From the NCBI GenBank assembly GCA_023313575.1, contig JAJTTP010000027.1, positions 372,001 to 436,000 on the forward strand: a DNA stretch of 64,000 nucleotides, written 5' to 3'. The position numbers and the translations under genes were made by a program. Under the pieces are notes generated by a model. That model was not told the DNA's origin, ran no database searches, and was given only the letters and a program-made list of their open reading frames with translations. The DNA is from Eutypella sp. D-1 (taxonomy: Eukaryota; Ascomycota; Sordariomycetes; Xylariales; Diatrypaceae). This document shows, piece by piece, positions 1 through 64,000 of this stretch; positions within the stretch are counted from its first letter, which is position 1, and every line of letters begins with the position of its first letter.

Positions 1-1456
1 CCAGAAGATGTACGTGGTGGCGAAGCCAGAACTCATCCAGACGGTCCAGAAGCAGCATAAAACTCTCGCGTTCCCGCCTATCGAAGCTAAATTTGCGTCT
101 AAAGTCTGCGGGGCCAGTCTGAAAGCTCAGGCCATCCTGGATAAAAATGTAAATGGTGATGAGGGTGACTTCGGCCTCTCGATGGAGTCGTACGCCGCGA
201 TGCGCTCCGCCCTCAAGCCCGGCGCCGAGCTTGACGACATGAACCGCGTCATGATACAGGAAATTTCAAAGTTGCTCGATCTACTTCAACTGAATAAGGG
301 AGAGTCCCGCAAGATCGGGTTGTACGCCTGGCTAAGGGATGCCATTACGACAGCTACTACCAGGTCTGTGTACGGTCCCATGAACCCATATGATGATGAG
401 GCTATTGCCGATGCTTTTTGGTAAGTGGGCGAGGTGGACCTGAGACCCGGATCGAGTCGGACGCCACAAAGTTATGGTTCAGGGCTCACTTACGGACCAA
501 CGATTAACCTGTTCGTGGTTAGGGAATTTGAAAGCGGTCTTATGTCGATCCTGGTCGGCGTCCTTCCTTCACTTACCGCTCGAAAGCCTATTGCGGCTCG
601 GACCAAGGTTGCGAAGGCGTTCGAAGCATACTATAAAGCCGGCGGTGTACAGAAGGCATCGGCTCTGGCTCAGAAACGATATCAAGCAGAAATTGACAAC
701 GACGTCCCGCTCGAAGATATCGCGCGCTATGAAGTTGGGGGTTCAATTGCTGTCTTGGTAAACACGGCACCCTCGGCGTTCTGGACGCTCCTTTTGCTCC
801 ATTCTCACCCAAGTCTCCTTAATGATATCCGTAAAGAGATTGATGCCTGCACCGAAACAACCATCGAGAACGGCTCTACTGTCAAAACTATTGATATCAC
901 TACCCTGAAGGAAAGTTGTCCCCTGTTGCTGTCCTCTTACCAGGAAGTGCTTCGTTATCGCTCCATGGGCACATCCGTTCGCGAGGTAATGGAAGACACC
1001 TATCTTGACCAATGGCTACTGAAAAAAGGCGCCATGCTGCAAATGCCAAGCCGGATCATCCACCAGGATCCCGACCTCTGGGGCTCCAATGTCACGGAGT
1101 TCAATCCGCGCAGGTTCCTCCCAGAAGAGAAGCGAAACCGTCCACGCGATATATGTTTCCGTGCTTTCGGGGGCGGCAAAACTCTTTGTCCCGGCCGGCA
1201 CTTCGCGACGAACGAGATCCTCGCCGTCGTCGCCGTCTTTATCGCCAGATTGGACATGAAGCCAGTGAACGGCGACTGGACACTTCCGACAACGGCGAAA
1301 ACCAATGTCGCTGCCGTCGTCATGGAGCCGGATGATGATATCCAGGTTGAGATCAAAACGCGACAAGGCTTTGATGATGTTAAATGGGCCATCAACTTGA
1401 ACAAGTCGGAGAAGGTCTTCGCCATGGTGACGGAAGATAGCGGGGAGACAGAATAG
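1..1456 (+). CDS. Cytochrome P450, 3' part (5' end outside the window)
   Basis: This is the C-terminal part of a heme-thiolate monooxygenase. The frame is open to the left edge, so the membrane anchor and N-terminus lie outside. Exons are 1-420 and 523-1456. The intron has a GTAAGT donor at 421 and a TAG acceptor at 522; joining restores a Trp codon in phase 2. Visible marks are an E-x-x-R K-helix motif (EVLR, coded near 950) and the heme-binding loop FGGGKTLCPGRH (near 1165-1200) with its axial Cys. Both are diagnostic of the superfamily. The overall style recalls fungal P450s annotated as CYP7/CYP8-like sterol or prostacyclin-type hydroxylases, but I cannot assign a substrate. A quinone reductase and a short-chain dehydrogenase follow, which suggests the edge of a tailoring-enzyme cluster (inference). 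Confidence 0.9.
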
Positions 1457-1725
1457 ATGTCCTTGTGAGGATGCTCAGAAGCTTGGAATAATACTATCAG
1501 CTGCATCGCCCCGGCTATCCTTTCTTGTGGTGGAAGACATTATATTTAAATGGAAAGCCATTCCAAGAAAATTCCTTTCAAAGGCGCAGAGCCTTCTATT
1601 GTCTATTATTGTAACAATATCTGATCATTTGGTCTAAGTTCCGTACCTGGACGTTGATAGCCTAGTCTGTGATATGCTAGGTCAAAATAAGTGTGACATC
1701 CTATCCCTTGCAAGAGCATAAGGCT

Positions 1726-2535
1726 TTACTCGTGACGCTCCCCTTCCTCAGCATTGCGGATGTGCAACGAGACATAATCCGTCGTAGGGCTGCCTTCGAG
1801 CCCAGGTTTTAGGGTCAAGGTAGGCATCTCGTAATCGCCACTGTTCTGGGCACGATACGCGATCGGCTTCGTGTCAAACAGGCACCGCAGCTTCTGACGA
1901 AGCTCGTCTGCCGAAGTCTTGAAACTCGCTTCATCCACCCTATCCGACTTATGGAGAACGAATGGCGGCAGGACATCAAAGCCGACGTAGTAGAGGAGGC
2001 CATGATTTACGGGGAAAAGAAGGGCCTCCATCGGCCCGCAGATTCCTCGCTCGGAGTAGTGCTCCTTCCAGCCCCCAACCGTCACGACGACCATAGCGCG
2101 CTTCCCCGTGAGCTTTCCCTCTCCGTATCGTTCGCCCCATCGCTTGTCGCTGTAGGCCCCGAGGCCGTATCCGAAGCCGAGCGAATAGACCCTCTCGAAC
2201 CAGCCCTTGAGGATGGCAGGCATGCTGTACCACCACATCGGAAAGTGGAATATGACAGCATCGGCCCATAACAGCTTTTCTTGCTCGCGTTTCACGTCTT
2301 CGGTAAGCGTGTCCGTCATGGTCGCCTCCCCCGATGCGTGCGGCACTCTCAGACGGGCGTCGGCTGCTAGTTTGGGGAAGTCGGCGCGATCGACCTGGCT
2401 TTTCCATTCCATGGCGTAGAGGTCGGAGACCTGAACCTCGTGCCCCTGGGCTTTCAGTTCCTCCACCGTGACTTGAAGGAGAGAGCCATTGAGAGACTGT
2501 GGCTCGGGATGAGCGAAAATGACGAAGACTTTCAT
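1726..2535 (-). CDS. Flavodoxin-fold NAD(P)H:quinone oxidoreductase
   Basis: This single-exon gene encodes 269 residues, about the length of NQO1/NQO2-type two-electron quinone reductases. The N-terminal strand and loop KVFVIFAHPEPQSLNGS (residues 2-18) match the FMN/FAD phosphate-binding start of the Flavodoxin_2 family. The stretch FPMWWYSMPAILKGWFERV (about 98-116) is the family's signature around the isoalloxazine and quinone pocket. These enzymes are cytosolic and reduce quinones or azo and nitro compounds with NAD(P)H. There is no signal peptide. It is convergent with the P450 (269 bp between stops), so a shared operon-like transcript is not possible, but co-regulation in a detoxification or secondary-metabolism group is plausible. 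Family confidence is high; substrate is unknown. Confidence 0.9.
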   Translation of the reverse strand: MKVFVIFAHPEPQSLNGSLLQVTVEELKAQGHEVQVSDLYAMEWKSQVDRADFPKLAADARLRVPHASGEATMTDTLTEDVKREQEKLLWADAVIFHFPMWWYSMPAILKGWFERVYSLGFGYGLGAYSDKRWGERYGEGKLTGKRAMVVVTVGGWKEHYSERGICGPMEALLFPVNHGLLYYVGFDVLPPFVLHKSDRVDEASFKTSADELRQKLRCLFDTKPIAYRAQNSGDYEMPTLTLKPGLEGSPTTDYVSLHIRNAEEGERHE

Positions 2536-3572
2536 CGTAGTAGATTGCTAAGTGATGGCATTAAGTAGAATTCCAATTTGAGGGCATTGGAAATTGAAGA
2601 GATATAGTGTGCGCTTGCCATGGTGGCACCTTTATAGTCGCGGCCGCATTGCGGAGCGCCCCGGGGTTTCATCGGTGCCGGCATCGCCCCATCGACTTGG
2701 AAATATAGCTGATTGACAATCCGACAAAATCAGGATATCAACAGCTACATTACTAATTATATATGCATAAGCATGCTAGCATGTATTTGGTTAGCACCCT
2801 TCCCTTAGGATCATTCGTTCACTTTATAGACGCTCGCTCTCGTTTATAGATGCACGTCTCGTGACTATCGATCTGAGCCGCGGTGATCCTCTATTAGGAA
2901 GAGGTCCCGACAAGATAGCCGATCCCACCTCATCTTCACCTAGGCTTTGCCACTCAACATTCTCTATCTGCGAGTGCCGGGGAACGGTGCAATTCGGAAA
3001 GCAACATGTCGCCGTCCCCGATGGCAGTATATACGGTTCTTTGATCAACAGGTGTCATGCTGTATCCAGGCTCTGCTGGGATGTATTCTTTTCATTTCAG
3101 CCTTGTCACATACCCTTCGAGAGATGATACTCTCGATCATATCACTTAATAACCCTTGGTTGTACAAGGCTAATGATTGAGAGATGCTTGAAGCATACTG
3201 ATTGCTGAGATCGGAACCCAAGAGAAAAGGGGCCGAGATACGACTACACACCGTAAGATACCTACCTAGGTATTCATAGGACATCCGGGCATAACTGAGT
3301 GCCTCCTCCAAGTCTGAGGCTCCAACTACATGTCGCAAGTTATTGCTAGTTTTAGGCTATGGTCCTGTGGAGGCGTCTGTTTTCCTACGACGATATGCCA
3401 ATCGGGCCAAAACACTTTGAGGCGGTTCGTGGCTTAAATCAATGTAGCGCGTTTATACAAAATACTACTTGTAATTACATTCGCAATCTTTCTAGTCCAC
3501 CATTTCCCTTGCACCACCTACTGTCTCGTATCAAGCTCAGAAGTCTCCCCCATCACACCCCTTTTCGGGGCT
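2536..3572. other. Intergenic region, no gene recognised
   Basis: About 1 kb between the quinone reductase start and the short-chain dehydrogenase stop. Short open frames on both strands have no recognisable domain and overlap one another. A CCTAGGTA-type motif occurs near 3265. Promoter elements for the quinone reductase are expected at the left end but I cannot point to one. Confidence 0.5.
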
Positions 3573-4642
3573 TCATCCGTCGAATGCAACTTTGAGTGCA
3601 GTGTTATCCTTCGTTATTTTAGCCCATTGTAATGTCTGAATCCATAGCATCTGTTGTTTGGCTTCGTCTTGGCTTTCGGGTGAGCTGACGTCTTTCTTGA
3701 GCAGTGTAAAGAAGCCTTGTTCTCCCTTGTAGATCGGATTGACAGCCAGCTCGATGATATCGTGGCCACCCTCTGTCGAAGAACGCAGAGTTGGTGCACC
3801 GAGCCGCAGGAGAGGGAGCAACGGTTTCAAAAAGTACTTCTGCAGTCTATGCATGTTCTGAGGCGTATTCCGGGTGAGAGCACGGGAGTCGGGAAAATTG
3901 CCAGGGTTCACGGCGACAGCATCGATATACGACAAGGTCTCGTCCTAATGGTAGCCGCATGCGAAGAGCATAATTGTCAGTCCACTGCCAGCAATGTTTT
4001 TCCAGCCATGCTTACTTTCTGTATGTACCGGTTCAACGCATACATCCACGTCGTGAGGACCAACTTAGACGTGGCATACCTCTCATAGCCGCGTCCTTGT
4101 TTGTCATCGTCAACGGACGGGTTCTCAAGTAGACCGAGGTCGGTGGGAATAGATGGCGGATACTTCTCCATCGCATTCTTTCCCGGCCAGTGCGAGTCGC
4201 TCGAAATCAACACCACGCGGCCACCATTCCCAAATTGGCCGAGCAGACGCAGGACAAGCGCGGCGTGGGAGATGTGGTTCACTTGTAGGGTTTTGTCATA
4301 ACCGTCAACTGTAAGTTCAGGGTCTCCCACCAAATTCCAGTAGTAGGCATTGCAGATTACGGCGGCGATTGGTGGATATTGGCCGCTGGCAATACCGACT
4401 ATGATCAAGTCGCAGAATTCGTGCGTGTCGTGCAGGCTGGCCAGATCAAGCTGATGAATATGGGCTTTAGCTTGTGGGAAACGAGCTATGATTGCACGAA
4501 GACTTTGAGTATGGACGTCCGAGTCTGAGGCGTCTCTCACGGTGAAGATGGCCGTATGAGATGGATAAGTTTTCAGGAGATGCTCGGCGGCATGTAGAGC
4601 GACGGAGCCGTTGGCGCCCGTTAGAATGATGGAGCCCGCCAT
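3573..4642 (-). CDS. Short-chain dehydrogenase/reductase
   Basis: Two exons (4642-4016 and 3944-3573) give 332 residues. The intron, GTAAG at 4015 to TAG at 3945, is phase 0; joining gives RYIQK-DETLSYID without a break. The N-terminal TGANGSVALHAA (8-19) is the glycine-rich NAD(P)-binding turn. VNHISHA (121-127) holds the conserved Asn, LISSDS (146-150) the catalytic Ser, and YATSK (189-193) the catalytic Tyr and Lys. The family's usual NAG at strand 4 is NAY here (98-100). It belongs to the extended retinol-dehydrogenase / protochlorophyllide-reductase-like group common in fungal secondary metabolism. The product and substrate cannot be told from sequence. It lies next to the quinone reductase and P450 at the left edge. 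Confidence 0.88.
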
Positions 4643-5551
4643 TCTGGATGTTATAGAGTTCTATGGAGGGTGAGGGTTAGATGTCACGGTGGAGAATGTA
4701 AAATGAAGGAGGGAAATATTAAGCAGCGGGCGGTAGAAGGATGAGAAAGGCTTTCGCGCCTCTCCCACCATTCCTTCATGTTGGTAGTTCGCTCTTGTTT
4801 GGCACACCTTGAGTCCGTTTGCTTCCGAATAGTCAAGGAATAGATATATTAATCCCATGCAAGGGGTTCTCATTTATCTGTGTTTGTTACACGACGTCGC
4901 ATGGAATCTGCTTACCATGCATAATGACGTTGATACATGTAACACACATAAACCAATATATCATCACTGGCCCCCAGTGAGCGCTTAGGGTGTCTACGTG
5001 TGTTCTTCTACTCGATAGCATCCAGCTGTTACGGATTGGTCACCCGTATAGGTTCTCCACCATATGTCCAGGGGGTTCACATATATATATATATATGGCT
5101 GTAAGCACCAGTATGATTACCACCATTGCAATCATTCACCAATCTTTTAGCCCCGATGGTGCAACGGTATGGTCCAACCGTAACACCAGCATCCAGACCA
5201 GCCATGCCCTGAATATGCATCGTAGCGCTTATTTGATCTTAGTTAGTGATGGCTACGGCTCAGGGGCGCCGTGTGACTCTTATACAGGAGCGGCAATAAA
5301 GGCCTTTAAGGAAACAATGACTGAAGCTCACTGTGGCCAATTTTCCCGCTCATGTGAGCTGCTTTCCGTCAGTGTCTACTGTCAATGTGTAATGCCAATA
5401 TTCAACTAATGACTGATAGAGAACTGAGAACGTCGAGCACCAGGGCGGCGGGGATAGGGATCAAAACCAAGGTGAATAGACATATCATGGAAGTCTTACT
5501 CAAAGTTACGGACGAGTTTATGGATATAGAGAATCGACAAGAGACCTTCGG
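4643..5551. other. Intergenic region with a short (TA)n run
   Basis: About 0.9 kb with no supported gene. A pure AT-dinucleotide run lies at about 5080-5096. The open frames seen across 4990-5409 lack any domain or plausible codon bias. Confidence 0.5.
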
Positions 5552-6880
5552 TCAGATACCCCAGACCTTCGCCACTAAGGCCTTCGGGACCTTCTCGACA
5601 CTCGAAGCGGCATGCTGCAAAGCCAAGCGCATCAGGTTGAGTGACTGGCTGCCAAGATACAGCGGCACCTTGAGGCGTTGGCCTTCCTCGATGGCCGCCT
5701 GGGTCTGTTGTGCGAGAGCACCCAGCCCTTCGGTATCGGCCGCGAGATCCTGTTCACGGCAAAGCCGAATAATCTCTGGACCGACCGAGCGCAGCATCGT
5801 GCTTCCGCCGGCGGCATTGATGCACAGGTCAAACACTTGGTCCAGGTCCAGCCCGCATCTCTTGGCAAATGTCAGCGCCTCCGCAGCCGAGCACAGATTG
5901 ATACCTTTCAGCAGCGCAACTACAAGCTTCAGCTTTTCCTTCTCGTCCTCAACCTGTCCTTTCACAGGGCCGACCTTGTCCTTTCCCTCGGTATACATCC
6001 TGATCATTCCACTGTCGTCATCGGGACCGTAGCCGAGGCCCAGACCGGCGAAGTAAACCTGCTCAGCCGTGCTCGCTAAAGGTGTTGGAAAGCCATACCG
6101 CATCGCCTCGGTCGTGATGATGCCGGTGTCTTTCAAGATGATGGTCAGCGCGCTGGAGAGGGGCTGGAAGCCCGTCGCCATTCGCGGTACCCTATGCTCT
6201 AACATCCACGCCCATGCCTCCGACTCCAGTAATGCCTGGTGCGCGGTGCTAAATTCCAGACCAAGCCGGGCCGCAAAACCCATCGCTTCGCTTGCGCCTA
6301 GGATCTGGTTCGCCGCCAGTACCTGGTGCACCATCTTCATATTGCTCCCAGCACCAATCCCACCCTTGACGATATACAGCTTGTGCTCGTCGGCCAGCTC
6401 CTGGAGGAGGAATCGTCCCTTTTCCAGCGCCGCGTCGGAAGCACCCGCCATAATAGACAGCGTACCATCTGCCGCACGCACAGATCCACCGGAGACCGGC
6501 GCGTCTATCAGGAGAATATCGCTCCGCCCAGCCTCCGCCAGCTGCTTTTCTAGGCTCTGTACATAGGCACACGGCACCGTCGAACATAACAGGAGACTAG
6601 CCCCCTTGGGCATGGCCGGGACTGCCGGATCCGAGCCTTCGAGGAGAACTGCCTGCGCCTGCTGCGCAGTCGCGACCATACAGATACAGAAGTTCTTGCC
6701 GGCGACTGCTTCGGCGGGTTTCGTGGCCGTATGACCGCCCGCTTCTCGGAACCGGTCGAGCGTCGGCTGCCAGACGTCGAAGCCGGTCACGCTGTATCCC
6801 TGCTTGATGAGATGCGTGGCCATCCCGAAGCCCATGGCCCCGAGGCCTATAAAGGAGATAGCAGGCTTTGACGATTCCAT
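5552..6880 (-). CDS. Beta-hydroxyacid dehydrogenase, L-threonate dehydrogenase-like, with extra C-terminal domain
   Basis: This single-exon gene encodes 442 residues, against about 290-310 for ordinary 3-hydroxyisobutyrate / L-threonate (LtnD) dehydrogenases. Residues 8-165 are the NAD-binding Rossmann domain, with GLGAMG at 12-17. DAPVSGG (126-132) is the substrate-binding signature. Lys182, in the family's G-x-G-x-x-x-K stretch, aligns with the catalytic lysine. The helical C-terminal domain runs to about 300. From about 330 to 440 a second helical segment resembles a repeat of that domain without its own Rossmann fold. The reaction expected is NAD-dependent oxidation of a C4 sugar acid or similar beta-hydroxyacid. 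It is divergent from the class II aldolase (821 bp apart) and sits in a row of sugar-phosphate genes. 3-hydroxyisobutyrate or tartronate semialdehyde reduction are alternatives. Confidence 0.85.
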   Translation of the reverse strand: MESSKPAISFIGLGAMGFGMATHLIKQGYSVTGFDVWQPTLDRFREAGGHTATKPAEAVAGKNFCICMVATAQQAQAVLLEGSDPAVPAMPKGASLLLCSTVPCAYVQSLEKQLAEAGRSDILLIDAPVSGGSVRAADGTLSIMAGASDAALEKGRFLLQELADEHKLYIVKGGIGAGSNMKMVHQVLAANQILGASEAMGFAARLGLEFSTAHQALLESEAWAWMLEHRVPRMATGFQPLSSALTIILKDTGIITTEAMRYGFPTPLASTAEQVYFAGLGLGYGPDDDSGMIRMYTEGKDKVGPVKGQVEDEKEKLKLVVALLKGINLCSAAEALTFAKRCGLDLDQVFDLCINAAGGSTMLRSVGPEIIRLCREQDLAADTEGLGALAQQTQAAIEEGQRLKVPLYLGSQSLNLMRLALQHAASSVEKVPKALVAKVWGI

Positions 6881-7701
6881 GACGAGGTGAGTTCTTAATC
6901 GGTGACGTTTTTTGATTTCTTCTACGTCTGGGGGACTAGTGTAGGCTGGCTCACCCTATGGTCTATCCAGATATTCGGGAATGCCTACGTTTGACCTGGG
7001 TACTTACGAGACCACCCTACTTACGACGGTACGGCAACTAACGCTGTTCGCCGGCCCTAACCCCTGCCCTGGTGCAACCAATTTAGCCGCCGTGAAAATC
7101 CGGGGTAGGTTGTACATCTCCTGAGGGGGTGGGGATCAGGATATCGTACTAACTACGTAGTTTTTCGGGTTATGATTCTCCGCATAGCCATCGGCGCCTT
7201 AGGACGCTATCGGGTATAAACTCCCCGAAATCGGCTTCCGCGAATTTCACATGGAAGTCTACGGCTCGGCTGATGATTGTCCGACCCGCAGCGATACAGT
7301 TACGTTGAAAGTCTTTCTAACATACCTATGTATATCCACTTCGTGGTTGTGATGATGATGGTGGTGCGGGCGGGTGGCTATTACCCCTCGCACTATTCTC
7401 CGAGGGCTGGGCGAATGCGCCGCGATCCGGTGGAAGGGGTCGCCAGTAAAAAGAACTGTCGGTCATGTTAGTCGCATGAGCCAGCGGTGCACATGTAGAA
7501 TACCCGATATTTACTTAATAAAAGTACTCTTAAGGTTTCTTGGACGCAGTCGCATTGTCAAATCAAACGTGGAACAATTCCAATCCAACAGCTGATTGTA
7601 GTGTTGAAGATATCGTGCAAGGAATTGAATCTTAGATACAATTTCTTTTTCACGTCTCTATTTACGCAGTCACTTTGTCGCCGATTTGAAATCTAGTTAA
7701 G
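6881..7701. promoter_or_regulatory. Divergent promoter region between dehydrogenase and aldolase
   Basis: This 821-bp gap separates the starts of two divergently transcribed genes, so it must hold both promoters. It contains at least two matches to the fungal carbon-catabolite repressor consensus SYGGRG (CTGGGG at 6928-6933 and GTGGGG at 7129-7134). Such 6-mers occur often by chance, so regulation by a CreA/Cre1-type repressor is only a suggestion. Confidence 0.4.
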
Positions 7702-8568
7702 ATGGCTCGACCCGACCTCTCCAAAAACCGATCCATGGCAATCCTCAACAAGGCGCGCGAAGGCGGCTACGCCGTGCCGGGGATGTGCTGCTATAACATC
7801 GAGTCGATCATCGCGACGGTTCGCGCCGCCGAGGCCGCCCGCTCTCCGGCCATGGTCCTCTTATTCCCCTGGGCCATCGAATACGCGGGTGCTTCCCTCG
7901 TCAAAGCCGCCGCGGACGCCGCCCACAGCGCTTCGGTCCCCGTCAGTCTGCATCTGGACCACGCGCAGAAACCCGAGCTGGTGCGGCGCGCCGCCGACAT
8001 CCCCGACGGCTTCGACTCTATCATGTGCGACATGAGCCACTACGAGAAAGAGGAGAATCTGGCGCTAACCCGCGAGCTGGTCGCGTACTGCCATGAGCGC
8101 GGCATCGCGACCGAGGCGGAACCCGGTCGCATCGAGGGCGGCGAGGACGGCGTCGCTGCGACCGCGGATCTCGAGGCCGTGCTGACCACCCCGGAACAGG
8201 CCCAGGAGTTCGTCGACACTGGCATCGAGATGCTGGCGCCCGCCTTCGGCAACGTGCACGGCGAGTACGGGCCCCGCGGGATCCAGCTCGAGTACGACCG
8301 CCTCGAGTCCATCAACAAGGCGGTCGGCGATCAGGTCCGTCTCGTATTACACGGCGCCGACCCCTTCACCGAGGAGATCTTCCATCGGTGTATCCAGGCC
8401 GGCGTGAGCAAGGTCAACATCAACAAGGGCATGAACAAACACTACGCTGCCGTACAAGAGGAGATGCGCGGTAAGCCGCTCACTAGCGTTATCGAAGCCG
8501 GCACGGACAGAATGCAGAAGGCGATCGAGGAGTACATGAGGCAACTCGGCAGTGCTGGAAAGGCTTAA
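7702..8568 (+). CDS. Class II (zinc) ketose-bisphosphate aldolase family protein
   Basis: This single-exon gene encodes 288 residues, the usual size of the FbaA/GatY/KbaY family. HLDHA (84-88) supplies the catalytic Asp86 and zinc ligand His87. Zinc ligands also include the His of NVHGEYG (His186) and of LVLHGADPF (His217). The NINKGM stretch (239-244) is the phosphate-binding loop typical of the family. The enzyme cleaves or forms ketose (bis)phosphates through a zinc enediolate. It is not the housekeeping fungal fructose-1,6-bisphosphate aldolase, which is about 360 residues and differs at the N-terminus. Its neighbours are a threonate-type dehydrogenase, a DhaK-type kinase, an RpiB and a TIM-like protein. 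That setting suggests a C4 or otherwise unusual sugar-phosphate substrate. Family assignment is firm; substrate is inference. Confidence 0.9.
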   Translation: MARPDLSKNRSMAILNKAREGGYAVPGMCCYNIESIIATVRAAEAARSPAMVLLFPWAIEYAGASLVKAAADAAHSASVPVSLHLDHAQKPELVRRAADIPDGFDSIMCDMSHYEKEENLALTRELVAYCHERGIATEAEPGRIEGGEDGVAATADLEAVLTTPEQAQEFVDTGIEMLAPAFGNVHGEYGPRGIQLEYDRLESINKAVGDQVRLVLHGADPFTEEIFHRCIQAGVSKVNINKGMNKHYAAVQEEMRGKPLTSVIEAGTDRMQKAIEEYMRQLGSAGKA

Positions 8569-9018
8569 AATTGGACACCGGCGAGACCAGTCACTACATA
8601 GAAGAAGGGGGTCGCTCAAGCAGAAGCGAATGGGCAGATGTACATAGACACGGCACGAAGGCACGATACGGCATAGCATAAAACTCTGGCATAAACTAGA
8701 GCACGACATAGCTTATGAAACTGTGGAATAGAGCATAAAATCGGTGCATAATTTTTTTGCAAAACTACTTACGCAGCCAAGTCCGGGACTGTGGATCGCA
8801 ATAAGAGACGGTAACAAGTGCTAATGCCTCTCTTGCGTCACTCCGTGCGGCACACACATGCAAAACTCGGCAAACATGCGGGTGTTTACGGGAAATGATA
8901 TATATGATAATGCAATAAGAGGAAGAAAACAGCTTCTTCAAAAATTAATAATTATTATACAGATGACTTAGCAAGTATCATGACCTAGTTATGAGAAAAC
9001 TTCTCGCCTCATTTCATT
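8569..9018. other. Convergent 3' intergenic region
   Basis: 450 bp between the stops of the aldolase and the kinase. It is A/T-rich towards 8930-8970 and holds no gene. Both transcripts must end here. Confidence 0.5.
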
Positions 9019-10797
9019 TCACAAGCCCTCCTGAAACCCCTTGATCACCACCATGGCGCCCCATGCTCCCGGGTCGGGAGGCAACTCCTTGGAATCGGTG
9101 CCGGTGCCTACATACGTCGCCCTGCCCAGCCGCGGCGTCATGGTCTTGGTGGCCTCGGCGCCCTGAATCGCGGCCTTGACGCCGGCGCCGAAGTCGCCTC
9201 CTGTGCGCAAAGCCTCGGCAAACGGGATCAGGGTGTCCATGACGGTGCGGTCGCCAACCTTGGCGGGCGTGTATCGTCGCAGGTTCTCAAGCGATGCAGT
9301 GAGAGCCTTGACCCAGAGCTTCGGGACGTCGCCTCCTTCCGCGCCCTGCGCCAGCGCCGCGTTCTCCTCCAACGCCACCCGCAGCGCCACGAAGAAGATC
9401 CCCAGCACCCCGCCCAGCGTCCCGCCCATCTTGCTCTCGATGATCTCCTCCAGCTCCTGCAGCACCGAGACCACGGACCCGTCCTTCGCCAGCCCGTTGT
9501 CCACCGCCGCCAGCAACGCGCTCGCACCCGTCCGCAGCGTCTCGCCGCAGTCCCCGTCGCCCATGATCGTGTCCCACTTCGTGAGGTCGGGCTCCGCGGC
9601 GATCAGGTCCCCGCACGCGCGCCGCAGCGCGCTCTCCAGCGTCCCGGGGGCGATCTTGAGGTCCCGCGCCGGGTCGACGGGCCGGCGTCCGTGCGGCGGC
9701 GGCTGCACGATCTGTTCGCTGCGCGGTCGCCGGCGCGCCTGCGCGCCGCTCATGGATTCCCAGCTCGTGTTGGTCCGCGCGTCGAAGAACCCCTTGATCT
9801 CCTCCGCGCTGTACGAGCAGTTCCGCGCCGCCGCCGTCACGTTGATGATGGAGACTGAGAACGCCGGCGCGTTGAGCGACGTCTCGAGGAAGCCGGCTGC
9901 TAGACGCACCGGCTCGATTTTCCAGTCCGCCGCCAGCTGCTCTAGTAATTCGTCGACTAGTGCGCCTAGCTCTAGGTGCGATATCCCGCCGAAGTTGCTG
10001 ACGAGCAGGATCGTCTCGTCGCCGGGTTGGAAGTTCACGTACCCCCGCTCAGGATCCTTCTCGTCCAGGCAGTACGTCAGGATCTGCTTGACGAGGTCTT
10101 GCGGGCTCGGTGCGGGGCTGAGTTTCCGGTAGCCGGGCTCGTTGTGCGGTCCCGTGCCAATCTCCACCTCGTTTTCTTGGAGCGTGCCATGCGTCGCCCG
10201 TCCTGGTACGTGGCAATGGTCTAGCGTCGCCGCGATCGAGACGATCTGCTTGGAGAAGGCAACTCCGAGGTCATACACTTGATCGAGCGAACCTCCCGCC
10301 CCGGCAGCACCGCCCATCACCTTGAGTACGCCGAGCTGGCCCGCCAGGCCCCTGCGACCGACCAGACTACCCTTCTTGCCCACCGATACATCGTCGCCGC
10401 AGATGATCATCCGGCACTTGTGACCCCGCGCGATGCCCTTCTCGTTGGCGAGGCCAAAGTGCAGGCAGTCGCCAGTGTAGTTCGTGACCACCAGGATGGA
10501 CCCCTTGTCGGAAGGAACCGCCTCGATTCCCGCCAGGATCTGTTTTGTGCTGGGCGAGGCGAAGATGTCGCCCTGCACGGAGGCCGCGAGCATGTTCTCG
10601 CCCACGTATCCCGACCAGGCGGGCTCGTGGCCGGAACCACCTCCGCTGATGATCGAGACCTTGGTCCTGTCAAACGTCGTGTCGTACACCACGCGGTTCG
10701 TCTCGTCTAGGCTTAAAGATGGGTTGTAGGCAATGATACCCCGAAGGGCCTTATTGACCAGTCCATCTGGGGACTGGAAGAGATGGCGGTTCGACAT
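9019..10797 (-). CDS. ATP-dependent dihydroxyacetone/erythrulose-type kinase (DhaK-DhaL)
   Basis: This single-exon gene encodes 592 complete residues, the length of fungal single-chain DAK kinases. The DhaK domain (about 1-340) opens with SGGGSGHEP (51-59). His218, in the TGPHNEPG stretch, is the conserved histidine that in this family holds the ketose covalently. A linker rich in Arg and Pro follows (about 350-380). The DhaL nucleotide-binding domain begins near 385 with MGDGDCG (412-418), whose aspartates bind magnesium-ATP. The reaction is phosphorylation of dihydroxyacetone or a related short ketose; bacterial relatives (LerK and others) act on erythrulose. Two isomerases of erythrulose-phosphate type lie directly downstream on the other strand, which favours a C4 substrate. 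Glycerol or methanol-type DAK function is the alternative. Confidence 0.93.
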   Translation of the reverse strand: MSNRHLFQSPDGLVNKALRGIIAYNPSLSLDETNRVVYDTTFDRTKVSIISGGGSGHEPAWSGYVGENMLAASVQGDIFASPSTKQILAGIEAVPSDKGSILVVTNYTGDCLHFGLANEKGIARGHKCRMIICGDDVSVGKKGSLVGRRGLAGQLGVLKVMGGAAGAGGSLDQVYDLGVAFSKQIVSIAATLDHCHVPGRATHGTLQENEVEIGTGPHNEPGYRKLSPAPSPQDLVKQILTYCLDEKDPERGYVNFQPGDETILLVSNFGGISHLELGALVDELLEQLAADWKIEPVRLAAGFLETSLNAPAFSVSIINVTAAARNCSYSAEEIKGFFDARTNTSWESMSGAQARRRPRSEQIVQPPPHGRRPVDPARDLKIAPGTLESALRRACGDLIAAEPDLTKWDTIMGDGDCGETLRTGASALLAAVDNGLAKDGSVVSVLQELEEIIESKMGGTLGGVLGIFFVALRVALEENAALAQGAEGGDVPKLWVKALTASLENLRRYTPAKVGDRTVMDTLIPFAEALRTGGDFGAGVKAAIQGAEATKTMTPRLGRATYVGTGTDSKELPPDPGAWGAMVVIKGFQEGL

Positions 10798-11895
10798 TGT
10801 GTGTAAGTTCTATCTGTCTTCTCTGTGTTGTAGGTTGGGGATTTGAGTTTCGTTGCCTTTTTCACTTTCTTTCCTGTTGTTGGTTTCCTCCGTCCTTTCG
10901 TTTCACACACAAAGACCCGACGTGCTATTCGTCTTGAAATATCGTGAAATGTCCCGGCGACTTATCAGGGGGGCTGTCGAAAAGAACCAACCTAGGTGAC
11001 TAAAAAGGGTTTACTTACATCTCCGGGAGTGGGGAAATCTCGGAGACGACGCGTCTTTCCCAGCAAGCGAGGGCGGGCTTTTTGGTCAAGAGGGGCCCAG
11101 AACACCAGAACACGGTGACGGCGGAATGACCGATTGGATAATCCCGGGCGAAACTAACTAGGCAGTGTTCTAAAATTTTCTTTCTCTTCACGAGACTCTT
11201 CTCATACCCCGGAAGTGGGAATTGCCAAACTGGGTCAATTCAACAACTACGCCCTCGCACTGACAACTATTGAGCCCCGCGTTCGGACGAATAGACCCGG
11301 CTCGGCCCCTGCGATCGGTAGGTGGGGTTTTGGTGATCCATTGGCTTTTTAGTGTATAGAATAGGTCAGGAGGGCTATCTAAAAAAGGGCAGGATAGGGG
11401 GGTATGGGGAAAGTGTGGATGAGGGGTACGAATTACCACGAATACCGCCCGCCTATCGTCTACCGCCTTGTTGCCCAACATAATAAAGGACTACATACCC
11501 GACTAGTCCGAGTAGTGTCTCTCAGGGTCCGGAAGTTTATTGAATTTAGCCTCGGAAAGCCCAATCTAGTAATCCGATGGCGATCTAATACCCCACATCG
11601 CTACGGCCTGGGCTTCCCCGAGCGTGATGCAATAACTAAGCAAGTATTCCGTAGGGGTTCTTGGGTAAGTAGGCAGGTTAGGTAGGTAAAAGATAGATCT
11701 TCTTTTTTTCTGGTCACGAGCCGGAGAGGAGAGTAAGTAAGCATAGTATAGGAGAAGGCAGAAACGTAAGATAGGAGAGATATTGAGTGGTTACGCACCC
11801 CCTGACGAAATTGCGAGATTGCGAGATTGCAGAACATCACATGCCACACCGAAGTTGAGGAGATCAGTCAGACTCACGATAATATTTCCACAAAA
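10798..11895. promoter_or_regulatory. Divergent promoter region between kinase and RpiB-like gene
   Basis: About 1.1 kb between divergently transcribed starts. A match to the CreA-type SYGGRG consensus (GTGGGG) is at 11029-11034 and a CCTAGGT motif is near 10990. Short open frames here (for example 11404-11685) have no recognisable domain. The sites are weak evidence on their own. Confidence 0.4.
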
Positions 11896-12470
11896 ATGAC
11901 TTCGCCTAAGTGGAAGATCGCCATGGCCTGCGATGTAAGTGTTACGTGGTTGCTTGTTTCATTGAGAAGAGCAATAGGGGGTGGTGGAAAAGTCAAGAGT
12001 ATCTATCTGCTAACCGCTCTCTCTCCTCTTGACTTAAGGACGCGGGCGTAAACTACAAGAACAAAATCAAAGCCGACTTCGAAGCCGACCCGCGCGTCGA
12101 GTCCGTGACGGACGTCGGCAGCCTGACGACAGACGACAAGACGGCGTACCCCCTGCGTGCGGCCGACGCAGCGCGACTCGTGGCCGAGGGCAAGGTGGAC
12201 CGGGCCCTGCTCATCTGCGGCACGGGCCTCGGGGTCGCCATCTCGGCTAACAAGATCAAGGGCGTGCGCGCCGTCACGGCCCACGACAGCTTCTCCGTCG
12301 AGCGCGCCGTCCTCAGCAATAACGCCCAGGTCCTGTGCATGGGCGAACGGGTCATCGGCCTCGAGCTCGCCCGTAGACTGGCGAAGGAGTGGCTTGGTTA
12401 CGTCTTTGACACTAATAGTGCGAGCGCTGCTAAGGTCGCTGCTATCACGGAGCTGGAGAAGGAGTTATAA
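11896..12470 (+). CDS. RpiB/LacAB-type sugar-phosphate isomerase
   Basis: Exons are 11896-11934 and 12039-12470. The intron (GTAAGT donor, CTAAC branch site, AAG acceptor) is phase 0 and splits ACD from DAGVNY, giving 156 residues, typical of Rpi[17 protein letters not shown] (70-85) is the family signature with catalytic Cys73, followed by GVRAVTAHD (88-96). The usual N-terminal D-H-A-G is D-D-A-G here (13-16), a change in the substrate pocket region. RpiB proteins interconvert ribulose- and ribose-5-phosphate; relatives such as bacterial EryI convert D-erythrulose-4-phosphate to D-erythrose-4-phosphate. Fungi normally use the unrelated RpiA for the pentose step, so a special catabolic role is likely (inference). 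It is divergent from the kinase and tandem with the TIM-like gene. Confidence 0.9.
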
Positions 12471-13249
12471 CCCCGGATATTTTGCGTTTATATAGATCGT
12501 GACCTAAGTCGGACGTAAATCCGCCTCGAGGTTTTAGGACAGTTCTGTTGTATACAGTCCGGCTATATCGACCTTTTTAGGATGCTTGAGCCCATAGACA
12601 GCAGCAATACATAAAACAAATAAGGCTTGTATTTGTGCATCGATATTTTTCTACGTGTCTCTGCTATTCCTGTACCTATAAGCTTCCACTTGTAACATCA
12701 GCTACCTAGGTTTCTGCGGTGGCAGCTATCTGAGACGCCATGCGACAGTCTGGTGCCTCAACTAGCACATCCCAGACCCGACCCCACATGGACCCGGACA
12801 ACCACAGAGCTGGGTATGTCCAGTCCGGGCGAAGACGGGGCCGGGGACCGGGAGATCGATTGAAGCTAAGTGTGTGTATATAATAAGTATACCCGACTTA
12901 GGTAGCTTATTTGGATACTTACTCTAGTTCCTAAAAGTTCCCTCTACCAAGACCTAGGTAATGCCAATGAACCAAATCCAATTCCAGGTCTAAAATTATT
13001 CCGTGCTTCATTCAGCACGCTACCCTACCCGGCTACCTGGATCATCTTCAGCCCGCGCCTCGACATCTCCCGGCAGAAGAGTAGAGGCAGGCAGAGGAGA
13101 GAAAAAGAAGCCGGGCATACTTCATTTCATATTCACTGTTACAACTTAGTTGCAGGAGTCACCGAAGGTTCCTCCTACGCGTACCTAGACTCACATGCCG
13201 TCACCCATACATAATCTCTAGGTATACACAGAAACAACCTCCCCCCAAA
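12471..13249. other. Intergenic region with TACCTAGG-type motifs
   Basis: About 0.8 kb with no gene. TACCTAGG and related CCTAGG elements occur near 12704 and 12950. It precedes the TIM-like start at 13250. Confidence 0.5.
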
Positions 13250-14146
13250 ATGGCTTCCACATCCCCGCCATCTGCCCCGCGCCGCCGCCGTCGGCTCGTA
13301 GGCGTATCCACAAAAATGTACTTCTCCTACGCGCAAACCCTCTCCTACGTCTCCCAAGTCCTCGAACACCTGTCCCCCTCCCCCTCCCCCTCCCCCTCCC
13401 CTCCTCTGCACGACCTCATAGACATCTTCATCATCCCCGACCACATAACCCTGGCGGCAGTAGCAGCCCTGCTAAAACCCACCCCCATCCTCCCCGGCGC
13501 CCAAGACGCCCACCACGAAGACCGCGGCGCCGTCACCGGCGCCGTGTCCCCCGCCGTGCTCTCCGAAGCGGGCTGTCGCGTCCTCGAAATCGGACATGCG
13601 GAGCGCAGACGCCTTTTCGGCGAGACTGATGCGGATGTTGCTCGTAAGGCCGTCGCTGCTGTCCGGAATGGCTTGGTGCCGCTTATTTGCATTGGTGAGG
13701 TCACGCGGCCGGGGGTGGGGGTGGTGGAGGCGGCGGCGGCTGCGGTAAACGAATGCAAACCCCAAATCGAAACCGTCCTCTCCGCTCTACCAGACACAGC
13801 AGACGTAATATTAGCCTACGAACCAGTCTGGGCGATCGGCGCCCCGACGCCCGCGGCTCCCGCACACGTCGTCGCTGTCGCGCGCGGTATCCGCGCCCTC
13901 GACTGCGTGAAAGCCCGTGCTGATGGCGCTACTAGGATCGTGTATGGTGGTAGTGCTGGCCCGGGGTTGTTTGCGAAATTTGTGAAGGGGGGTGGGAAAG
14001 GGGAAGGGAAAGGGAAAAGGGAAGGGGAACGGGAAGGGGAGGGGGAAGGGGAAGAGGGGGAGCCTGTGGATGGCCTGTTTTTGGGCCGCTTTGCTCATGA
14101 TCCTGAACAGTTCGTTAGGACTATCCGGGAGGTCGCGGAGGCTTGA
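13250..14146 (+). CDS. Triosephosphate-isomerase-like sugar-phosphate isomerase with low-complexity insertions
   Basis: This single-exon gene encodes 298 residues, longer than the 248-250 of housekeeping TPI. The fold is recognisable from EIGHAERRRLFGE (113-125, with catalytic His116), AYEPVWAIG (189-197, catalytic Glu191) and the phosphate loop YGGSAG (232-237). Lys22 is kept, but the Asn two positions before it in true TPI is Ser20 (GVSTKMYF). GVS-x-KMY and IGHAERR resemble the bacterial EryH/LerI-type L-erythrulose-1-phosphate isomerases more than TPI. Two insertions break the barrel: a Ser-Pro repeat at 42-51 (coded by a CCCCTC-type repeat) and a Gly/Lys/Glu/Arg stretch at 247-271 (from a purine repeat at about 13985-14063). 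A role in C4 sugar catabolism with the kinase and RpiB is inferred. Confidence 0.85.
   Translation: MASTSPPSAPRRRRRLVGVSTKMYFSYAQTLSYVSQVLEHLSPSPSPSPSPPLHDLIDIFIIPDHITLAAVAALLKPTPILPGAQDAHHEDRGAVTGAVSPAVLSEAGCRVLEIGHAERRRLFGETDADVARKAVAAVRNGLVPLICIGEVTRPGVGVVEAAAAAVNECKPQIETVLSALPDTADVILAYEPVWAIGAPTPAAPAHVVAVARGIRALDCVKARADGATRIVYGGSAGPGLFAKFVKGGGKGEGKGKREGEREGEGEGEEGEPVDGLFLGRFAHDPEQFVRTIREVAEA
13985..14063 (+). repeat. Purine-rich (GGGAAA/GGGGAA) imperfect repeat inside the TIM-like gene
   Basis: About 80 bp of almost pure purine, built from GGGAAG and GGGGAA units. It stays in frame and codes for the 247-271 Gly/Lys/Glu/Arg insertion. It is probably a slippage-expanded simple repeat. A pentamer repeat (TGGGA)n follows just after the stop, at about 14184-14211. 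Confidence 0.8.
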
Positions 14147-15057
14147 GCACGGTAGGGTGGGGGGGGATGGGAGATACGGCCGTGATGGGATGGGATGGGA
14201 TGGGATGGGATTGGTTTGCATCGTGAAGGGCGACCGATAGCTAGGATTGCCAGCCGCGCCTTCGTTGGTAATTGGTCACGTTTCTACACAGAAAGAACTC
14301 CAAACCATCGCATCGCCCGTCTTGCTACCAACAAACAGCAAAAGCTAGCATTACAATCCCAACGCTCGCTAACCTCACTCACGCTAGCTATGTACTCCTA
14401 TATCATAGCGTACCAAGTCCCATCAAAACGACAAAGTCGCCCGCCTGCTCCAAGACGAGATTACTGCGTACAGAACAAAAACAACACAGTCCACAGACAT
14501 ACATAATCCCATATCGAAAAAAAAAACTGCCTGGCATTTTTATCCAAAAAAATATGGGAGCCATCCATCCATCTTATCTCGTATACATACATATATATAT
14601 ATACATGTGGGGCTGAGGTAAACCTCGCCCGCTCCTCCTTTCCTTGATAAGAATCATAGGATGATGGTGAAGATGATAGAGGCCTTCTTCTTCTTCTTGC
14701 TCCTTCTCGTCGTGCCCTGTCCCGACCGGTCTGGTCGGCTATGGCTATAAAAAATGGAGAGGTTGTATCTAGGTAGTAAGGTAGGAATAACAACTATAAC
14801 GCTTCGATGGGGTATCTTCTTTTTTCTTTCAAAAAAAAAAAAAAAAAAAAACACGCACCCACCCACACAATTCCAACCACCCCCACCCTCCTTGGCATTT
14901 CGCTTCCGCTTCCGCTCTACCGTGTCGTAAGCCTGAAAAAAAAAAATTGAAGATACAAACTCTCCAACTCTCGCTGTGGTTTCTATAAGTGTGAATTTTC
15001 CCCCCCCTTCTCTTCCCCCTTGCCAATACACATCTTATGTGAGTTGCATCAGGCGAT
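14147..15057. other. Convergent 3' intergenic region with simple repeats
   Basis: About 0.9 kb between stops. It holds a (TGGGA)n run at about 14184-14211, an AT-dinucleotide run near 14590-14602 and long poly-A at about 14829-14850. No gene is visible. Confidence 0.55.
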
Positions 15058-18000
15058 CTAGTTGAGAACCCACTCGGTTCCCCTCTTGACGTACTTGTCC
15101 ATCAGCATGCTGAGGTCGAGCAGGACGAACCGGCAGATGTAGAAGCCGAAGAATTCCGCTGCGTGCCTAGTGCACAGCTCCAATCCCACCTGGGTCTTGT
15201 CGGCGTGGCGGAGACCGGGGTCGTCTACCTGGCGGGCGATTTGATCTACAGGGCCGGTTTGTTAGTAAAGGCCATCCATCAGATGATAAGATGATGAAAG
15301 AGGAGAGAGAAAACGTACCAACTGTCTGAGCAGCGTCGAACAGCCGCGCCAGGCTCGCCATGTATCCGCCATACGGCCCATCGAACCTCACCGACGCTAC
15401 GTCCCTCTTAGCAGGCCTACTGCTAGGATGGGGTACCATCGGCAGGCTCGGGATGGTCCCGCTGCCTGTAGTCGGCGCACCACCGAGAACCTCCTTCTCG
15501 TTGATCGTGCCGCCTCCGTTGCCGCTGTTGCTCTTCGGCCCATACGCGCTCGTCAGGTTCACCGCCGACCCTTTACTACGGAGCCTGCGCCAACTGAATG
15601 CGCCTTTGCTGCTCACGCTGGCGCTCCGCGGCACCGACGGCGCGGCCTGTTCTCCGTCCTTGTCGCTGAAGCTCGGACCTACCTCATTGCCCAGCTTGCG
15701 GGTCAGGGTAGACTGGACGATCTCGAGGATATTCTCTAAGCCCTGCATCTCCTCAAGCATGGCGTCTGCGTCGGTGCTATCGACCCTGCCAAGCTTCAGG
15801 AGGGCGGCAGTCAGAAGGTCGCACTGCGCCATCTTATCTTCGAGGTTGCGGAGCTTGACGCCCTTGACCTTCCAGGCTTCGCGGGGGATAAACAGCTTAT
15901 TAGTCAGATATCCGCCCTTGGGATTCGCGAGCGTCTGGTAGAGGGCGCGCATGAGCCAGAACGGCCGGAGCATGACGTCCGCAGGGCAAGGCTCGAGGGG
16001 TAGCGGGACATCCGAAGACCGCTGGTTCGTCGAAGTGGGGGACTGGGGCGTCGCCACGTGGAAATCCGCATCGAAGAGGTATAGCCCACCCACGCCCACC
16101 GCGGACTTGTCCCGGAAAGAGGTGATCAATGGCGTTTGCGGTATCGCGGGCATCGATCCCTGGCGCATAAGCGAGCTGTTTGTGGGTTGTTGACTTAAAG
16201 GAGTGAGAGGGGAAAGCTCGTTGCTATCCTCCATATTCGTTACAGATAACTGGCGTTGCTTCAGGTTCTTCAAACTCGACGAGGAAAAGTTGGTGTGAAG
16301 GTTAGGGCGGAACATGGACGGTGAGTCGGTTCGATCTTCGTCCTCTTCTGGAATCGCTGCTCCGGTAGGGCGGGATGTGGGTGAGGTTGCCTCATCGGCA
16401 TCCGAATGGCCCCTAGCCCGTGGAGAAGAGGAGCGCGCTGAGAAGATTCCTGGGCGTGTCGACGTTGCTGATTGGGCTTGTGCCTGTTGTCTCTGCTGCA
16501 CAATATAGTTGCCAGTTTTCGGCTGGGCCGTGGCCGGGGCTGTGGCTTGCTCCGGGGTGCCGGGTTGTGTCTCAATCTTAAGCTGTCCTGCGTTTCGTCC
16601 CGACAAACGTCGTGTCCTCACCCCAGGGGTCGTCTGCGTTGGTGGAATTTTGGGCAGGCCTTGAGACGGAGGCAAAGAGGGGGGCGTGCCCTTTGGCCCG
16701 GGGGCCGGTGACGGCAGTTCAGTTACAGTGGACAACGTCGTAGTGGCCGTCGGCGGATTCGAACCCATAGAACTATGCCACGTCCGGCTGGTGTGAGAGC
16801 TCGAGCTCGACTCCCTCGCCGTGCTGCTCGACGTCTGTTTCGATTGTTGGCTAAAAGAGTAGTCGCCCATGACGAAGTCGCTAGTGATCTCGTCGAGAAT
16901 ACGCTCCTCCTCCTCGTCCGAGTCGTTGCCATCGTATACAACGCCAAATGTCTGTGAGTCGCCACTCGCGGTGACCCGTCTTTGGCGTTCCTTTTCGCGC
17001 GCGAATTCTATCGCCGCCTCCCGTTCTGTCTGTCGAACTCGCTCCTTCGCAAGTTCTACCTTTCGCATCGAATTCGCAACTTGGTCATCATGGTCATAAT
17101 TCATATCGCTTGGTTCCATGGGTTCGTATCCGTCATCATAAGCAGCCTCGACCGCAGCGTCGAGCGCGGCATCAAACTCCGCCTCCGTGTTGGCACTAGC
17201 GCCACGAATATGCTTCCTCCTAACGCCTAACGAGGATGTTCTAGAGTGAACAGAAGAAGTGACAGAGCCTCCAGATTCATCAATGGGGTCGAGCCAAGAC
17301 ACCGATTCATGACTAGGGTTTCGGGTGTGGCCCCTGGAACGGCTATCTGCACTTAGCCGGTCCGATGGCAGAGAGAAATCCCGACGGACGACTGCATCCG
17401 GACTCGATGCTCTGGTCGGCGAAATAGGCCTGCGGGGAGACAATGGCGCAGGCATGTATGAAGGATCATCCGCGCGGGAAACGGACAAGTTCGACCCCTC
17501 AAAATTCCGACGCATTGGTGAAAAAGAAGACTGTAGGGGGGAACGTTGCGCGGCAGGCCCTGGCGGCGTGCCTAGTCGCGAGGCATCCAGGGTCGGTAAT
17601 CTGCGAGGAGACGCAGGAGAGCTCGTGGCCCCCGTAGCTATAGGTGAATCATTTCCGTTGAACCTCGTAGCGGAGGCAGCATGGATCTCGGCAGGCTCTT
17701 CTAATTCGCCGTCGCTGGATTCGTAGGCGGCGGTGGCGGCATAGTCCAGGCTCTCGGGCCTCGCGGGTAATTCCTTATCGCTCGGGTCTTGCTCGGGTAT
17801 CATCGAATCCAGCTCGTCTATCCGAGCCGTGTACGTTCCTCGCTTTTTTAAAAAAAAAAAAAGAAAAAAGATGGAGAGTTAGCTGAGGTCAAGCCGAACG
17901 CACACAGCACAAGCGATTGGATTCAGAAACAAACACGGTGACCAGACTTACAATTGCTTCTAGCTTCTTCCTGTCCTCATCGCCTGTCGTCCTTGCCAAA

Positions 18001-21000
18001 ACCTGGTGCAGCAATTCGCATGCTTCCATGTACGACTTCCGGGCACCTTCATAGTTCTGAGCGTTGTCTAATTGGACGGCGGTATTCGCCTTGGCCAGCG
18101 CCTTGGACAGCATGGCTTTTTGTGAGGGCTTGGACCGCTTTTCTGCCTTGGGGGATTCGGCAGGGGCGCCGCCGCCGCCCAAGACAGTTGACGATTTATT
18201 CCTGACGTGACCGCGCATTGTGCCGGGAACGAGGGGTGCGGCCGGGAGTAGGGCGGGGGTATTTCCTCGAGTATCCGTGTGAGACGATGTATCGGTGCGA
18301 TCGGCTAGCGCATCCGCAATGTTGTTGTTAGGATTAGTATTCGAGTCTGCACTGTTCCGGCTAGAGATGGCTGAGCCTGAGGCGCTCCCAATTGCCGAAC
18401 TGGGCTGACGCAACGCCGAGAGTGCGGAGTCGGATTGTAGAGGTAGAGAAGTCGGGTCGGCGTCGAGCGGTGGCAGAGATACGATGGGAGGAAGATTCGG
18501 GGCGGGGACACGTGGAGGCGGACGCGCGGATGCCGGGGGTGGGGACGGTCGCGGGGGAGGTTGACCTTTAGCTCGGCTGAGTTGGGATGGCGACAGACCT
18601 CCGAGGGAACTCGTACTCGAGACTCGTCGCTTGGCGAGTTTACGGGGCGAGGAGTTGTTGCGGAAGGATTGCGCGATGGAGGAGGAAGACGGCGAATCAG
18701 CTCCCGGCGAATGTTTTGCCAAATGCTGCAATTGATGTTGGTGGTGTTGTTGTGCAAGGTAGGCGATGCTATCGATGCTCAGGCGACGCGAAGAAGCCGA
18801 GGAAGTGGTGTGATGGTGCTGATAGGGTTGTTGGTAGGGTTGCTGGTAGGATTGCTGGTAGGGTGAGCGGTATTGGTGAAACCCTGTCTGCTCGAGGGTA
18901 GTAGTAGGACTACGGTTTATCGTCGAGGTAGTAGAGGCGGACCAGCGGTTGAGATTTCGAAAACCCTCACTAACCGGCGTCAGATCGGCGAAGTTATCGT
19001 GATCCTCGGGTTGAGTTGTAGTAGCAGTAGTAGCAGCAGCAGTAGTAGTAGTAGTATTATCACTACTAGACTCGGTCAATGGATCGGGGACGGGGACGGG
19101 GACGGGAACGACGGAGGAAATTGGATCATGGCCGAGATGGTCGAGATGGTCGAGACGGTCGAGACGGTTGAGACGCTCTAAGGGGACGTTGATGGCGAGA
19201 TCTGGTTTGGGGGGATTGGAAGTGGAACCAGGACCCTTGTCCACCTTGTCAACCTTGTCAGTCTTGTCAACCCTGTTCTTTTTGATATTTTGGTTATTTT
19301 GGTTAACCTTGTCAGTTTTGTCAGTAGTTACCTTGTCAGTGGTTACCTTGTCAGTCGTAGTGGATGTGGATTCGGTAATGGCACTACCCGCCTTCGCATT
19401 GACCCTCGAAGAAGAAGACACAGACGGGGATGCGAATGCAGAAGTCGATGCGAATGCAGAAGTCGATGCGAATGTCGATGTAGTATGAGGTGAAGGAGCG
19501 GACGGCGGTGATGGTGAGGATGTTGCCGGATTTTTGTTGTTGTTTTTATTATTATTGGATCGAATATAATCGCGTTGAGGCGGCGGTAAGAGAGATGACG
19601 ATCGTGGACCAATGCGAGGGGGGTGACCGCGATTAATTGAATAATTGGGAGTTGTGAAAGTAATTGTCGTGGGACTGGGGGAATTGGGATTGGAATTGGA
19701 ATTGAAATCGGCGGTGGTGGCGGCGGTGTTGTTGTTAGTGGAAAATGGAGGAGTGGCTTGAGGTGGTATTGGTGTTGGTTTTGGTGTAGAAGAGAATTTA
19801 GAAGAAGTAGAAGTAGAATAGGAAGAAGCCGAAGCCGATGAAGCGGATGCGGATGCAGTGAAGGTAACGCCAGTGCCAGTGCCAATCCCAGTGGCAGGTG
19901 CAGTCGCTGCAGTAGATGCTGCAGTAGATGCTGCAGTAGTAGCAGTAGTAGATACAAATGCAGGTGAGGAAGGTGAAGTCGAGGTCGAGGTCGAGGTCGA
20001 GGTCAAAGAGGTCCCTCCTCCTCCTCCTCCTCCTCCAGTAGTAGCGCCGGCGGCAGAGGTGGAGATGCTCTTCTTGCTTGGATTGGTGCAGGTCCTGGTG
20101 CTGCTACTACTACTATTACCACTACTACTACTAATTTGTCCGCCACCAGCAGCAGTAGCAGCAGTAGCTTGTATATGTAGTTCGGTACCCCGGTCTATAG
20201 TGGGATCTCCACCACTTGCCAAGGTATTTTGACCCCGGTGATGACTTGGATTTGGATGGGGATTGGGATTGGGATCCAGGTAGTCGCTCCCGGTCTGGAT
20301 TTCACTCCGATTCCGACTTCGACTTCGACTTCCCTCTCTCTTCTGCTGCTGCTGCGGTCGTGCTTGCCGTTCCCGTTCTCGTTCCCGTTCTCGTTCCCGG
20401 TCCCGATTGTTGTTGTTGTTGTTGAACTTTTGATGATGGTGCTGCGAGTCGTTGTAACTTCCTGCCCCGGACTCCCGGTGATCATCGCCAATCCCTATCC
20501 CTACCCCGATGCCGAAATTGTTACCGACGTGATTACCGATGTTGCTGCTGCTGCTGGCGCTGCCAAATTCTGCAGTTGTTGTTGTTCCAAATCCAGGTCC
20601 CGCTGCGCTAGCATTAGCATCCCTATTAGCGGCCTGCAAGTAGTTCCCCAAATTTAGTTTCAATCCCTCTCCACCACTACCACCACTACCACCCTCAGCG
20701 TCTCTCCCCTTATATTGTTGCGCCGCAGTCGGTTCCCTATCCCGAGCAGCGGGAGACCGCGACTTCGACGAGCGGCCTGATCGCGATACCACCCGAGAAA
20801 GTCGGAATCGCGAAGTCGCGGCTGTAATAGTTTTGTGCTGCTTAGAAGAAGAGTCCTTATCTCCTCCTCCTGATTGCCCCCCTGCCGGTTGAGTCGAGGA
20901 GGAAGAGGGGATTCGATTCTCCAACGACGAATTCGGTAGTAGCTGCTGATGATGGTGATGAGTGGGGGGTTGAGGAGGCCTTGATGATCCTCCTGAAGCC

Positions 21001-21176
21001 GATGGCGATGGCGTCCGATGGCTATGGATCCTGTCCTGGTGTCGGTATTGTGTTTGTGTATGCTGTTGTTGTTGTTGTGGTTGTTGTGTTTCGGATGGGA
21101 AATTGGAATCGAGGGGGAGAAGGGGGACACTGGAATGGACGGTGGTCACATACGAATAAGGTGGTGAAGGCGGCAT
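15058..21176 (-). CDS. Giant MIT-domain protein, serine/threonine-rich
   Basis: Three exons join in frame: 21176-17952, 17842-15319 and 15245-15058, giving 1978 residues. Intron 1 (GTAAGT; CTAAC branch; long T tract; AAG) is phase 0, intron 2 (GTACGT; TAG) is phase 1. The MIT (microtubule-interacting and trafficking) helical hairpin, about residues 1015-1090, is itself split by intron 1: KKLEAI joins to RGTYTARIDELD. MIT domains bind ESCRT-III tails and are found in Vps4-type trafficking proteins. The first 1000 residues are extreme low complexity (runs of Ser, Thr, Asn, Gln, Pro, and TTDKV/DKV repeats). After residue 1090 the chain is again Ser/Pro-rich. About 1650-1800 holds a more ordered part with RPFWLMRALYQTL and GGYLTNKLF, which looks conserved. 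I do not recognise a named orthologue. An endosomal role is inferred only from MIT. Confidence 0.85.
19010..20430. repeat. Cluster of coding micro- and minisatellites
   Basis: Within exon 1 of the MIT gene many in-frame repeats crowd together. They include AGT/AGC triplets (about 19014-19060), CTTGTCAGT-type units (about 19235-19360), an 18-bp unit repeated about three times (about 19429-19482), a 12-bp GCTGCAGTAGAT unit (about 19906-19945), GAGGTC hexamers (about 19977-20005), a CCT run (about 20010-20035) and GTTCTCGTTCCC units (about 20370-20405). All keep the frame, so they change protein length without disrupting it. Confidence 0.8.
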
Positions 21177-24100
21177 CCTCCTGTCTTAATGGAGTTCGTT
21201 CTCCCTGTCCTGTCAACCTGTCTGTCTTATCTTGTCTTGTCCTGTCTTGTCTCGAACGCGGCGGGCGGCGGGCATAGACGCGCTTTTACCCGCTCGACCA
21301 ATTGAAAACCCCCCTTTAACTGCTTTTATAAAACCAAGGTTCTTCCCTCTTCTTCGTCCTATCCTGTCACGTTTTCTCTTCTCTCCTCGGGCCCCCTATG
21401 CTATGCTGCGAACCGCTTGTCAATTCATCGATTTCACCCGTTCAGGGCCAGGGCAGGGCCAATCAGCCAGAAAGACGGCCGAAACAAAGCTGCCTGCTAA
21501 AACCGTCCAGGGATAACCTCTTACCTTATCGAGCGAGTGTGGCCTCTCGGGCTTGTCTCTCTCCAAGCATAAAAAAAATAAAATAAAACCAACACCGGGA
21601 CACGTTGATACGCTGTTCCGATATATTTTGGAGTGTATATAGCCGTAGTCCGTACGTTGTCTATTTTTATTTTATTTTAATCTTTCTCCCCTCCCCTTTT
21701 GCCAATATTGAAATTTCGAGACCCGGGGGACCAGCCAGTTAGTTAGTTAGTTACCAAATAGTAGAACGACGAAGATCAGCTCGTTCTCAAAATAGGGTGG
21801 TAGGGTAGGCAGGGGGGTTGCTGTGCTGTGCTGTGCTGTGCTGCTGGATGGGGGGCTCGGCGGGCTGGCTGGCTGGCTCGCACGTTCCAGTCTAACGATT
21901 TATTATCTTTTGGTTCGGTTATACTTATACCACAGTTACTTAGTATAGAGCAACCTCTAGTCTTTTGGGCCTTTCGTGATCTCTCCACTAGCAAACCCAA
22001 ACTAGAACAGAAATAGCTCGCTGAGTACGAAGTGGTATTCCCTATCCCTAACTTGGCTGCTTGCAAGGTTGTATGTATCTCGTTTCGCTTGCGATGCGGG
22101 TAGTTAAAAACTTCGATATCGGCTGGGCTGGCTGGCTTTTTTTCGTGGGTTTCTTGTTTCGACTTTTGCTGTTTTTGGGGACACCCCCCTATCTATCGCT
22201 CCATCAAACCCAACCCAAGTCTTTTCTTTTCTTTCATTCGGCAAGCAAAACTCAACACCCACTTACATGCCACACTTGCAACCTTGCAAGGGTTTGTTTC
22301 TTCTGTCTCTCTTGTCTTGATCGGGCCCCGTAAATCTGCAGAGTCCAAGGAATACCCGTTCACGGAATTGTTTGCGAGCCTGCAGTAAGTTGTTGTATGT
22401 GTTTATATATGGAGCGTTCGTGGGTTTAAGTATACACTACTTTAGTAGAAGAGGGTATATAAGAGGGCTGGTCGAACTGAATCACAAAACCATGAAGTGA
22501 AAAAAAGGGGGGGAAAGAAAAAGAAAAACATAAACGAACTTTAGGCTGCCGGATGAATAGAATAGAATAGATGTGCGGCCTGGCGACTTGTCGTTCGTAT
22601 CCCGTGAAAAAGAAGAAATATATTCCCAGTAATACATATACATATACATACATAAGTTAGCCCACTACCACTCCCACTACCACTACCTTGTAGTAGTAGC
22701 TTCCTTCACAGCCTTCGCACGCACTGGCCTGGTCTTTGGCTCCGTTTTAGATAGAATCGGGTAGGTTCAGAGTAATCAATTGTACGAATCCGCCCGCCCC
22801 AGATTCCCACCAGCCAGGAAGAGAGAGGGACCGCAAGAGAATCACCGATGCATGTACGATGTATGGTATGGTATGGTAGCATCCGAAGAATCCTTGGGGA
22901 TACTGATATTGTACATAAACGACGAAAACTAGCTTGCGCAGCAGGGTTGACAATCCCATCCCATCCCATACCTACTTACATACCTAATCCACGTAAACCT
23001 ACTTCGGTATCTACACAACACCAACCGGACTCCTCTAGCTTACATAGCAGTCAACTAGGTGTTCTTTCTACCTCTACATACATACCTCTTACCCGACATA
23101 CCTACCTAGGTACACAATGAAGGCCGCGGTCTTCTAACAACCCTGAATCCCCGTTGTTTGACACAGTATAACCGTCTCGATGTGTTACCTCGGTACGTGC
23201 CGTCTCGCATTCCTTACTTCGAAATGCTCGCCAACCTCCCTTACGTAGAATACCCGGGTGGTGAACGATAGTTATGTAAGTATGTAATTACAAGCCTTCC
23301 AGTACGAATCAAGGTATGTAGAGAGAGGCTTGAACAGGAGGTCAATGCCCGATGCAGTAAGACCAGGGCGTCCGACCCGCCCGCCCGCTCCCCAGCCATG
23401 AAAAGAGCAGCCCGCCGTCCCCCTAACTACTTAGACCGAGGTGCGTACGAATACAATTCGCAACACATTCTACATAAGTATGTAGTGTAAAGTACTTAGG
23501 TAGTAAAGTAAAAACCCCTGAACAACTTCCCGCTTGGTGGCGGTCGCCGACCAAAGCGTCGGCTGGTCTCCGGTTTTTTCTTATCGTTCCTGCGGGAATC
23601 AGGGGTGCATATATATATATACATGCATACATACGTACTTACGACGACGCCATACACTAAATTTATGTACGTACGTATGTACGTACGGAGCAACTACAAA
23701 GACTAAGAGGTTGGCGGCTTCTGGGGGATGGCCAAGGTAGCCAAAACTAGAAGTCTTAACTAGCGAGCCAATGAGCTATTTTCAGGGGCGCGGAGCCTAC
23801 TATAACTACCTACATACCTATACTTAGGTACAGTAGAAAGCACGCCAGAGACGGCGCAGAGAAATCCACTTCCCCCCTCCCCTCCTCCCCCTTCTAGTCC
23901 ACCGCGCGGGATCATCAACATCCTTGTTTTCGTGCCTTCCCAATCCTCAAGGAGAGAGGTTTCCAAGGGTTTTTTTTTTTTTGGCTTTCCTTCTTTTCCC
24001 AACCGTGCGGGACTGGACCATGCGATAATACATACTTAAGCTAGGTATGTATGCTGGCTGACATGCTTTTTTTTGCTGACTGCTGCTGACGTGCTGATGT

Positions 24101-25821
24101 TGATGGTTTTTTTTTTGGGGGGGGGGCGGTGGCTTGCTTTTGTTTAGAATCCCAAGCATGGCAACTTGTTCGCATCCGGCAGTTCAGGCCGCCACGTGCT
24201 TCCCGACCACGGGAGTAATCCCATAATCCCATCATCCCCCCCCCCCCGGCGGCCCCCCGCCCTCCCTGCCTCCGCTTACATATTGACACTTGATGGATGA
24301 ATTATCGGGTTACGCAGATTGTGGATGCAGGCAAGGTGATTCAACTTTCAGCGTTCGACGTCACCATCAAGCTGCACTGCGTAGTAAGACGTCTAGGTAA
24401 CTACCTAGGGACCTAACTAAGTATGTACAGTATAACAGCACACCCCACCTTCTCAGGACCTTGACCTTGACCATGCAGCCCGGAAGAGAAGAAGCGTGGA
24501 AGCGGAAGTGGAAGTGGAAGTAGTGGAAGCCCTCTCTCTGCAAAGACCTTTTGATTCTTTCCGAATTAGGGAGGCCAAGCCAATGTTGTCTCCATCAATT
24601 GCTACATTCCGTTTCGAACCCCCCCTGATAGAACACCACTTTCTTTCGAATCGTTGCCGAAACATGCAGTAACTAGAGTTAACTACGTGCAAAGCTGCAT
24701 GGCTGTCGCCGTCGCTTGCACATCTCGTACCTACAACATCTAACGAACCTGAATCGTGAAGATAGTGAGCCAAAATAGTAGTTAGAGCAGTCTGTACCTG
24801 GCCACGCATGTATTCCCGCAGCAGTGCTGCAACGGGCTCTTGTACGTACGGTGCTGCTGGTTATGTAGCGTAGTGTATAGAACCTGGACCCCCTCCTCCC
24901 CCTTGTCCCTTCAAAGTTGTTACATGAAGCGTCCAGGGGCACGCAGAATTCCAGAAGTTCCAGAACATTACTTTAGTAGGGGGGCGCCAGTGGCGTTCTA
25001 GTCCAGGGCTCTGGGGGTTGCCGACGAAGTTCTAACCCCCCAACGACACCCCCGTACGATTGGGGGAGGAGGTGGTGGTGGTTAAAGGTTCATCCTGCTT
25101 CGCGCTTCGCCTAGACTGCCGACTGATTGATTTGCTACTGCTAGCTTAGTTACTTATGTAGGTATTCAAGTAATAACTGGACTCTGCCAGCCAGCGCGAT
25201 GGCACGCAATAATGAAACGTCTTGCCTTGTTACACAACCGTGAGCCGTGCCGTTATGAATCCCGGCGCCCATCTGCAATTCCTCGGTGCCCCACCATAAC
25301 CTCGCTCGTTTCATAGTACAGCCTGTTACGGTATTCCGTTGCGAACTTCGGCCCCTCACCTATATCAGCCCCCTATATCAATCCCTGACCAACCGAAAAT
25401 ACCAGACCTTATCAGTTAAGCGACAACCGTTTGCGCCCAAGTTGTTTCATCTGAGCGTGTGCCTCAGTGGTGGGTGGACGACCTCACGTTTTGTTTTTCA
25501 CATATGACAAGTTACAGCTCTGACTTTAAACGCCCAAGTTGTATTATAGGCTTGATTCGTGGATATTTGCCTATAGCTATATAGCTTCGGCTGTTGGCTT
25601 ATATGTACCGTCTACGTAAGAACCCCCCTTGCACTGTCTGTCGGTCTAGCCGCTTGCATCCATTCGGCACCGGTTGTTTCGAAGCGCCTGTATGCTCGGT
25701 GGCTCAAATAGAAGGACAAGCCCTCTTATTATTATGCCAATACATATATTCGTTCCAGTAGCTTACAAGTTGCATACGATAGCCAGACAGGAAAGCCAGC
25801 CTCCAAGGTTATATACCCTGT
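21177..25821. other. 4.6-kb gene-free region
   Basis: No open frame here has a recognisable domain or spliceable partner. The DNA holds short simple repeats: GCTGT units at about 21822-21842, GGCTGGCT at about 21860-21876, TTAGTTAG near 21742, and TACATA/TACGTA runs around 23600-23690. Homopolymer runs include T/G at about 24106-24127 and C at about 24235-24247. TACCTA/TAGGTA elements are frequent, for instance 22970-23115 and 24400-24425. It must include the 5' region of the MIT gene. An unannotated non-coding RNA cannot be excluded. Confidence 0.5.
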
Positions 25822-26996
25822 TTAGGCTGATTGACGATCGAGGAACTCGGCCAAGTCCGAAGCCATCACCTTGTGAGCCCGCGAAGATCTATGGTCTGAC
25901 GTTAGCGACTTACGCCATGGGAACTCACGCATCCGCCTGCTAGTAAGACACCTAGACGCAAACCCGGGCCAACTCACATATGGGCGGCATCATGCCAGAA
26001 GTACTCGTCCAGAGGTCGGCATCCGTACGTCTCCGGGTGCTCGGTAACTTTGGGGTTATCGTACGATCGGCAGAACGACTCCGTGTTCTCGATGCCGTAG
26101 GAGTCGGGCTCGTCCATCACGCGATTGAGGAACCGGTTGGCGTCGTACACCATTGCCTTGGCCGGCGGATTGGCAGCTGCGAATGAGCGTCTCCGCTCAT
26201 CAAGCGCTTCATCCCACCAATCTATCATGGTCTTGTTGACGCCGAGGCTGCCTCTGACTAGGCCCTCCGGTGCCCTGTCGAGCGGTGGCATGTTCATGAA
26301 CAAGAAGTTCTTGTATCCCGCGTCGTACAGCGGCTGCACGCTCTCTTCAACGACTGCCGAGATGAGCTCGTCGTAGAACTCCGGCAAAGAGACGTTGGTG
26401 AACCCCGCCGAGTCGATGACATCGTTGATGCCGATCCAAACCGCCACCAACGCCTTCGACTTGTCCATATTCCGCCCGATCACGGGCTCCGCCCATTTCA
26501 AGTACCGCTGCGTCTGGTTCACAAGCGGGATCGTATAATCGTGGTGCGCGGGCAGAAACTCCGACGACACGTCCGCGCCTGCGAACGCAAAGTCCCAGAG
26601 CTGAATCTCGCACGACCGCGGACACGTCTCGCCCTCCTCCACGCCGCATCCCGTCAAGAACTCGGCCCAGTTCGGTCCCGCGTTCGCCGTACCCGTAAAG
26701 TTCTGTACGATCTTGCTGGAGAGAAGCTCCTCGGGCGAGAAGCCAAACTCGTCGGGAAGATAGCTTCCGATGAAGCTCGGATACCGACTCCCCGTGCCCT
26801 GCACGTAAGTATACGAATTCCCGAACGCGATCCTGCGATCCAAGTAAGCTGGCTGCTGCTGGACCCGTGAAACGGCCTTGCACACTCACAAGTATTTGGT
26901 CTCATCCCAGCGGAAGTGAGACTTCTTGATAGGCCCGGCACTCGCCAGGGACGCGAGCAGCGTCAACGCCAATATACATGCGTGATATCCCGCCAT
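25822..26996 (-). CDS. Secreted SGNH/GDSL esterase, CE16 acetylesterase-like
   Basis: Three exons (26996-26890, 26832-25978, 25888-25822) give 342 residues. Both introns (GTGAGT donors; CAG and TAG acceptors) are phase 2 and restore KYL-IAFG and HDAAHI-SSRAH. Residues 1-20 are a signal peptide ending LASLASA, so the enzyme should be secreted. Block I is IAFGNSYTYVQG with nucleophile Ser42; family members have G-D-S, here G-N-S. Block III is WIGINDVID and the catalytic Asp/His pair is in WHDAAH (Asp317, His320). Several N-x-S/T sites suit a glycosylated secreted protein. CE16 enzymes remove acetyl groups from plant cell wall oligosaccharides. The N-terminus before the GNS motif follows the usual fungal pattern, ending in a KYL strand. 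Confidence 0.9.
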
Positions 26997-29714
26997 GGTG
27001 TCGAGGACGACCCAAGATCAAGATCGGTAGCTGCATTCCCTTCCAAGTCGTCCATGTCTACGTTCTTATATAGTCCCCCCCCCCTATCAAACAAAGCCGA
27101 AGCTTGTAATTCCGCTACATACACCGCTCAGCGGAGCTTAGACCCCCTTGGATCTAAAGCACAAATAAGATACCTAATGAACGGGGTGGTGCGCGATGAT
27201 ATCATGGGCACAGACGAACGTAATTGGTGGAAACGGGGCACATCTAACTCACATCTCCTCAGCATAAATCTGCATCTAATATACCGAATCCGCGTGCAGA
27301 GCCTCCAAATATCCACAATGTGTCTCTTGGCCTTTCCTGCCTCCCCCTCCCAGCCCTCCCTTATAATGTGCCTCCCCCGCATGTTTTTTCCCCGCCGATC
27401 CGGTGCCCTCTACCTTCTTGGTTGAATTAAGTCCTGGCTAGCGGCAGCGTCATAGCGAAACGAGACTACTCCATTGTTCCCCGTCGCTCGCCGGCCTCTC
27501 TACCAACGACCCGCGTGAACCTATGCAGATCCCTAGCAGCTTTGCCTAGCAGCCTAATGGAATAGGATCCATCGAGTCCCATAAGTAGTGGGGTCACGCA
27601 CCCGCTTGATGTGCTTAGCATGTTGAGGACTAATCGTTACTGTGTAGAGGAATAAAATGCGCATATATCGTGAAGATCACCGTGCACACTAGATAAGTAA
27701 ACGGGTTATGTGTGTGTAACTACGTAAGATCTGTATAGATGAAAGGATGAGGAGGAAGGCTCCAGAGGAACCTCGGGATCGCATTCGGCTCCCATCGGGG
27801 AGACGTACTGTTATCGGAACGATAGATGCGACGATTTAGCGTTGGGAGCATCGCGACTACCATGTGACACTCAGAGTTAGCCTTTAATCGCATACAATCA
27901 CTTCCTAGCAGTCTCTCAATCGCCTGAAGCTTTGGGGTATTTAATACCATCGAAGAAGAGTTCACTCCATCAAGGTGTATCCCAAGTAAGTTACGGCGCC
28001 TCCTCCTCCATCGGCCCGGCTACATAGGCCCTAGTCTATTTACATCTTTTGACCTTTAAAGTGTCGACTACTTTAGTAAGCAACTTCATACGATAGACGT
28101 ATCGTTTACATACCTACTCTCTTCCCTTCCCTGTGCGATGTGTACATTAGTATGTGAATGTCTCAAATCGCGTGCTGAGAATAGCCTCAGCCTAATACTT
28201 CTAGAAGGTTACTAGTTCGCTAAGAATGTAACGGTCCAAATAGGCTCGGAATTAAGCGAGCATAGAACCAATAGCGAAGGGCCGCTGGAGGGCTAAGCTT
28301 TTCAAAAGCTGATCGACTCTTGACGCAGGAATGATCCGAATGGAAACATTAAACCGGTGGCACCACCCATCAATTGTTTTTTTTGTGTCTCGTTTTCAAG
28401 GAATCATGACGCCGTGAGTACGCAACCTGACTTCACCACTTTGCTGACTACCTATGTACTTATACTTATACCTATGCCTAGGTAGGTTCGCAGTCACACT
28501 GGATGTGAACTCTATGAGTATGCTGTGGCTACCTATTCAGCTAACCAGGATTGATGCCGCAATCACAAACAAGCAATTGTCAATCAATAGGTAGCTTCAT
28601 TTCGTAAATACATAACGAACTAAGAATGACGTCCGTCCTTATGCAAACTTTTGGCGAATGAGATCATAAGATTTACCGTGACCCCTGAAGGTTGGCATTC
28701 TCAACAACCAGCCTAGATGCCCAGATGCAAAAGCCGCCCCCTCCTCCACATTCGTTCAAAGGCGGCCTGGGCGGTTTCCATAGGCGAATCCGAATGCGAC
28801 TGGGCCTCATCGCCGACGCCAACGTCGCGAAGCTAACTGGAAGCTGAGCGGACGGAAGGGTGGGTAGAGTGTTTCACCTCATTGGCAGCTCACGGTAGAT
28901 GTTTGATAGTCCGTGCCCGTATATCATCATATTGAGAGGTCACATTCACATATCATTAACTACTCATATATACATGACCAATCGCAGCAGCTTCTTTGAC
29001 CCGTTCCTATTGTGCCTTCCCCCCCCTTTCCCCCACGTCGGAGACTGCACCTCCCAGATCGGTTGTGGCATCTCGGAGATTCTGTATCGTCGTGCACGAC
29101 AGCTGAGACATCCCTTGCCTGCCCTTTCCTTCCGAAGAGCCCGCTATAAGGTCCGAGCCGAGAGCTTATTCCCATCGCGTTCCTTATCTTCCTCTCGCAC
29201 AAGCTGGTTTCACTGCAGCCGCATGTTGTGCCATCTTGGATCTGAGACACCAGGCCTGGCTGTTAGCATCGGGTACTGGCCGAGCTTGTGTGACCAGATC
29301 CTGGAGCAGCCAGTCATCCTATTGTCCCCTATTAGTTCACATTCTCGCTTGTGGAATCACGCCGTGGTGCCTTTCCAGGGAGGGCTCATTCTTGATTGGA
29401 TCTTTCCTTCCCGGAGGCCAGGGGTTCGCCCAGCAATAAGCTATATCACATGAGTCGGCCGTTGGCACGCGCATGTCGGGTACCCTTGAACCGCTCTTTA
29501 TTTTCCGAACACACCCTCCGCCCCCACCCCGATCTAAACACATATATACACAGGAATCGTGCCTTTGAATCAGTCACACGCTGCAGACCGGAACGAAGCT
29601 GCATCTCACATCTACCCTTGATACTCTCGAAAAAAAAAAAAACCAGACTGCCAGGCTAGCGTGCCAGCGAACTCATACCTGAGCTGAACTGCCCATAGAC
29701 TGTGCGTCGGAAAT
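26997..29714. other. 2.7-kb intergenic region, no gene recognised
   Basis: Open frames here are short or, as at 28899-29453 (184 codons), show no domain, no codon bias and no splice partners. TACCTAGG-like motifs occur near 28450-28490. The left end is the promoter side of the esterase and the right end that of the carotenoid oxygenase. Confidence 0.5.
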
Positions 29715-31554
29715 ATGGCTCCATGGACGCAACCGCTACGGCGAGGGCCTGAGACGGAGGACGAGGATTTTGAATCTGTCGTACGGAAAATGTCCGGTCA
29801 GGATTTTGACGACTGGCCGAACGAAGCAGGGGTAAGTATCCGCCCTGCCATGGTGAGACTTTCAAGATATATACTGATATCGAAGATAACAGTTCGAGGG
29901 GCTGACAGAGGTGAGGGGCCCCGTAGCGCTCGCTGTCAAAGGCCGTATCCCAGAATACGCTGCCGGCTCCTTATATCGCACAGGCCCCGGCGAGTTCCAG
30001 GTTGAGGATACGCCTACCGGTACTTACCGAGCCACGCACTGGTTCGACGGCTTTGGACACACACACAAATTCGACATAATACCGAACCCAGGCGATCCCG
30101 ATGGGGGGATGCGGGTCGAATACACCTCGAGGCGACAGTCTCAGGAGCTTATAGAAAGTATTAAGAAGACCGGCTATCGCCACCAAGGGTTCACTTTCGC
30201 CCAACGGCGTGATCCTTGCATAGGACTCTTCGGCAAGATCATGACCGTGTGGCAAAACCCGTCTGCAAAGGCAAAAGGCCCAGACAACATCTCCGTGACT
30301 GTGCATGCTAATATCCCTGGTCTACCCTCGACAGCTGGGCCAGCACCAGTGCTGTCTGGGCACCGGTCAGGAGCTAAGACTGTGTGGCTCACTACCGACA
30401 GGAATAGCTTCAAGGAATTCGACCAGCGGACGCTAGAACCAGTAGGGTACGCGACGCAGGATAAGCTCCATCCGTTGCTGAGCGGGCCTCTCAGCTGTGC
30501 TCATGCGCAGACCGACCCTATCACGGGAGATGTCTTTAACTATAATCTCGACATGGGTCGCTACGCGACGTATCGGGTATTCAGGGCGAACGCTGCAGAC
30601 GGAACGACAGATATTCTCGCTACGATATGTGAAACGGACGTCAAGCCCGCATACATCCACTCTTTCTTTCTCTCGCCTTCCTTCGTGATACTATGCATCC
30701 CCTCCACGCATCTGGGATTAATGGGACTGAAGGTATTATGGGAGAGGAACCTCGTCGATGCTATCGAGCCGTTCAACCCCTCGAAACTATGTAAATGGTT
30801 CGTTATCGACAGGCTTGAAGACCGGGGTGTTGTCGCCACCTTCGAGAGCGACGCCGGCTTCTTCTTCCACAGCGTCAACTCCTTCGAGCAGCGCGACCAG
30901 GAGACGGGAGACATCGATATCTTCTGCGACTCGATCCATTACAAGACCCACGACGTGATCCGCATTTTCGAGATGGACACCTTACTCCAGCAAAACGGAG
31001 AAACCAAAAAATACTGGGGAGACGAGACCCGGAATCGCAATACACAGGCCCGGCTTGTCCGTCATAGACTCCGTGTCCCTCGCGAAAACTTGGACCCAGG
31101 CGCGCGCCAGCAACGAATGTCGCGGAGGGCAGAGAGGGTTCTCGAAATCAGGACGCCGCACATCGGCGAACTGCCTACCATCAACCCAGCATTCGCGACG
31201 AGGAAGTATCGCTATGTATATAGCCTTCCAAACCGGGGATATAGCACGCTGCTCGACAGCCTAGCGAAGACGGATCTCGAGACGCGCGAGACGCTGTACT
31301 GGGATAACCCGCAAGGCCACACGCCAGGCGAGGCCATCTTCGTACCGCGACCCAAGGGACCCGAAGATGGAGAAGGCGAGCTCGACGAGGATGACGGCGT
31401 TTTGCTCAGTGTGGTCCTCGACGGCTTCGGTAAGACTAGCTATCTGGTCTGTCTGGACGCCAGGACCATGAAGGAGCTGGGGCGGGCAGAGTGCGAGTGG
31501 GCAGTCGCGTTCGGATTTCACGGTATACACACCGCGAATTTAGTGTCGAGCTGA
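29715..31554 (+). CDS. Carotenoid cleavage oxygenase family protein
   Basis: Exons are 29715-29831 and 29893-31554; the intron (GTAAGT, ACAG) is phase 0 and the protein has 592 residues. This is a seven-bladed propeller non-heme iron dioxygenase. Four histidines fit the iron ligands: CAHAQTDPITG (His243), AYIHSFFLS (His295), FFFHSVNSFE (His365) and FGFHG near the end (His582). The start of the fold is seen in GSLYRTGPGEFQ and HWFDGFGHTHKF (about 64-99). Fungal members cleave torulene (CarT/CAO-2), beta-carotene or stilbenes. No carotenoid synthase or desaturase lies in this window, so the substrate is open. There is no signal peptide; cytosolic or lipid-droplet-associated action is expected. 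Confidence 0.92.
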
Positions 31555-33419
31555 ACCAGAGAACAGCGTCGGGTCTGTTTCGTTGTTGTTTCGGCTTATA
31601 CATTGTTCTTTTATTTGGCTAGTTTAAGGACAGGAATTTTTCGCACGTAGACCCTAGGTATGCCCCGCTCCCGGTGACTGTCCTCGTGACCTCGGAGGCT
31701 ACGGGCTGGGACCTGAGGTCGGTCAATTGCGTTTTTTTGAGGCACCCTGCTTTTATCGCATGCTGGGGGAGCTTCAGCAAGTCCCTCGGCCAGAATCGTC
31801 TTATCTGGTCCCGGGAAGTACGAGATCGACTCCCACAGGCTAGATTGAAGACACTGGCTCAGTTTGTAGTTATGCTGCCACACACATACACACACACATA
31901 TATATATAAGGACACGTGCTGCCCTGATGCGAGAGGATTATTGGCTAGCCTACTACGTCGGATCACGAGAAGATCGTAGAGCCGACTCGTGATCATGCAA
32001 TGGCTTCGCTCTTCCACTTCAAACGGCGGGCTACTCGGAATGTCTTGTTTATTTGTTTGCTAGGGCGGGGGGGGGGGAGGACGGAGCATCTTCATAGATG
32101 TATAGAGTGATCGGCGCTGTTGATATATATGCTTTAACTCCGCTCCGCACGTAGCGGTATTTTTTATCACGATAGTCTCATGTACTGAACGGAGTAGCCC
32201 GTGTGGCGGGGGCTGAAAAAGCTGAAAGCGCAACGGCAGATCAGGTAACGTTAACAAACTAGTAGTATCCCCAGAGTCAATGCGGCCCATAAATCCACAG
32301 GGGCATTGACGAGTGGAGGTTTCGACGTTGCCAAGGCGAGAGAGGATAGAAACAACCTGTAGAGCTAGGCTTTGGATAGCCTCTGTTCGGCTGTTCATGC
32401 CGGCGCTCCCGCCACGTCAATTAGGTGGATCAAGGCTGTACGCTTACTTACCCGCTCTCTCTAAGTACGTAGCTATATGGTAAAGTAGTTGTTTATCAAT
32501 CGACTCGGCTGTTTAGATCTCAATGACCGAGCTGACTGACGATAACAAGTCCGATGAAAGCCGGACGGACTCTGTCTACGCGATATATATATGCGTGCAT
32601 TCGGGACCGAACACCGAACCTTAGAAGGGACTATCAGCACCGCCTTGATTCTCTATTGGAGTATGTCAAAGAAGCTCTACTGTCCCTACATAAACTAGTT
32701 AAAAGCACGGTACTTCGTCGTTGGCTTACATATTGGGGCGTCTTTACAATGTATCGAACGACGTCCTGACGAAAGGCCTTTTTGCATGGCACGTACGGAG
32801 TAAATAGACGTCTATAATCGGAGCTGTGATGTATATGAGATATGTAGAGATATAAATCGGGGCCCCTTTTGTAAATGCCCGACAGTTGATTGGCGGAAGC
32901 ATATCTTCTCCCCCGGCAGTGCTGTCTCGTAATGGAAAGGGGTTCCCGACGGCTAGTTTAACGTTACCATTAGCCGGTGGAGTTTCGGGCGCTAACCGAT
33001 GGCATTCAGAGCATAACGACAGGATCCCCGGCCAGACCCGCACGGGCCTAGAAAACACACAGAATGGTGTACTATAACTGGCAGTTCCTTCGTATTAGAG
33101 CCCGGTTGATATGGTCTTGGGGGGGGTTTAACGAAATACGAGGTTTCATCGCGAACTTCTTTCCCCCACCAAAAGGGAAGAAGTTTTCCAGAATTCAGAG
33201 TCCACCCCCCTCGGTGATACCTGAAATAGGTTTATCGGTAGCAATGGATTGTTTACATATAAAGCTGTCAACATGACCATATATTATGGGCTTGTCGAGG
33301 AAGTTGGTCTCGCTCGTTGTTTGTAGGCCCTTGACTCTCGTTCGATAACACCATCCATACAAGCGATAGCCCCACCATCCTTCCCGACATTGTGGCTCTT
33401 ACTCGGTAGAGGAAGAAGA
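31555..33419. other. 1.9-kb intergenic region with a CA/TA microsatellite
   Basis: No supported gene. A (CA)n(TA)n microsatellite lies at about 31880-31908 and a G run at about 32066-32076. The right end is the peroxidase promoter side. Confidence 0.5.
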
Positions 33420-35187
33420 ATGAGGCAAAACGTTTGGGCCCGCGGGGTTGGCCTCGCCCATGCCATCTCGACGGTCGCGGCGGCCGAGTACGTCTGGCCG
33501 TGGAAGTACGACTGGCTCGAGGATGTGATGATGCTTCAGAGCGGCTACATCCGGTTTGGCTTCATAGATGGTAGGTGAACGCTCATAAAACGAGGCGAAA
33601 CAAAACCAGCGCTGACTTATTTCTCCCTAAAAAAGAGGTGAACCCGTGTTCGTTCGGAACGAACATCAAGGGCCGCCAGAACGCCGCCGAGTGGATCCGG
33701 ACGGCGTACCATGACATGTCGACACACGACGTCGCTACCGGGGAGGGCGGCCTAGACGCATCCATCATGTTTGAGCTGGACCGCGATGAGAACAAGGGCG
33801 ACGCGTTCAACAACACCTTCGGCTTCATGGGCAACTTCTACAACATCCGAGCGTCCGCGTCGGACCTCCTGGCCCTGTCCGTGATTGCCGCCTCGGATAT
33901 GTGTGGCGGCCCCAAGATGGCTTTCCGCGCCGGCCGGGTAGATGCCACCGAGGCCGGCCCCAAGGGCGTCCCGGAGCCTCAGCAGGACCTAGACACGCAC
34001 AAGAACATCTTCGCCAAGGCAGGCTTTAATACGAGTTAGTTACCCTACGCCCCTCAGTTTCAGCTTTCAGAATGTTGCGAACTCCTGCCTAACCCTACAT
34101 AACCATGCCAGGTGACATGATCGCGATGGTGGCGTGCGGGCATACCCTCGGGGGCGTCCACAACAGCGACTTCCCGGAGATCACGGGGGACACGACGGCG
34201 GACGAGGTCCACATGTTCGAAAAGGGCAACTCCAACGCCAACTTCGACAACGCGGTGGTGACAGAGTACCTGGACGGCTCGACGGTCAACCTGCTCGTGA
34301 CCGGCAGCAACGAAACCACCAACTCCGACGGGCGCATCTTCCAGGCCGACGGCAACGCGACGATGAAGGCCATGGCGGACCCGGAAGCCTTCCAGTCTCG
34401 GTGCGCGGACATCCTCGAGCGTATGATCGACACGGTGCCGTCGACGGTCGAGCTGACCGAGGTTCAACCGATAGAGGTCAAGCCGTATGTCGAGGAGCTG
34501 GCACTCACCACCAACGGGACGTTGCACTTCGAGGGCCGCATCCGGGTTCGCATCACCGGGGACTTCGAGGACGACCGCACCGTACACCTGACGTACGCGG
34601 ACCGCTCGGGCGCAAACGCGTCGCAGACCATCGAGGCGCGCCGCGCGACGCTCAAGGGCGGCACATCGTCCGGGCTCTTCCGCGAGCTGTTCGCCTGGCA
34701 TGAATTCGCCGTGGACCTCGACGCCGATGCCGGCATCAGCAAGTTCCACGTGCACCTGACGTCGCCGTCGACCGGCGCCGTCGAGGTCCGGGATAACGGC
34801 GGCCCCGGGTTCCCGCTCGACGACTCGGTGCTGTACCAGAAGGCGCAGTCGTGCGCCACGGGCCCGACAGGCGACGGTGGGTCCACCATGGACCTCACGG
34901 TGACGGCGGTGGTGCGCAAGGACAGGGCCGACGAGCCCGTCAACCTGGACCTCGCGCACGTCGTCGCCCGCCCGGGTATCATGCTCCCCGCGCTCGACGT
35001 CCGGCGGACCGCCTTTGAGAAGACCGACGCCGAGAAGGCGGGCTACGTCCTCTTCGAGGCGCGCACCCCCTTCGCCCTCACCACCACCCGGCACACGTTC
35101 GACATTGTCCTGGGCGAGGGTGATGCCCAAAGTAGCGTCGAGTTCCAGAATACCGGCCCCCTGACGGATAAGTGCGAGGCCTTATGA
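33420..35187 (+). CDS. Secreted class II-type fungal heme peroxidase
   Basis: Exons are 33420-33570, 33636-34034 and 34112-35187. Intron 1 (GTAGGT, CTGAC branch, AAG) and intron 2 (GTTAGT, CTAAC branch, CAG) are both phase 1, giving 541 residues. I chose the ATG at 33420; an in-frame ATG at 33390 would add ten residues. A weak signal peptide (VGLAHAISTVAAAE) precedes the mature start. RTAYHDM (72-78) carries the distal Arg72 and His76, and VACGHTLGG (190-198) the proximal His194. The peroxidase domain covers roughly 50-300. Residues from about 330 to the end form an extra beta-rich domain I do not recognise. Such ascomycete peroxidases are placed with the ligninase family but their substrates are largely unknown. 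Confidence 0.88.
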
Positions 35188-35531
35188 GGAATGCTAGAAA
35201 AGCATGTGGAGGGCGCATTGTGAAGGTTGGGGGCTGGATGGAATAGGAAAAGAGTCCCTCATAGATGACTTAATGAATTAGAAAGCATAATACAGCGGAA
35301 TGTAATCCCATCCTATCTTCTGTCACCAACCATTTGGATTTTCCCCTTTTGATGCGCCTCCAGACCGTTGTTCCTTCTAGAACTAAGAGGGACAACTCGA
35401 GCGATGCTTGACATACCTTCGCATCGCTGAGGGGAATCTTGTCAACCAAATGGGAAGCTTGCCCAGACCATGAACCCTAGCCTTGGCGTAAATCTCCTGC
35501 GACTTTGATAGCTTCGAAAAGAGAAGTACAT
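35188..35531. other. Convergent 3' intergenic region
   Basis: 344 bp between the peroxidase and GTPase stops. No gene or repeat is visible. Confidence 0.5.
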
Positions 35532-38500
35532 CTACCCCATAGCCGCAACACCCTCTACTAGGCTAATGTATCGGTCCTTGAAAGCCTGCGCCTGGTCCAC
35601 GAGCGCCTGTCGCTCCTCCATCCGCGCGTTGTGATCCTCGCCACGACCTGCGCCGTGTCTTATGCCGTCAGCATTCGACGGAGGGGCGGAGGTCAGATCG
35701 AAGTCGTTCTGGATAGCAGCCATGCTTTGTCTCAGAATCAATTGCAGTCTCTTTTTCGTCTCGTTGGCGGTACTGTTGGTGTTCTTCCTGATTGCCAGCG
35801 CCATGTTCGGGAAGAGCGTGCCATCGGTGATTCGGCCTTGCACGATCTGTTTCTGCCGCTTATCCATGCCAGGCCCTGGACATGGGTTAGTTGTCTGCCG
35901 GTCTGATATCCGCAACCACGGAGAAAGAGACTGGCCCAGCCATGAAGCTTTCTTATCTGATCCTGGGGGTCTAACTCACCACTCTGACTAGTTGCCGCCC
36001 TGTACGTAGGGATCATCTGCTCTAGTATGTATGAATTGTAGTTCGTCTCTGAGGCATTGCGGCGGATGAGCCTACATAGCAATGTCAGTTCTTCCATATC
36101 ACCTGCAGCTTGCCGTCACGGCTTGCTACGAGACTGACCGAATGTTACCTGCAAACCTTTCCTTCTCGAGTCTGACCGTGTAATCCAAACCTTGGATCCG
36201 GGAATCGATTCCTTCAACCAGGGGGCCAGATACGCTGACTGAAGCAGAGCCTAGATGGACGTGTTAACGAAACGATCATACCCACGTGCGCGATGATACT
36301 GACCTTCAACGTCATTTTTCAAATATCCAAGCCGGTTCTTTACAGTTTCCAGAAGAGTCTCAAACAAGGAGGAGACTTCATCTTCGACCAGGTCCCACTG
36401 GAATGCCAGCTCGGTGCGCATCTTCCATATGATCTTGGCGTTCCAGTCTTCTCTCGGGAGTCTCGGTGTCTCGTGAACGCCATTTCTATCGCACCATGCT
36501 TTGTATTGGTCTACCCAATAAGTTAAATAGATATAAGTAATTGTGTGAAATGATGGAATGCTTACTCCATCGCCACTGGAACCACGCCGTTAATTACCGT
36601 ACCACTTGAGACGATTTGGATCCATGCACTTACAAGAAGCCATCGTTGACCTTCGGCTGCGGCAGCCTTCTCCCACGCTGGGAATCTCTTCTCTTTGGCG
36701 GCGTCAGCACTATACTTCGTTTGATTCGTGCGGATGCTCACTCACCTATGAACTCTAGAATGTGTTCCACAATAGCATTCTTGAAGTCACTCGAGACTGT
36801 CGAAGCTCCGCTATGCAACTGCTGGGGGTTACCTAGCTGTTCTAGAGTCTGGCCGCGGATGACGACTAACCTCGTTTGAAATATCGGAGAGTGTGCGATA
36901 GACGCTTTGGTCAAGCGCAATCTCTTCCTGCTTCTGCGCAGCCTGGTTGGTATTGGCCCAGAGCTCCAAGGAGTTGACGAGGTTTGGCAACGTTGAACGT
37001 AGGAAATGCAGCGCTTCCTGGAACTGCGCCTCGGCCGTGACACTGTGGCAGAACCAGCGAAGTTGCGGGATGCCGCTGGCGTCTACGAGCTCGCGGTTCC
37101 CCTTCTTGGAGTACTTCTCGTATGTGGTATTCGAGACACAGAACACGTCTAGCTTTTCCCCTGGGGCCTTCGCAGCGTATGCCTCCTGTAGACCTTCCGT
37201 GACATGATCGTTTCGGGCCTTGATAAGCAGCCATTTCTGCCTAAATGACGATTAGCTTTACAGTCATGCCGCGTTGGTAGGGTCGGCGTTACCTTTGCTC
37301 AAGCTCCTTTTTGCGAACTTTGTCCTTCGATCGTTCGGCAGCCGCTATGTCCCTGTCGTACTGGTCCATGGTCTCCTGAGATATGCGCTTTTCGGGGCCG
37401 CAAAACTCTGTTCTCGCGGCTTTGAGGTTGATGTCCTTGATATTGTCAGCTAGAGTACACAGTTGGATGGAAAACAACGAATGATTACCTCGATCCTCGT
37501 GCAGACGACGCCCACGTTGAGCCCTTTTCCAGCAGATTCTTCCCACGCGATCGGAACGTGCCGGGACAGAACCTTGAACAGAGACGACTTCAAGGACTGG
37601 TCGGTTATGGCGCGAGCGATGTTCGCGACTATCAGGATATTATCGCACTTCATGAGATACTTCTCGGTGGCGCGCACTCTCGCTAGGTTGGTGTCTTGCA
37701 GACCTATAACGTGTGTTAGTCCCGAACCCCGGCGATGGAGTGACTGTAAGTTTTGGTACCTGGCAGGTCTGCGAGGATCAGTCCTGTTTTTAACACCTGC
37801 GCGTCGAGATAAATGCTACGACTGCCAGTTAGCAATCAACACCAACCCCTTACTTGACCGGTACGATCCCTCACCGGATAATCTTGGTAAACGGCCAGTA
37901 TCGATCCTGCATGAAAATGCTCGTCTTCTCCGAGCACTCCTCCGGTGTGGTCGCCGAAGACGTCCAAAACCCAGAGCTTCCGCCGTCCGGCCACGCTATG
38001 TCGTCCGTCCAAGAGATGAGCTGGTCCTGTATCCGTTCCAACGCACCCTCGGACATATCCTCGAGCATCTCCTTGCTGAACTGTCCCTCGTGCTTGAACG
38101 CAGCCTCGAGAACACACCACGCTTGCTCGGATTCCCTTACGAAGCGCGCATCATCGCCCGCATAAGCCTCATCCGATTGGGCTCCCGGAAGGAATACTTG
38201 TCTATAGTTCCACACGAGCTCCTTGATAGTGTCCGCAATCTCAGCCTTGGACAGATACTCCACGTTAATAGTGATGGGAGCCGTGTGGTCCGTCATCTTT
38301 TGCCTGTACTCCATGACGACGGAGGTACAAGCAGAGCCAATGTCACCCTGGGACCGTCAGCACGAAAAGAAAAGAAGATGAGAAAGAAATGAGTGGCAGC
38401 GGCAGTACTTACCGTCTTGGCGATATCGGGAACGTGGAGGAGCGAATTGATGAGACTGCTCTTTCCTGCACACTGTTAGTCCTTCGAGTCGACACGGTTA

Positions 38501-39030
38501 AGTTCCATTCTGCGCCAGAACATCTACGAACCTTCTCCGGAATCGCCGAGGACCGCAATAGTCCTCGTGTCCGAGCGGGTGAATTTGGTCAGGCTCTCAG
38601 CCTTATCTAAGAGCGCCTGAACCTCGGGGCTTCGCTCAACTGAGTCAGGCAGGTTCTGAATAGTGTCGGCTATTTCCTTGGCGATACCGAGACCGTTCTT
38701 CAGCGCCGTCTGAAAGGCGTCAGTAAAGAATGCATGCTCAGGCGGCTTCTCGTCGTCAATATTGTACGGTCCAGTATCAAGATTTGACCCAACAGCCCGA
38801 TATAGCCCGCCCGGTTCACGATTGGCAGATGGACCGTCTTGCAAACTGAGCCCGGCGAACTGGGCTTCAGGGGATGACATGCGGGAAGACTGGGGGGAAG
38901 ACAGTTGCCCCTGGGAACTAGGTAGACCTGCTCGGGCACCACGTGAGATTGTAGATGGCACCTCAAAATCTGGCGTAGCACGAGGCGAAGGATAAGAGTC
39001 CCCGTCATTATCAACGGGGAAAGAAGGCAT
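35532..39030 (-). CDS. Dynamin-like / SLIP-GC-like large GTPase, 14 exons
   Basis: Fourteen exons join in frame to 914 residues: 39030-38532, 38465-38413, 38347-37875, 37815-37760, 37703-37489, 37435-37293, 37240-36871, 36836-36746, 36692-36634, 36575-36566, 36510-36304, 36250-36149, 36102-35980, 35875-35532. The P-loop GDSGEGKSS (162-170) is split by intron 1, DLPG (358-361) is the G3 motif, and CTRIED (428-433) sits where G4 is expected. The N-terminal 120 residues are disordered. A helical stalk-like half with several basic or acidic coiled stretches follows the GTPase domain. Relatives are annotated as nuclear GTPase SLIP-GC-like or dynamin-family P-loop proteins in fungi, with no assigned function. 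The intron density is far above that of its neighbours. Exon 10 has only 10 nt and is the least certain part. Confidence 0.85.
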
Positions 39031-40072
39031 GATGGGTAGCTTATAAGGAGAGAAGAGAAGGAATTTTAGAGCTATAGAAGCTCTGGGTACTTAGGTAGAA
39101 TGAGAGATGATGGGGTGGGTGCTGGGCAAACGCAAATACCGATTGACATGTGTAGATCCGAAGAGGTACAGAGTTGGTAGGCACCTACCTGTAGGTAGGT
39201 AGGTACGGTAGGGACGATGCATTTAAACTTCGGGCATACATATCTACCTAAGGTAGGGTGAGAGGGAGGAAGACGATGTAACCCTGGAAATACTATCTGC
39301 CTAAGTCGGCTGCGTAGGTACTTAGGTACTTAGGTAAGTATGGAATATACCTAACTACATACCTAGGTACAGGCCATTTGTAGAAGTGTATATTTACCTA
39401 CCTACCTAGGTACCTACCTAGGTAGGTAGGTAAGTAGGCTGTAGGCAGAGATAGCTAACGCTCATCTTGCTTGTGAATACCTGCATATCTGCCTGGAAGG
39501 CTTGTTCAAGTGACAGGGCTATTCTCAGACCTGACTGAGTTGCAGCTAACAAAGAACTTGAATAGTCTCTAATTACTATCTACATAATCTACGATCGCAC
39601 CTAACTTGCGTTGACTAACTCCGGGTTCCACCTACTTTGTTGACCGGCTTTTGATTCATGTCTATCTATTTCCAGTAGAAATTGAAATTAGAAGAGACCT
39701 CGGGAAAGAAACCAATCTGTTGTTCAGAAGGATATAGAAATTGGGAGGAGAAGATGTTGGTATAGCCTCACTAATACGAAGTACATTGTACCTACCCCAA
39801 AGGCCTCGGGGCCACATTGAGTTGTGGGTCTTCCCGCTGTCACTGTTTCTAATCAGCCAATCCGATCCGGTAGAGCTAACCTGCAAGCTTTCAGAAGTCT
39901 CCACCATATCTGTCCGCACAAGTACCTACCTAAGGTAATTATCGTCGCTAGGTACGACGTCTAGATGCTACTGCAGTACCTATACGTATACCTGGCACCA
40001 AAACCTCCTTTTACAGTCAATGGAAATAAAGCACGACGTCTTCAGCATATTAAGACCCCGGCGCCCAGAGAA
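39031..40072. promoter_or_regulatory. Divergent promoter region packed with TACCTA/TAGGTA repeats
   Basis: About 1 kb between the GTPase start and the RFT1 start, transcribed away from each other. The middle part is dominated by direct and inverted TAGGTA units (see the repeat entry). Any core promoters must flank that block. An in-frame upstream ATG for RFT1 exists at 39965. Confidence 0.5.
39176..39440. repeat. Dense TACCTA/TAGGTA direct and inverted repeats
   Basis: At least a dozen TAGGTA/TACCTA hexamers occur here, including TAGGTAGGTAGGTA near 39193-39206 and the palindromic run around 39395-39432 (ACCTACCTAGGTACCTACCT followed by AGGTAGGTAGGTAAGTAGG). The latter can fold back on itself. 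The same element recurs across intergenic DNA of this window. Confidence 0.85.
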
Positions 40073-41997
40073 ATGGGAGACGAAAGGTCCCCCAGCAGCA
40101 ACCATGACCCACCCCAGGAGAAGAAACAGCAGCAGCAGCAGCGCGGGACGCAGGAGGGATCCTCCGCAGTCCGCGGCGCATCCCTGCTGATCGTATTGCA
40201 GGTGGCTTCACGCGCCGTGACATTCATCGCGAACCAGTTGCTCCTGCGCTTCCTGACCGCCCAGCTCCTCGGCGTCTCCACCCAGCTCGAGGTCTACTAC
40301 CTCTCCGTGCTGTTCTTCGCCCGCGAGAGCCTGCGCGTCGCCATCCAGCGCCAGGGCGACGGCAGCGGCAGTTCAGGCGCGGCGGCTAAAACGCACGACT
40401 CCCGCCATGCCAGCCAGTCCGTCGTCAATATCGCCCACCTCTCCCTCGGCCTGGGACTCCTCGCTGCCGCAGGCCTCGGCGCTATGTACATGCACTACGT
40501 AGACCCCGCGACGGCGGCCACGACGCCGTACCTGGGCACGGCGCTGCGCATCTACGGCGTCGCGGCGGTCATCGAACTGCTCTCCGAACCCGCCTTCGTC
40601 GTCCTCCAGCACCGTCTGCGCTTCGGCCCCCGCGCCGTCGCAGAGTCCGCTGCTACTCTGCTCCGCTGCCTGACCACCTTCTCTGTGGCGGCCTGGGCCC
40701 GCACCGCTGGTCTCGACCTCGGCGTCTTGCCCTTCGCGACTGGCCAGCTGGCCTATGGCCTCGGTCTGCTCGCCGTGTATCTCTGGTATGGTCTGGGATT
40801 GGCTTCGGCGGAGGGCTTCTCGCTGCTACCTCGACGGCGCGCTGGGTCGGCCTCTACTACCCCTGCTGCTGCGTCTAGTGGCGATCATGTGCTCGGCTAC
40901 TTTTACAAGCCGACGCTGCAGCTGGCCTCGAGCCTCACGGCCCAGTCCCTCGTCAAACACATCCTGACGCAGGGCGACACCTTCCTGGTCTCCATCCTCT
41001 CCGACCCGCAGTCCCAGGGCATCTATGCCCTCGCGAATAACTACGGCGGACTCCTCGCCCGTCTCGTCTTCCAGCCCGTCGAGGAGAGCAGTCGGAATTA
41101 CTTTAGCAAACTGCTCTCCACCACCACCACCACCAGTAGCGGAAGCAGTGAGAAGGGAAATTCCGACGACAACCCCCCCGATTCCGGAAACCCTACCCCA
41201 CACTCCATCACGACAGCCCGCGACAACCTCCGCGCCCTCCTGCGCTTCTACATCCTCCTCAGCATAATCATAATCTCCATCGGCCCCTTCGCCGCACCGC
41301 TCCTGATCCAAATCATCGCAGGCGCCCGCTGGTCCGCCACCGGCGCCGGCGCCGTCCTCGCCCGCTACTGCCTGTACATCCCCCTGCTCGCCATCAACGG
41401 CGTCGCCGAGGCCTTCGTCTCCTCCGTGGCCACGAAATCCCAAGTCCACGCCCAAAGCCTCTGGATGGCCCTCTTTAGCCTCGTCTTCGCCGTCGCGGGC
41501 TTCCTTGCTCTCCGCGTGATGCAGCTTGGCGCCGTCGGTCTCGTTTACGCGAATGCTGTCAATATGCTCTGTCGCATTGTCTGGAGCGCGCGGTTCATAC
41601 AGAGGTATTTTGGAGCACGCAGGGTCGTGTTCGATTGGGCCCACGTCTTGCCAAATGCTGCACCGCTGCATGTCGCTAGTACTGCTGTCCTCTGGGCTGC
41701 GCTCCATAGGCTCGGTATCGACGCCGGCGGTGCTGGTGCGGCTTCGCCCCGTGTGTTTAGGGATCTGGTTCTTGTTGCTGCGTGTGCTGTGCCGCATGTT
41801 GCTGTCATGTAAGTTCTTTCACGCATTCACTTTTAAGTGATCCCCGGAAACCTACGTGCAAGTCAACGAAATAAAGAAGCTGATTCTTTACCCTTTTTCT
41901 TTCCTCCCGCCAATCTAGCGCCTTTGGAGAAAGGAAATACCTGCTCGAGTGCTATCGCTCTATACTGGGAGGTCGGCGGAGCCGTGGCAGCGAATGA
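40073..41997 (+). CDS. RFT1: Rft1-family ER membrane protein (N-glycan lipid-linked oligosaccharide translocation)
   Basis: Exons are 40073-41808 and 41919-41997. The intron (GTAAGT, TAG) is phase 2 and moves the end from an early stop to IAFGERKYLLECYR, the usual Rft1 C-terminus, giving 604 residues. The chain is multi-spanning, with hydrophobic segments spread from residue 35 onward. SLLIVLQVASRAVTFIANQLLLRF (near 35-58) and LTQGDTFLVS, DPQSQGIYALANNYGGL, LVFQPVEESSRNYF are strongly conserved Rft1 stretches. Rft1 is essential for N-glycosylation and needed for the Man5GlcNAc2-PP-dolichol step at the ER; whether it is the flippase itself is disputed. Ser/Thr- and Gln-rich low-complexity segments occur at the N-terminus and near 355-385. 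It is convergent with DBP3, only 122 bp between stops. Confidence 0.94.
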
Positions 41998-42119
41998 GAC
42001 AGACGATGGTCTACGTCTAGTCTAGTCTAGTTCATATATATATACTAGCGTAGCAAGCAGCATTACCTAGACATCTATCTATCTATGGGGAATAAATCTT
42101 TTCTTCCTAGCCCCCATAT

Positions 42120-44079
42120 CTAGTCGAACTTGATCTTCGTCCCCTTCTGCGTCATGTCGACGTCCTTGAAGAACGCCCCGTACGTGCTGTGCGTCTTCTT
42201 CTTCACCGTCGTCCCGAACTTCAGCAGGTCCTCTGGCACCGGCTGCCCGGCCGCTTTGAGGATGTTGATTAGTCTACAACGAGGGGGTTGCTGGTTAGTT
42301 GTTTTGTTCTATATGATATATGCATGTGTGTGTTGTGAGATGGGACGCGACTTACTCTCCCGAATGCGACTTGTCGTGCTCGGTGAATAGCGTGATGGCC
42401 TGCCCCGTCTTGCCAGCCCGACCGGTTCGGCCGATCCGGTGAACGTAGTCCTCGATGGTAAGTGGGAACTGCAAAGACCAACTATTAGCACAAGTAAAAG
42501 ATTCCCATCTTGGGGCGAGGGAAATGCATGTACTCACGGTGCAATTGATAACCAGCTTGACCTCAGGGATATCCAGACCGCGCGCCGCGACATCGGTGGC
42601 GACGAGAACGGGCGTCTCGCCCCGCTTGAAGGCATCGAGACTCCGCGTGCGCTGCTCCTGCTTCAAATCCCCGTGGATCCCGGCAACCCGCAGACCGCCG
42701 CGCTGCCGCAGGAACGTCTCCACGCGCGTCGCCTCCTTCTTGTACAGGCAGAACACCAGCACGCGCTCGTTCCGCGGCTGCGCCTTGAGCAGCTGCAGAA
42801 GTCGCGTCTCCTTCGCCCGCGGGTCTACTACTTCGACCTGCTGCGAGATCCGCGTGTTCGCTTGCAGATCTCCGCTCGGGTTCCCGCCGATTTGGATTTT
42901 GACGGGCGAGATCATGAATGTCGACGCGAGCGCCTGCACGCTCTGCGGCCACGTCGCCGTGTACATCAGCGTCTGCCGGTCTTCCTTCCGCGGGCACGCC
43001 GACAGGATCTGCTTGATGTCGTCCTCAAACCCCTTGTCGAGCATGCGGTCCGCCTCGTCGAGCACGACGAAGCGCGCGTTGTCCAGCTTCACGGCGCCCT
43101 CTTCGAGGAAATCCTTAAGACGACCGGGCGTCGCGACGATGACGTCGGCTTTTCGCAGAAGCGTTCTCTGCTCGTCTTTAGGCGCGCCGCCGTACACGCA
43201 GACGGACTTTAGACCGACTAGTTCGCCGAGCGTGGATAACTGCTCGTTAGTCTGCATGGCTAGCTCGCGGGTAGGCGATACGACGACGGCGCGTATCCGG
43301 CCGCCGGCCTTCGTCTTGGGCATATCCAGCACGGCGGTGATAAGCGGCAGCCCGAAACCGAGGGTCTTGCCGGATCCGGTCTCGGCTACACCGACGATAT
43401 CGCGATGGGAGAGACCGAAGGGCCAGGAGGCGGCTTGGATGGGCGTCGGCGTCTTGAACGCTTTGAACGGGTTCTTGGGCGTTAGCGCCGTCGTCGGAAG
43501 CTGCGAGAACTGCATGATGGGCCGTAAGGGCTTGTCGGATAAGGGGTCGGTGACGCTGATTTCATTCGTGCTGAGGAACGTCGCGATCTCGGACTCTGGG
43601 ACGCTGCTCAGCGCGCTGGTCTGCTGGTACTGTGCTGGTGATGATGATGATGCCGGGGTATCGACACCATTGGCATTGGCCTTGCCATTGACTGTCCCGT
43701 TCGGCTCCTCGACTGGTACCTCCTCAAAGCCGACATCGCGCCGCTTATTCTTCTTCTTCTTGTCCTTCTTCTCCTTTTTGGACTTGCGCTCAGAAGTCTC
43801 ATCGCCCTCTCCTTCACCAGATGCTTCCCTGTCACGCTTCTTCTCTTTCTTTTCCTTCTTGTCTTTTTTGTCTTTCTTCGACTTCTTCTTCGCCTTCTCC
43901 TCCTCGGCAACATCTGAAGCAACTACCTCCTCAACCGGTTCCTCTGCAGCGACGACGGAATCGCCGCCATTCTGTACTACTTTGCTCTTCTTGTCCTTCT
44001 TGTCCTTTTTCTCCTTCTTGGACTTCTTCCGAGGGATCGTCGCCTCTACCTCGACATCTTCGAGGGTATGCTTCGACAT
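42120..44079 (-). CDS. DBP3: ATP-dependent DEAD-box RNA helicase Dbp3
   Basis: Exons are 44079-42538, 42468-42356 and 42273-42120 (602 residues). Intron 1 (GTGAGT, CAG) reads through without a stop, so an unspliced frame exists, but removing it restores [19 protein letters not shown]. Intron 2 (GTAAGT, TAG) is phase 2. Residues 15-115 are a lysine-rich KKxKK tail, as in yeast Dbp3, suited to nucleolar localisation and RNA binding. Helicase motifs are in order: ETGSGKT (233-239), PTRELA (269-274), TPGR (317-320), DEAD (341-344), TATW (motif III), ARGLDIPEV and HRIGRTGR. Dbp3 acts in 60S ribosome assembly and 27S pre-rRNA processing. The C-terminus [13 protein letters not shown] agrees with fungal Dbp3. 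Confidence 0.95.
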
Positions 44080-45582
44080 GGTTGGCTATAGTACTTCCTG
44101 CGAATTTCTACGTAAGATTAGGTATCCGAGGTATGGTATTTGCACTTGGAAAATGTTGGGCAAGTAGATATTCGGGCATCCGTCCGACTCGGTGCTGTTA
44201 GGAAAGTAGGAAAGTAGGGAAAGAAAAGAAAAAAAGTCCCGTCTTATCTTATCGATAAAACAGGACCCGACCTACAGTTATGTTATTGTATTGTCTCTGT
44301 ACCTCCGTACCTTTTCTTGCTTTTCTAATCCCATCCTAAGTGGGGCTGATGGTCCTGTGGCTAGACTATGTGGCTGCAGCTGTGTGGCTACCTACATACA
44401 TACCCCCGACGTAGTAATGTAGTACCATCCCCCGTCCCTCCAGGTACAATCAGGTACAATAGAGTTCTCTCTCGGATCGCCCACCGACATTGCAACCATT
44501 TTACGCGAAAGATTCATCTGCTTCTGGCACCGGATTACAGTCTGTGTCATGAGTTCTGCTTCCTTGCTTTTCAATGGCCGTTATCAATGCATGACTATAT
44601 GACTGGTGTCTCCCTACGGACACTACACGAAAGAAACAACAGTCACGAAAACACCTTTGGACACAGAGGCATGCAGTAAAGAATAAGGCAACGTCATGAT
44701 GACTTTATTTTATCTACCATGTAGGCAACTATCCAATATGTCAAGCCAGACTTTACCCCCTTTGTGTGTCACTAGGCCTGCGCAGTCTTACTCCCCAACC
44801 CCTCTCTGACTGGCGAAGACCGAGACGTCCGCTGAGGGGGAAGTTTGAGCAGAGATCTACTGCAGAGCATAATCGAGCTCACTATATCATATCACTCCGT
44901 GTTTACGGTTATTATCTCGAGTCATCACATACGAAATGATCTTTTTAATAAGAGAGAGTGAGAGATATATATATGTGTGTAGCTCATTTAGGGCGTGAAG
45001 AAATCAAGTGGAATTGGTCTGGTCTGTAGTGTACATACAGAGGAGGTAGGTATAGCTACAGTTTTCTTGCTTGAATTCCTTCACGATCTCCCCCTTAACC
45101 CGATACCCCCCTGTCTCTCTCCGCGATTCCCTCTTTTTGATTTGTAGCCCGAAACAAGAACAGAAAACCTTTCACAGCCGCGGACGAAAACGAGTGGTTG
45201 TCTTCTCCTTCTCGTCGAACCCGTAACGCAAACCCACAACCGAACGCGCTAAACTCCAGAACTGCACTAGATGATATATACACACAACGAGTCTCTTCGG
45301 TGCTTCTCACGTGGTAGTAAAGATGGGAGAGTACCAGCCAACCACCCTCTGACCTGATATCCCTCTTCCTCGTATGGCTATCATATACCTTACAAGGTTA
45401 AAAAAGAGCTTCAGGGGGCAGATGATTAGGTGGGGTATCGCAACATGGATAATGGCGTGCGAAGACACACAAAAAAGACCGTCAATCTTTCATAATATCG
45501 AACCGTCCATCAAAAGAAAAGAGAAAAACGGATCCGCGCGAGCCTGCCCTACACCTAAACGACTTGCTCGTGGTGTAGACGC
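44080..45582. other. 1.5-kb intergenic region, no gene recognised
   Basis: The right side of the DBP3 start, then DNA with short frames only. A GAGAGA/TATATA run lies at about 44951-44975. No RNA gene signature is seen. Confidence 0.5.
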
Positions 45583-46311
45583 TCAGGCCGAAGCAGCAGC
45601 AGCAGCCACTGCCTCGCCAACGGCTGGCATCTTAGCCTCCGTTCCGGCGAGGTTGGTCGTCTTTGTCTGCGGGTTCTTGGTGTAGTAGTTGGAGATGGCC
45701 GACTTGATGGCGTCCTCGGCCAACATGGAGCAATGCACTATCCAGTCATAAAGTCAGCATCATGGTCATAGTCATGATCATCCGCATCACTGTTGACTCA
45801 TCACCACTACATCGGGGCAGCTGCCATCATCACATCAGGCATCTCCGAGAGGATTTTACTTACGTTTCACGGGGGGCAAGCACAGCTCCTTAGCGATCTG
45901 GGTATTCTTGATCTTGGCGGCCTCGTCGAGGGTCATGCCGCGGACGAGCTCGGTGAGGTAGCTGGAGCTGGCGATGGCGCTGCCGCAGCCGAAGGTCTTG
46001 AACTTGACGTCGGAGATGGTGTTGTCGTTAGGGTCGACGCGGATCTGCAGCTTCATGACGTCGCCGCACGCCGGGGCGCCGACCAGTCCCGTGCCTACGT
46101 CCACGTCGTTCTTCGGCATCGACCCCGTATTCCGCGGCCGGCTGTAGTGGTCCAGCACCTTCTCGTGATACGACCTCCGCGCCACGAACGCCGTCGCGGG
46201 GTGTTGGATGGTGGGCTGCGAGATGTTGAGGGTGGTGCTGCGGGTGGCGATACGCGGGGCCGAGGTTGCGATGGCTCGGCGAGCCGTGTTGGCGAAGGAT
46301 CTGGATAACAT
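45583..46311 (-). CDS. ISU1: Mitochondrial iron-sulfur cluster scaffold protein (IscU type)
   Basis: Exons are 46311-45864 and 45737-45583 (200 residues). The intron (GTAAGT, TAG) is phase 1. A basic, Ser/Thr-rich mitochondrial presequence covers about 1-45. The scaffold domain starts at YHEKVLDHYSRPRNTG. The three cluster-binding cysteines are Cys82 (GAPACGD), Cys109 (FGCGSA) and Cys152 (LHCSML). LPPVK (145-149), the binding site for the dedicated Hsp70, is intact; the intron begins just after the first base of the Leu codon that follows. The C-terminus ends in an alanine run coded by a GCT/GCA repeat. Isu1 receives sulfur from the Nfs1 complex in the matrix and builds 2Fe-2S clusters. Confidence 0.97.
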
Positions 46312-48131
46312 TTTTATTTGAATGGCGATGGAGTTATTCGGTTTTATTTCTTGTTGATGTAATTGGTTTTAGGGTTTTGCTAAGATGAGAAATTGATTTG
46401 ATTTCGAATTCAGGTAGGTGATGTAGGTGATGGTGTTGTAGGTTGAAATTGGAGAGTTGTTAAGGTCGGGGTTTGGATAATTTTCGGAGATGGAAGGGCG
46501 GGATATGTATGTTAAACTTGGTGGTAACTTTCTAGCTTTAGAACGGTAGAGAAAGAGAAGATTGATAAAGTTTCAGTGGGGATGACAGGGGGCAGGGACG
46601 ATGACAGTGTATGAGGTCAAAATGTGAGCAAATCTGAGTGCACCGACAACACTCCGGGGCTCCCATTGGTGTGGTTCTTAGCCCCCCTACCCCCCCCTGC
46701 GCGCGGTCTTTGTCGGCGATCTCGGACAACCCTATTTTGTGGCCAATCAGAGAGCTCGAAACCTATCGATGAAATCATATAGCCTCGGAGATAGCGTTCA
46801 GCACTGTGCATTACCTTCTTCTGTTCGCGCTTTGCACAGTGATTGTACAGTAGGTGGCGGTACTTACCTGCTAGGCAGGTAAAGGCGGGCAACGATATGT
46901 AATAGAGCCGAAACCCCCCCGCTAAATCACACAGTAGGGACACTGTAGAAGCCCAAACCGCAAACTGTCTAGCCCCGTCGCCTCTGACCAATTAGATGGG
47001 AACTTTTTATCAGATCCGTGTTCAGGCCAGAACCCGAGCTTTTCCAGCCGAGATTGTTTTGTTAGTTGCGCCTTACTCTGACTTTCTTTACCTAAGTAGG
47101 TAGGCTTGAAAAAACCGATGCCGATACCGAAATTGCATATTCACACCGGTGACCGACCGGCCTTCCTCGCTTTCTTCCCTTGTCTTCTATCCATGTGGTT
47201 ACTATAATGTCATGATCACGAGCTGATGTAGATTTCAGTTTGGCAATTGGCGTCGTCACGTAACTACTTGCTTCAGTACTTATCTCCGTATGTATATAAG
47301 ATGGAGGAAGATAAAGCTTGGAAGCGGCGAGCGGACCTCGGGTATAATTAATAAGAGGTACCTAAGGTAGTAGGTAAGTGGCAGACATACATACAGACAG
47401 AGACATACAGACGTATCGATTGCATCTAGACACGGAGAAGTGGATGTGGAGTGCCGACTTATGTAATCCTGAGCTTACCAGCCAGCAGTGACGCACGCGG
47501 GGCAATTGCCTGCCTGCAAGCCCCGCCTAAAGAAGCTCTGGAGAAGCTGCTGCTCAGGGCTGGGTAAGTACCTCTGGGCAGAGAAGTAAGTCGGGAAGGT
47601 ACTTTGAGTACTCAGGTAGGTGACAGCCTAACATTCTAGCAGTTTTGAACCAATCAGTGTCCAGGGCTTTACCAGCTCGCAGAGTAGTGCCCTAAAGTGC
47701 CCAGGTGGTACCTACTTAGGTACCTAGGGAGGCTAAGGCCGCCCTGGAGCTTCAACGCTCAGCCTCTCCCCTCCCCTCCTGATCAACACTTAAGGTTCTT
47801 TACAAACGTCAACATCAACGCTGAGGCTATCATATGACATGTGCATGAACCACTTCTGTTACGAATAGTCACTCATTCGAAGATTTGCATCGCGGAATCT
47901 TCTACCGCTAGGTTACTTCTAGAAATTAAGTGCAGCCAAGTGACAAGTCAGTCTCATCTGACAACCTGCCTGCATCCTCACAAGCTTTCCATCGTTGACC
48001 TATCCAGGAAGCCATCGCGAGCTGTTAACCTGCTGGAGTCAAAGAGACGTTCATGAATTTGAGGACTTCGGGGCTTCGATCTCACCCACTCGCAGTAGAC
48101 CTCTGCGAAATCCCCTGCGAAATCCTCTAGG
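46312..48131. other. 1.8-kb divergent intergenic region with TACCTAGG-type motifs
   Basis: Between the divergent starts of ISU1 and UBP14. TAGGTA/TACCTA units occur near 46410, 46870, 47100, 47360-47375, 47610 and 47705-47725. No convincing gene was found; the longest frame (46617-46991, minus) has no domain. Confidence 0.5.
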
Positions 48132-50568
48132 ATGTCCTGCCCACATCTCGAATCCGCATCTCTGAACCCTCCGACGGTTTCCCAGTCGGTCTATCGTGAA
48201 GACTGTACGCAATGTTTCGACTCTATTGTAAGTTTTTCTTCTTTACGCGGAGCTCGTTTCTGCTCGCTCTGCCCACTTGGGATCCTAACCACGCCGCTTC
48301 TAGGATGACCCGGAAGGCCTCAATGTGTGCTTACAATGCTTCAACGGTGGCTGCGCCGGCCTGCGATTACACTCCAAACTTCACCATGTCACCCGTAGCC
48401 ATCCTCTGGCCCTCAACATCCGCCGTACTCGCAAGAAGGTCGTTAAGGACGAGCCACCCGCCAAGATGACCAAGTTAGCCATCGCCGCCGAGACCGAGGC
48501 CGACCGCTACGATATCACCACCACCCCCAAGTGTCTCGAGTGCTCCACCGATCTCGACGCCTCGAATCCGAAGCTGGCCCCGGTTGTGGATGGTATCATG
48601 AAGGCCAATACCTTCTCGCGGAAGGAGGAGGTCAAGGCCTGGGAGCAGGAGATGATCTCCTGCGAACACATCCTTCTTCTCCAACAAGAGGAGAGTCGGA
48701 AGATCCAGAGCGGCGATTTAGGTCACTGTTCCAAGTGCGACCTCAAGGAGAACCTGTGGCTCTGTCTCCAGTGCGGTAATCTGGGCTGTGGTCGCGCTCA
48801 GTTCGGCGGCGTCGACGGAAATTCCCATGGTCTTGCTCATGCTACCGAAAGCAATCATGCTGTTGCCGTCAAGCTTGGCTCCATCACTCCCGAGGGCACT
48901 GCCGACGTCTACTGCTACCAATGTGACGAAGAGCGGGTAGATAATGACCTCGGCACCCATCTGGCTCACTGGGGCATCATGCTATCTAACCAGGTCAAGA
49001 CCGAAAAGAGTTTGACCGAGATGAATATCGAACAGAACTTGCGATGGGAGTTCTCCATGACGACGGAGGATGGAAAGGAGCTGAAACCCCTGTTTGGACC
49101 CGGTCTCACCGGTTTGAAGAACCTCGGCAACAGTTGCTACCTCGCTAGTATCCTGCAGTGTCTCTTCGACCTGCCCGCCTTCCAGACACGCTACAACGTC
49201 CCCGAGCTCGATCTCCCCGACGTACTCGATCCGGCCCAGGACTTGGAGACGCAGCTGCGGAAGATCGGCGACGGTCTGCTCTCCGGACGGTATTCGAAAC
49301 CCGACTCCGACATCATCGCCTCCGAACACTCCCCCGAGATACCCCACCAGAAAGGTCTCTCGCCTAGCATGCTGAAGCACCTCATCGGCCGGGGCCACGA
49401 GGAATTCTCTACGATGCGTCAACAGGACGCCTTTGAACTCCTCCAGCATCTGATCAAGCTGATCACTCGCTCCAAACATCCGGCAAATCTGCCCGACCCC
49501 ACACAACCGTTCAGATTCGTCCTGGAGCAGAAGCTGCAGTGCTTGAGCTGCAAGAAGGTCCGGTATACCTCAAACGAGCAGGACAACATCTTCATAGACG
49601 TCCCGCTGGAAAAGCTGCCGTCCGTCGAAGGCCAAGGCGAGGCGGCCTACAAGCCCGTGACGCTGAAGCAGTGCCTCGACAACTTCACCGCCCTGGAGAC
49701 GGTGGAGCTGACTTGCTCCGCCTGCGGTAGCAAGGACGGATACACGAAGCAATCGCTCTTCAAGACGTTCCCTACGACCCTGGTCGTCAACGCCCGCAAG
49801 ATGACCATTGAGAACTGGGTGCCCCGCAAAGTCGACGTACCGGTCATCGTTAGCGACGAGCCATTCCCCCTCGACGAGTATCTCTCCCCAGGTCACCAGC
49901 CCTCCGAGGAGCTGCTACCGGACGAAGAACCATCTGCCCCGGCCTTCGCACCCAACGAGGCAGCCCTCGAGAGCCTCATGGCCATGGGATTCCCCCGCAA
50001 CCGTTGCGAAAAGGCCCTCCACGCCACGGGAAACACAGACGCCAACACCGCCATGGAGTGGCTCTTCGGCCACATGGAGGACCCGGACATCGATGAGCCG
50101 CTCGTCCTCGCGCCAGCTGCCGCCGCCGCCGGCTCCTCCGCGGCCGGCCACGACTCCCCCGAGAAAATCGAGATGCTAGGCGCCATGGGCTTCGGCGCCC
50201 CGCAGGCGCGCAAAGCCCTCAAGGAAACCGGCGGCGACGTCGAGCGCGCCGTCGAGTGGCTGTTCAACCACCCGGACGAGCAGGGCGATTTCGGAGACGA
50301 GGCCGCGGCACAGGAAGAGCAGCCGAACAAGGACACAGTCCCCGCCGGCACCGCGGACCTGCCCGCGAATTTCCAGCTCCACAGCATCGTCTGCCATAAG
50401 GGTACCAGCATCCACGCCGGCCACTACGTGGCGTTCATCCGGAAGATCCTGGACACGCAGACGCCCAAGTGGGTCCTCTTCAATGACGAGAAAGTCGTCG
50501 AGGCTGCTGATGTCGAGGAGATGAAGAAAACGGCTTATGTGTACTTCTTCAATCGTGTGGTGGGCTGA
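48132..50568 (+). CDS. UBP14: Ubiquitin carboxyl-terminal hydrolase Ubp14 (USP5/13 type)
   Basis: Exons are 48132-48227 and 48304-50568. The intron (GTAAGT, CTAAC branch, TAG) is phase 0, and the protein has 786 residues. The order is that of USP5/Ubp14: an N-terminal cryptic zinc finger (Cys-rich, about 3-65), the ZnF-UBP domain that grips free ubiquitin C-termini (about 170-255, GHCSKC...WLCLQCG...H), then the USP catalytic domain. [16 protein letters not shown] carries the nucleophile Cys310; the His box GHYVAFIRK is near 739. Two UBA domains are inserted in the catalytic domain (about 605-650 and 670-712). The enzyme disassembles unanchored polyubiquitin chains and so supports proteasome function. 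Confidence 0.96.
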
Positions 50569-51303
50569 TTCATAGCAGGCGGCGGCGGCGGCGTTTGAGG
50601 TGATGGTGGTTTGGCGATCGAGGGGTTGCGGTTGCGGTTTATGACAAAAGAAAAGCATGGGAAAGAATTGATGCATGCATGCAATGCAAGATCATGGGCG
50701 CCTACTACTGGGTTAGGTTAGAGCGTTGGTGTTGATGCTGATGCTGTCGTTGTGAAGCTAGAATAGAGCTTTTTCGGAACTGAAAGATGCATGGAATTGT
50801 TGGGATAGCTACAGCTATTCGATAGCTAACTAACCCCCCGCTCGATGGTAATCCAGCATTCTTGGGCGTTTAGAGTCTCATGAAGTGGTTCTGCACCGCT
50901 GCTTACCAACAAGGCCCGGGCAAGATGAATATGTGAGCCTATGTGAAATGAATTGCTACCCTGTATGATTGTATATATTCCCACAGCGATATCGATGTGT
51001 CGTGCCTCGCCGCCTGTTATTGAATAGTGCTAGACCACGTCCTTGTCCCTCGTCATGTACACAGTAACCCCGAACCCACCAAACGCCAGATCGACACAAC
51101 AAGAGTCCATAAACCGAACGGCGTACAACATAAAGCACTATCGCCCTTACTTCAAATCATAGCATATACACCATCAAGGTAGGTCAGGTAGGCGACACAT
51201 CCCCCCGCCCTGGAAGACAAGACACCAACTTCAACGTCCCCCAGAAAGAACAAAGTGTCACGCCGCCACCATCCCGACCTCCCCCCACACCTTCTCCCTC
51301 GTT
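50569..51303. other. Convergent 3' intergenic region
   Basis: 735 bp between the UBP14 and MAD2 stops. A GGC repeat follows the UBP14 stop (about 50577-50594). A TAGGTCAGGTAGG stretch lies near 51180. No gene seen. Confidence 0.5.
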
Positions 51304-52351
51304 CTACTCCCCCAACCGATAACTAACCAACGTCTCAACACGGTGATTACTCGTGCTGAACCCCCGCAGCTGCACGCGCTCCCCATTCACGATCTCCTTG
51401 GCGTCGCTGTCGCCCCATTCCACGGGTACCTCCGAGTCCGCGTCCGCGTACACCAGCACGTTGAACGTGCAGTCCCCTCCCGCCAACTGCGGCAGGAACG
51501 TCACGCTTGCTGTGATTTGTCGGAATAGGGCTGCGATTTCGGCTTGGATTTCTGATTCGGTTTTTTCGGGCGCTGTTGCTGCTGGCGCTCCCGCTGCTGC
51601 GTTGTTTTCTTGGTTGTTGCCGCTGCCGTCGGCGGCCTCGGAGGGCTCCGCTGTTGTTGCTGCGGTTGTGGATGATGATGATGATTTTTTGCTGGATTTT
51701 TTGCTGGACTTTGAGAGGTTGGTGTTGAAGATCTGCACGTCGAATTGCCACCGCTCGACGTGCTCCCCCGTGTCCTTGTCCGTGATCACGATCACCAGCT
51801 TGCTGATCTTCCCCCGCTGCATCCACTTGTCCAGCTGCGACATGATCTTCTTGATGTACGCCTTCACCTGGTCGTCGGACGATACTAGCATGTTTAGGCC
51901 GTATTTCTTGACACTGTTTTTTTTGGGGTGTGCGGTTCACGAGCAGTACTTGTTAGCCCTGATCTTCTCTACTCGGGTTATGGAGGGAGCGGAGGGAGGG
52001 TGCGTGGGTGCGTGGGTGAGGGGTGGACTAACGCTGTGAAGTCTTCGGCGGGGTAGACGCCTCGTTGAAACCTGTGTCGAAGTTAGTCGTCGGGTTTTGG
52101 GATGCAGAATTTTGCGATCATAGTAAATAGATGGGTGATCTTGCGTACAGAATCGTGTGGATCGAGTATTGGAACTGGGAATCACAACGTTAGTTTATAT
52201 ATATGTATATACCATCCATTGCCCATCTCGCACTCGACCGAAGCGAAGGATTCGCCGTAATACATACGAACTCGGCGACAAGTTTGGCACTCCCCTTCAG
52301 GGAGAGCTTGTGCACCTTGGACTTGTCTTTATCGGCAGATTTTGACGACAT
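51304..52351 (-). CDS. MAD2: Spindle assembly checkpoint protein Mad2 (HORMA domain)
   Basis: Four exons (52351-52268, 52174-52149, 52071-52033, 51913-51304) give 252 residues, against about 196-205 in yeast and man. Introns are phase 0, 2 and 2. The joined N-terminus is LSLKGSAKLVAEFFQYSIHTILFQRGVYPAEDFTAVKKYG in meaning: residues 16-56 follow the Mad2 pattern closely. LVSSDDQVKAYIKKI and the C-terminal safety-belt strand (LRGFSTSNHRVETLVSYRL) are also typical. The extra length is one Ser/Lys/Ala-rich insertion at about 116-167 inside the HORMA domain, coded partly by GAT/TGT triplets. Mad2 binds Cdc20 at unattached kinetochores to hold the anaphase-promoting complex. Confidence 0.95.
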
Positions 52352-52742
52352 CGTGGTTGTAGTTGGTTGATGATGCGTTTGGGATGTTGCGGGTCGATTC
52401 GTGTAGTGGACAGCATCCATGTAACTACGTATGTATGTTGTACCTACTTATGTACGTGTGTTGAGGTATGGACTGGTTGGTTTATTTACTTTGGGGCTGT
52501 TGCTTTGGCGGGGTGACGAAAGCTGATAAGCCAATTCACTTACCTCTTATCGATAAGATAGGGTGGTAAAAGTAGGTACCTAAGTACTTCAGTGTTACTA
52601 TCCAACCTGCCTGTATGCGATTTAGACGACAACCTCACTTTTTACCACGCATATAAGACGACACAACGACCTTTCTAGATCCAGGCGTACCTAGAACAGA
52701 GTCGCATGGATGGGTGGCTGCATAGATGTAACATCTGTTCTG
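52352..52742. promoter_or_regulatory. Divergent promoter region between MAD2 and GUF1
   Basis: 391 bp between two divergent starts. A TAGGTACCTAAGTA stretch lies near 52573-52586 and a TTATCGATAA palindrome near 52546. Both promoters must fit here. Confidence 0.5.
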
Positions 52743-54812
52743 ATGCGATCATGTCTTCGCCGGTCGCCGCAACGTTTGGCCCCTCATAGCAACGGCCTCC
52801 GCCTACGATGGCGTTCCTCAACCTCCTCAACCTCGCCGTCCCCGGCGTCACATTCCTCTCTCCTGGGAACACCATGCCAGCGCTCATCGCGGTTCCCCGT
52901 CTCTTCTCTCTCTTTCAATCCGGTGCGCTGTAGTAGTAGTAGCTCTTCTTCTTCAAAGGTGCCAGTGGGTGACCTCGAGCGCCGGATAGCGGCCATTCCG
53001 CTTGAGCGCTTTCGCAATTTCTGTATCGTGGCCCATATCGACCACGGCAAATCCACGCTCTCTGACCGGCTTCTGGAAATTACGGGCACCATCTCCTCAT
53101 CTGCTGCCAACAAGCAGATTCTGGACTTCCTCGAGGTTGAGCGCGAGCGGGGCATCACTGTGAAGGCCCAGACCTGCTCTATGATCTATAACCACAACGG
53201 CCTGGACTACCTCCTGCACCTGGTCGACACCCCCGGCCACGTCGATTTTCGCGCCGAGGTCACCAGATCCTATGCCAGTTGTGGAGGTGCCCTGCTCCTA
53301 GTCGATGCGAGCCAGGGCATCCAGGCCCAGACCGTCGCCAATTTCTACCTCGCCTTCGCCGAGGGCTTGAAGATCCTCCCCGTCGTCAACAAGATCGACA
53401 TGACGGCCGCGGATGTCCCCAGGGTTCTGGAACAGCTTGAGACTACGTTTGAGCTGGATCCCAAGACCGCTATTGGTGTGAGCGCCAAGACCGGCCTGAA
53501 CGTCAAGTCACTGCTCCCCGCTATCGTCGAAACTATCCCCGCTCCCACGGGCGATAGCTCCAAGCCTCTAAGGATGCTGCTGGTCGACTCGTGGTACGAT
53601 AACTTCCGCGGCGTCGTCTGTCTTGTGCGTATCTTTGACGGCACTATAAGGGCCGGCGAGCACGTCGTCAGTTTCGCCACAGGCAACAAGTACACCATAG
53701 GCGAGGTCGGCATTCGGTATCCCACCCAGGTACCACAGACCGTGCTGCGTGCCGGCCAGGTTGGGTACATCTACTTCAACCCGGGGATGAAGCGGATCCA
53801 GGACGCCAAGATTGGTGACACCTTCACCACAGAAGGCTCCGAGGACGTCGTTGAACCCTATCCTGGATTCGAGGAGCCTAAACCCATGGTCTTCGTCGCC
53901 GCGTTCCCCACAGACCCCGGCGACTACAGCCGCCTTTCGGACCATATCACCCAGCTTGTCCTCAATGACCGCAGCATCACCCTGTCCAAGGCCCACTCCG
54001 AGGCCCTCGGCGCCGGCTGGCGCATTGGCTTCCTGGGCAGCTTACACTGCTCCGTGTTCCAGGACCGGCTTCGGCAGGAACACGGGTCGAGCGTCATCAT
54101 CACCGAACCGGCGGTGCAGACCAAGGTCATGTGGCGCGACGGAACGGAGGAGATCTTACAGAGTCCAATCGACTTCCCGGACGCGGACGAGCCGCGGGCG
54201 CGGGCCGCCACCTTTTACGAGCCCTTCGTCCTAGCCACCATGACCATCCCCGAAGAGTACCTGGGTCGGGCGATCGAGCTGTGCGAAGCCAACCGCGGCG
54301 AGCAGGAGAGCATAGAGTTCTTCCACGGCCAGCAGGTGATCCTCAAGTACCGCATCCCGACGGCGCAGCTAGTCGACGACCTGTTCGGCAAGCTCAAGGG
54401 CGCGACCAAGGGCTACGCCACCCTCGACTACGAAGACGCCGGCTGGCGCGAGAGCCGCCTCGTCAAACTCCAGCTCCTCGTCAACAAGCAGCCCGTCGAC
54501 GCCATCTCCCGCGTCGTCCACCTGTCCCAGGTCGAACGCCTCGGTCGCCAGTGGGTCACCAAGTTCAAGGAGCACGTCCAGCGCCAGATGTTCGAGGTCG
54601 TTATCCAGGCCGCCGTCGGCAAGAAAATCGTCGCTCGCGAGACTATCAAGCCCTTCCGCAAGGACGTCCTTGCTAAACTCCACGCTAGCGATATCACGAG
54701 ACGCCAGAAGCTGCTCCAGAAACAGAAGGAGGGCCGCAAGAGGCTTACGAGTAGGTCTGTTGGTAATGTTGTCATTGAACAGGAGGCATTCCAGCGCTTC
54801 CTGGCCAAGTAA
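52743..54812 (+). CDS. GUF1: Mitochondrial translation factor Guf1 (EF4/LepA)
   Basis: This single-exon gene encodes 689 residues from the ATG at 52743. An in-frame ATG at 52710 adds eleven residues but would bury the Arg/Ser-rich mitochondrial presequence that starts MRSCLRRS. The GTPase domain has AHIDHGKST (P-loop), the switch motif [19 protein letters not shown] and NKIDM. Domain order then follows LepA: EF-Tu-like domain 2, the EF-G domain III-like part, domain V-like part ([14 protein letters not shown]) and the LepA-specific C-terminal domain ([17 protein letters not shown] ... [20 protein letters not shown]). Guf1 binds mitochondrial ribosomes and is thought to back-translocate or help fidelity under stress. 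Confidence 0.96.
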
Positions 54813-55372
54813 GACGTTCTACTCGATGTGGTGCTGGTGGAACCACCACGAATATGTATATATTATCTTGCGAAGTCCTGTAACATAGTTTCAAACCATT
54901 CTAAATGAAACCATAGCCATGTTGATGGAAATATTCTAGATACGGTGTCTGGCTAGCTATAGAGCCCCCTTCTGGAAGCCACTGTCATCTCACTTTAACT
55001 CACCACTCACTCTCATGGATGCGCTCAGGTGGCGCTGGTTGTCGGAGGTGATATCATATCATGTCGCTGACACTCCTTGGCTGCTATCAAGGATCTTTCA
55101 TCATGGACTCTGAAACTGAAGCTGGACGATGCAGGTCCGACAGGGAATAGCGCCACAACACGCCAAGACATATTGCTGTCAGCGCGATTACTCATGTTGT
55201 GATCCCATTAGGCACATCTCGGAACGAAAACACCCGAAGCGGCCGATGGATACGACTTTGCAATTTGCCAGCAAGAATATTAAAATGTGAGATCCGCTTG
55301 CTCGGCGACTTTTCTTTCACGAATCTAGGCATCTTATCTTCAGTCGGAGCCCATAGTTCACGCACCACAAAC
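54813..55372. other. Intergenic region, no gene recognised
   Basis: 560 bp between the GUF1 stop and the next start. It holds the GUF1 3' end and the promoter of the secreted-protein gene. No repeat or RNA gene is visible. Confidence 0.5.
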
Positions 55373-56273
55373 ATGAAGATCCTCTCCATCATCGTAGTTG
55401 GCCTCTCGGCCGCGGTAGAAGCGGTCTACGTGGCATCGGTCGAGACATCGAATGCGTGGGTATGCGATGCGAACCGCGGCATCGACATTGACTTCACACC
55501 ACCATCGCCGTATCACGAATCCATCGAAGCCGACTTTCCGACCCTCCGGCTTGTCGAGACCCAGCCGGCCCACGGCAATCCCGCCGGCCCCGCGACCACG
55601 GGCTGCGGCGCGACGATCGAGTTCAGGGATTGGTCCACTTCCGTGCACTTTGCCATCAAAGAGGTCACTTTCTCGGGCCGCCTCAACCTCACTGAGACCG
55701 ACTATTTGTACCATCTTGGCGCTAAAGTCGAGTTCGTTGTTACGCACCAGCAAAATACTATCCCGATCAAGTACCCTCTCGTTCACGACTATAATTCATC
55801 TACGCTGGTAGGTTTACCATGATGCAATCAATATAGCTTGACTATAGGGGGGGATGGATTGCAACCGCTCCACTGGCAGCCTTGACTCTATTATATCTCG
55901 GGCGCTTTGCTGACATGGCAACCTTGCCCAGATCGACGAAGTCTGGGATCCCAAGATCGGGAACGAGACATACCTGGACGACTTCGAATTCACAGGGGAG
56001 ATCACCGACGGTAAATGGTCGCCATGTTTCAGGGGAACGGAAGGATATGGGGACATCACGAAGATGAACTTCGACGTCTCGGCCGTAGCGGCGGCACCAG
56101 GGAGGGGGCCCCTGGTGAGCTTACTGACTTCTGGTCTGCATGTGCGATACGGCCTCGTCTGGGAAGAGTGCTACCCGCCCACAACCACCTGGTCTCAGAC
56201 GTATATCAAGGGCTGGGAGAGTTGCACGTACCGTCAAGATAACGAGACGTCTAAAAGACATGCCTTATTCTAG
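55373..56273 (+). CDS. Small secreted protein of unknown function
   Basis: Exons are 55373-55807 and 55932-56273. The intron (GTAGGT, CTGAC branch, CAG) is phase 0 and the protein has 258 residues. Residues 1-17 form a clear signal peptide (hydrophobic IIVVGLSAA core, VEA end). Five cysteines remain in the mature chain: one near the N-terminus, one in TTGCGA, one in SPCFRG and two near the C-terminus (EECYPP, ESCTYR). Several aromatic residues and N-x-S/T sites are present. I do not recognise the family. The build (signal peptide, about 240 mature residues, no transmembrane segment after the signal) fits an extracellular or cell wall protein or candidate effector, which is inference. Its intron and frame continuity make it a convincing gene. 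Confidence 0.75.
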
Positions 56274-57086
56274 GATCACTTGCCATCTGCGACCTGGCCA
56301 TTTGAGTCTCCGGATGGCAGTGCCTCGTCGGATATTCTAGCTATGAATATCACCTTAAAATTGCCGAAGGCGGTAGCTGATCATTGCCTTGAGTTGAATC
56401 TAATAGTTGTGTTATATGTTTGCTTAGCTTTAGGTATTGTGGTGATGCTAAAAAGTAAATGTGCCTGTAGGCTAGGGTGTGGCCTATATACTGGCCGTAG
56501 TCTCCTTGATGTTTGGTCGGAGTCGCAAGGCTTCCTGGCCGGAGAGACACCATTTTCAAGACACAGTTGGCACCTCCGTACTACTCCTCTATCCGGCGAT
56601 ATGCTGTAGATAGTCAAGCCCCTATAGTGGGTCCTTTAGGATAGGGGAATACCTAGGTACCTAAGGATCGAATCTAGTAGGGTGGAACATCTAGGTGTTT
56701 TACTTACGTCTACGAAACCAGGTTGGGTCGAAAAATCTGACACTGGGACCGCTTTGTGGGACCCCACCAACCACGGACCTGTCTACTGGCCAGCCTTTTT
56801 GAACCTGCGAGCTGTGGCCTCTCGCTGGTTTTCCTGATCCCGAAGAAGCGAAATTGGCGAACAAGTAACGTCAACGGGATCGACGCCGGCATCGCGATCG
56901 CCAAGGCACGATTCCACCTCAAATAGGACTAGCCTTCTGAAATTTGAACGTCCCGTTGCATTGATCTACGGGAAGTTCAGCCGAGATCTAATTCAGATCC
57001 TAGAGAAGAAAAAGGTTCTATGACAATGTGCACTACCCTCCCATGCAAATGCGTAACAACACATGCACACAGTCCTAGAAGCCTGG
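56274..57086. other. Convergent 3' intergenic region
   Basis: About 0.8 kb between stops. A TACCTAGGTACCTAAGG element is near 56650-56666. No gene is seen. Confidence 0.5.
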
Positions 57087-57782
57087 CTATTCTTTCTTAA
57101 ACCCTTCCCACCGAGAGAAATCTGCCGTATCCAAATCGAATAAATCTAATATCCTCCCAACACTGTGATCGACGAGATCATCCACGGATGATGGCCGGAT
57201 GTAGAACGCTGGGACGGGAGGAAATATGATAGCCCCGTTCTGCGTCGCAGACAGCATGTTCTGGAGATGGATTCCGCTGAGGGGACACTCCCGCGCGACC
57301 AGGACGAGCCGGTGCCGCTCTTTTAGAACTACGTCCGCAGAGCGAGCGATCAGGTCGTCGCAGTATCCCGAGCTGATGGCGGCGAGCGTCTTCATGCTGC
57401 AGGGCACGACTACCATGCCATCCACCCGGAACGAGCCGCTCGCAATAGGCGCAGCCATGTCGTAGTTACTGTAGACGTGGTCGGCGAGGGCGCGGACATT
57501 GGCGGGCGTGTAGTCTGTTTCGTATTTCAAAGTGTTTTCTGCCCACTTGCTCATGACGAGGTGCGTCTCGACATTGAGGCGGCGCAGGGCGATCAGAGTC
57601 TTGATCCCTAAGATGGTACCTGTAGCACCTGTCAAGGCGACAATGATCCTTTTCCGTCGTCCGGATCCATGCTGTATTTGGCTGGTGGAAGCGATCGAAG
57701 ATTGACTTGCTGACATATTCGTATTGGAGGTATGCCAGTAAGATACTTTAGATATGAACAGTATCAGCTCTGGTATACGCAT
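57087..57782 (-). CDS. PAD1: UbiX/Pad1-type flavin prenyltransferase
   Basis: This single-exon gene encodes 231 residues from 57782, or 209 from an internal ATG at 57716 (MSASQSS). The longer form would add a short leader that could target mitochondria, as for yeast Pad1. The flavodoxin-like core starts with RIIVALTGATGTILG (about 44-58), the FMN phosphate loop. Further family marks are LVMSKWAENTLKYE, VVPCSMKTLAAISSGYCDDLIARSADVVLKE and LVARECPLSGIHLQNML. The enzyme attaches a dimethylallyl group to FMN to make prenyl-FMN, the cofactor of UbiD/Fdc1 decarboxylases. The Fdc1 gene is its divergent neighbour, 582 bp away, so the pair forms a functional unit. Confidence 0.94.
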   Translation of the reverse strand: MRIPELILFISKVSYWHTSNTNMSASQSSIASTSQIQHGSGRRKRIIVALTGATGTILGIKTLIALRRLNVETHLVMSKWAENTLKYETDYTPANVRALADHVYSNYDMAAPIASGSFRVDGMVVVPCSMKTLAAISSGYCDDLIARSADVVLKERHRLVLVARECPLSGIHLQNMLSATQNGAIIFPPVPAFYIRPSSVDDLVDHSVGRILDLFDLDTADFSRWEGFKKE

Positions 57783-58364
57783 GAAGAATAGGCAGCGTGG
57801 CCAGCAGCGAACCAGTGCAAGCGACCATGAACGTCACTTTCCCTTGCAGTATGACATAGCCTTAGCAAATAGGATCTAACTGGTGCTAGAAGTCCGAGCT
57901 GTACGACGGCATGAGTGGGTTTTCATGGCAATAAGCGGCGGGAATAAGGTATCCAGCCAACGACAATGCTGCTGTGGAGGGCTGTCTCGGGCAACCCACA
58001 CCACACCTTGACAACGGGATCAGCACCGGGTCTAAGTCGAACTATATGGGGCTCACTATTGGACCCTGCCCAAAAACGAGAGCCGCACCTGCTTGGCAGC
58101 ATCGGGGCGGAGCACCACAGACCATTCGGCTCGCGACATTGGACCGAGGGCATTCATCAGATACTGTGCCAAGACATGGACATAATGAATCGGACGTCAG
58201 ACAGTGATAACTTACCATCTGATTTGCCCCGATCACTGCTACCCAACTCAAGCCCCAGTATAAGACTCACGTCGACTGCGCTTCCGAGGTCAGCACAATA
58301 ACGCATCAGCGCCGAGAAAGCTCTGTGGAAGGAGGTCGAGCTCGACTTAACATTTTGATTCACA
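57783..58364. promoter_or_regulatory. Shared divergent promoter of the Pad1/Fdc1 pair
   Basis: 582 bp between two divergent starts whose products work together, so a bidirectional, co-regulated promoter is likely. I do not see a clear inverted-repeat operator by eye. Confidence 0.5.
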
Positions 58365-59891
58365 ATGGCCGTGGCATTGCTACCTCACGAGACTGACAGA
58401 CTACCTGCCGAAAGCTTTCGCAAGTTCATTTCGGAACTCTATCAAGAGGATGACCTGGCTGTAATTACAGAAGAGGTGGATCCTTACCTCGAAGCGGCTG
58501 CTATCACTCGAAAGGCATGTGAAACAGAGGACAAGGCCCCTCTATTCAACAACTTGAAGGGATGCCACCCTGGAGGTCTGTTTCGCATCCTGGGTGCGCC
58601 GGTAGGGGCTAGCTCACTACCCGGGAAACGCTTCATCCGAATAGCTAAGTCACTTGGACTACCCTCCACTGCCAGCGGGCACGACATTGTCCAAAAGGTC
58701 AACGCTGCGAAACGACTGCCCCAAGTGCCACCCAAGGAAGTCTCATCAGGCTCGGTTAAGGAATTTAAGCTCTTCGGGGATGAGATCGACTTGACCACTC
58801 TCCCGAATCCTTATGTGCACCAGGACGACGGTGGGAAGTTCGTACAAACCTTCGGCATGTTCATTGTGCAGAGTCCCGACGGATCGTGGGTGAATTGGTC
58901 CATCACCCGAGGTATGCTGCACGACAAGAGGTCCTTGGTTTGCCCCGTGATCCCCAGGCAGGACATCGGGGTGATCCGGCAGATGTGGATGGACAGAGGG
59001 CAGGACATGCCGTTTGCCCTGTGCTTCGGCGTCCCCCCTGCTGCCATCATGGTCAGCGGAATGCCGCTCCCCAAGGGGGTCAACGAGACAGGCTTCATCG
59101 GCGCGTTGACCGGAAACCCTGTGGAGGTGACCAAATGCGAAACCAATGACATTCGCGTGCCTGCTGACGCCGAGATTGTAATGGAAGGAGTCGTGTCCAG
59201 GTCAGAGACTGCCAGCGAAGGGCCCATGGCCGAGTATCACGGCCTCATATTTCCCGGAGAGGCCAAGCAGTGCCCCGTGTTCAAGATCGACGCCATCACG
59301 TACCGGAAAGACCCCATTTTGCCGATGTGTGTGACAGGAAGAGCCCCGGAGGAAAGCGAGACCGTGTGGGGATTGATGCAGACTGCCGAGGTTCTCAACA
59401 TCTGTCAGGATGCGGGTCTCCCCGTCACCATGGTCTGGAACCCCTTTGAATCACACTGTCTGTGGTTCGTCCTCCAGGTAGACAGACAGAAGCTGCGCGA
59501 ACTCAACACGAACATGGAGGAGTTCAGCCAGAAAGTGGGCCATACGGTCTTCGGTTCCAAGCCGGGGTTCTACATTCCTATAGTGTACTTGATAGGGGAG
59601 GACATCGACCCGACCAACCTCAAGGACGTCATCTGGGCCAACGCTACGCGGTGCCAGCCGCGAAAGAGCGAGTTCTTCTTCGACCAGTATCCAAACATCC
59701 CTCTGATTCCCTACGTATCCCATGGAGAAAAGGATGGCCCATATCATACCAAGGTCGTTCGGTGCTGCTTATTCGCTGAGGAGTTCTCGCGCGAACTGGT
59801 ATGGAGAGAAGCTTCCTTCCGGGCCAACTATCCCAAGGCTATCCAGGATAAGGTTGATCAGATATGGACTTCATGGGGATTCAGAAACTAG
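58365..59891 (+). CDS. FDC1: UbiD-family ferulic/cinnamic acid decarboxylase
   Basis: This single-exon gene encodes 508 residues, close to the about 500 of fungal Fdc1. VNWSITRGM (177-184) holds Arg182. The EGPMAEYHG stretch (285-293) holds two glutamates (285 and 290) five apart. These match the Arg-Glu-Glu catalytic set known from Aspergillus Fdc1. The conserved ALTGNPVEVTKCET region (247-260) and the C-terminal GPYHTKVVRCCLF follow the UbiD pattern. With prenyl-FMN the enzyme decarboxylates phenylacrylic acids such as cinnamic, ferulic or sorbic acid to vinyl products by reversible cycloaddition. It detoxifies plant phenolics and preservatives. No signal peptide is present; yeast Fdc1 is cytosolic. 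Confidence 0.94.
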   Translation: MAVALLPHETDRLPAESFRKFISELYQEDDLAVITEEVDPYLEAAAITRKACETEDKAPLFNNLKGCHPGGLFRILGAPVGASSLPGKRFIRIAKSLGLPSTASGHDIVQKVNAAKRLPQVPPKEVSSGSVKEFKLFGDEIDLTTLPNPYVHQDDGGKFVQTFGMFIVQSPDGSWVNWSITRGMLHDKRSLVCPVIPRQDIGVIRQMWMDRGQDMPFALCFGVPPAAIMVSGMPLPKGVNETGFIGALTGNPVEVTKCETNDIRVPADAEIVMEGVVSRSETASEGPMAEYHGLIFPGEAKQCPVFKIDAITYRKDPILPMCVTGRAPEESETVWGLMQTAEVLNICQDAGLPVTMVWNPFESHCLWFVLQVDRQKLRELNTNMEEFSQKVGHTVFGSKPGFYIPIVYLIGEDIDPTNLKDVIWANATRCQPRKSEFFFDQYPNIPLIPYVSHGEKDGPYHTKVVRCCLFAEEFSRELVWREASFRANYPKAIQDKVDQIWTSWGFRN

Positions 59892-62765
59892 GTAGATTGG
59901 TGGTCTAGCAATCTCTTGAGAGGTGACATCTAAACTTCCTATAAAGGGTCACTCATCGAAGCTGATAGTATGTAGTGGTAATGTGTCCAGTGATGGGTTC
60001 GAGATCGGTCTGGTTTCTTTCCAACTTATGCTGCCGATGATCCCCGGTCTGAACAACCTGCAACGAGAGGGTGGCCCATTCTCCTAGAACCCCTACTCTA
60101 GTCCCTGCACGATTAATAGAAGTGATCAAGTTGTAAAACCACACCCTCCCCCCCTTCCTGATTTTGGACTTGCCAAGGCGAACATCTATTTTGTACTGCT
60201 TAGCTGTGTTACGTGGCAGACTTAACTTGGTCTCTTTAATACCCAACAAAGAAGCAAGGCGGTCCCGAAAAGCCCCCGGCCTTGTATTGCTACAGTAGGA
60301 TTTCGTTTGCATGACCACCAATCAGCCCATTAGGAGCACTCCGTCATTATTTGTGAATGCTTCGCGCTATTTTCTTTAACGCAAACGTGCAGGCCCAAAC
60401 CCCTCTCTAGTACAGATTATTGGCGACAGGCTTCTACGCCTATTGTTCACTTTCACTTTTTGCGCAACTATTGGATTCCGCATTTGCAGTGGATAGGGTT
60501 TGGCAGAAATGTATCACACGGAGGCCTATAAGATTGGTGACCAATGCCAAGACCGCGATGAGAAAGGATTGGTGGAGAACGGCAGATCACCGCGTTATAG
60601 GTGCTGGTTAAGCAGGAATCACCTTAGCTACTGCAAGGCCGGGTTCAGCTCAGCAATACATTACTCAATGACATATCCTTTTTGGGTCTGTTTCAGCTGC
60701 TATCGAGCTATGAAAACTCATGCTAATATACGTAGGCGAGCTTAAGGACAGTTTCCTAATTCTCAGTCGCCCACTCTCGCGTGAGTCTTGGTGCTGCACC
60801 CTAAGGATTATGATCCTACGGGCATACAGTCGCTGCACGAGAAGGTGGGGACATAATTAGCAGGTGCCTGCTATAGGGGCTGGAAAGCGCAATGTCATCT
60901 GATATTTTGATCCGCTGAGAGACACGCCCCGCGGAATCATTCCCGTAGGCTTTTGTCACGCGAAAAAAAAACGACGCCTTTAATAGCGCTATTGCAATAA
61001 TGGTGTATATCTTGGTTGTGACAGCTTTGTCATAGTCGGTGTCACAGGGAGGGACGGAACCTTGGCAGCGATCCCTGTTAGTCACGTGATAGCGGACGGG
61101 TATATCAATTGGGCCTGTGCGGGGTTAGGAGACTTCTCCTCTTTCCCTTCTTCTTTTCCTTCTTTCCCCAAAGACCTTAGGACCATAACCGTTTATTATC
61201 AAATGAATAAACGTATCAAAGAATACAGATATTCCAAGCCGGGATAGCCCTCCCACCTTGTGACAGTCGGTGGTCTGACCCTTTCTAGCTAAACTGGCAA
61301 TGTCGCTTTAGTGTCGGGGTTGAGTAGCATCGAATACTCCCATATATACACACAGAGAGACTAATTAGCATAAGAGCAAGTCAAGGAATTATGCGTTTAG
61401 TTCAGGTACTGTCTAAATACATCATGAAGCTCATTGATTTTTAGGTATGCCCCGACTTGAATGGATTTGGCTCCTCGTTCAAGTCCTTCATGGACAGACC
61501 GCTACGGTCTAGTCGAGCATTGACTGTCCCCTCAAAATTCTCAAGCCATAATCAATCTCCAGTCTCTCTCTCCAGCTCTATCCATTATTCTAGCAAATTA
61601 TAATAACAACCCAAGGTGCAGGCGGTATGTATTGAGGCTGGCACGGGCGAGTGCACCAGGGTGCTGGTGGCGGAGGAGGATAGCAGACTTGGTAGCACGG
61701 CATTGCTGTCGTAGGAGTTACGTCTGAAAGCTAAGTGTTGTTTTGATATAAAACAAGGCTCGCGATTTGCGGTGGAGTTTCGGGCTTGCTTTCACACCGT
61801 GACATGATTCAGTATCACTGATATCTATGGAATAGGGGTGCTTGCTATGAATGAAGATGGGACTTACCTTGAGTATATTGGCGTTTTTCAGATATGCAGA
61901 GAATTTCGGAAGCGAGAAGCAAAGGCAAAGGTCTTGTCTTGTCATGCGAGGACAGCCCTTAAATATTATTCAAGCCCAGGAGTAAAATCGCTCAGAATGA
62001 CTTTTGCTCGGCTTTTTGTGCAGGTTGCTCCTGTAGCCGCTTGTTTGCTAATGCTACTTAGAAACTTTTAACAGCGATTATATCACCTTACCTAGATAAT
62101 TTAGTAAAGCCAAGGAAATTTCCTTAGGACTATTCCGCCGGAGAGTGAAAAGGGGTACCCATGCAGATGATTCAGAGGTTGTATCCCGAATCGATAATGC
62201 CGGGTACAACATCCATCTCGCGTAGGAAGTGATGTAGCTGCATAAGGGGGGGGGTGTCAAGCATTTGTCTACCGACTATTGGATAGGAAGCAAAACAGAG
62301 CTGCGTTTATTCCGAGGATAATCTCACTCCTCCTCCCTGCCTCTTTATCCTTTTCGCATCATATGACTGTACCGCGGAACGTTCTAGAGTCCTATAGCTT
62401 TTAGAACATAGTCTAGTGTTTGTAAACTGCGAGGCACTTTGATTCAAAGGGAGACCAACCCGAAGTCTATGAGATTCTATTGGTAGAATCTGTACGAAGA
62501 TGTCCCCGGAAGTACTCGGCGATCACAATACAGTGCATACGAGAGAGAGCTCATCTACGCGCGGAAGAATAAACACAGAATGACACACGGATAGAGAGTG
62601 GGAGGGTAAGGGATGAAGAGGGGTAAATGAGTAGACATACATAAAAGGCTAGGTATATATAACTATGTCTGACTTGTTCTACGAGGCAAAACTTAACGAT
62701 TTCCTTCTAACTAATTGCAATCCAAAGGTGCACACCAAATCGACAATCGAAATATCAGCATCAAG
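59892..62765. other. 2.9-kb intergenic region, no supported gene
   Basis: The largest frame (59953-60321, minus, 122 codons) has no recognised domain. Others overlap each other in different frames. A GTCACGTGAT box lies near 61081-61090. No terminal repeat or target-site duplication could be identified, so I do not call a transposon. The right end (62600-62765) carries the promoter of the peroxiredoxin-like gene. Confidence 0.45.
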
Positions 62766-64000
62766 ATGTCTCAGAAGAAGATTTCGTGAGTGTTGTTCTG
62801 TCGGAGTGCTACTCCTTCTCCCTGAACAGGCTTTGACAACTTGGACGAACAGATTGCAGCTTGGCCATACTGCCCCAGACTTTCAAGCCGAGTCGACCCA
62901 GGTACAGTTCCGTAACTGATAGCTCTCGCTTATCCAGCCCGACTCCTTTCAACTTCTGTCCTTCTCTTTTCTCGGTTTCATTTCTCTGGATCTTTGGCTT
63001 CTGCTATACAAAAGCTTCTCTCTGACCGACGTACAGGGACATATCCACTTCCACGACTGGATTGGCAGAGACGTAAGAGTATCCGATTAGCAACATAACT
63101 CGTAGCATGCATACTGAATATTATCGAGGCAAAGAAACAATGGACGGTTCTCATGGCTCACCCCTTCGGTATGTCACTATGCCTCAATCAACAGCCATTC
63201 GCTAGAAGTTCTTCACGAGCGACACCGAAGAAAAGGATTTGACGAAGAGCTTCGATATAGAGAATCAGGTGTCTACCACCGAGATTGCATATGGGGAGTT
63301 CCTCACTGAGCACTTCGCGATGCGTAATGCCAAGCTCATTGCCATCATCCCGGATACCCTGGAGAGCATCCGAAAGTGGCAAGGAACCATCGAGGCTGCT
63401 GCGCAGAAGCCCATCACGATGCCAATTGTAGCCGACGTGAAAAAGTCCATTGCTCACTCCTATAACATGTAAGGCCTCGCTCTGAGTACTTCAACTCAGG
63501 GGGAAGAAGACACGTTGTGTCCAACCAACGATTGAAAACTTACCTGGAGCAGGATCGACATTACGGATGATGGAGTCGAGACCGAGAACGAGACCATTCA
63601 CGACGTGATAATCATCGATCCGGACAAGGTCGTCCAAGCCATCTTCAGCTACCCTCCCTCGGTTGGCATGAGCCCCCAGGAGGTATTACGAGTCCTCGAC
63701 GCACTCCAGACTCCCGACCAGTCCGTATACCCTTCATATCCTCATGTCGTTTTAATCCTAGGGTATACTGACGCCTACGAAACAGTGTTGCTACACCTGC
63801 TGGCTGGAACCCTGGCGACAAAGTCGTTGCTCACCATGCCGTTGATCTGAATGAGGCTCACGTACGCTTCCATTTTATTACCTTCTGTTCTTCCATCCCC
63901 GATTGAAGCGCAGTGCTCGGTTAAAGATAAAGAATACATTCACAGAACTGATATTGTGCATAGTCCAAGTTCGACAAGGTGGATACCTATGTGGATGGAC
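62766..64000 (+). CDS. 1-Cys peroxiredoxin-like protein with Ser at the peroxidatic position (3' end outside the window)
   Basis: Eight exons are inferred: 62766-62785, 62853-62901, 63037-63072, 63135-63168, 63261-63468, 63553-63720, 63786-63861 and 63964 to the edge. The frame is kept throughout. LGHTAPDFQAES, HFHDWIGRD, WTVLMAHPF, LIAIIPDTLESIRKW, MPIVADVKKSIAHSYNMIDI, VIIIDPDKVVQAIFSYPPSVG, EVLRVLDALQ and TPAGWNPGDKVVAHHAV all match Prx6-type peroxiredoxins in order. Yet the P-x-x-x-T-x-x-C active site is HPFENQVSTTEI, with Ser in place of the Cys and no Thr. The acceptor at 63260 is my preferred choice; a second AG at 63230 would add ten residues but still no Cys. The donor at 63721 (GTCCGT) is weak. 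It may be a pseudoenzyme or a decaying copy. Confidence 0.7.

What the first reader, a model, noticed from the sequence alone, without database searches (positions are those of the whole stretch)
5552..14146. Candidate fungal C4-sugar (erythrulose/tetronate) catabolic gene cluster
Five neighbouring genes encode a threonate-type dehydrogenase, a class II aldolase, a DhaK-DhaL kinase, an RpiB-type isomerase and a TIM-like isomerase. Seen in sequence: all five families and their active-site residues. Established: in Brucella and Mycobacterium, erythritol is used through erythrulose kinase, a TIM-like isomerase (EryH type) and an RpiB-like isomerase (EryI type). Bacterial threonate use pairs LtnD-type dehydrogenases with aldolases. 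Plants carry a large fusion of LtnD-like and class II aldolase domains. Inference: a eukaryotic cluster combines both logics. I know of no described fungal cluster of this make-up.
Basis: partly seen in the sequence, partly recalled or inferred. Interest (0 to 1): 0.8.

Follow-up and report, generated by a model that had tools for sequence, protein, structure and literature searches.

The report
Fungal four-carbon sugar catabolic gene cluster
A fungus keeps side by side genes that look like two routes for eating four-carbon compounds, one for ketose sugars such as erythrulose and one for acid sugars such as threonate; the ketose half resembles a cluster already known in a yeast, while the combination, and an aldolase with unusual residues where relatives hold the substrate's phosphate, look new.

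Summary
The five genes are real and correctly placed (5552-14146). The neighbourhood is conserved: relatives of the dehydrogenase, aldolase and TIM-like genes share a contig in nine fungi, pairs of them in more, with near locus tags in eight. The same genome repeats aldolase + RpiB + kinase in a second cluster and has a third aldolase copy beside a D-erythronate-dehydrogenase-like gene.

The TIM-like protein falls among operon-linked bacterial relatives, not with triosephosphate isomerase; the RpiB has the active site of a Coccidioides enzyme suspected to use shorter substrates; the kinase is fungal DAK-type.

The dehydrogenase/aldolase half resembles the three-step L-threonate pathway, but that link is moderate. 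In 120 of 120 listed fungal aldolases Asp, and in 119 Lys, replace residues that I take (from recall) to hold the substrate phosphate, and no OtnK lies in the cluster. I infer an aldolase acting on an unphosphorylated oxo-acid, its product phosphorylated by the DhaK-type kinase. New variant of a known kind; nothing was assayed.

The parts
5552..6880 (-). LtnD-like NAD-dependent dehydrogenase (NAD_binding_2 + two NAD_binding_11 stretches), 442 aa
   Evidence: best NCBIfam model is L-threonate dehydrogenase NF043037, 273 bits, below its cut-off of 350
6881..7701 (.). intergenic region between the divergent LtnD-like and aldolase genes
   Evidence: gene coordinates
7702..8568 (+). class II F_bP-aldolase-type protein, 2-OtnC-like, 288 aa
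8350..8361 (+). codons of HGAD (aa 217-220): Asp where bacterial relatives have Ser or Thr
   Evidence: Asp in 120 of 120 listed fungal relatives; Ser/Thr in 25 of 25 bacterial ones
8416..8427 (+). codons of NINK (aa 239-242): Lys where bacterial relatives have Thr
   Evidence: Lys in 119 and Arg in 1 of 120 listed fungal relatives; Thr in 25 of 25 bacterial ones
9019..10797 (-). DhaK-DhaL (dihydroxyacetone/erythrulose-type) kinase, 592 aa
   Evidence: TIGR02361 (glycerone kinase) 677 bits, above its cut-off of 575; tree
10798..11895 (.). intergenic region between the divergent kinase and RpiB genes; Yarrowia has the same divergent pair with an erythritol-inducible bidirectional promoter
   Evidence: coordinates; PMC9835291 passages
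11896..12470 (+). RpiB-family isomerase, exons 11896-11934 and 12039-12470, 156 aa
   Evidence: (TIGR02133 180 bits, cut-off 168)
12315..12317 (+). codon of Ser106, equivalent to C. immitis RpiB Ser109, which replaces the ring-opening His of canonical RpiB
13250..14146 (+). [quoted passage not shown]
14072..14101 (+). codons of GLFLGRFAHD, motif shared with operon-linked bacterial TIM-like proteins; TPIs have LVGGAS here

Best explanation
This is a conserved ascomycete C4 catabolic cluster with two branches. (1) Tetrulose branch: the kinase phosphorylates L-erythrulose, the TIM-like enzyme converts L-erythrulose-1-phosphate to D-erythrulose-4-phosphate, and the RpiB-type enzyme makes D-erythrose-4-phosphate for the pentose phosphate pathway. 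(2) Tetronate branch: the LtnD-like enzyme oxidises L-threonate (or a stereoisomer) to the oxo-tetronate, and the 2-OtnC-like aldolase decarboxylates it. Because the aldolase has lost the presumed phosphate ligands and no OtnK is in the cluster, the aldolase probably acts on the unphosphorylated acid and yields dihydroxyacetone, which the same DhaK-type kinase turns into DHAP; the kinase would then be a hub shared by both branches. Shown here: gene content, conservation, family placement, residues. Inferred: every substrate and reaction, and the sharing of the kinase (that step alone about 0.27).
For: Five genes verified. Conserved linkage in other fungi; in Diatrype stigma locus tags 3102 LtnD, 3103 aldolase, 3106 TIM leave two tag numbers between, as many genes as in the window. 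A second cluster in the same genome has aldolase + RpiB + kinase, and the third aldolase copy lies beside a gene whose best NCBIfam model is D-erythronate dehydrogenase (278 bits, cut-off 325). TIM-like: 23 fungal rows one group (100/99) inside a bacterial operon-linked group (100/99), away from TPIs (99/96). RpiB: Cys/Arg/Ser/Ser/Lys as in the C. immitis enzyme, whose authors suspect shorter-chain substrates, also in 80 of 80 bacterial relatives, of which 74 of 80 have a DhaK-type kinase in the fetched flank. The Yarrowia cluster has the same trio and divergent kinase|RpiB pair. The aldolase groups with two of three OtnK-linked bacterial aldolases (99/93). The three-step L-threonate pathway pairs LtnD with an F_bP-aldolase-type 2-OtnC (passages), and LtnD and DenD give the same 2-oxo-tetronate (passage).
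Against: Two proteins pass curated models under other names: RpiB as ribose-5-phosphate isomerase (TIGR02133) and the kinase as glycerone kinase (TIGR02361); [quoted passage not shown] The only TIM-fold chain labelled L-erythrulose-1-phosphate isomerase (11ef) falls in a different group from the fungal proteins, and the operon-linked TIM-like rows are not one group. The aldolase/2-OtnC grouping is moderate: one of three OtnK-linked aldolases falls elsewhere, the program warns of long branches, the reduced set gives 94/95, and a rival arrangement is not rejected (p 0.188). Only 2 of 9 fetched actinobacterial LtnD+OtnK loci hold an F_bP-aldolase, and none is annotated beside LtnD in 4 plasmid loci. 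An OtnK-type kinase exists elsewhere in the genome, so phosphorylation may precede the aldolase. No polyol dehydrogenase, transporter or regulator was recognised in the cluster. No convincing shared promoter motif. The two genes between aldolase and TIM in other fungi were not seen. The phosphate-binding role of the changed residues is recalled.
Confidence: 0.68

Rival explanations
1. Tetrulose-only pathway: the cluster serves erythritol/erythrulose, and the LtnD-like enzyme and aldolase serve that same route, for example the aldolase condensing erythrose-4-phosphate with DHAP, or cleaving L-erythrulose-1-phosphate.
For: Yarrowia's pathway is described with kinase, TIM-like, RpiB and a dehydrogenase; the aldolase is also beside RpiB and kinase in the second cluster, where no NAD_binding_11 protein was found.
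Against: The aldolase lacks the Ser/Thr and Thr kept by bacterial relatives; its third copy lies beside a D-erythronate-dehydrogenase-like gene; LtnD and aldolase share contigs in many fungi.
Confidence: 0.13
2. Two unrelated neighbouring modules, held together by shared ancestry of the chromosome segment and not by function.
For: The two halves resemble two separate known pathways; no convincing shared promoter motif was found.
Against: The second cluster rejoins aldolase with RpiB and kinase on another contig, and the linkage reaches Thelonectria olida, outside Xylariales (placement recalled).
Confidence: 0.1
3. Branched-sugar (apiose-type) pathway: the kinase phosphorylates apulose and the aldolase splits the product to DHAP and glycolaldehyde (recalled from bacterial work, paper not seen).
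For: A class II aldolase beside a frame with a DhaK-type match is also found in two actinobacterial loci (L231, L232).
Against: Those two aldolases are a separate clade (100/100); TIM-like and RpiB point to erythrulose phosphates; LtnD is unexplained.
Confidence: 0.06
4. Natural erythrulose-monophosphate module: the aldolase joins DHAP and formaldehyde to L-erythrulose-1-phosphate, then TIM-like and RpiB give erythrose-4-phosphate; the kinase supplies DHAP.
For: The window has the aldolase, LerI-type and DerI-type classes of the synthetic EuMP design (passages).
Against: The authors call that cycle new to nature, and FbaA, a class II aldolase, did not work in their in vivo test; the aldolase residues argue against a DHAP donor; LtnD is unexplained.
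Confidence: 0.03

Closest known systems
Yarrowia lipolytica erythritol utilisation cluster (EUF1, EYL2, EYK1, EYL1, EYD1)
   Same: DhaK-type erythrulose kinase, RpiB-type and TIM-like isomerases side by side; kinase and RpiB divergent (passages)
   Different: The window has an LtnD-like dehydrogenase and an aldolase, and no recognised erythritol dehydrogenase or regulator in the cluster
Bacterial kinase-RpiB-TIM-like operons (M. smegmatis LerK/LerI/DerI recalled, paper not seen)
   Same: RpiB 65-76% identical to the window's in the 80 best genome loci; kinase in 74 of 80 and TIM-like in 18 of 80 flanks; RpiB near TIM-like in 4 of 4 plasmid loci viewed, DhaK-type kinase in 2 of 4
   Different: Their kinases are a distant lineage; LtnD-like in 5 of 80 and F_bP-aldolase in 3 of 80 flanks
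Three-step L-threonate pathway (LtnD, 2-OtnK, 2-OtnC) and the Arabidopsis LTD fusion
   Same: LtnD-type dehydrogenase with an F_bP-aldolase-type protein (passages)
   Different: No OtnK in the cluster; the fungal aldolases lack the Ser/Thr and Thr kept by 3 of 3 OtnK-linked bacterial aldolases
Solved structures 3qd5/3sdw/3sgw (C. immitis RpiB), 3pm6 (putative fructose-bisphosphate aldolase) and 3s6d (putative triosephosphate isomerase); species of the last two recalled
   Same: Best-scoring solved relatives of three of the five proteins
   Different: The C. immitis RpiB is described as a putative ribose-5-phosphate isomerase with possibly altered specificity; no C4 pathway is proposed in the parts read
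Synthetic erythrulose monophosphate (EuMP) cycle
   Same: Aldolase, LerI and DerI classes (passages)
   Different: Engineered in E. coli, where FucA and RhaD worked as the aldolase; LtnD is not mentioned in the passages seen

Membership tests
Yarrowia-type erythritol cluster | DhaK-type kinase, RpiB-type and TIM-like isomerases adjacent | tested here: met
Yarrowia-type erythritol cluster | divergent kinase and RpiB genes | tested here: met
Yarrowia-type erythritol cluster | erythritol dehydrogenase and regulator in the cluster | tested here: inconclusive
   none between 5552 and 14146 and none recognised among the longer ORFs scanned beside it; two SDR-type frames upstream (window 3977-4642, below cut-off; L036:8166-8882) are not excluded, and short or spliced genes could be missed
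Yarrowia-type erythritol cluster | kinase orthologous to EYK1 | not testable with these tools
   no Yarrowia sequence obtained
LerI/EryH isomerase | falls outside TPI, with operon-linked bacterial TIM-like proteins | tested here: met
   (100/99), motif
LerI/EryH isomerase | groups with PDB 11ef, the chain named L-erythrulose-1-phosphate isomerase | tested here: not met
   11ef (partial sequence) lies in a second operon-linked group (98/93)
DerI/EryI-type RpiB | Ser in place of the ring-opening His, single Lys at the phosphate | tested here: met
   the Pararhizobium copy (L171) and 5ifz share the Ser but have Asn for the Lys
DerI/EryI-type RpiB | score above NF051858 (D-erythrulose-4-phosphate isomerase) cut-off | tested here: not met
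   144 bits against 240
LerK kinase | groups with actinobacterial operon kinases | tested here: not met
   eukaryotic DAK lineage, 100/100
LtnD | score above NF043037 cut-off | tested here: not met
   273 bits against 350, yet the best of all models
Three-step L-threonate pathway | OtnK adjacent | tested here: not met
   the only DUF1537 (PF07005) match in the genome is on contig C56
2-OtnC aldolase | clusters with OtnK-linked F_bP-aldolases | tested here: inconclusive
   99/93 with two of three such aldolases, 94/95 in the reduced set
2-OtnC aldolase | Ser/Thr and Thr at the presumed substrate-phosphate site | tested here: not met
any | catalytic activity on C4 substrates | not testable with these tools
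   needs enzyme assays

The most novel reading that the evidence does not exclude
A eukaryotic, kinase-last tetronate pathway: an F_bP-aldolase-fold enzyme that has exchanged its phosphate ligands for Asp and Lys decarboxylates unphosphorylated oxo-tetronate to dihydroxyacetone, and one DhaK-type kinase serves both this acid route and the L-erythrulose route, so that threonate/erythronate and erythritol-type substrates converge on one clustered hub.
Probability: 0.27. Interest if true: 0.7.

Novelty: new variant of a known kind. Interest (0 to 1): 0.55.

Why it matters
L-threonate is a major breakdown product of plant ascorbate (PMC12540250), which fungi living on plants should meet (inference). 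My two searches for a fungal threonate route listed none (no paper; 74: three papers, listings only), in a library that lacks most subscription journals. The cluster names testable genes for such a route, offers a function for a solved fungal RpiB whose substrate was left open, and gives a candidate F_bP-aldolase-fold enzyme that may not use a phosphorylated donor.

Tried and rejected
Rejected: TIM-like as a housekeeping TPI paralogue; RpiB as a canonical ribose-5-phosphate isomerase, although it passes the TIGR02133 model of that name; the whole cluster as an actinobacterial transfer, since the kinase is of eukaryotic lineage and the aldolase at most 42% identical to the actinobacterial matches listed.

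Led nowhere: a His/Asn residue in LtnD did not separate groups. Promoters: four 8-mers shared by the three intergenic regions against 0.6 expected from shuffles, no 9-mer; of 39 CGG-type patterns tried only CGG-N10-CGG occurs in all three (2, 1, 1; 0.45 per kb elsewhere), which I do not count as a motif. The RpiB tree was poorly resolved and its three fungal rows did not form one group. The plasmid search with the aldolase gave 74 records, all under 60% identity, those named in the 30 rows shown being FBA, KbaY or tagatose/ketose-bisphosphate aldolases (one neighbourhood viewed, nothing relevant). Four plasmid loci of LtnD relatives had no annotated F_bP-type aldolase in the flank. The shared contig length of 1,690 b is a coincidence, because both genes cannot fit.

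Not done: no structure was predicted and no fold search was run. The kinase and RpiB had no protein-database search (all three went to aldolase, TIM-like and LtnD), so no fungal kinases beyond this genome and PDB 26vk were compared.


Full report
What is there. The window is G000:C20:372001-436000 of a 48.5 Mb fungal assembly. Its closest named aldolase relative is from Diatrype stigma, 93%, so the fungus is a xylarialean ascomycete, probably near Diatrypaceae (inference). The five genes stand as < LtnD | aldolase > < kinase | RpiB > TIM >. Pfam places them as NAD_binding_2/11, F_bP_aldolase, Dak1+Dak2, LacAB_rpiB and TIM. Upstream lie a P450, a flavodoxin-type reductase and SDR-type frames; downstream, of ten long ORFs scanned, those with a Pfam match are ordinary genes such as Rft1, a DEAD helicase, a ubiquitin hydrolase and LepA. 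I recognised no erythritol dehydrogenase, regulator or sugar transporter; two SDR-type frames upstream (window 3977-4642, weak; L036:8166-8882) cannot be excluded as polyol dehydrogenases.

Conservation. No fungal genome browser was available, so I used the protein lists. Each shows the best 120 of 2378 (aldolase), 5504 (TIM-like) and 1611 (LtnD) matches with the length of the longest contig. Shared contig lengths: aldolase/TIM 22, aldolase/LtnD 27, TIM/LtnD 39, all three 9; one aldolase/LtnD match (1,690 b) is a coincidence. Many shared contigs are large and prove little about distance; at 130 kb or less the counts are 4, 9 (without the coincidence) and 10. The all-three contigs are those of Diatrype stigma, Biscogniauxia marginata, Hypoxylon fuscum, Jackrogersella minutella, Daldinia sp. 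FL1419, Xylariomycetidae sp. FL2044, Annulohypoxylon maeteangense, Durotheca rogersii and Thelonectria olida, the last a hypocrealean (placement recalled). Locus tags are close in eight species or isolates: D. stigma 3102/3103/3106; two Monosporascus isolates and Hypoxylon texense (LtnD to TIM 4 apart); Anthostomella pinea (105620 to 105660, 4 apart if tags run by tens); Thyridium curvatum and Neonectria punicea (LtnD-aldolase 1 apart); Xylaria bambusicola (aldolase-TIM 4 apart). What lies between was not seen.

Other copies in this genome. DhaK-type genes: three places, C20, C4 and C14. RpiB: two, C20 and C14. TIM: two, C9 and C20. This aldolase subfamily: three, C20, C14 and C18 (a further F_bP_aldolase match on C45 is more distant). 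OtnK-type DUF1537: one, C56. On C14, aldolase, RpiB and kinase lie within about 7.3 kb, with a fungal transcription-factor-domain gene, a GMC oxidoreductase, an MFS transporter and an SDR around them and no TIM-like gene. On C18, the aldolase copy is beside a gene whose best NCBIfam model by far is D-erythronate dehydrogenase (278 bits, cut-off 325, next 57). LtnD and DenD both lead to 2-oxo-tetronate (passage of PMC10580937). On C11, a second LtnD-like gene (60% identical) lies between an MFS frame and a regulator-like frame (the regulator reading is by eye, the piece scanned had no Pfam match).

Tetrulose half. TIM-like: the motif GLFLGRFAHD is in the window and 20 of 22 sampled fungal relatives (2 have GRFGHD). 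All 17 RpiB-linked and 4 plasmid TIM-like rows carry GR at that place, while 10 of 10 bacterial housekeeping TPIs and the own C9 TPI have LVGGAS. In a 58-row tree the 23 fungal rows are one group (100/99), next to a Rhodococcus protein (99/99), within an operon-linked group (100/99); TPIs are apart (99/96). Against me: the operon-linked rows are two groups, and PDB 11ef, the chain labelled L-erythrulose-1-phosphate isomerase, is in the other one (98/93), which lies on the TPI side of the midpoint; by plain score 11ef (111 bits) hardly exceeds a TPI (107 bits). In the four annotated plasmid loci of TIM-like relatives that I viewed, RpiB is nearby in 4 of 4 and a DhaK-type kinase in 2 of 4. RpiB: the 80 best genome relatives are 65-76% identical and, by title, actinobacterial except one probable contaminant; 74 of 80 have a DhaK-type kinase, 18 a TIM-like, 5 an LtnD-like and 3 an F_bP-aldolase in the fetched flanks, some of which are cut by contig ends. 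Cys, Arg, Ser, Ser, Lys at the sites named for the C. immitis enzyme are in the window and in 80 of 80. The canonical E. coli enzyme differs (His printed for 1nn4; 2vvr has Asn there). The C14 copy has the first three; its last exon was not modelled. The authors of the C. immitis structure report Ser in place of the ring-opening His, one positive residue at the phosphate, and suspect shorter-chain substrates (PMC3212906, part 1 of 4 and passages). Kinase: TIGR02361, named glycerone kinase, above cut-off. Window and C14 kinases form a clade (97/95), joined with the C4 kinase and PDB 26vk (100/100), far from 20 bacterial rows (18 of 71 actinobacterial kinases, every fourth, plus two plasmid rows). 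In Yarrowia the same three families form a cluster induced by erythritol and erythrulose, with a bidirectional promoter between kinase and RpiB genes (PMC5992420 and PMC9835291, passages). This is the strongest functional anchor.

Tetronate half. The LtnD-like protein scores best with L-threonate dehydrogenase (273 bits, cut-off 350; next 156). PMC12540250 (passages) describes the bacterial three-step route LtnD, 2-OtnK, 2-OtnC, with 2-OtnC an F_bP-aldolase-domain protein, and reports that Arabidopsis plants without LTD (LtnD-LtnD-OtnK-F_bP_aldolase) lack detectable L-threonate dehydrogenase activity. To find 2-OtnC-like proteins I searched 296 actinobacterial genomes for DUF1537 (42 with a match) and fetched 40 stretches, 24 chosen for DUF1537 and 16 for aldolase matches. 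Fourteen of the 40 hold a match to the fungus's own OtnK; 3 of these 14 also hold an F_bP-aldolase, 2 of the 3 with LtnD, while 7 of the 9 LtnD+OtnK loci show none. The fungal aldolases group with two of the three OtnK-linked aldolases and one further bacterial aldolase, seen twice in the set (99/93); the third OtnK-linked one falls elsewhere, and the program warns of long branches. In a reduced set the group has 94/95, and a rival arrangement was not rejected (p 0.188). The link is moderate.

The odd residues. In 25 of 25 actinobacterial relatives the loops read HG[AG][ST] and N.[DNA]T; in 120 of 120 listed fungal relatives the first is Asp, and in 119 Lys (1 Arg) stands for Thr; metal and catalytic residues are unchanged. 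In the wider, overlapping set 38 of 38 other bacterial rows keep Ser/Thr and 37 of 38 keep Thr; 3 of 3 OtnK-linked aldolases keep both; the two kinase-adjacent ones keep Ser and have Ser for Thr; the C14 copy reads HGTN/NVNK, the C18 copy HGAHED/NVNG. That these two residues hold the DHAP phosphate is recalled from class II aldolase structures, not tested. If right, the fungal enzyme is unlikely to bind the phosphate in the usual way, and Lys might bind a carboxylate.

Mechanism. I commit to a two-branch C4 cluster (0.68). The tetrulose branch rests on Yarrowia, bacterial operons and active-site residues. The tetronate branch rests on family resemblance, the DenD-like neighbour of a paralogue and conserved linkage. 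The sharing of the kinase is inference from the missing OtnK, the lost residues and the second cluster that again pairs aldolase and kinase (0.27).

Print. Searches brought up the Yarrowia cluster; no title or abstract listed, and no passage read, describes a five-gene fungal cluster of this make-up or a fungal threonate route. Subscription papers are mostly not in that library. T. reesei consumes erythritol (PMC11210129 passages). Zhang 2016 and Guo 2024 are known to me here only through PMC12540250; the M. smegmatis and apiose papers are recalled and were not seen.

Noticed in passing
L028 and L029 (G000:C14:581001-601000): Second cluster in the same genome: aldolase, RpiB and DhaK-type kinase with a fungal transcription-factor-domain gene, GMC oxidoreductase, MFS transporter, SDR and a beta-lactamase-fold gene, but no TIM-like gene; perhaps a D-erythrulose version.
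   Followed up: partly
L032 (G000:C18:420001-430000), 2822-3976 and 4357-5306: D-erythronate-dehydrogenase-like gene near a third aldolase copy of the same subfamily, with a transporter-like frame further on (read by eye).
   Followed up: partly
L030 (G000:C11:833001-843000), 5042-6418: Second LtnD-like gene, 60% identical, between an MFS frame and a regulator-like frame; possible threonate uptake locus.
   Followed up: no
window 13250-14146: The TIM-like gene carries a Ser-Pro repeat near the start and a Gly/Glu/Lys-rich low-complexity stretch just before the GLFLGRFAHD motif, encoded by G/A-rich repeats.
   Followed up: no
window 5552-6880: The LtnD-like protein has two NAD_binding_11 stretches after one Rossmann domain, as does its C11 copy; a part-duplicated form of the LtnD1-LtnD2 tandem of plant LTD is possible.
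   Followed up: no
L079 (contig titled Vibrio cholerae strain 35D): Carries kinase, TIM-like and RpiB matches; its TIM-like row pairs with Arthrobacter agilis (91/47). Probably contamination of that assembly.
   Followed up: no
L169 (Erwinia sp. E602 plasmid), 5235-9427: Kinase and TIM-like genes followed by an epimerase-family gene and one annotated as phosphogluconate dehydrogenase C-terminal domain protein: perhaps a bacterial case of a dehydrogenase distantly like LtnD beside erythrulose genes.
   Followed up: no
L075 (Cellulomonas sp. APG4), 7119-8003: LtnD-like match (39%) directly before a DhaK-type kinase and RpiB.
   Followed up: no
L231 and L232: Two actinobacterial loci with a class II aldolase beside a frame that matches the DhaK-type kinase (28%); the two aldolases form a clade of their own.
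   Followed up: partly
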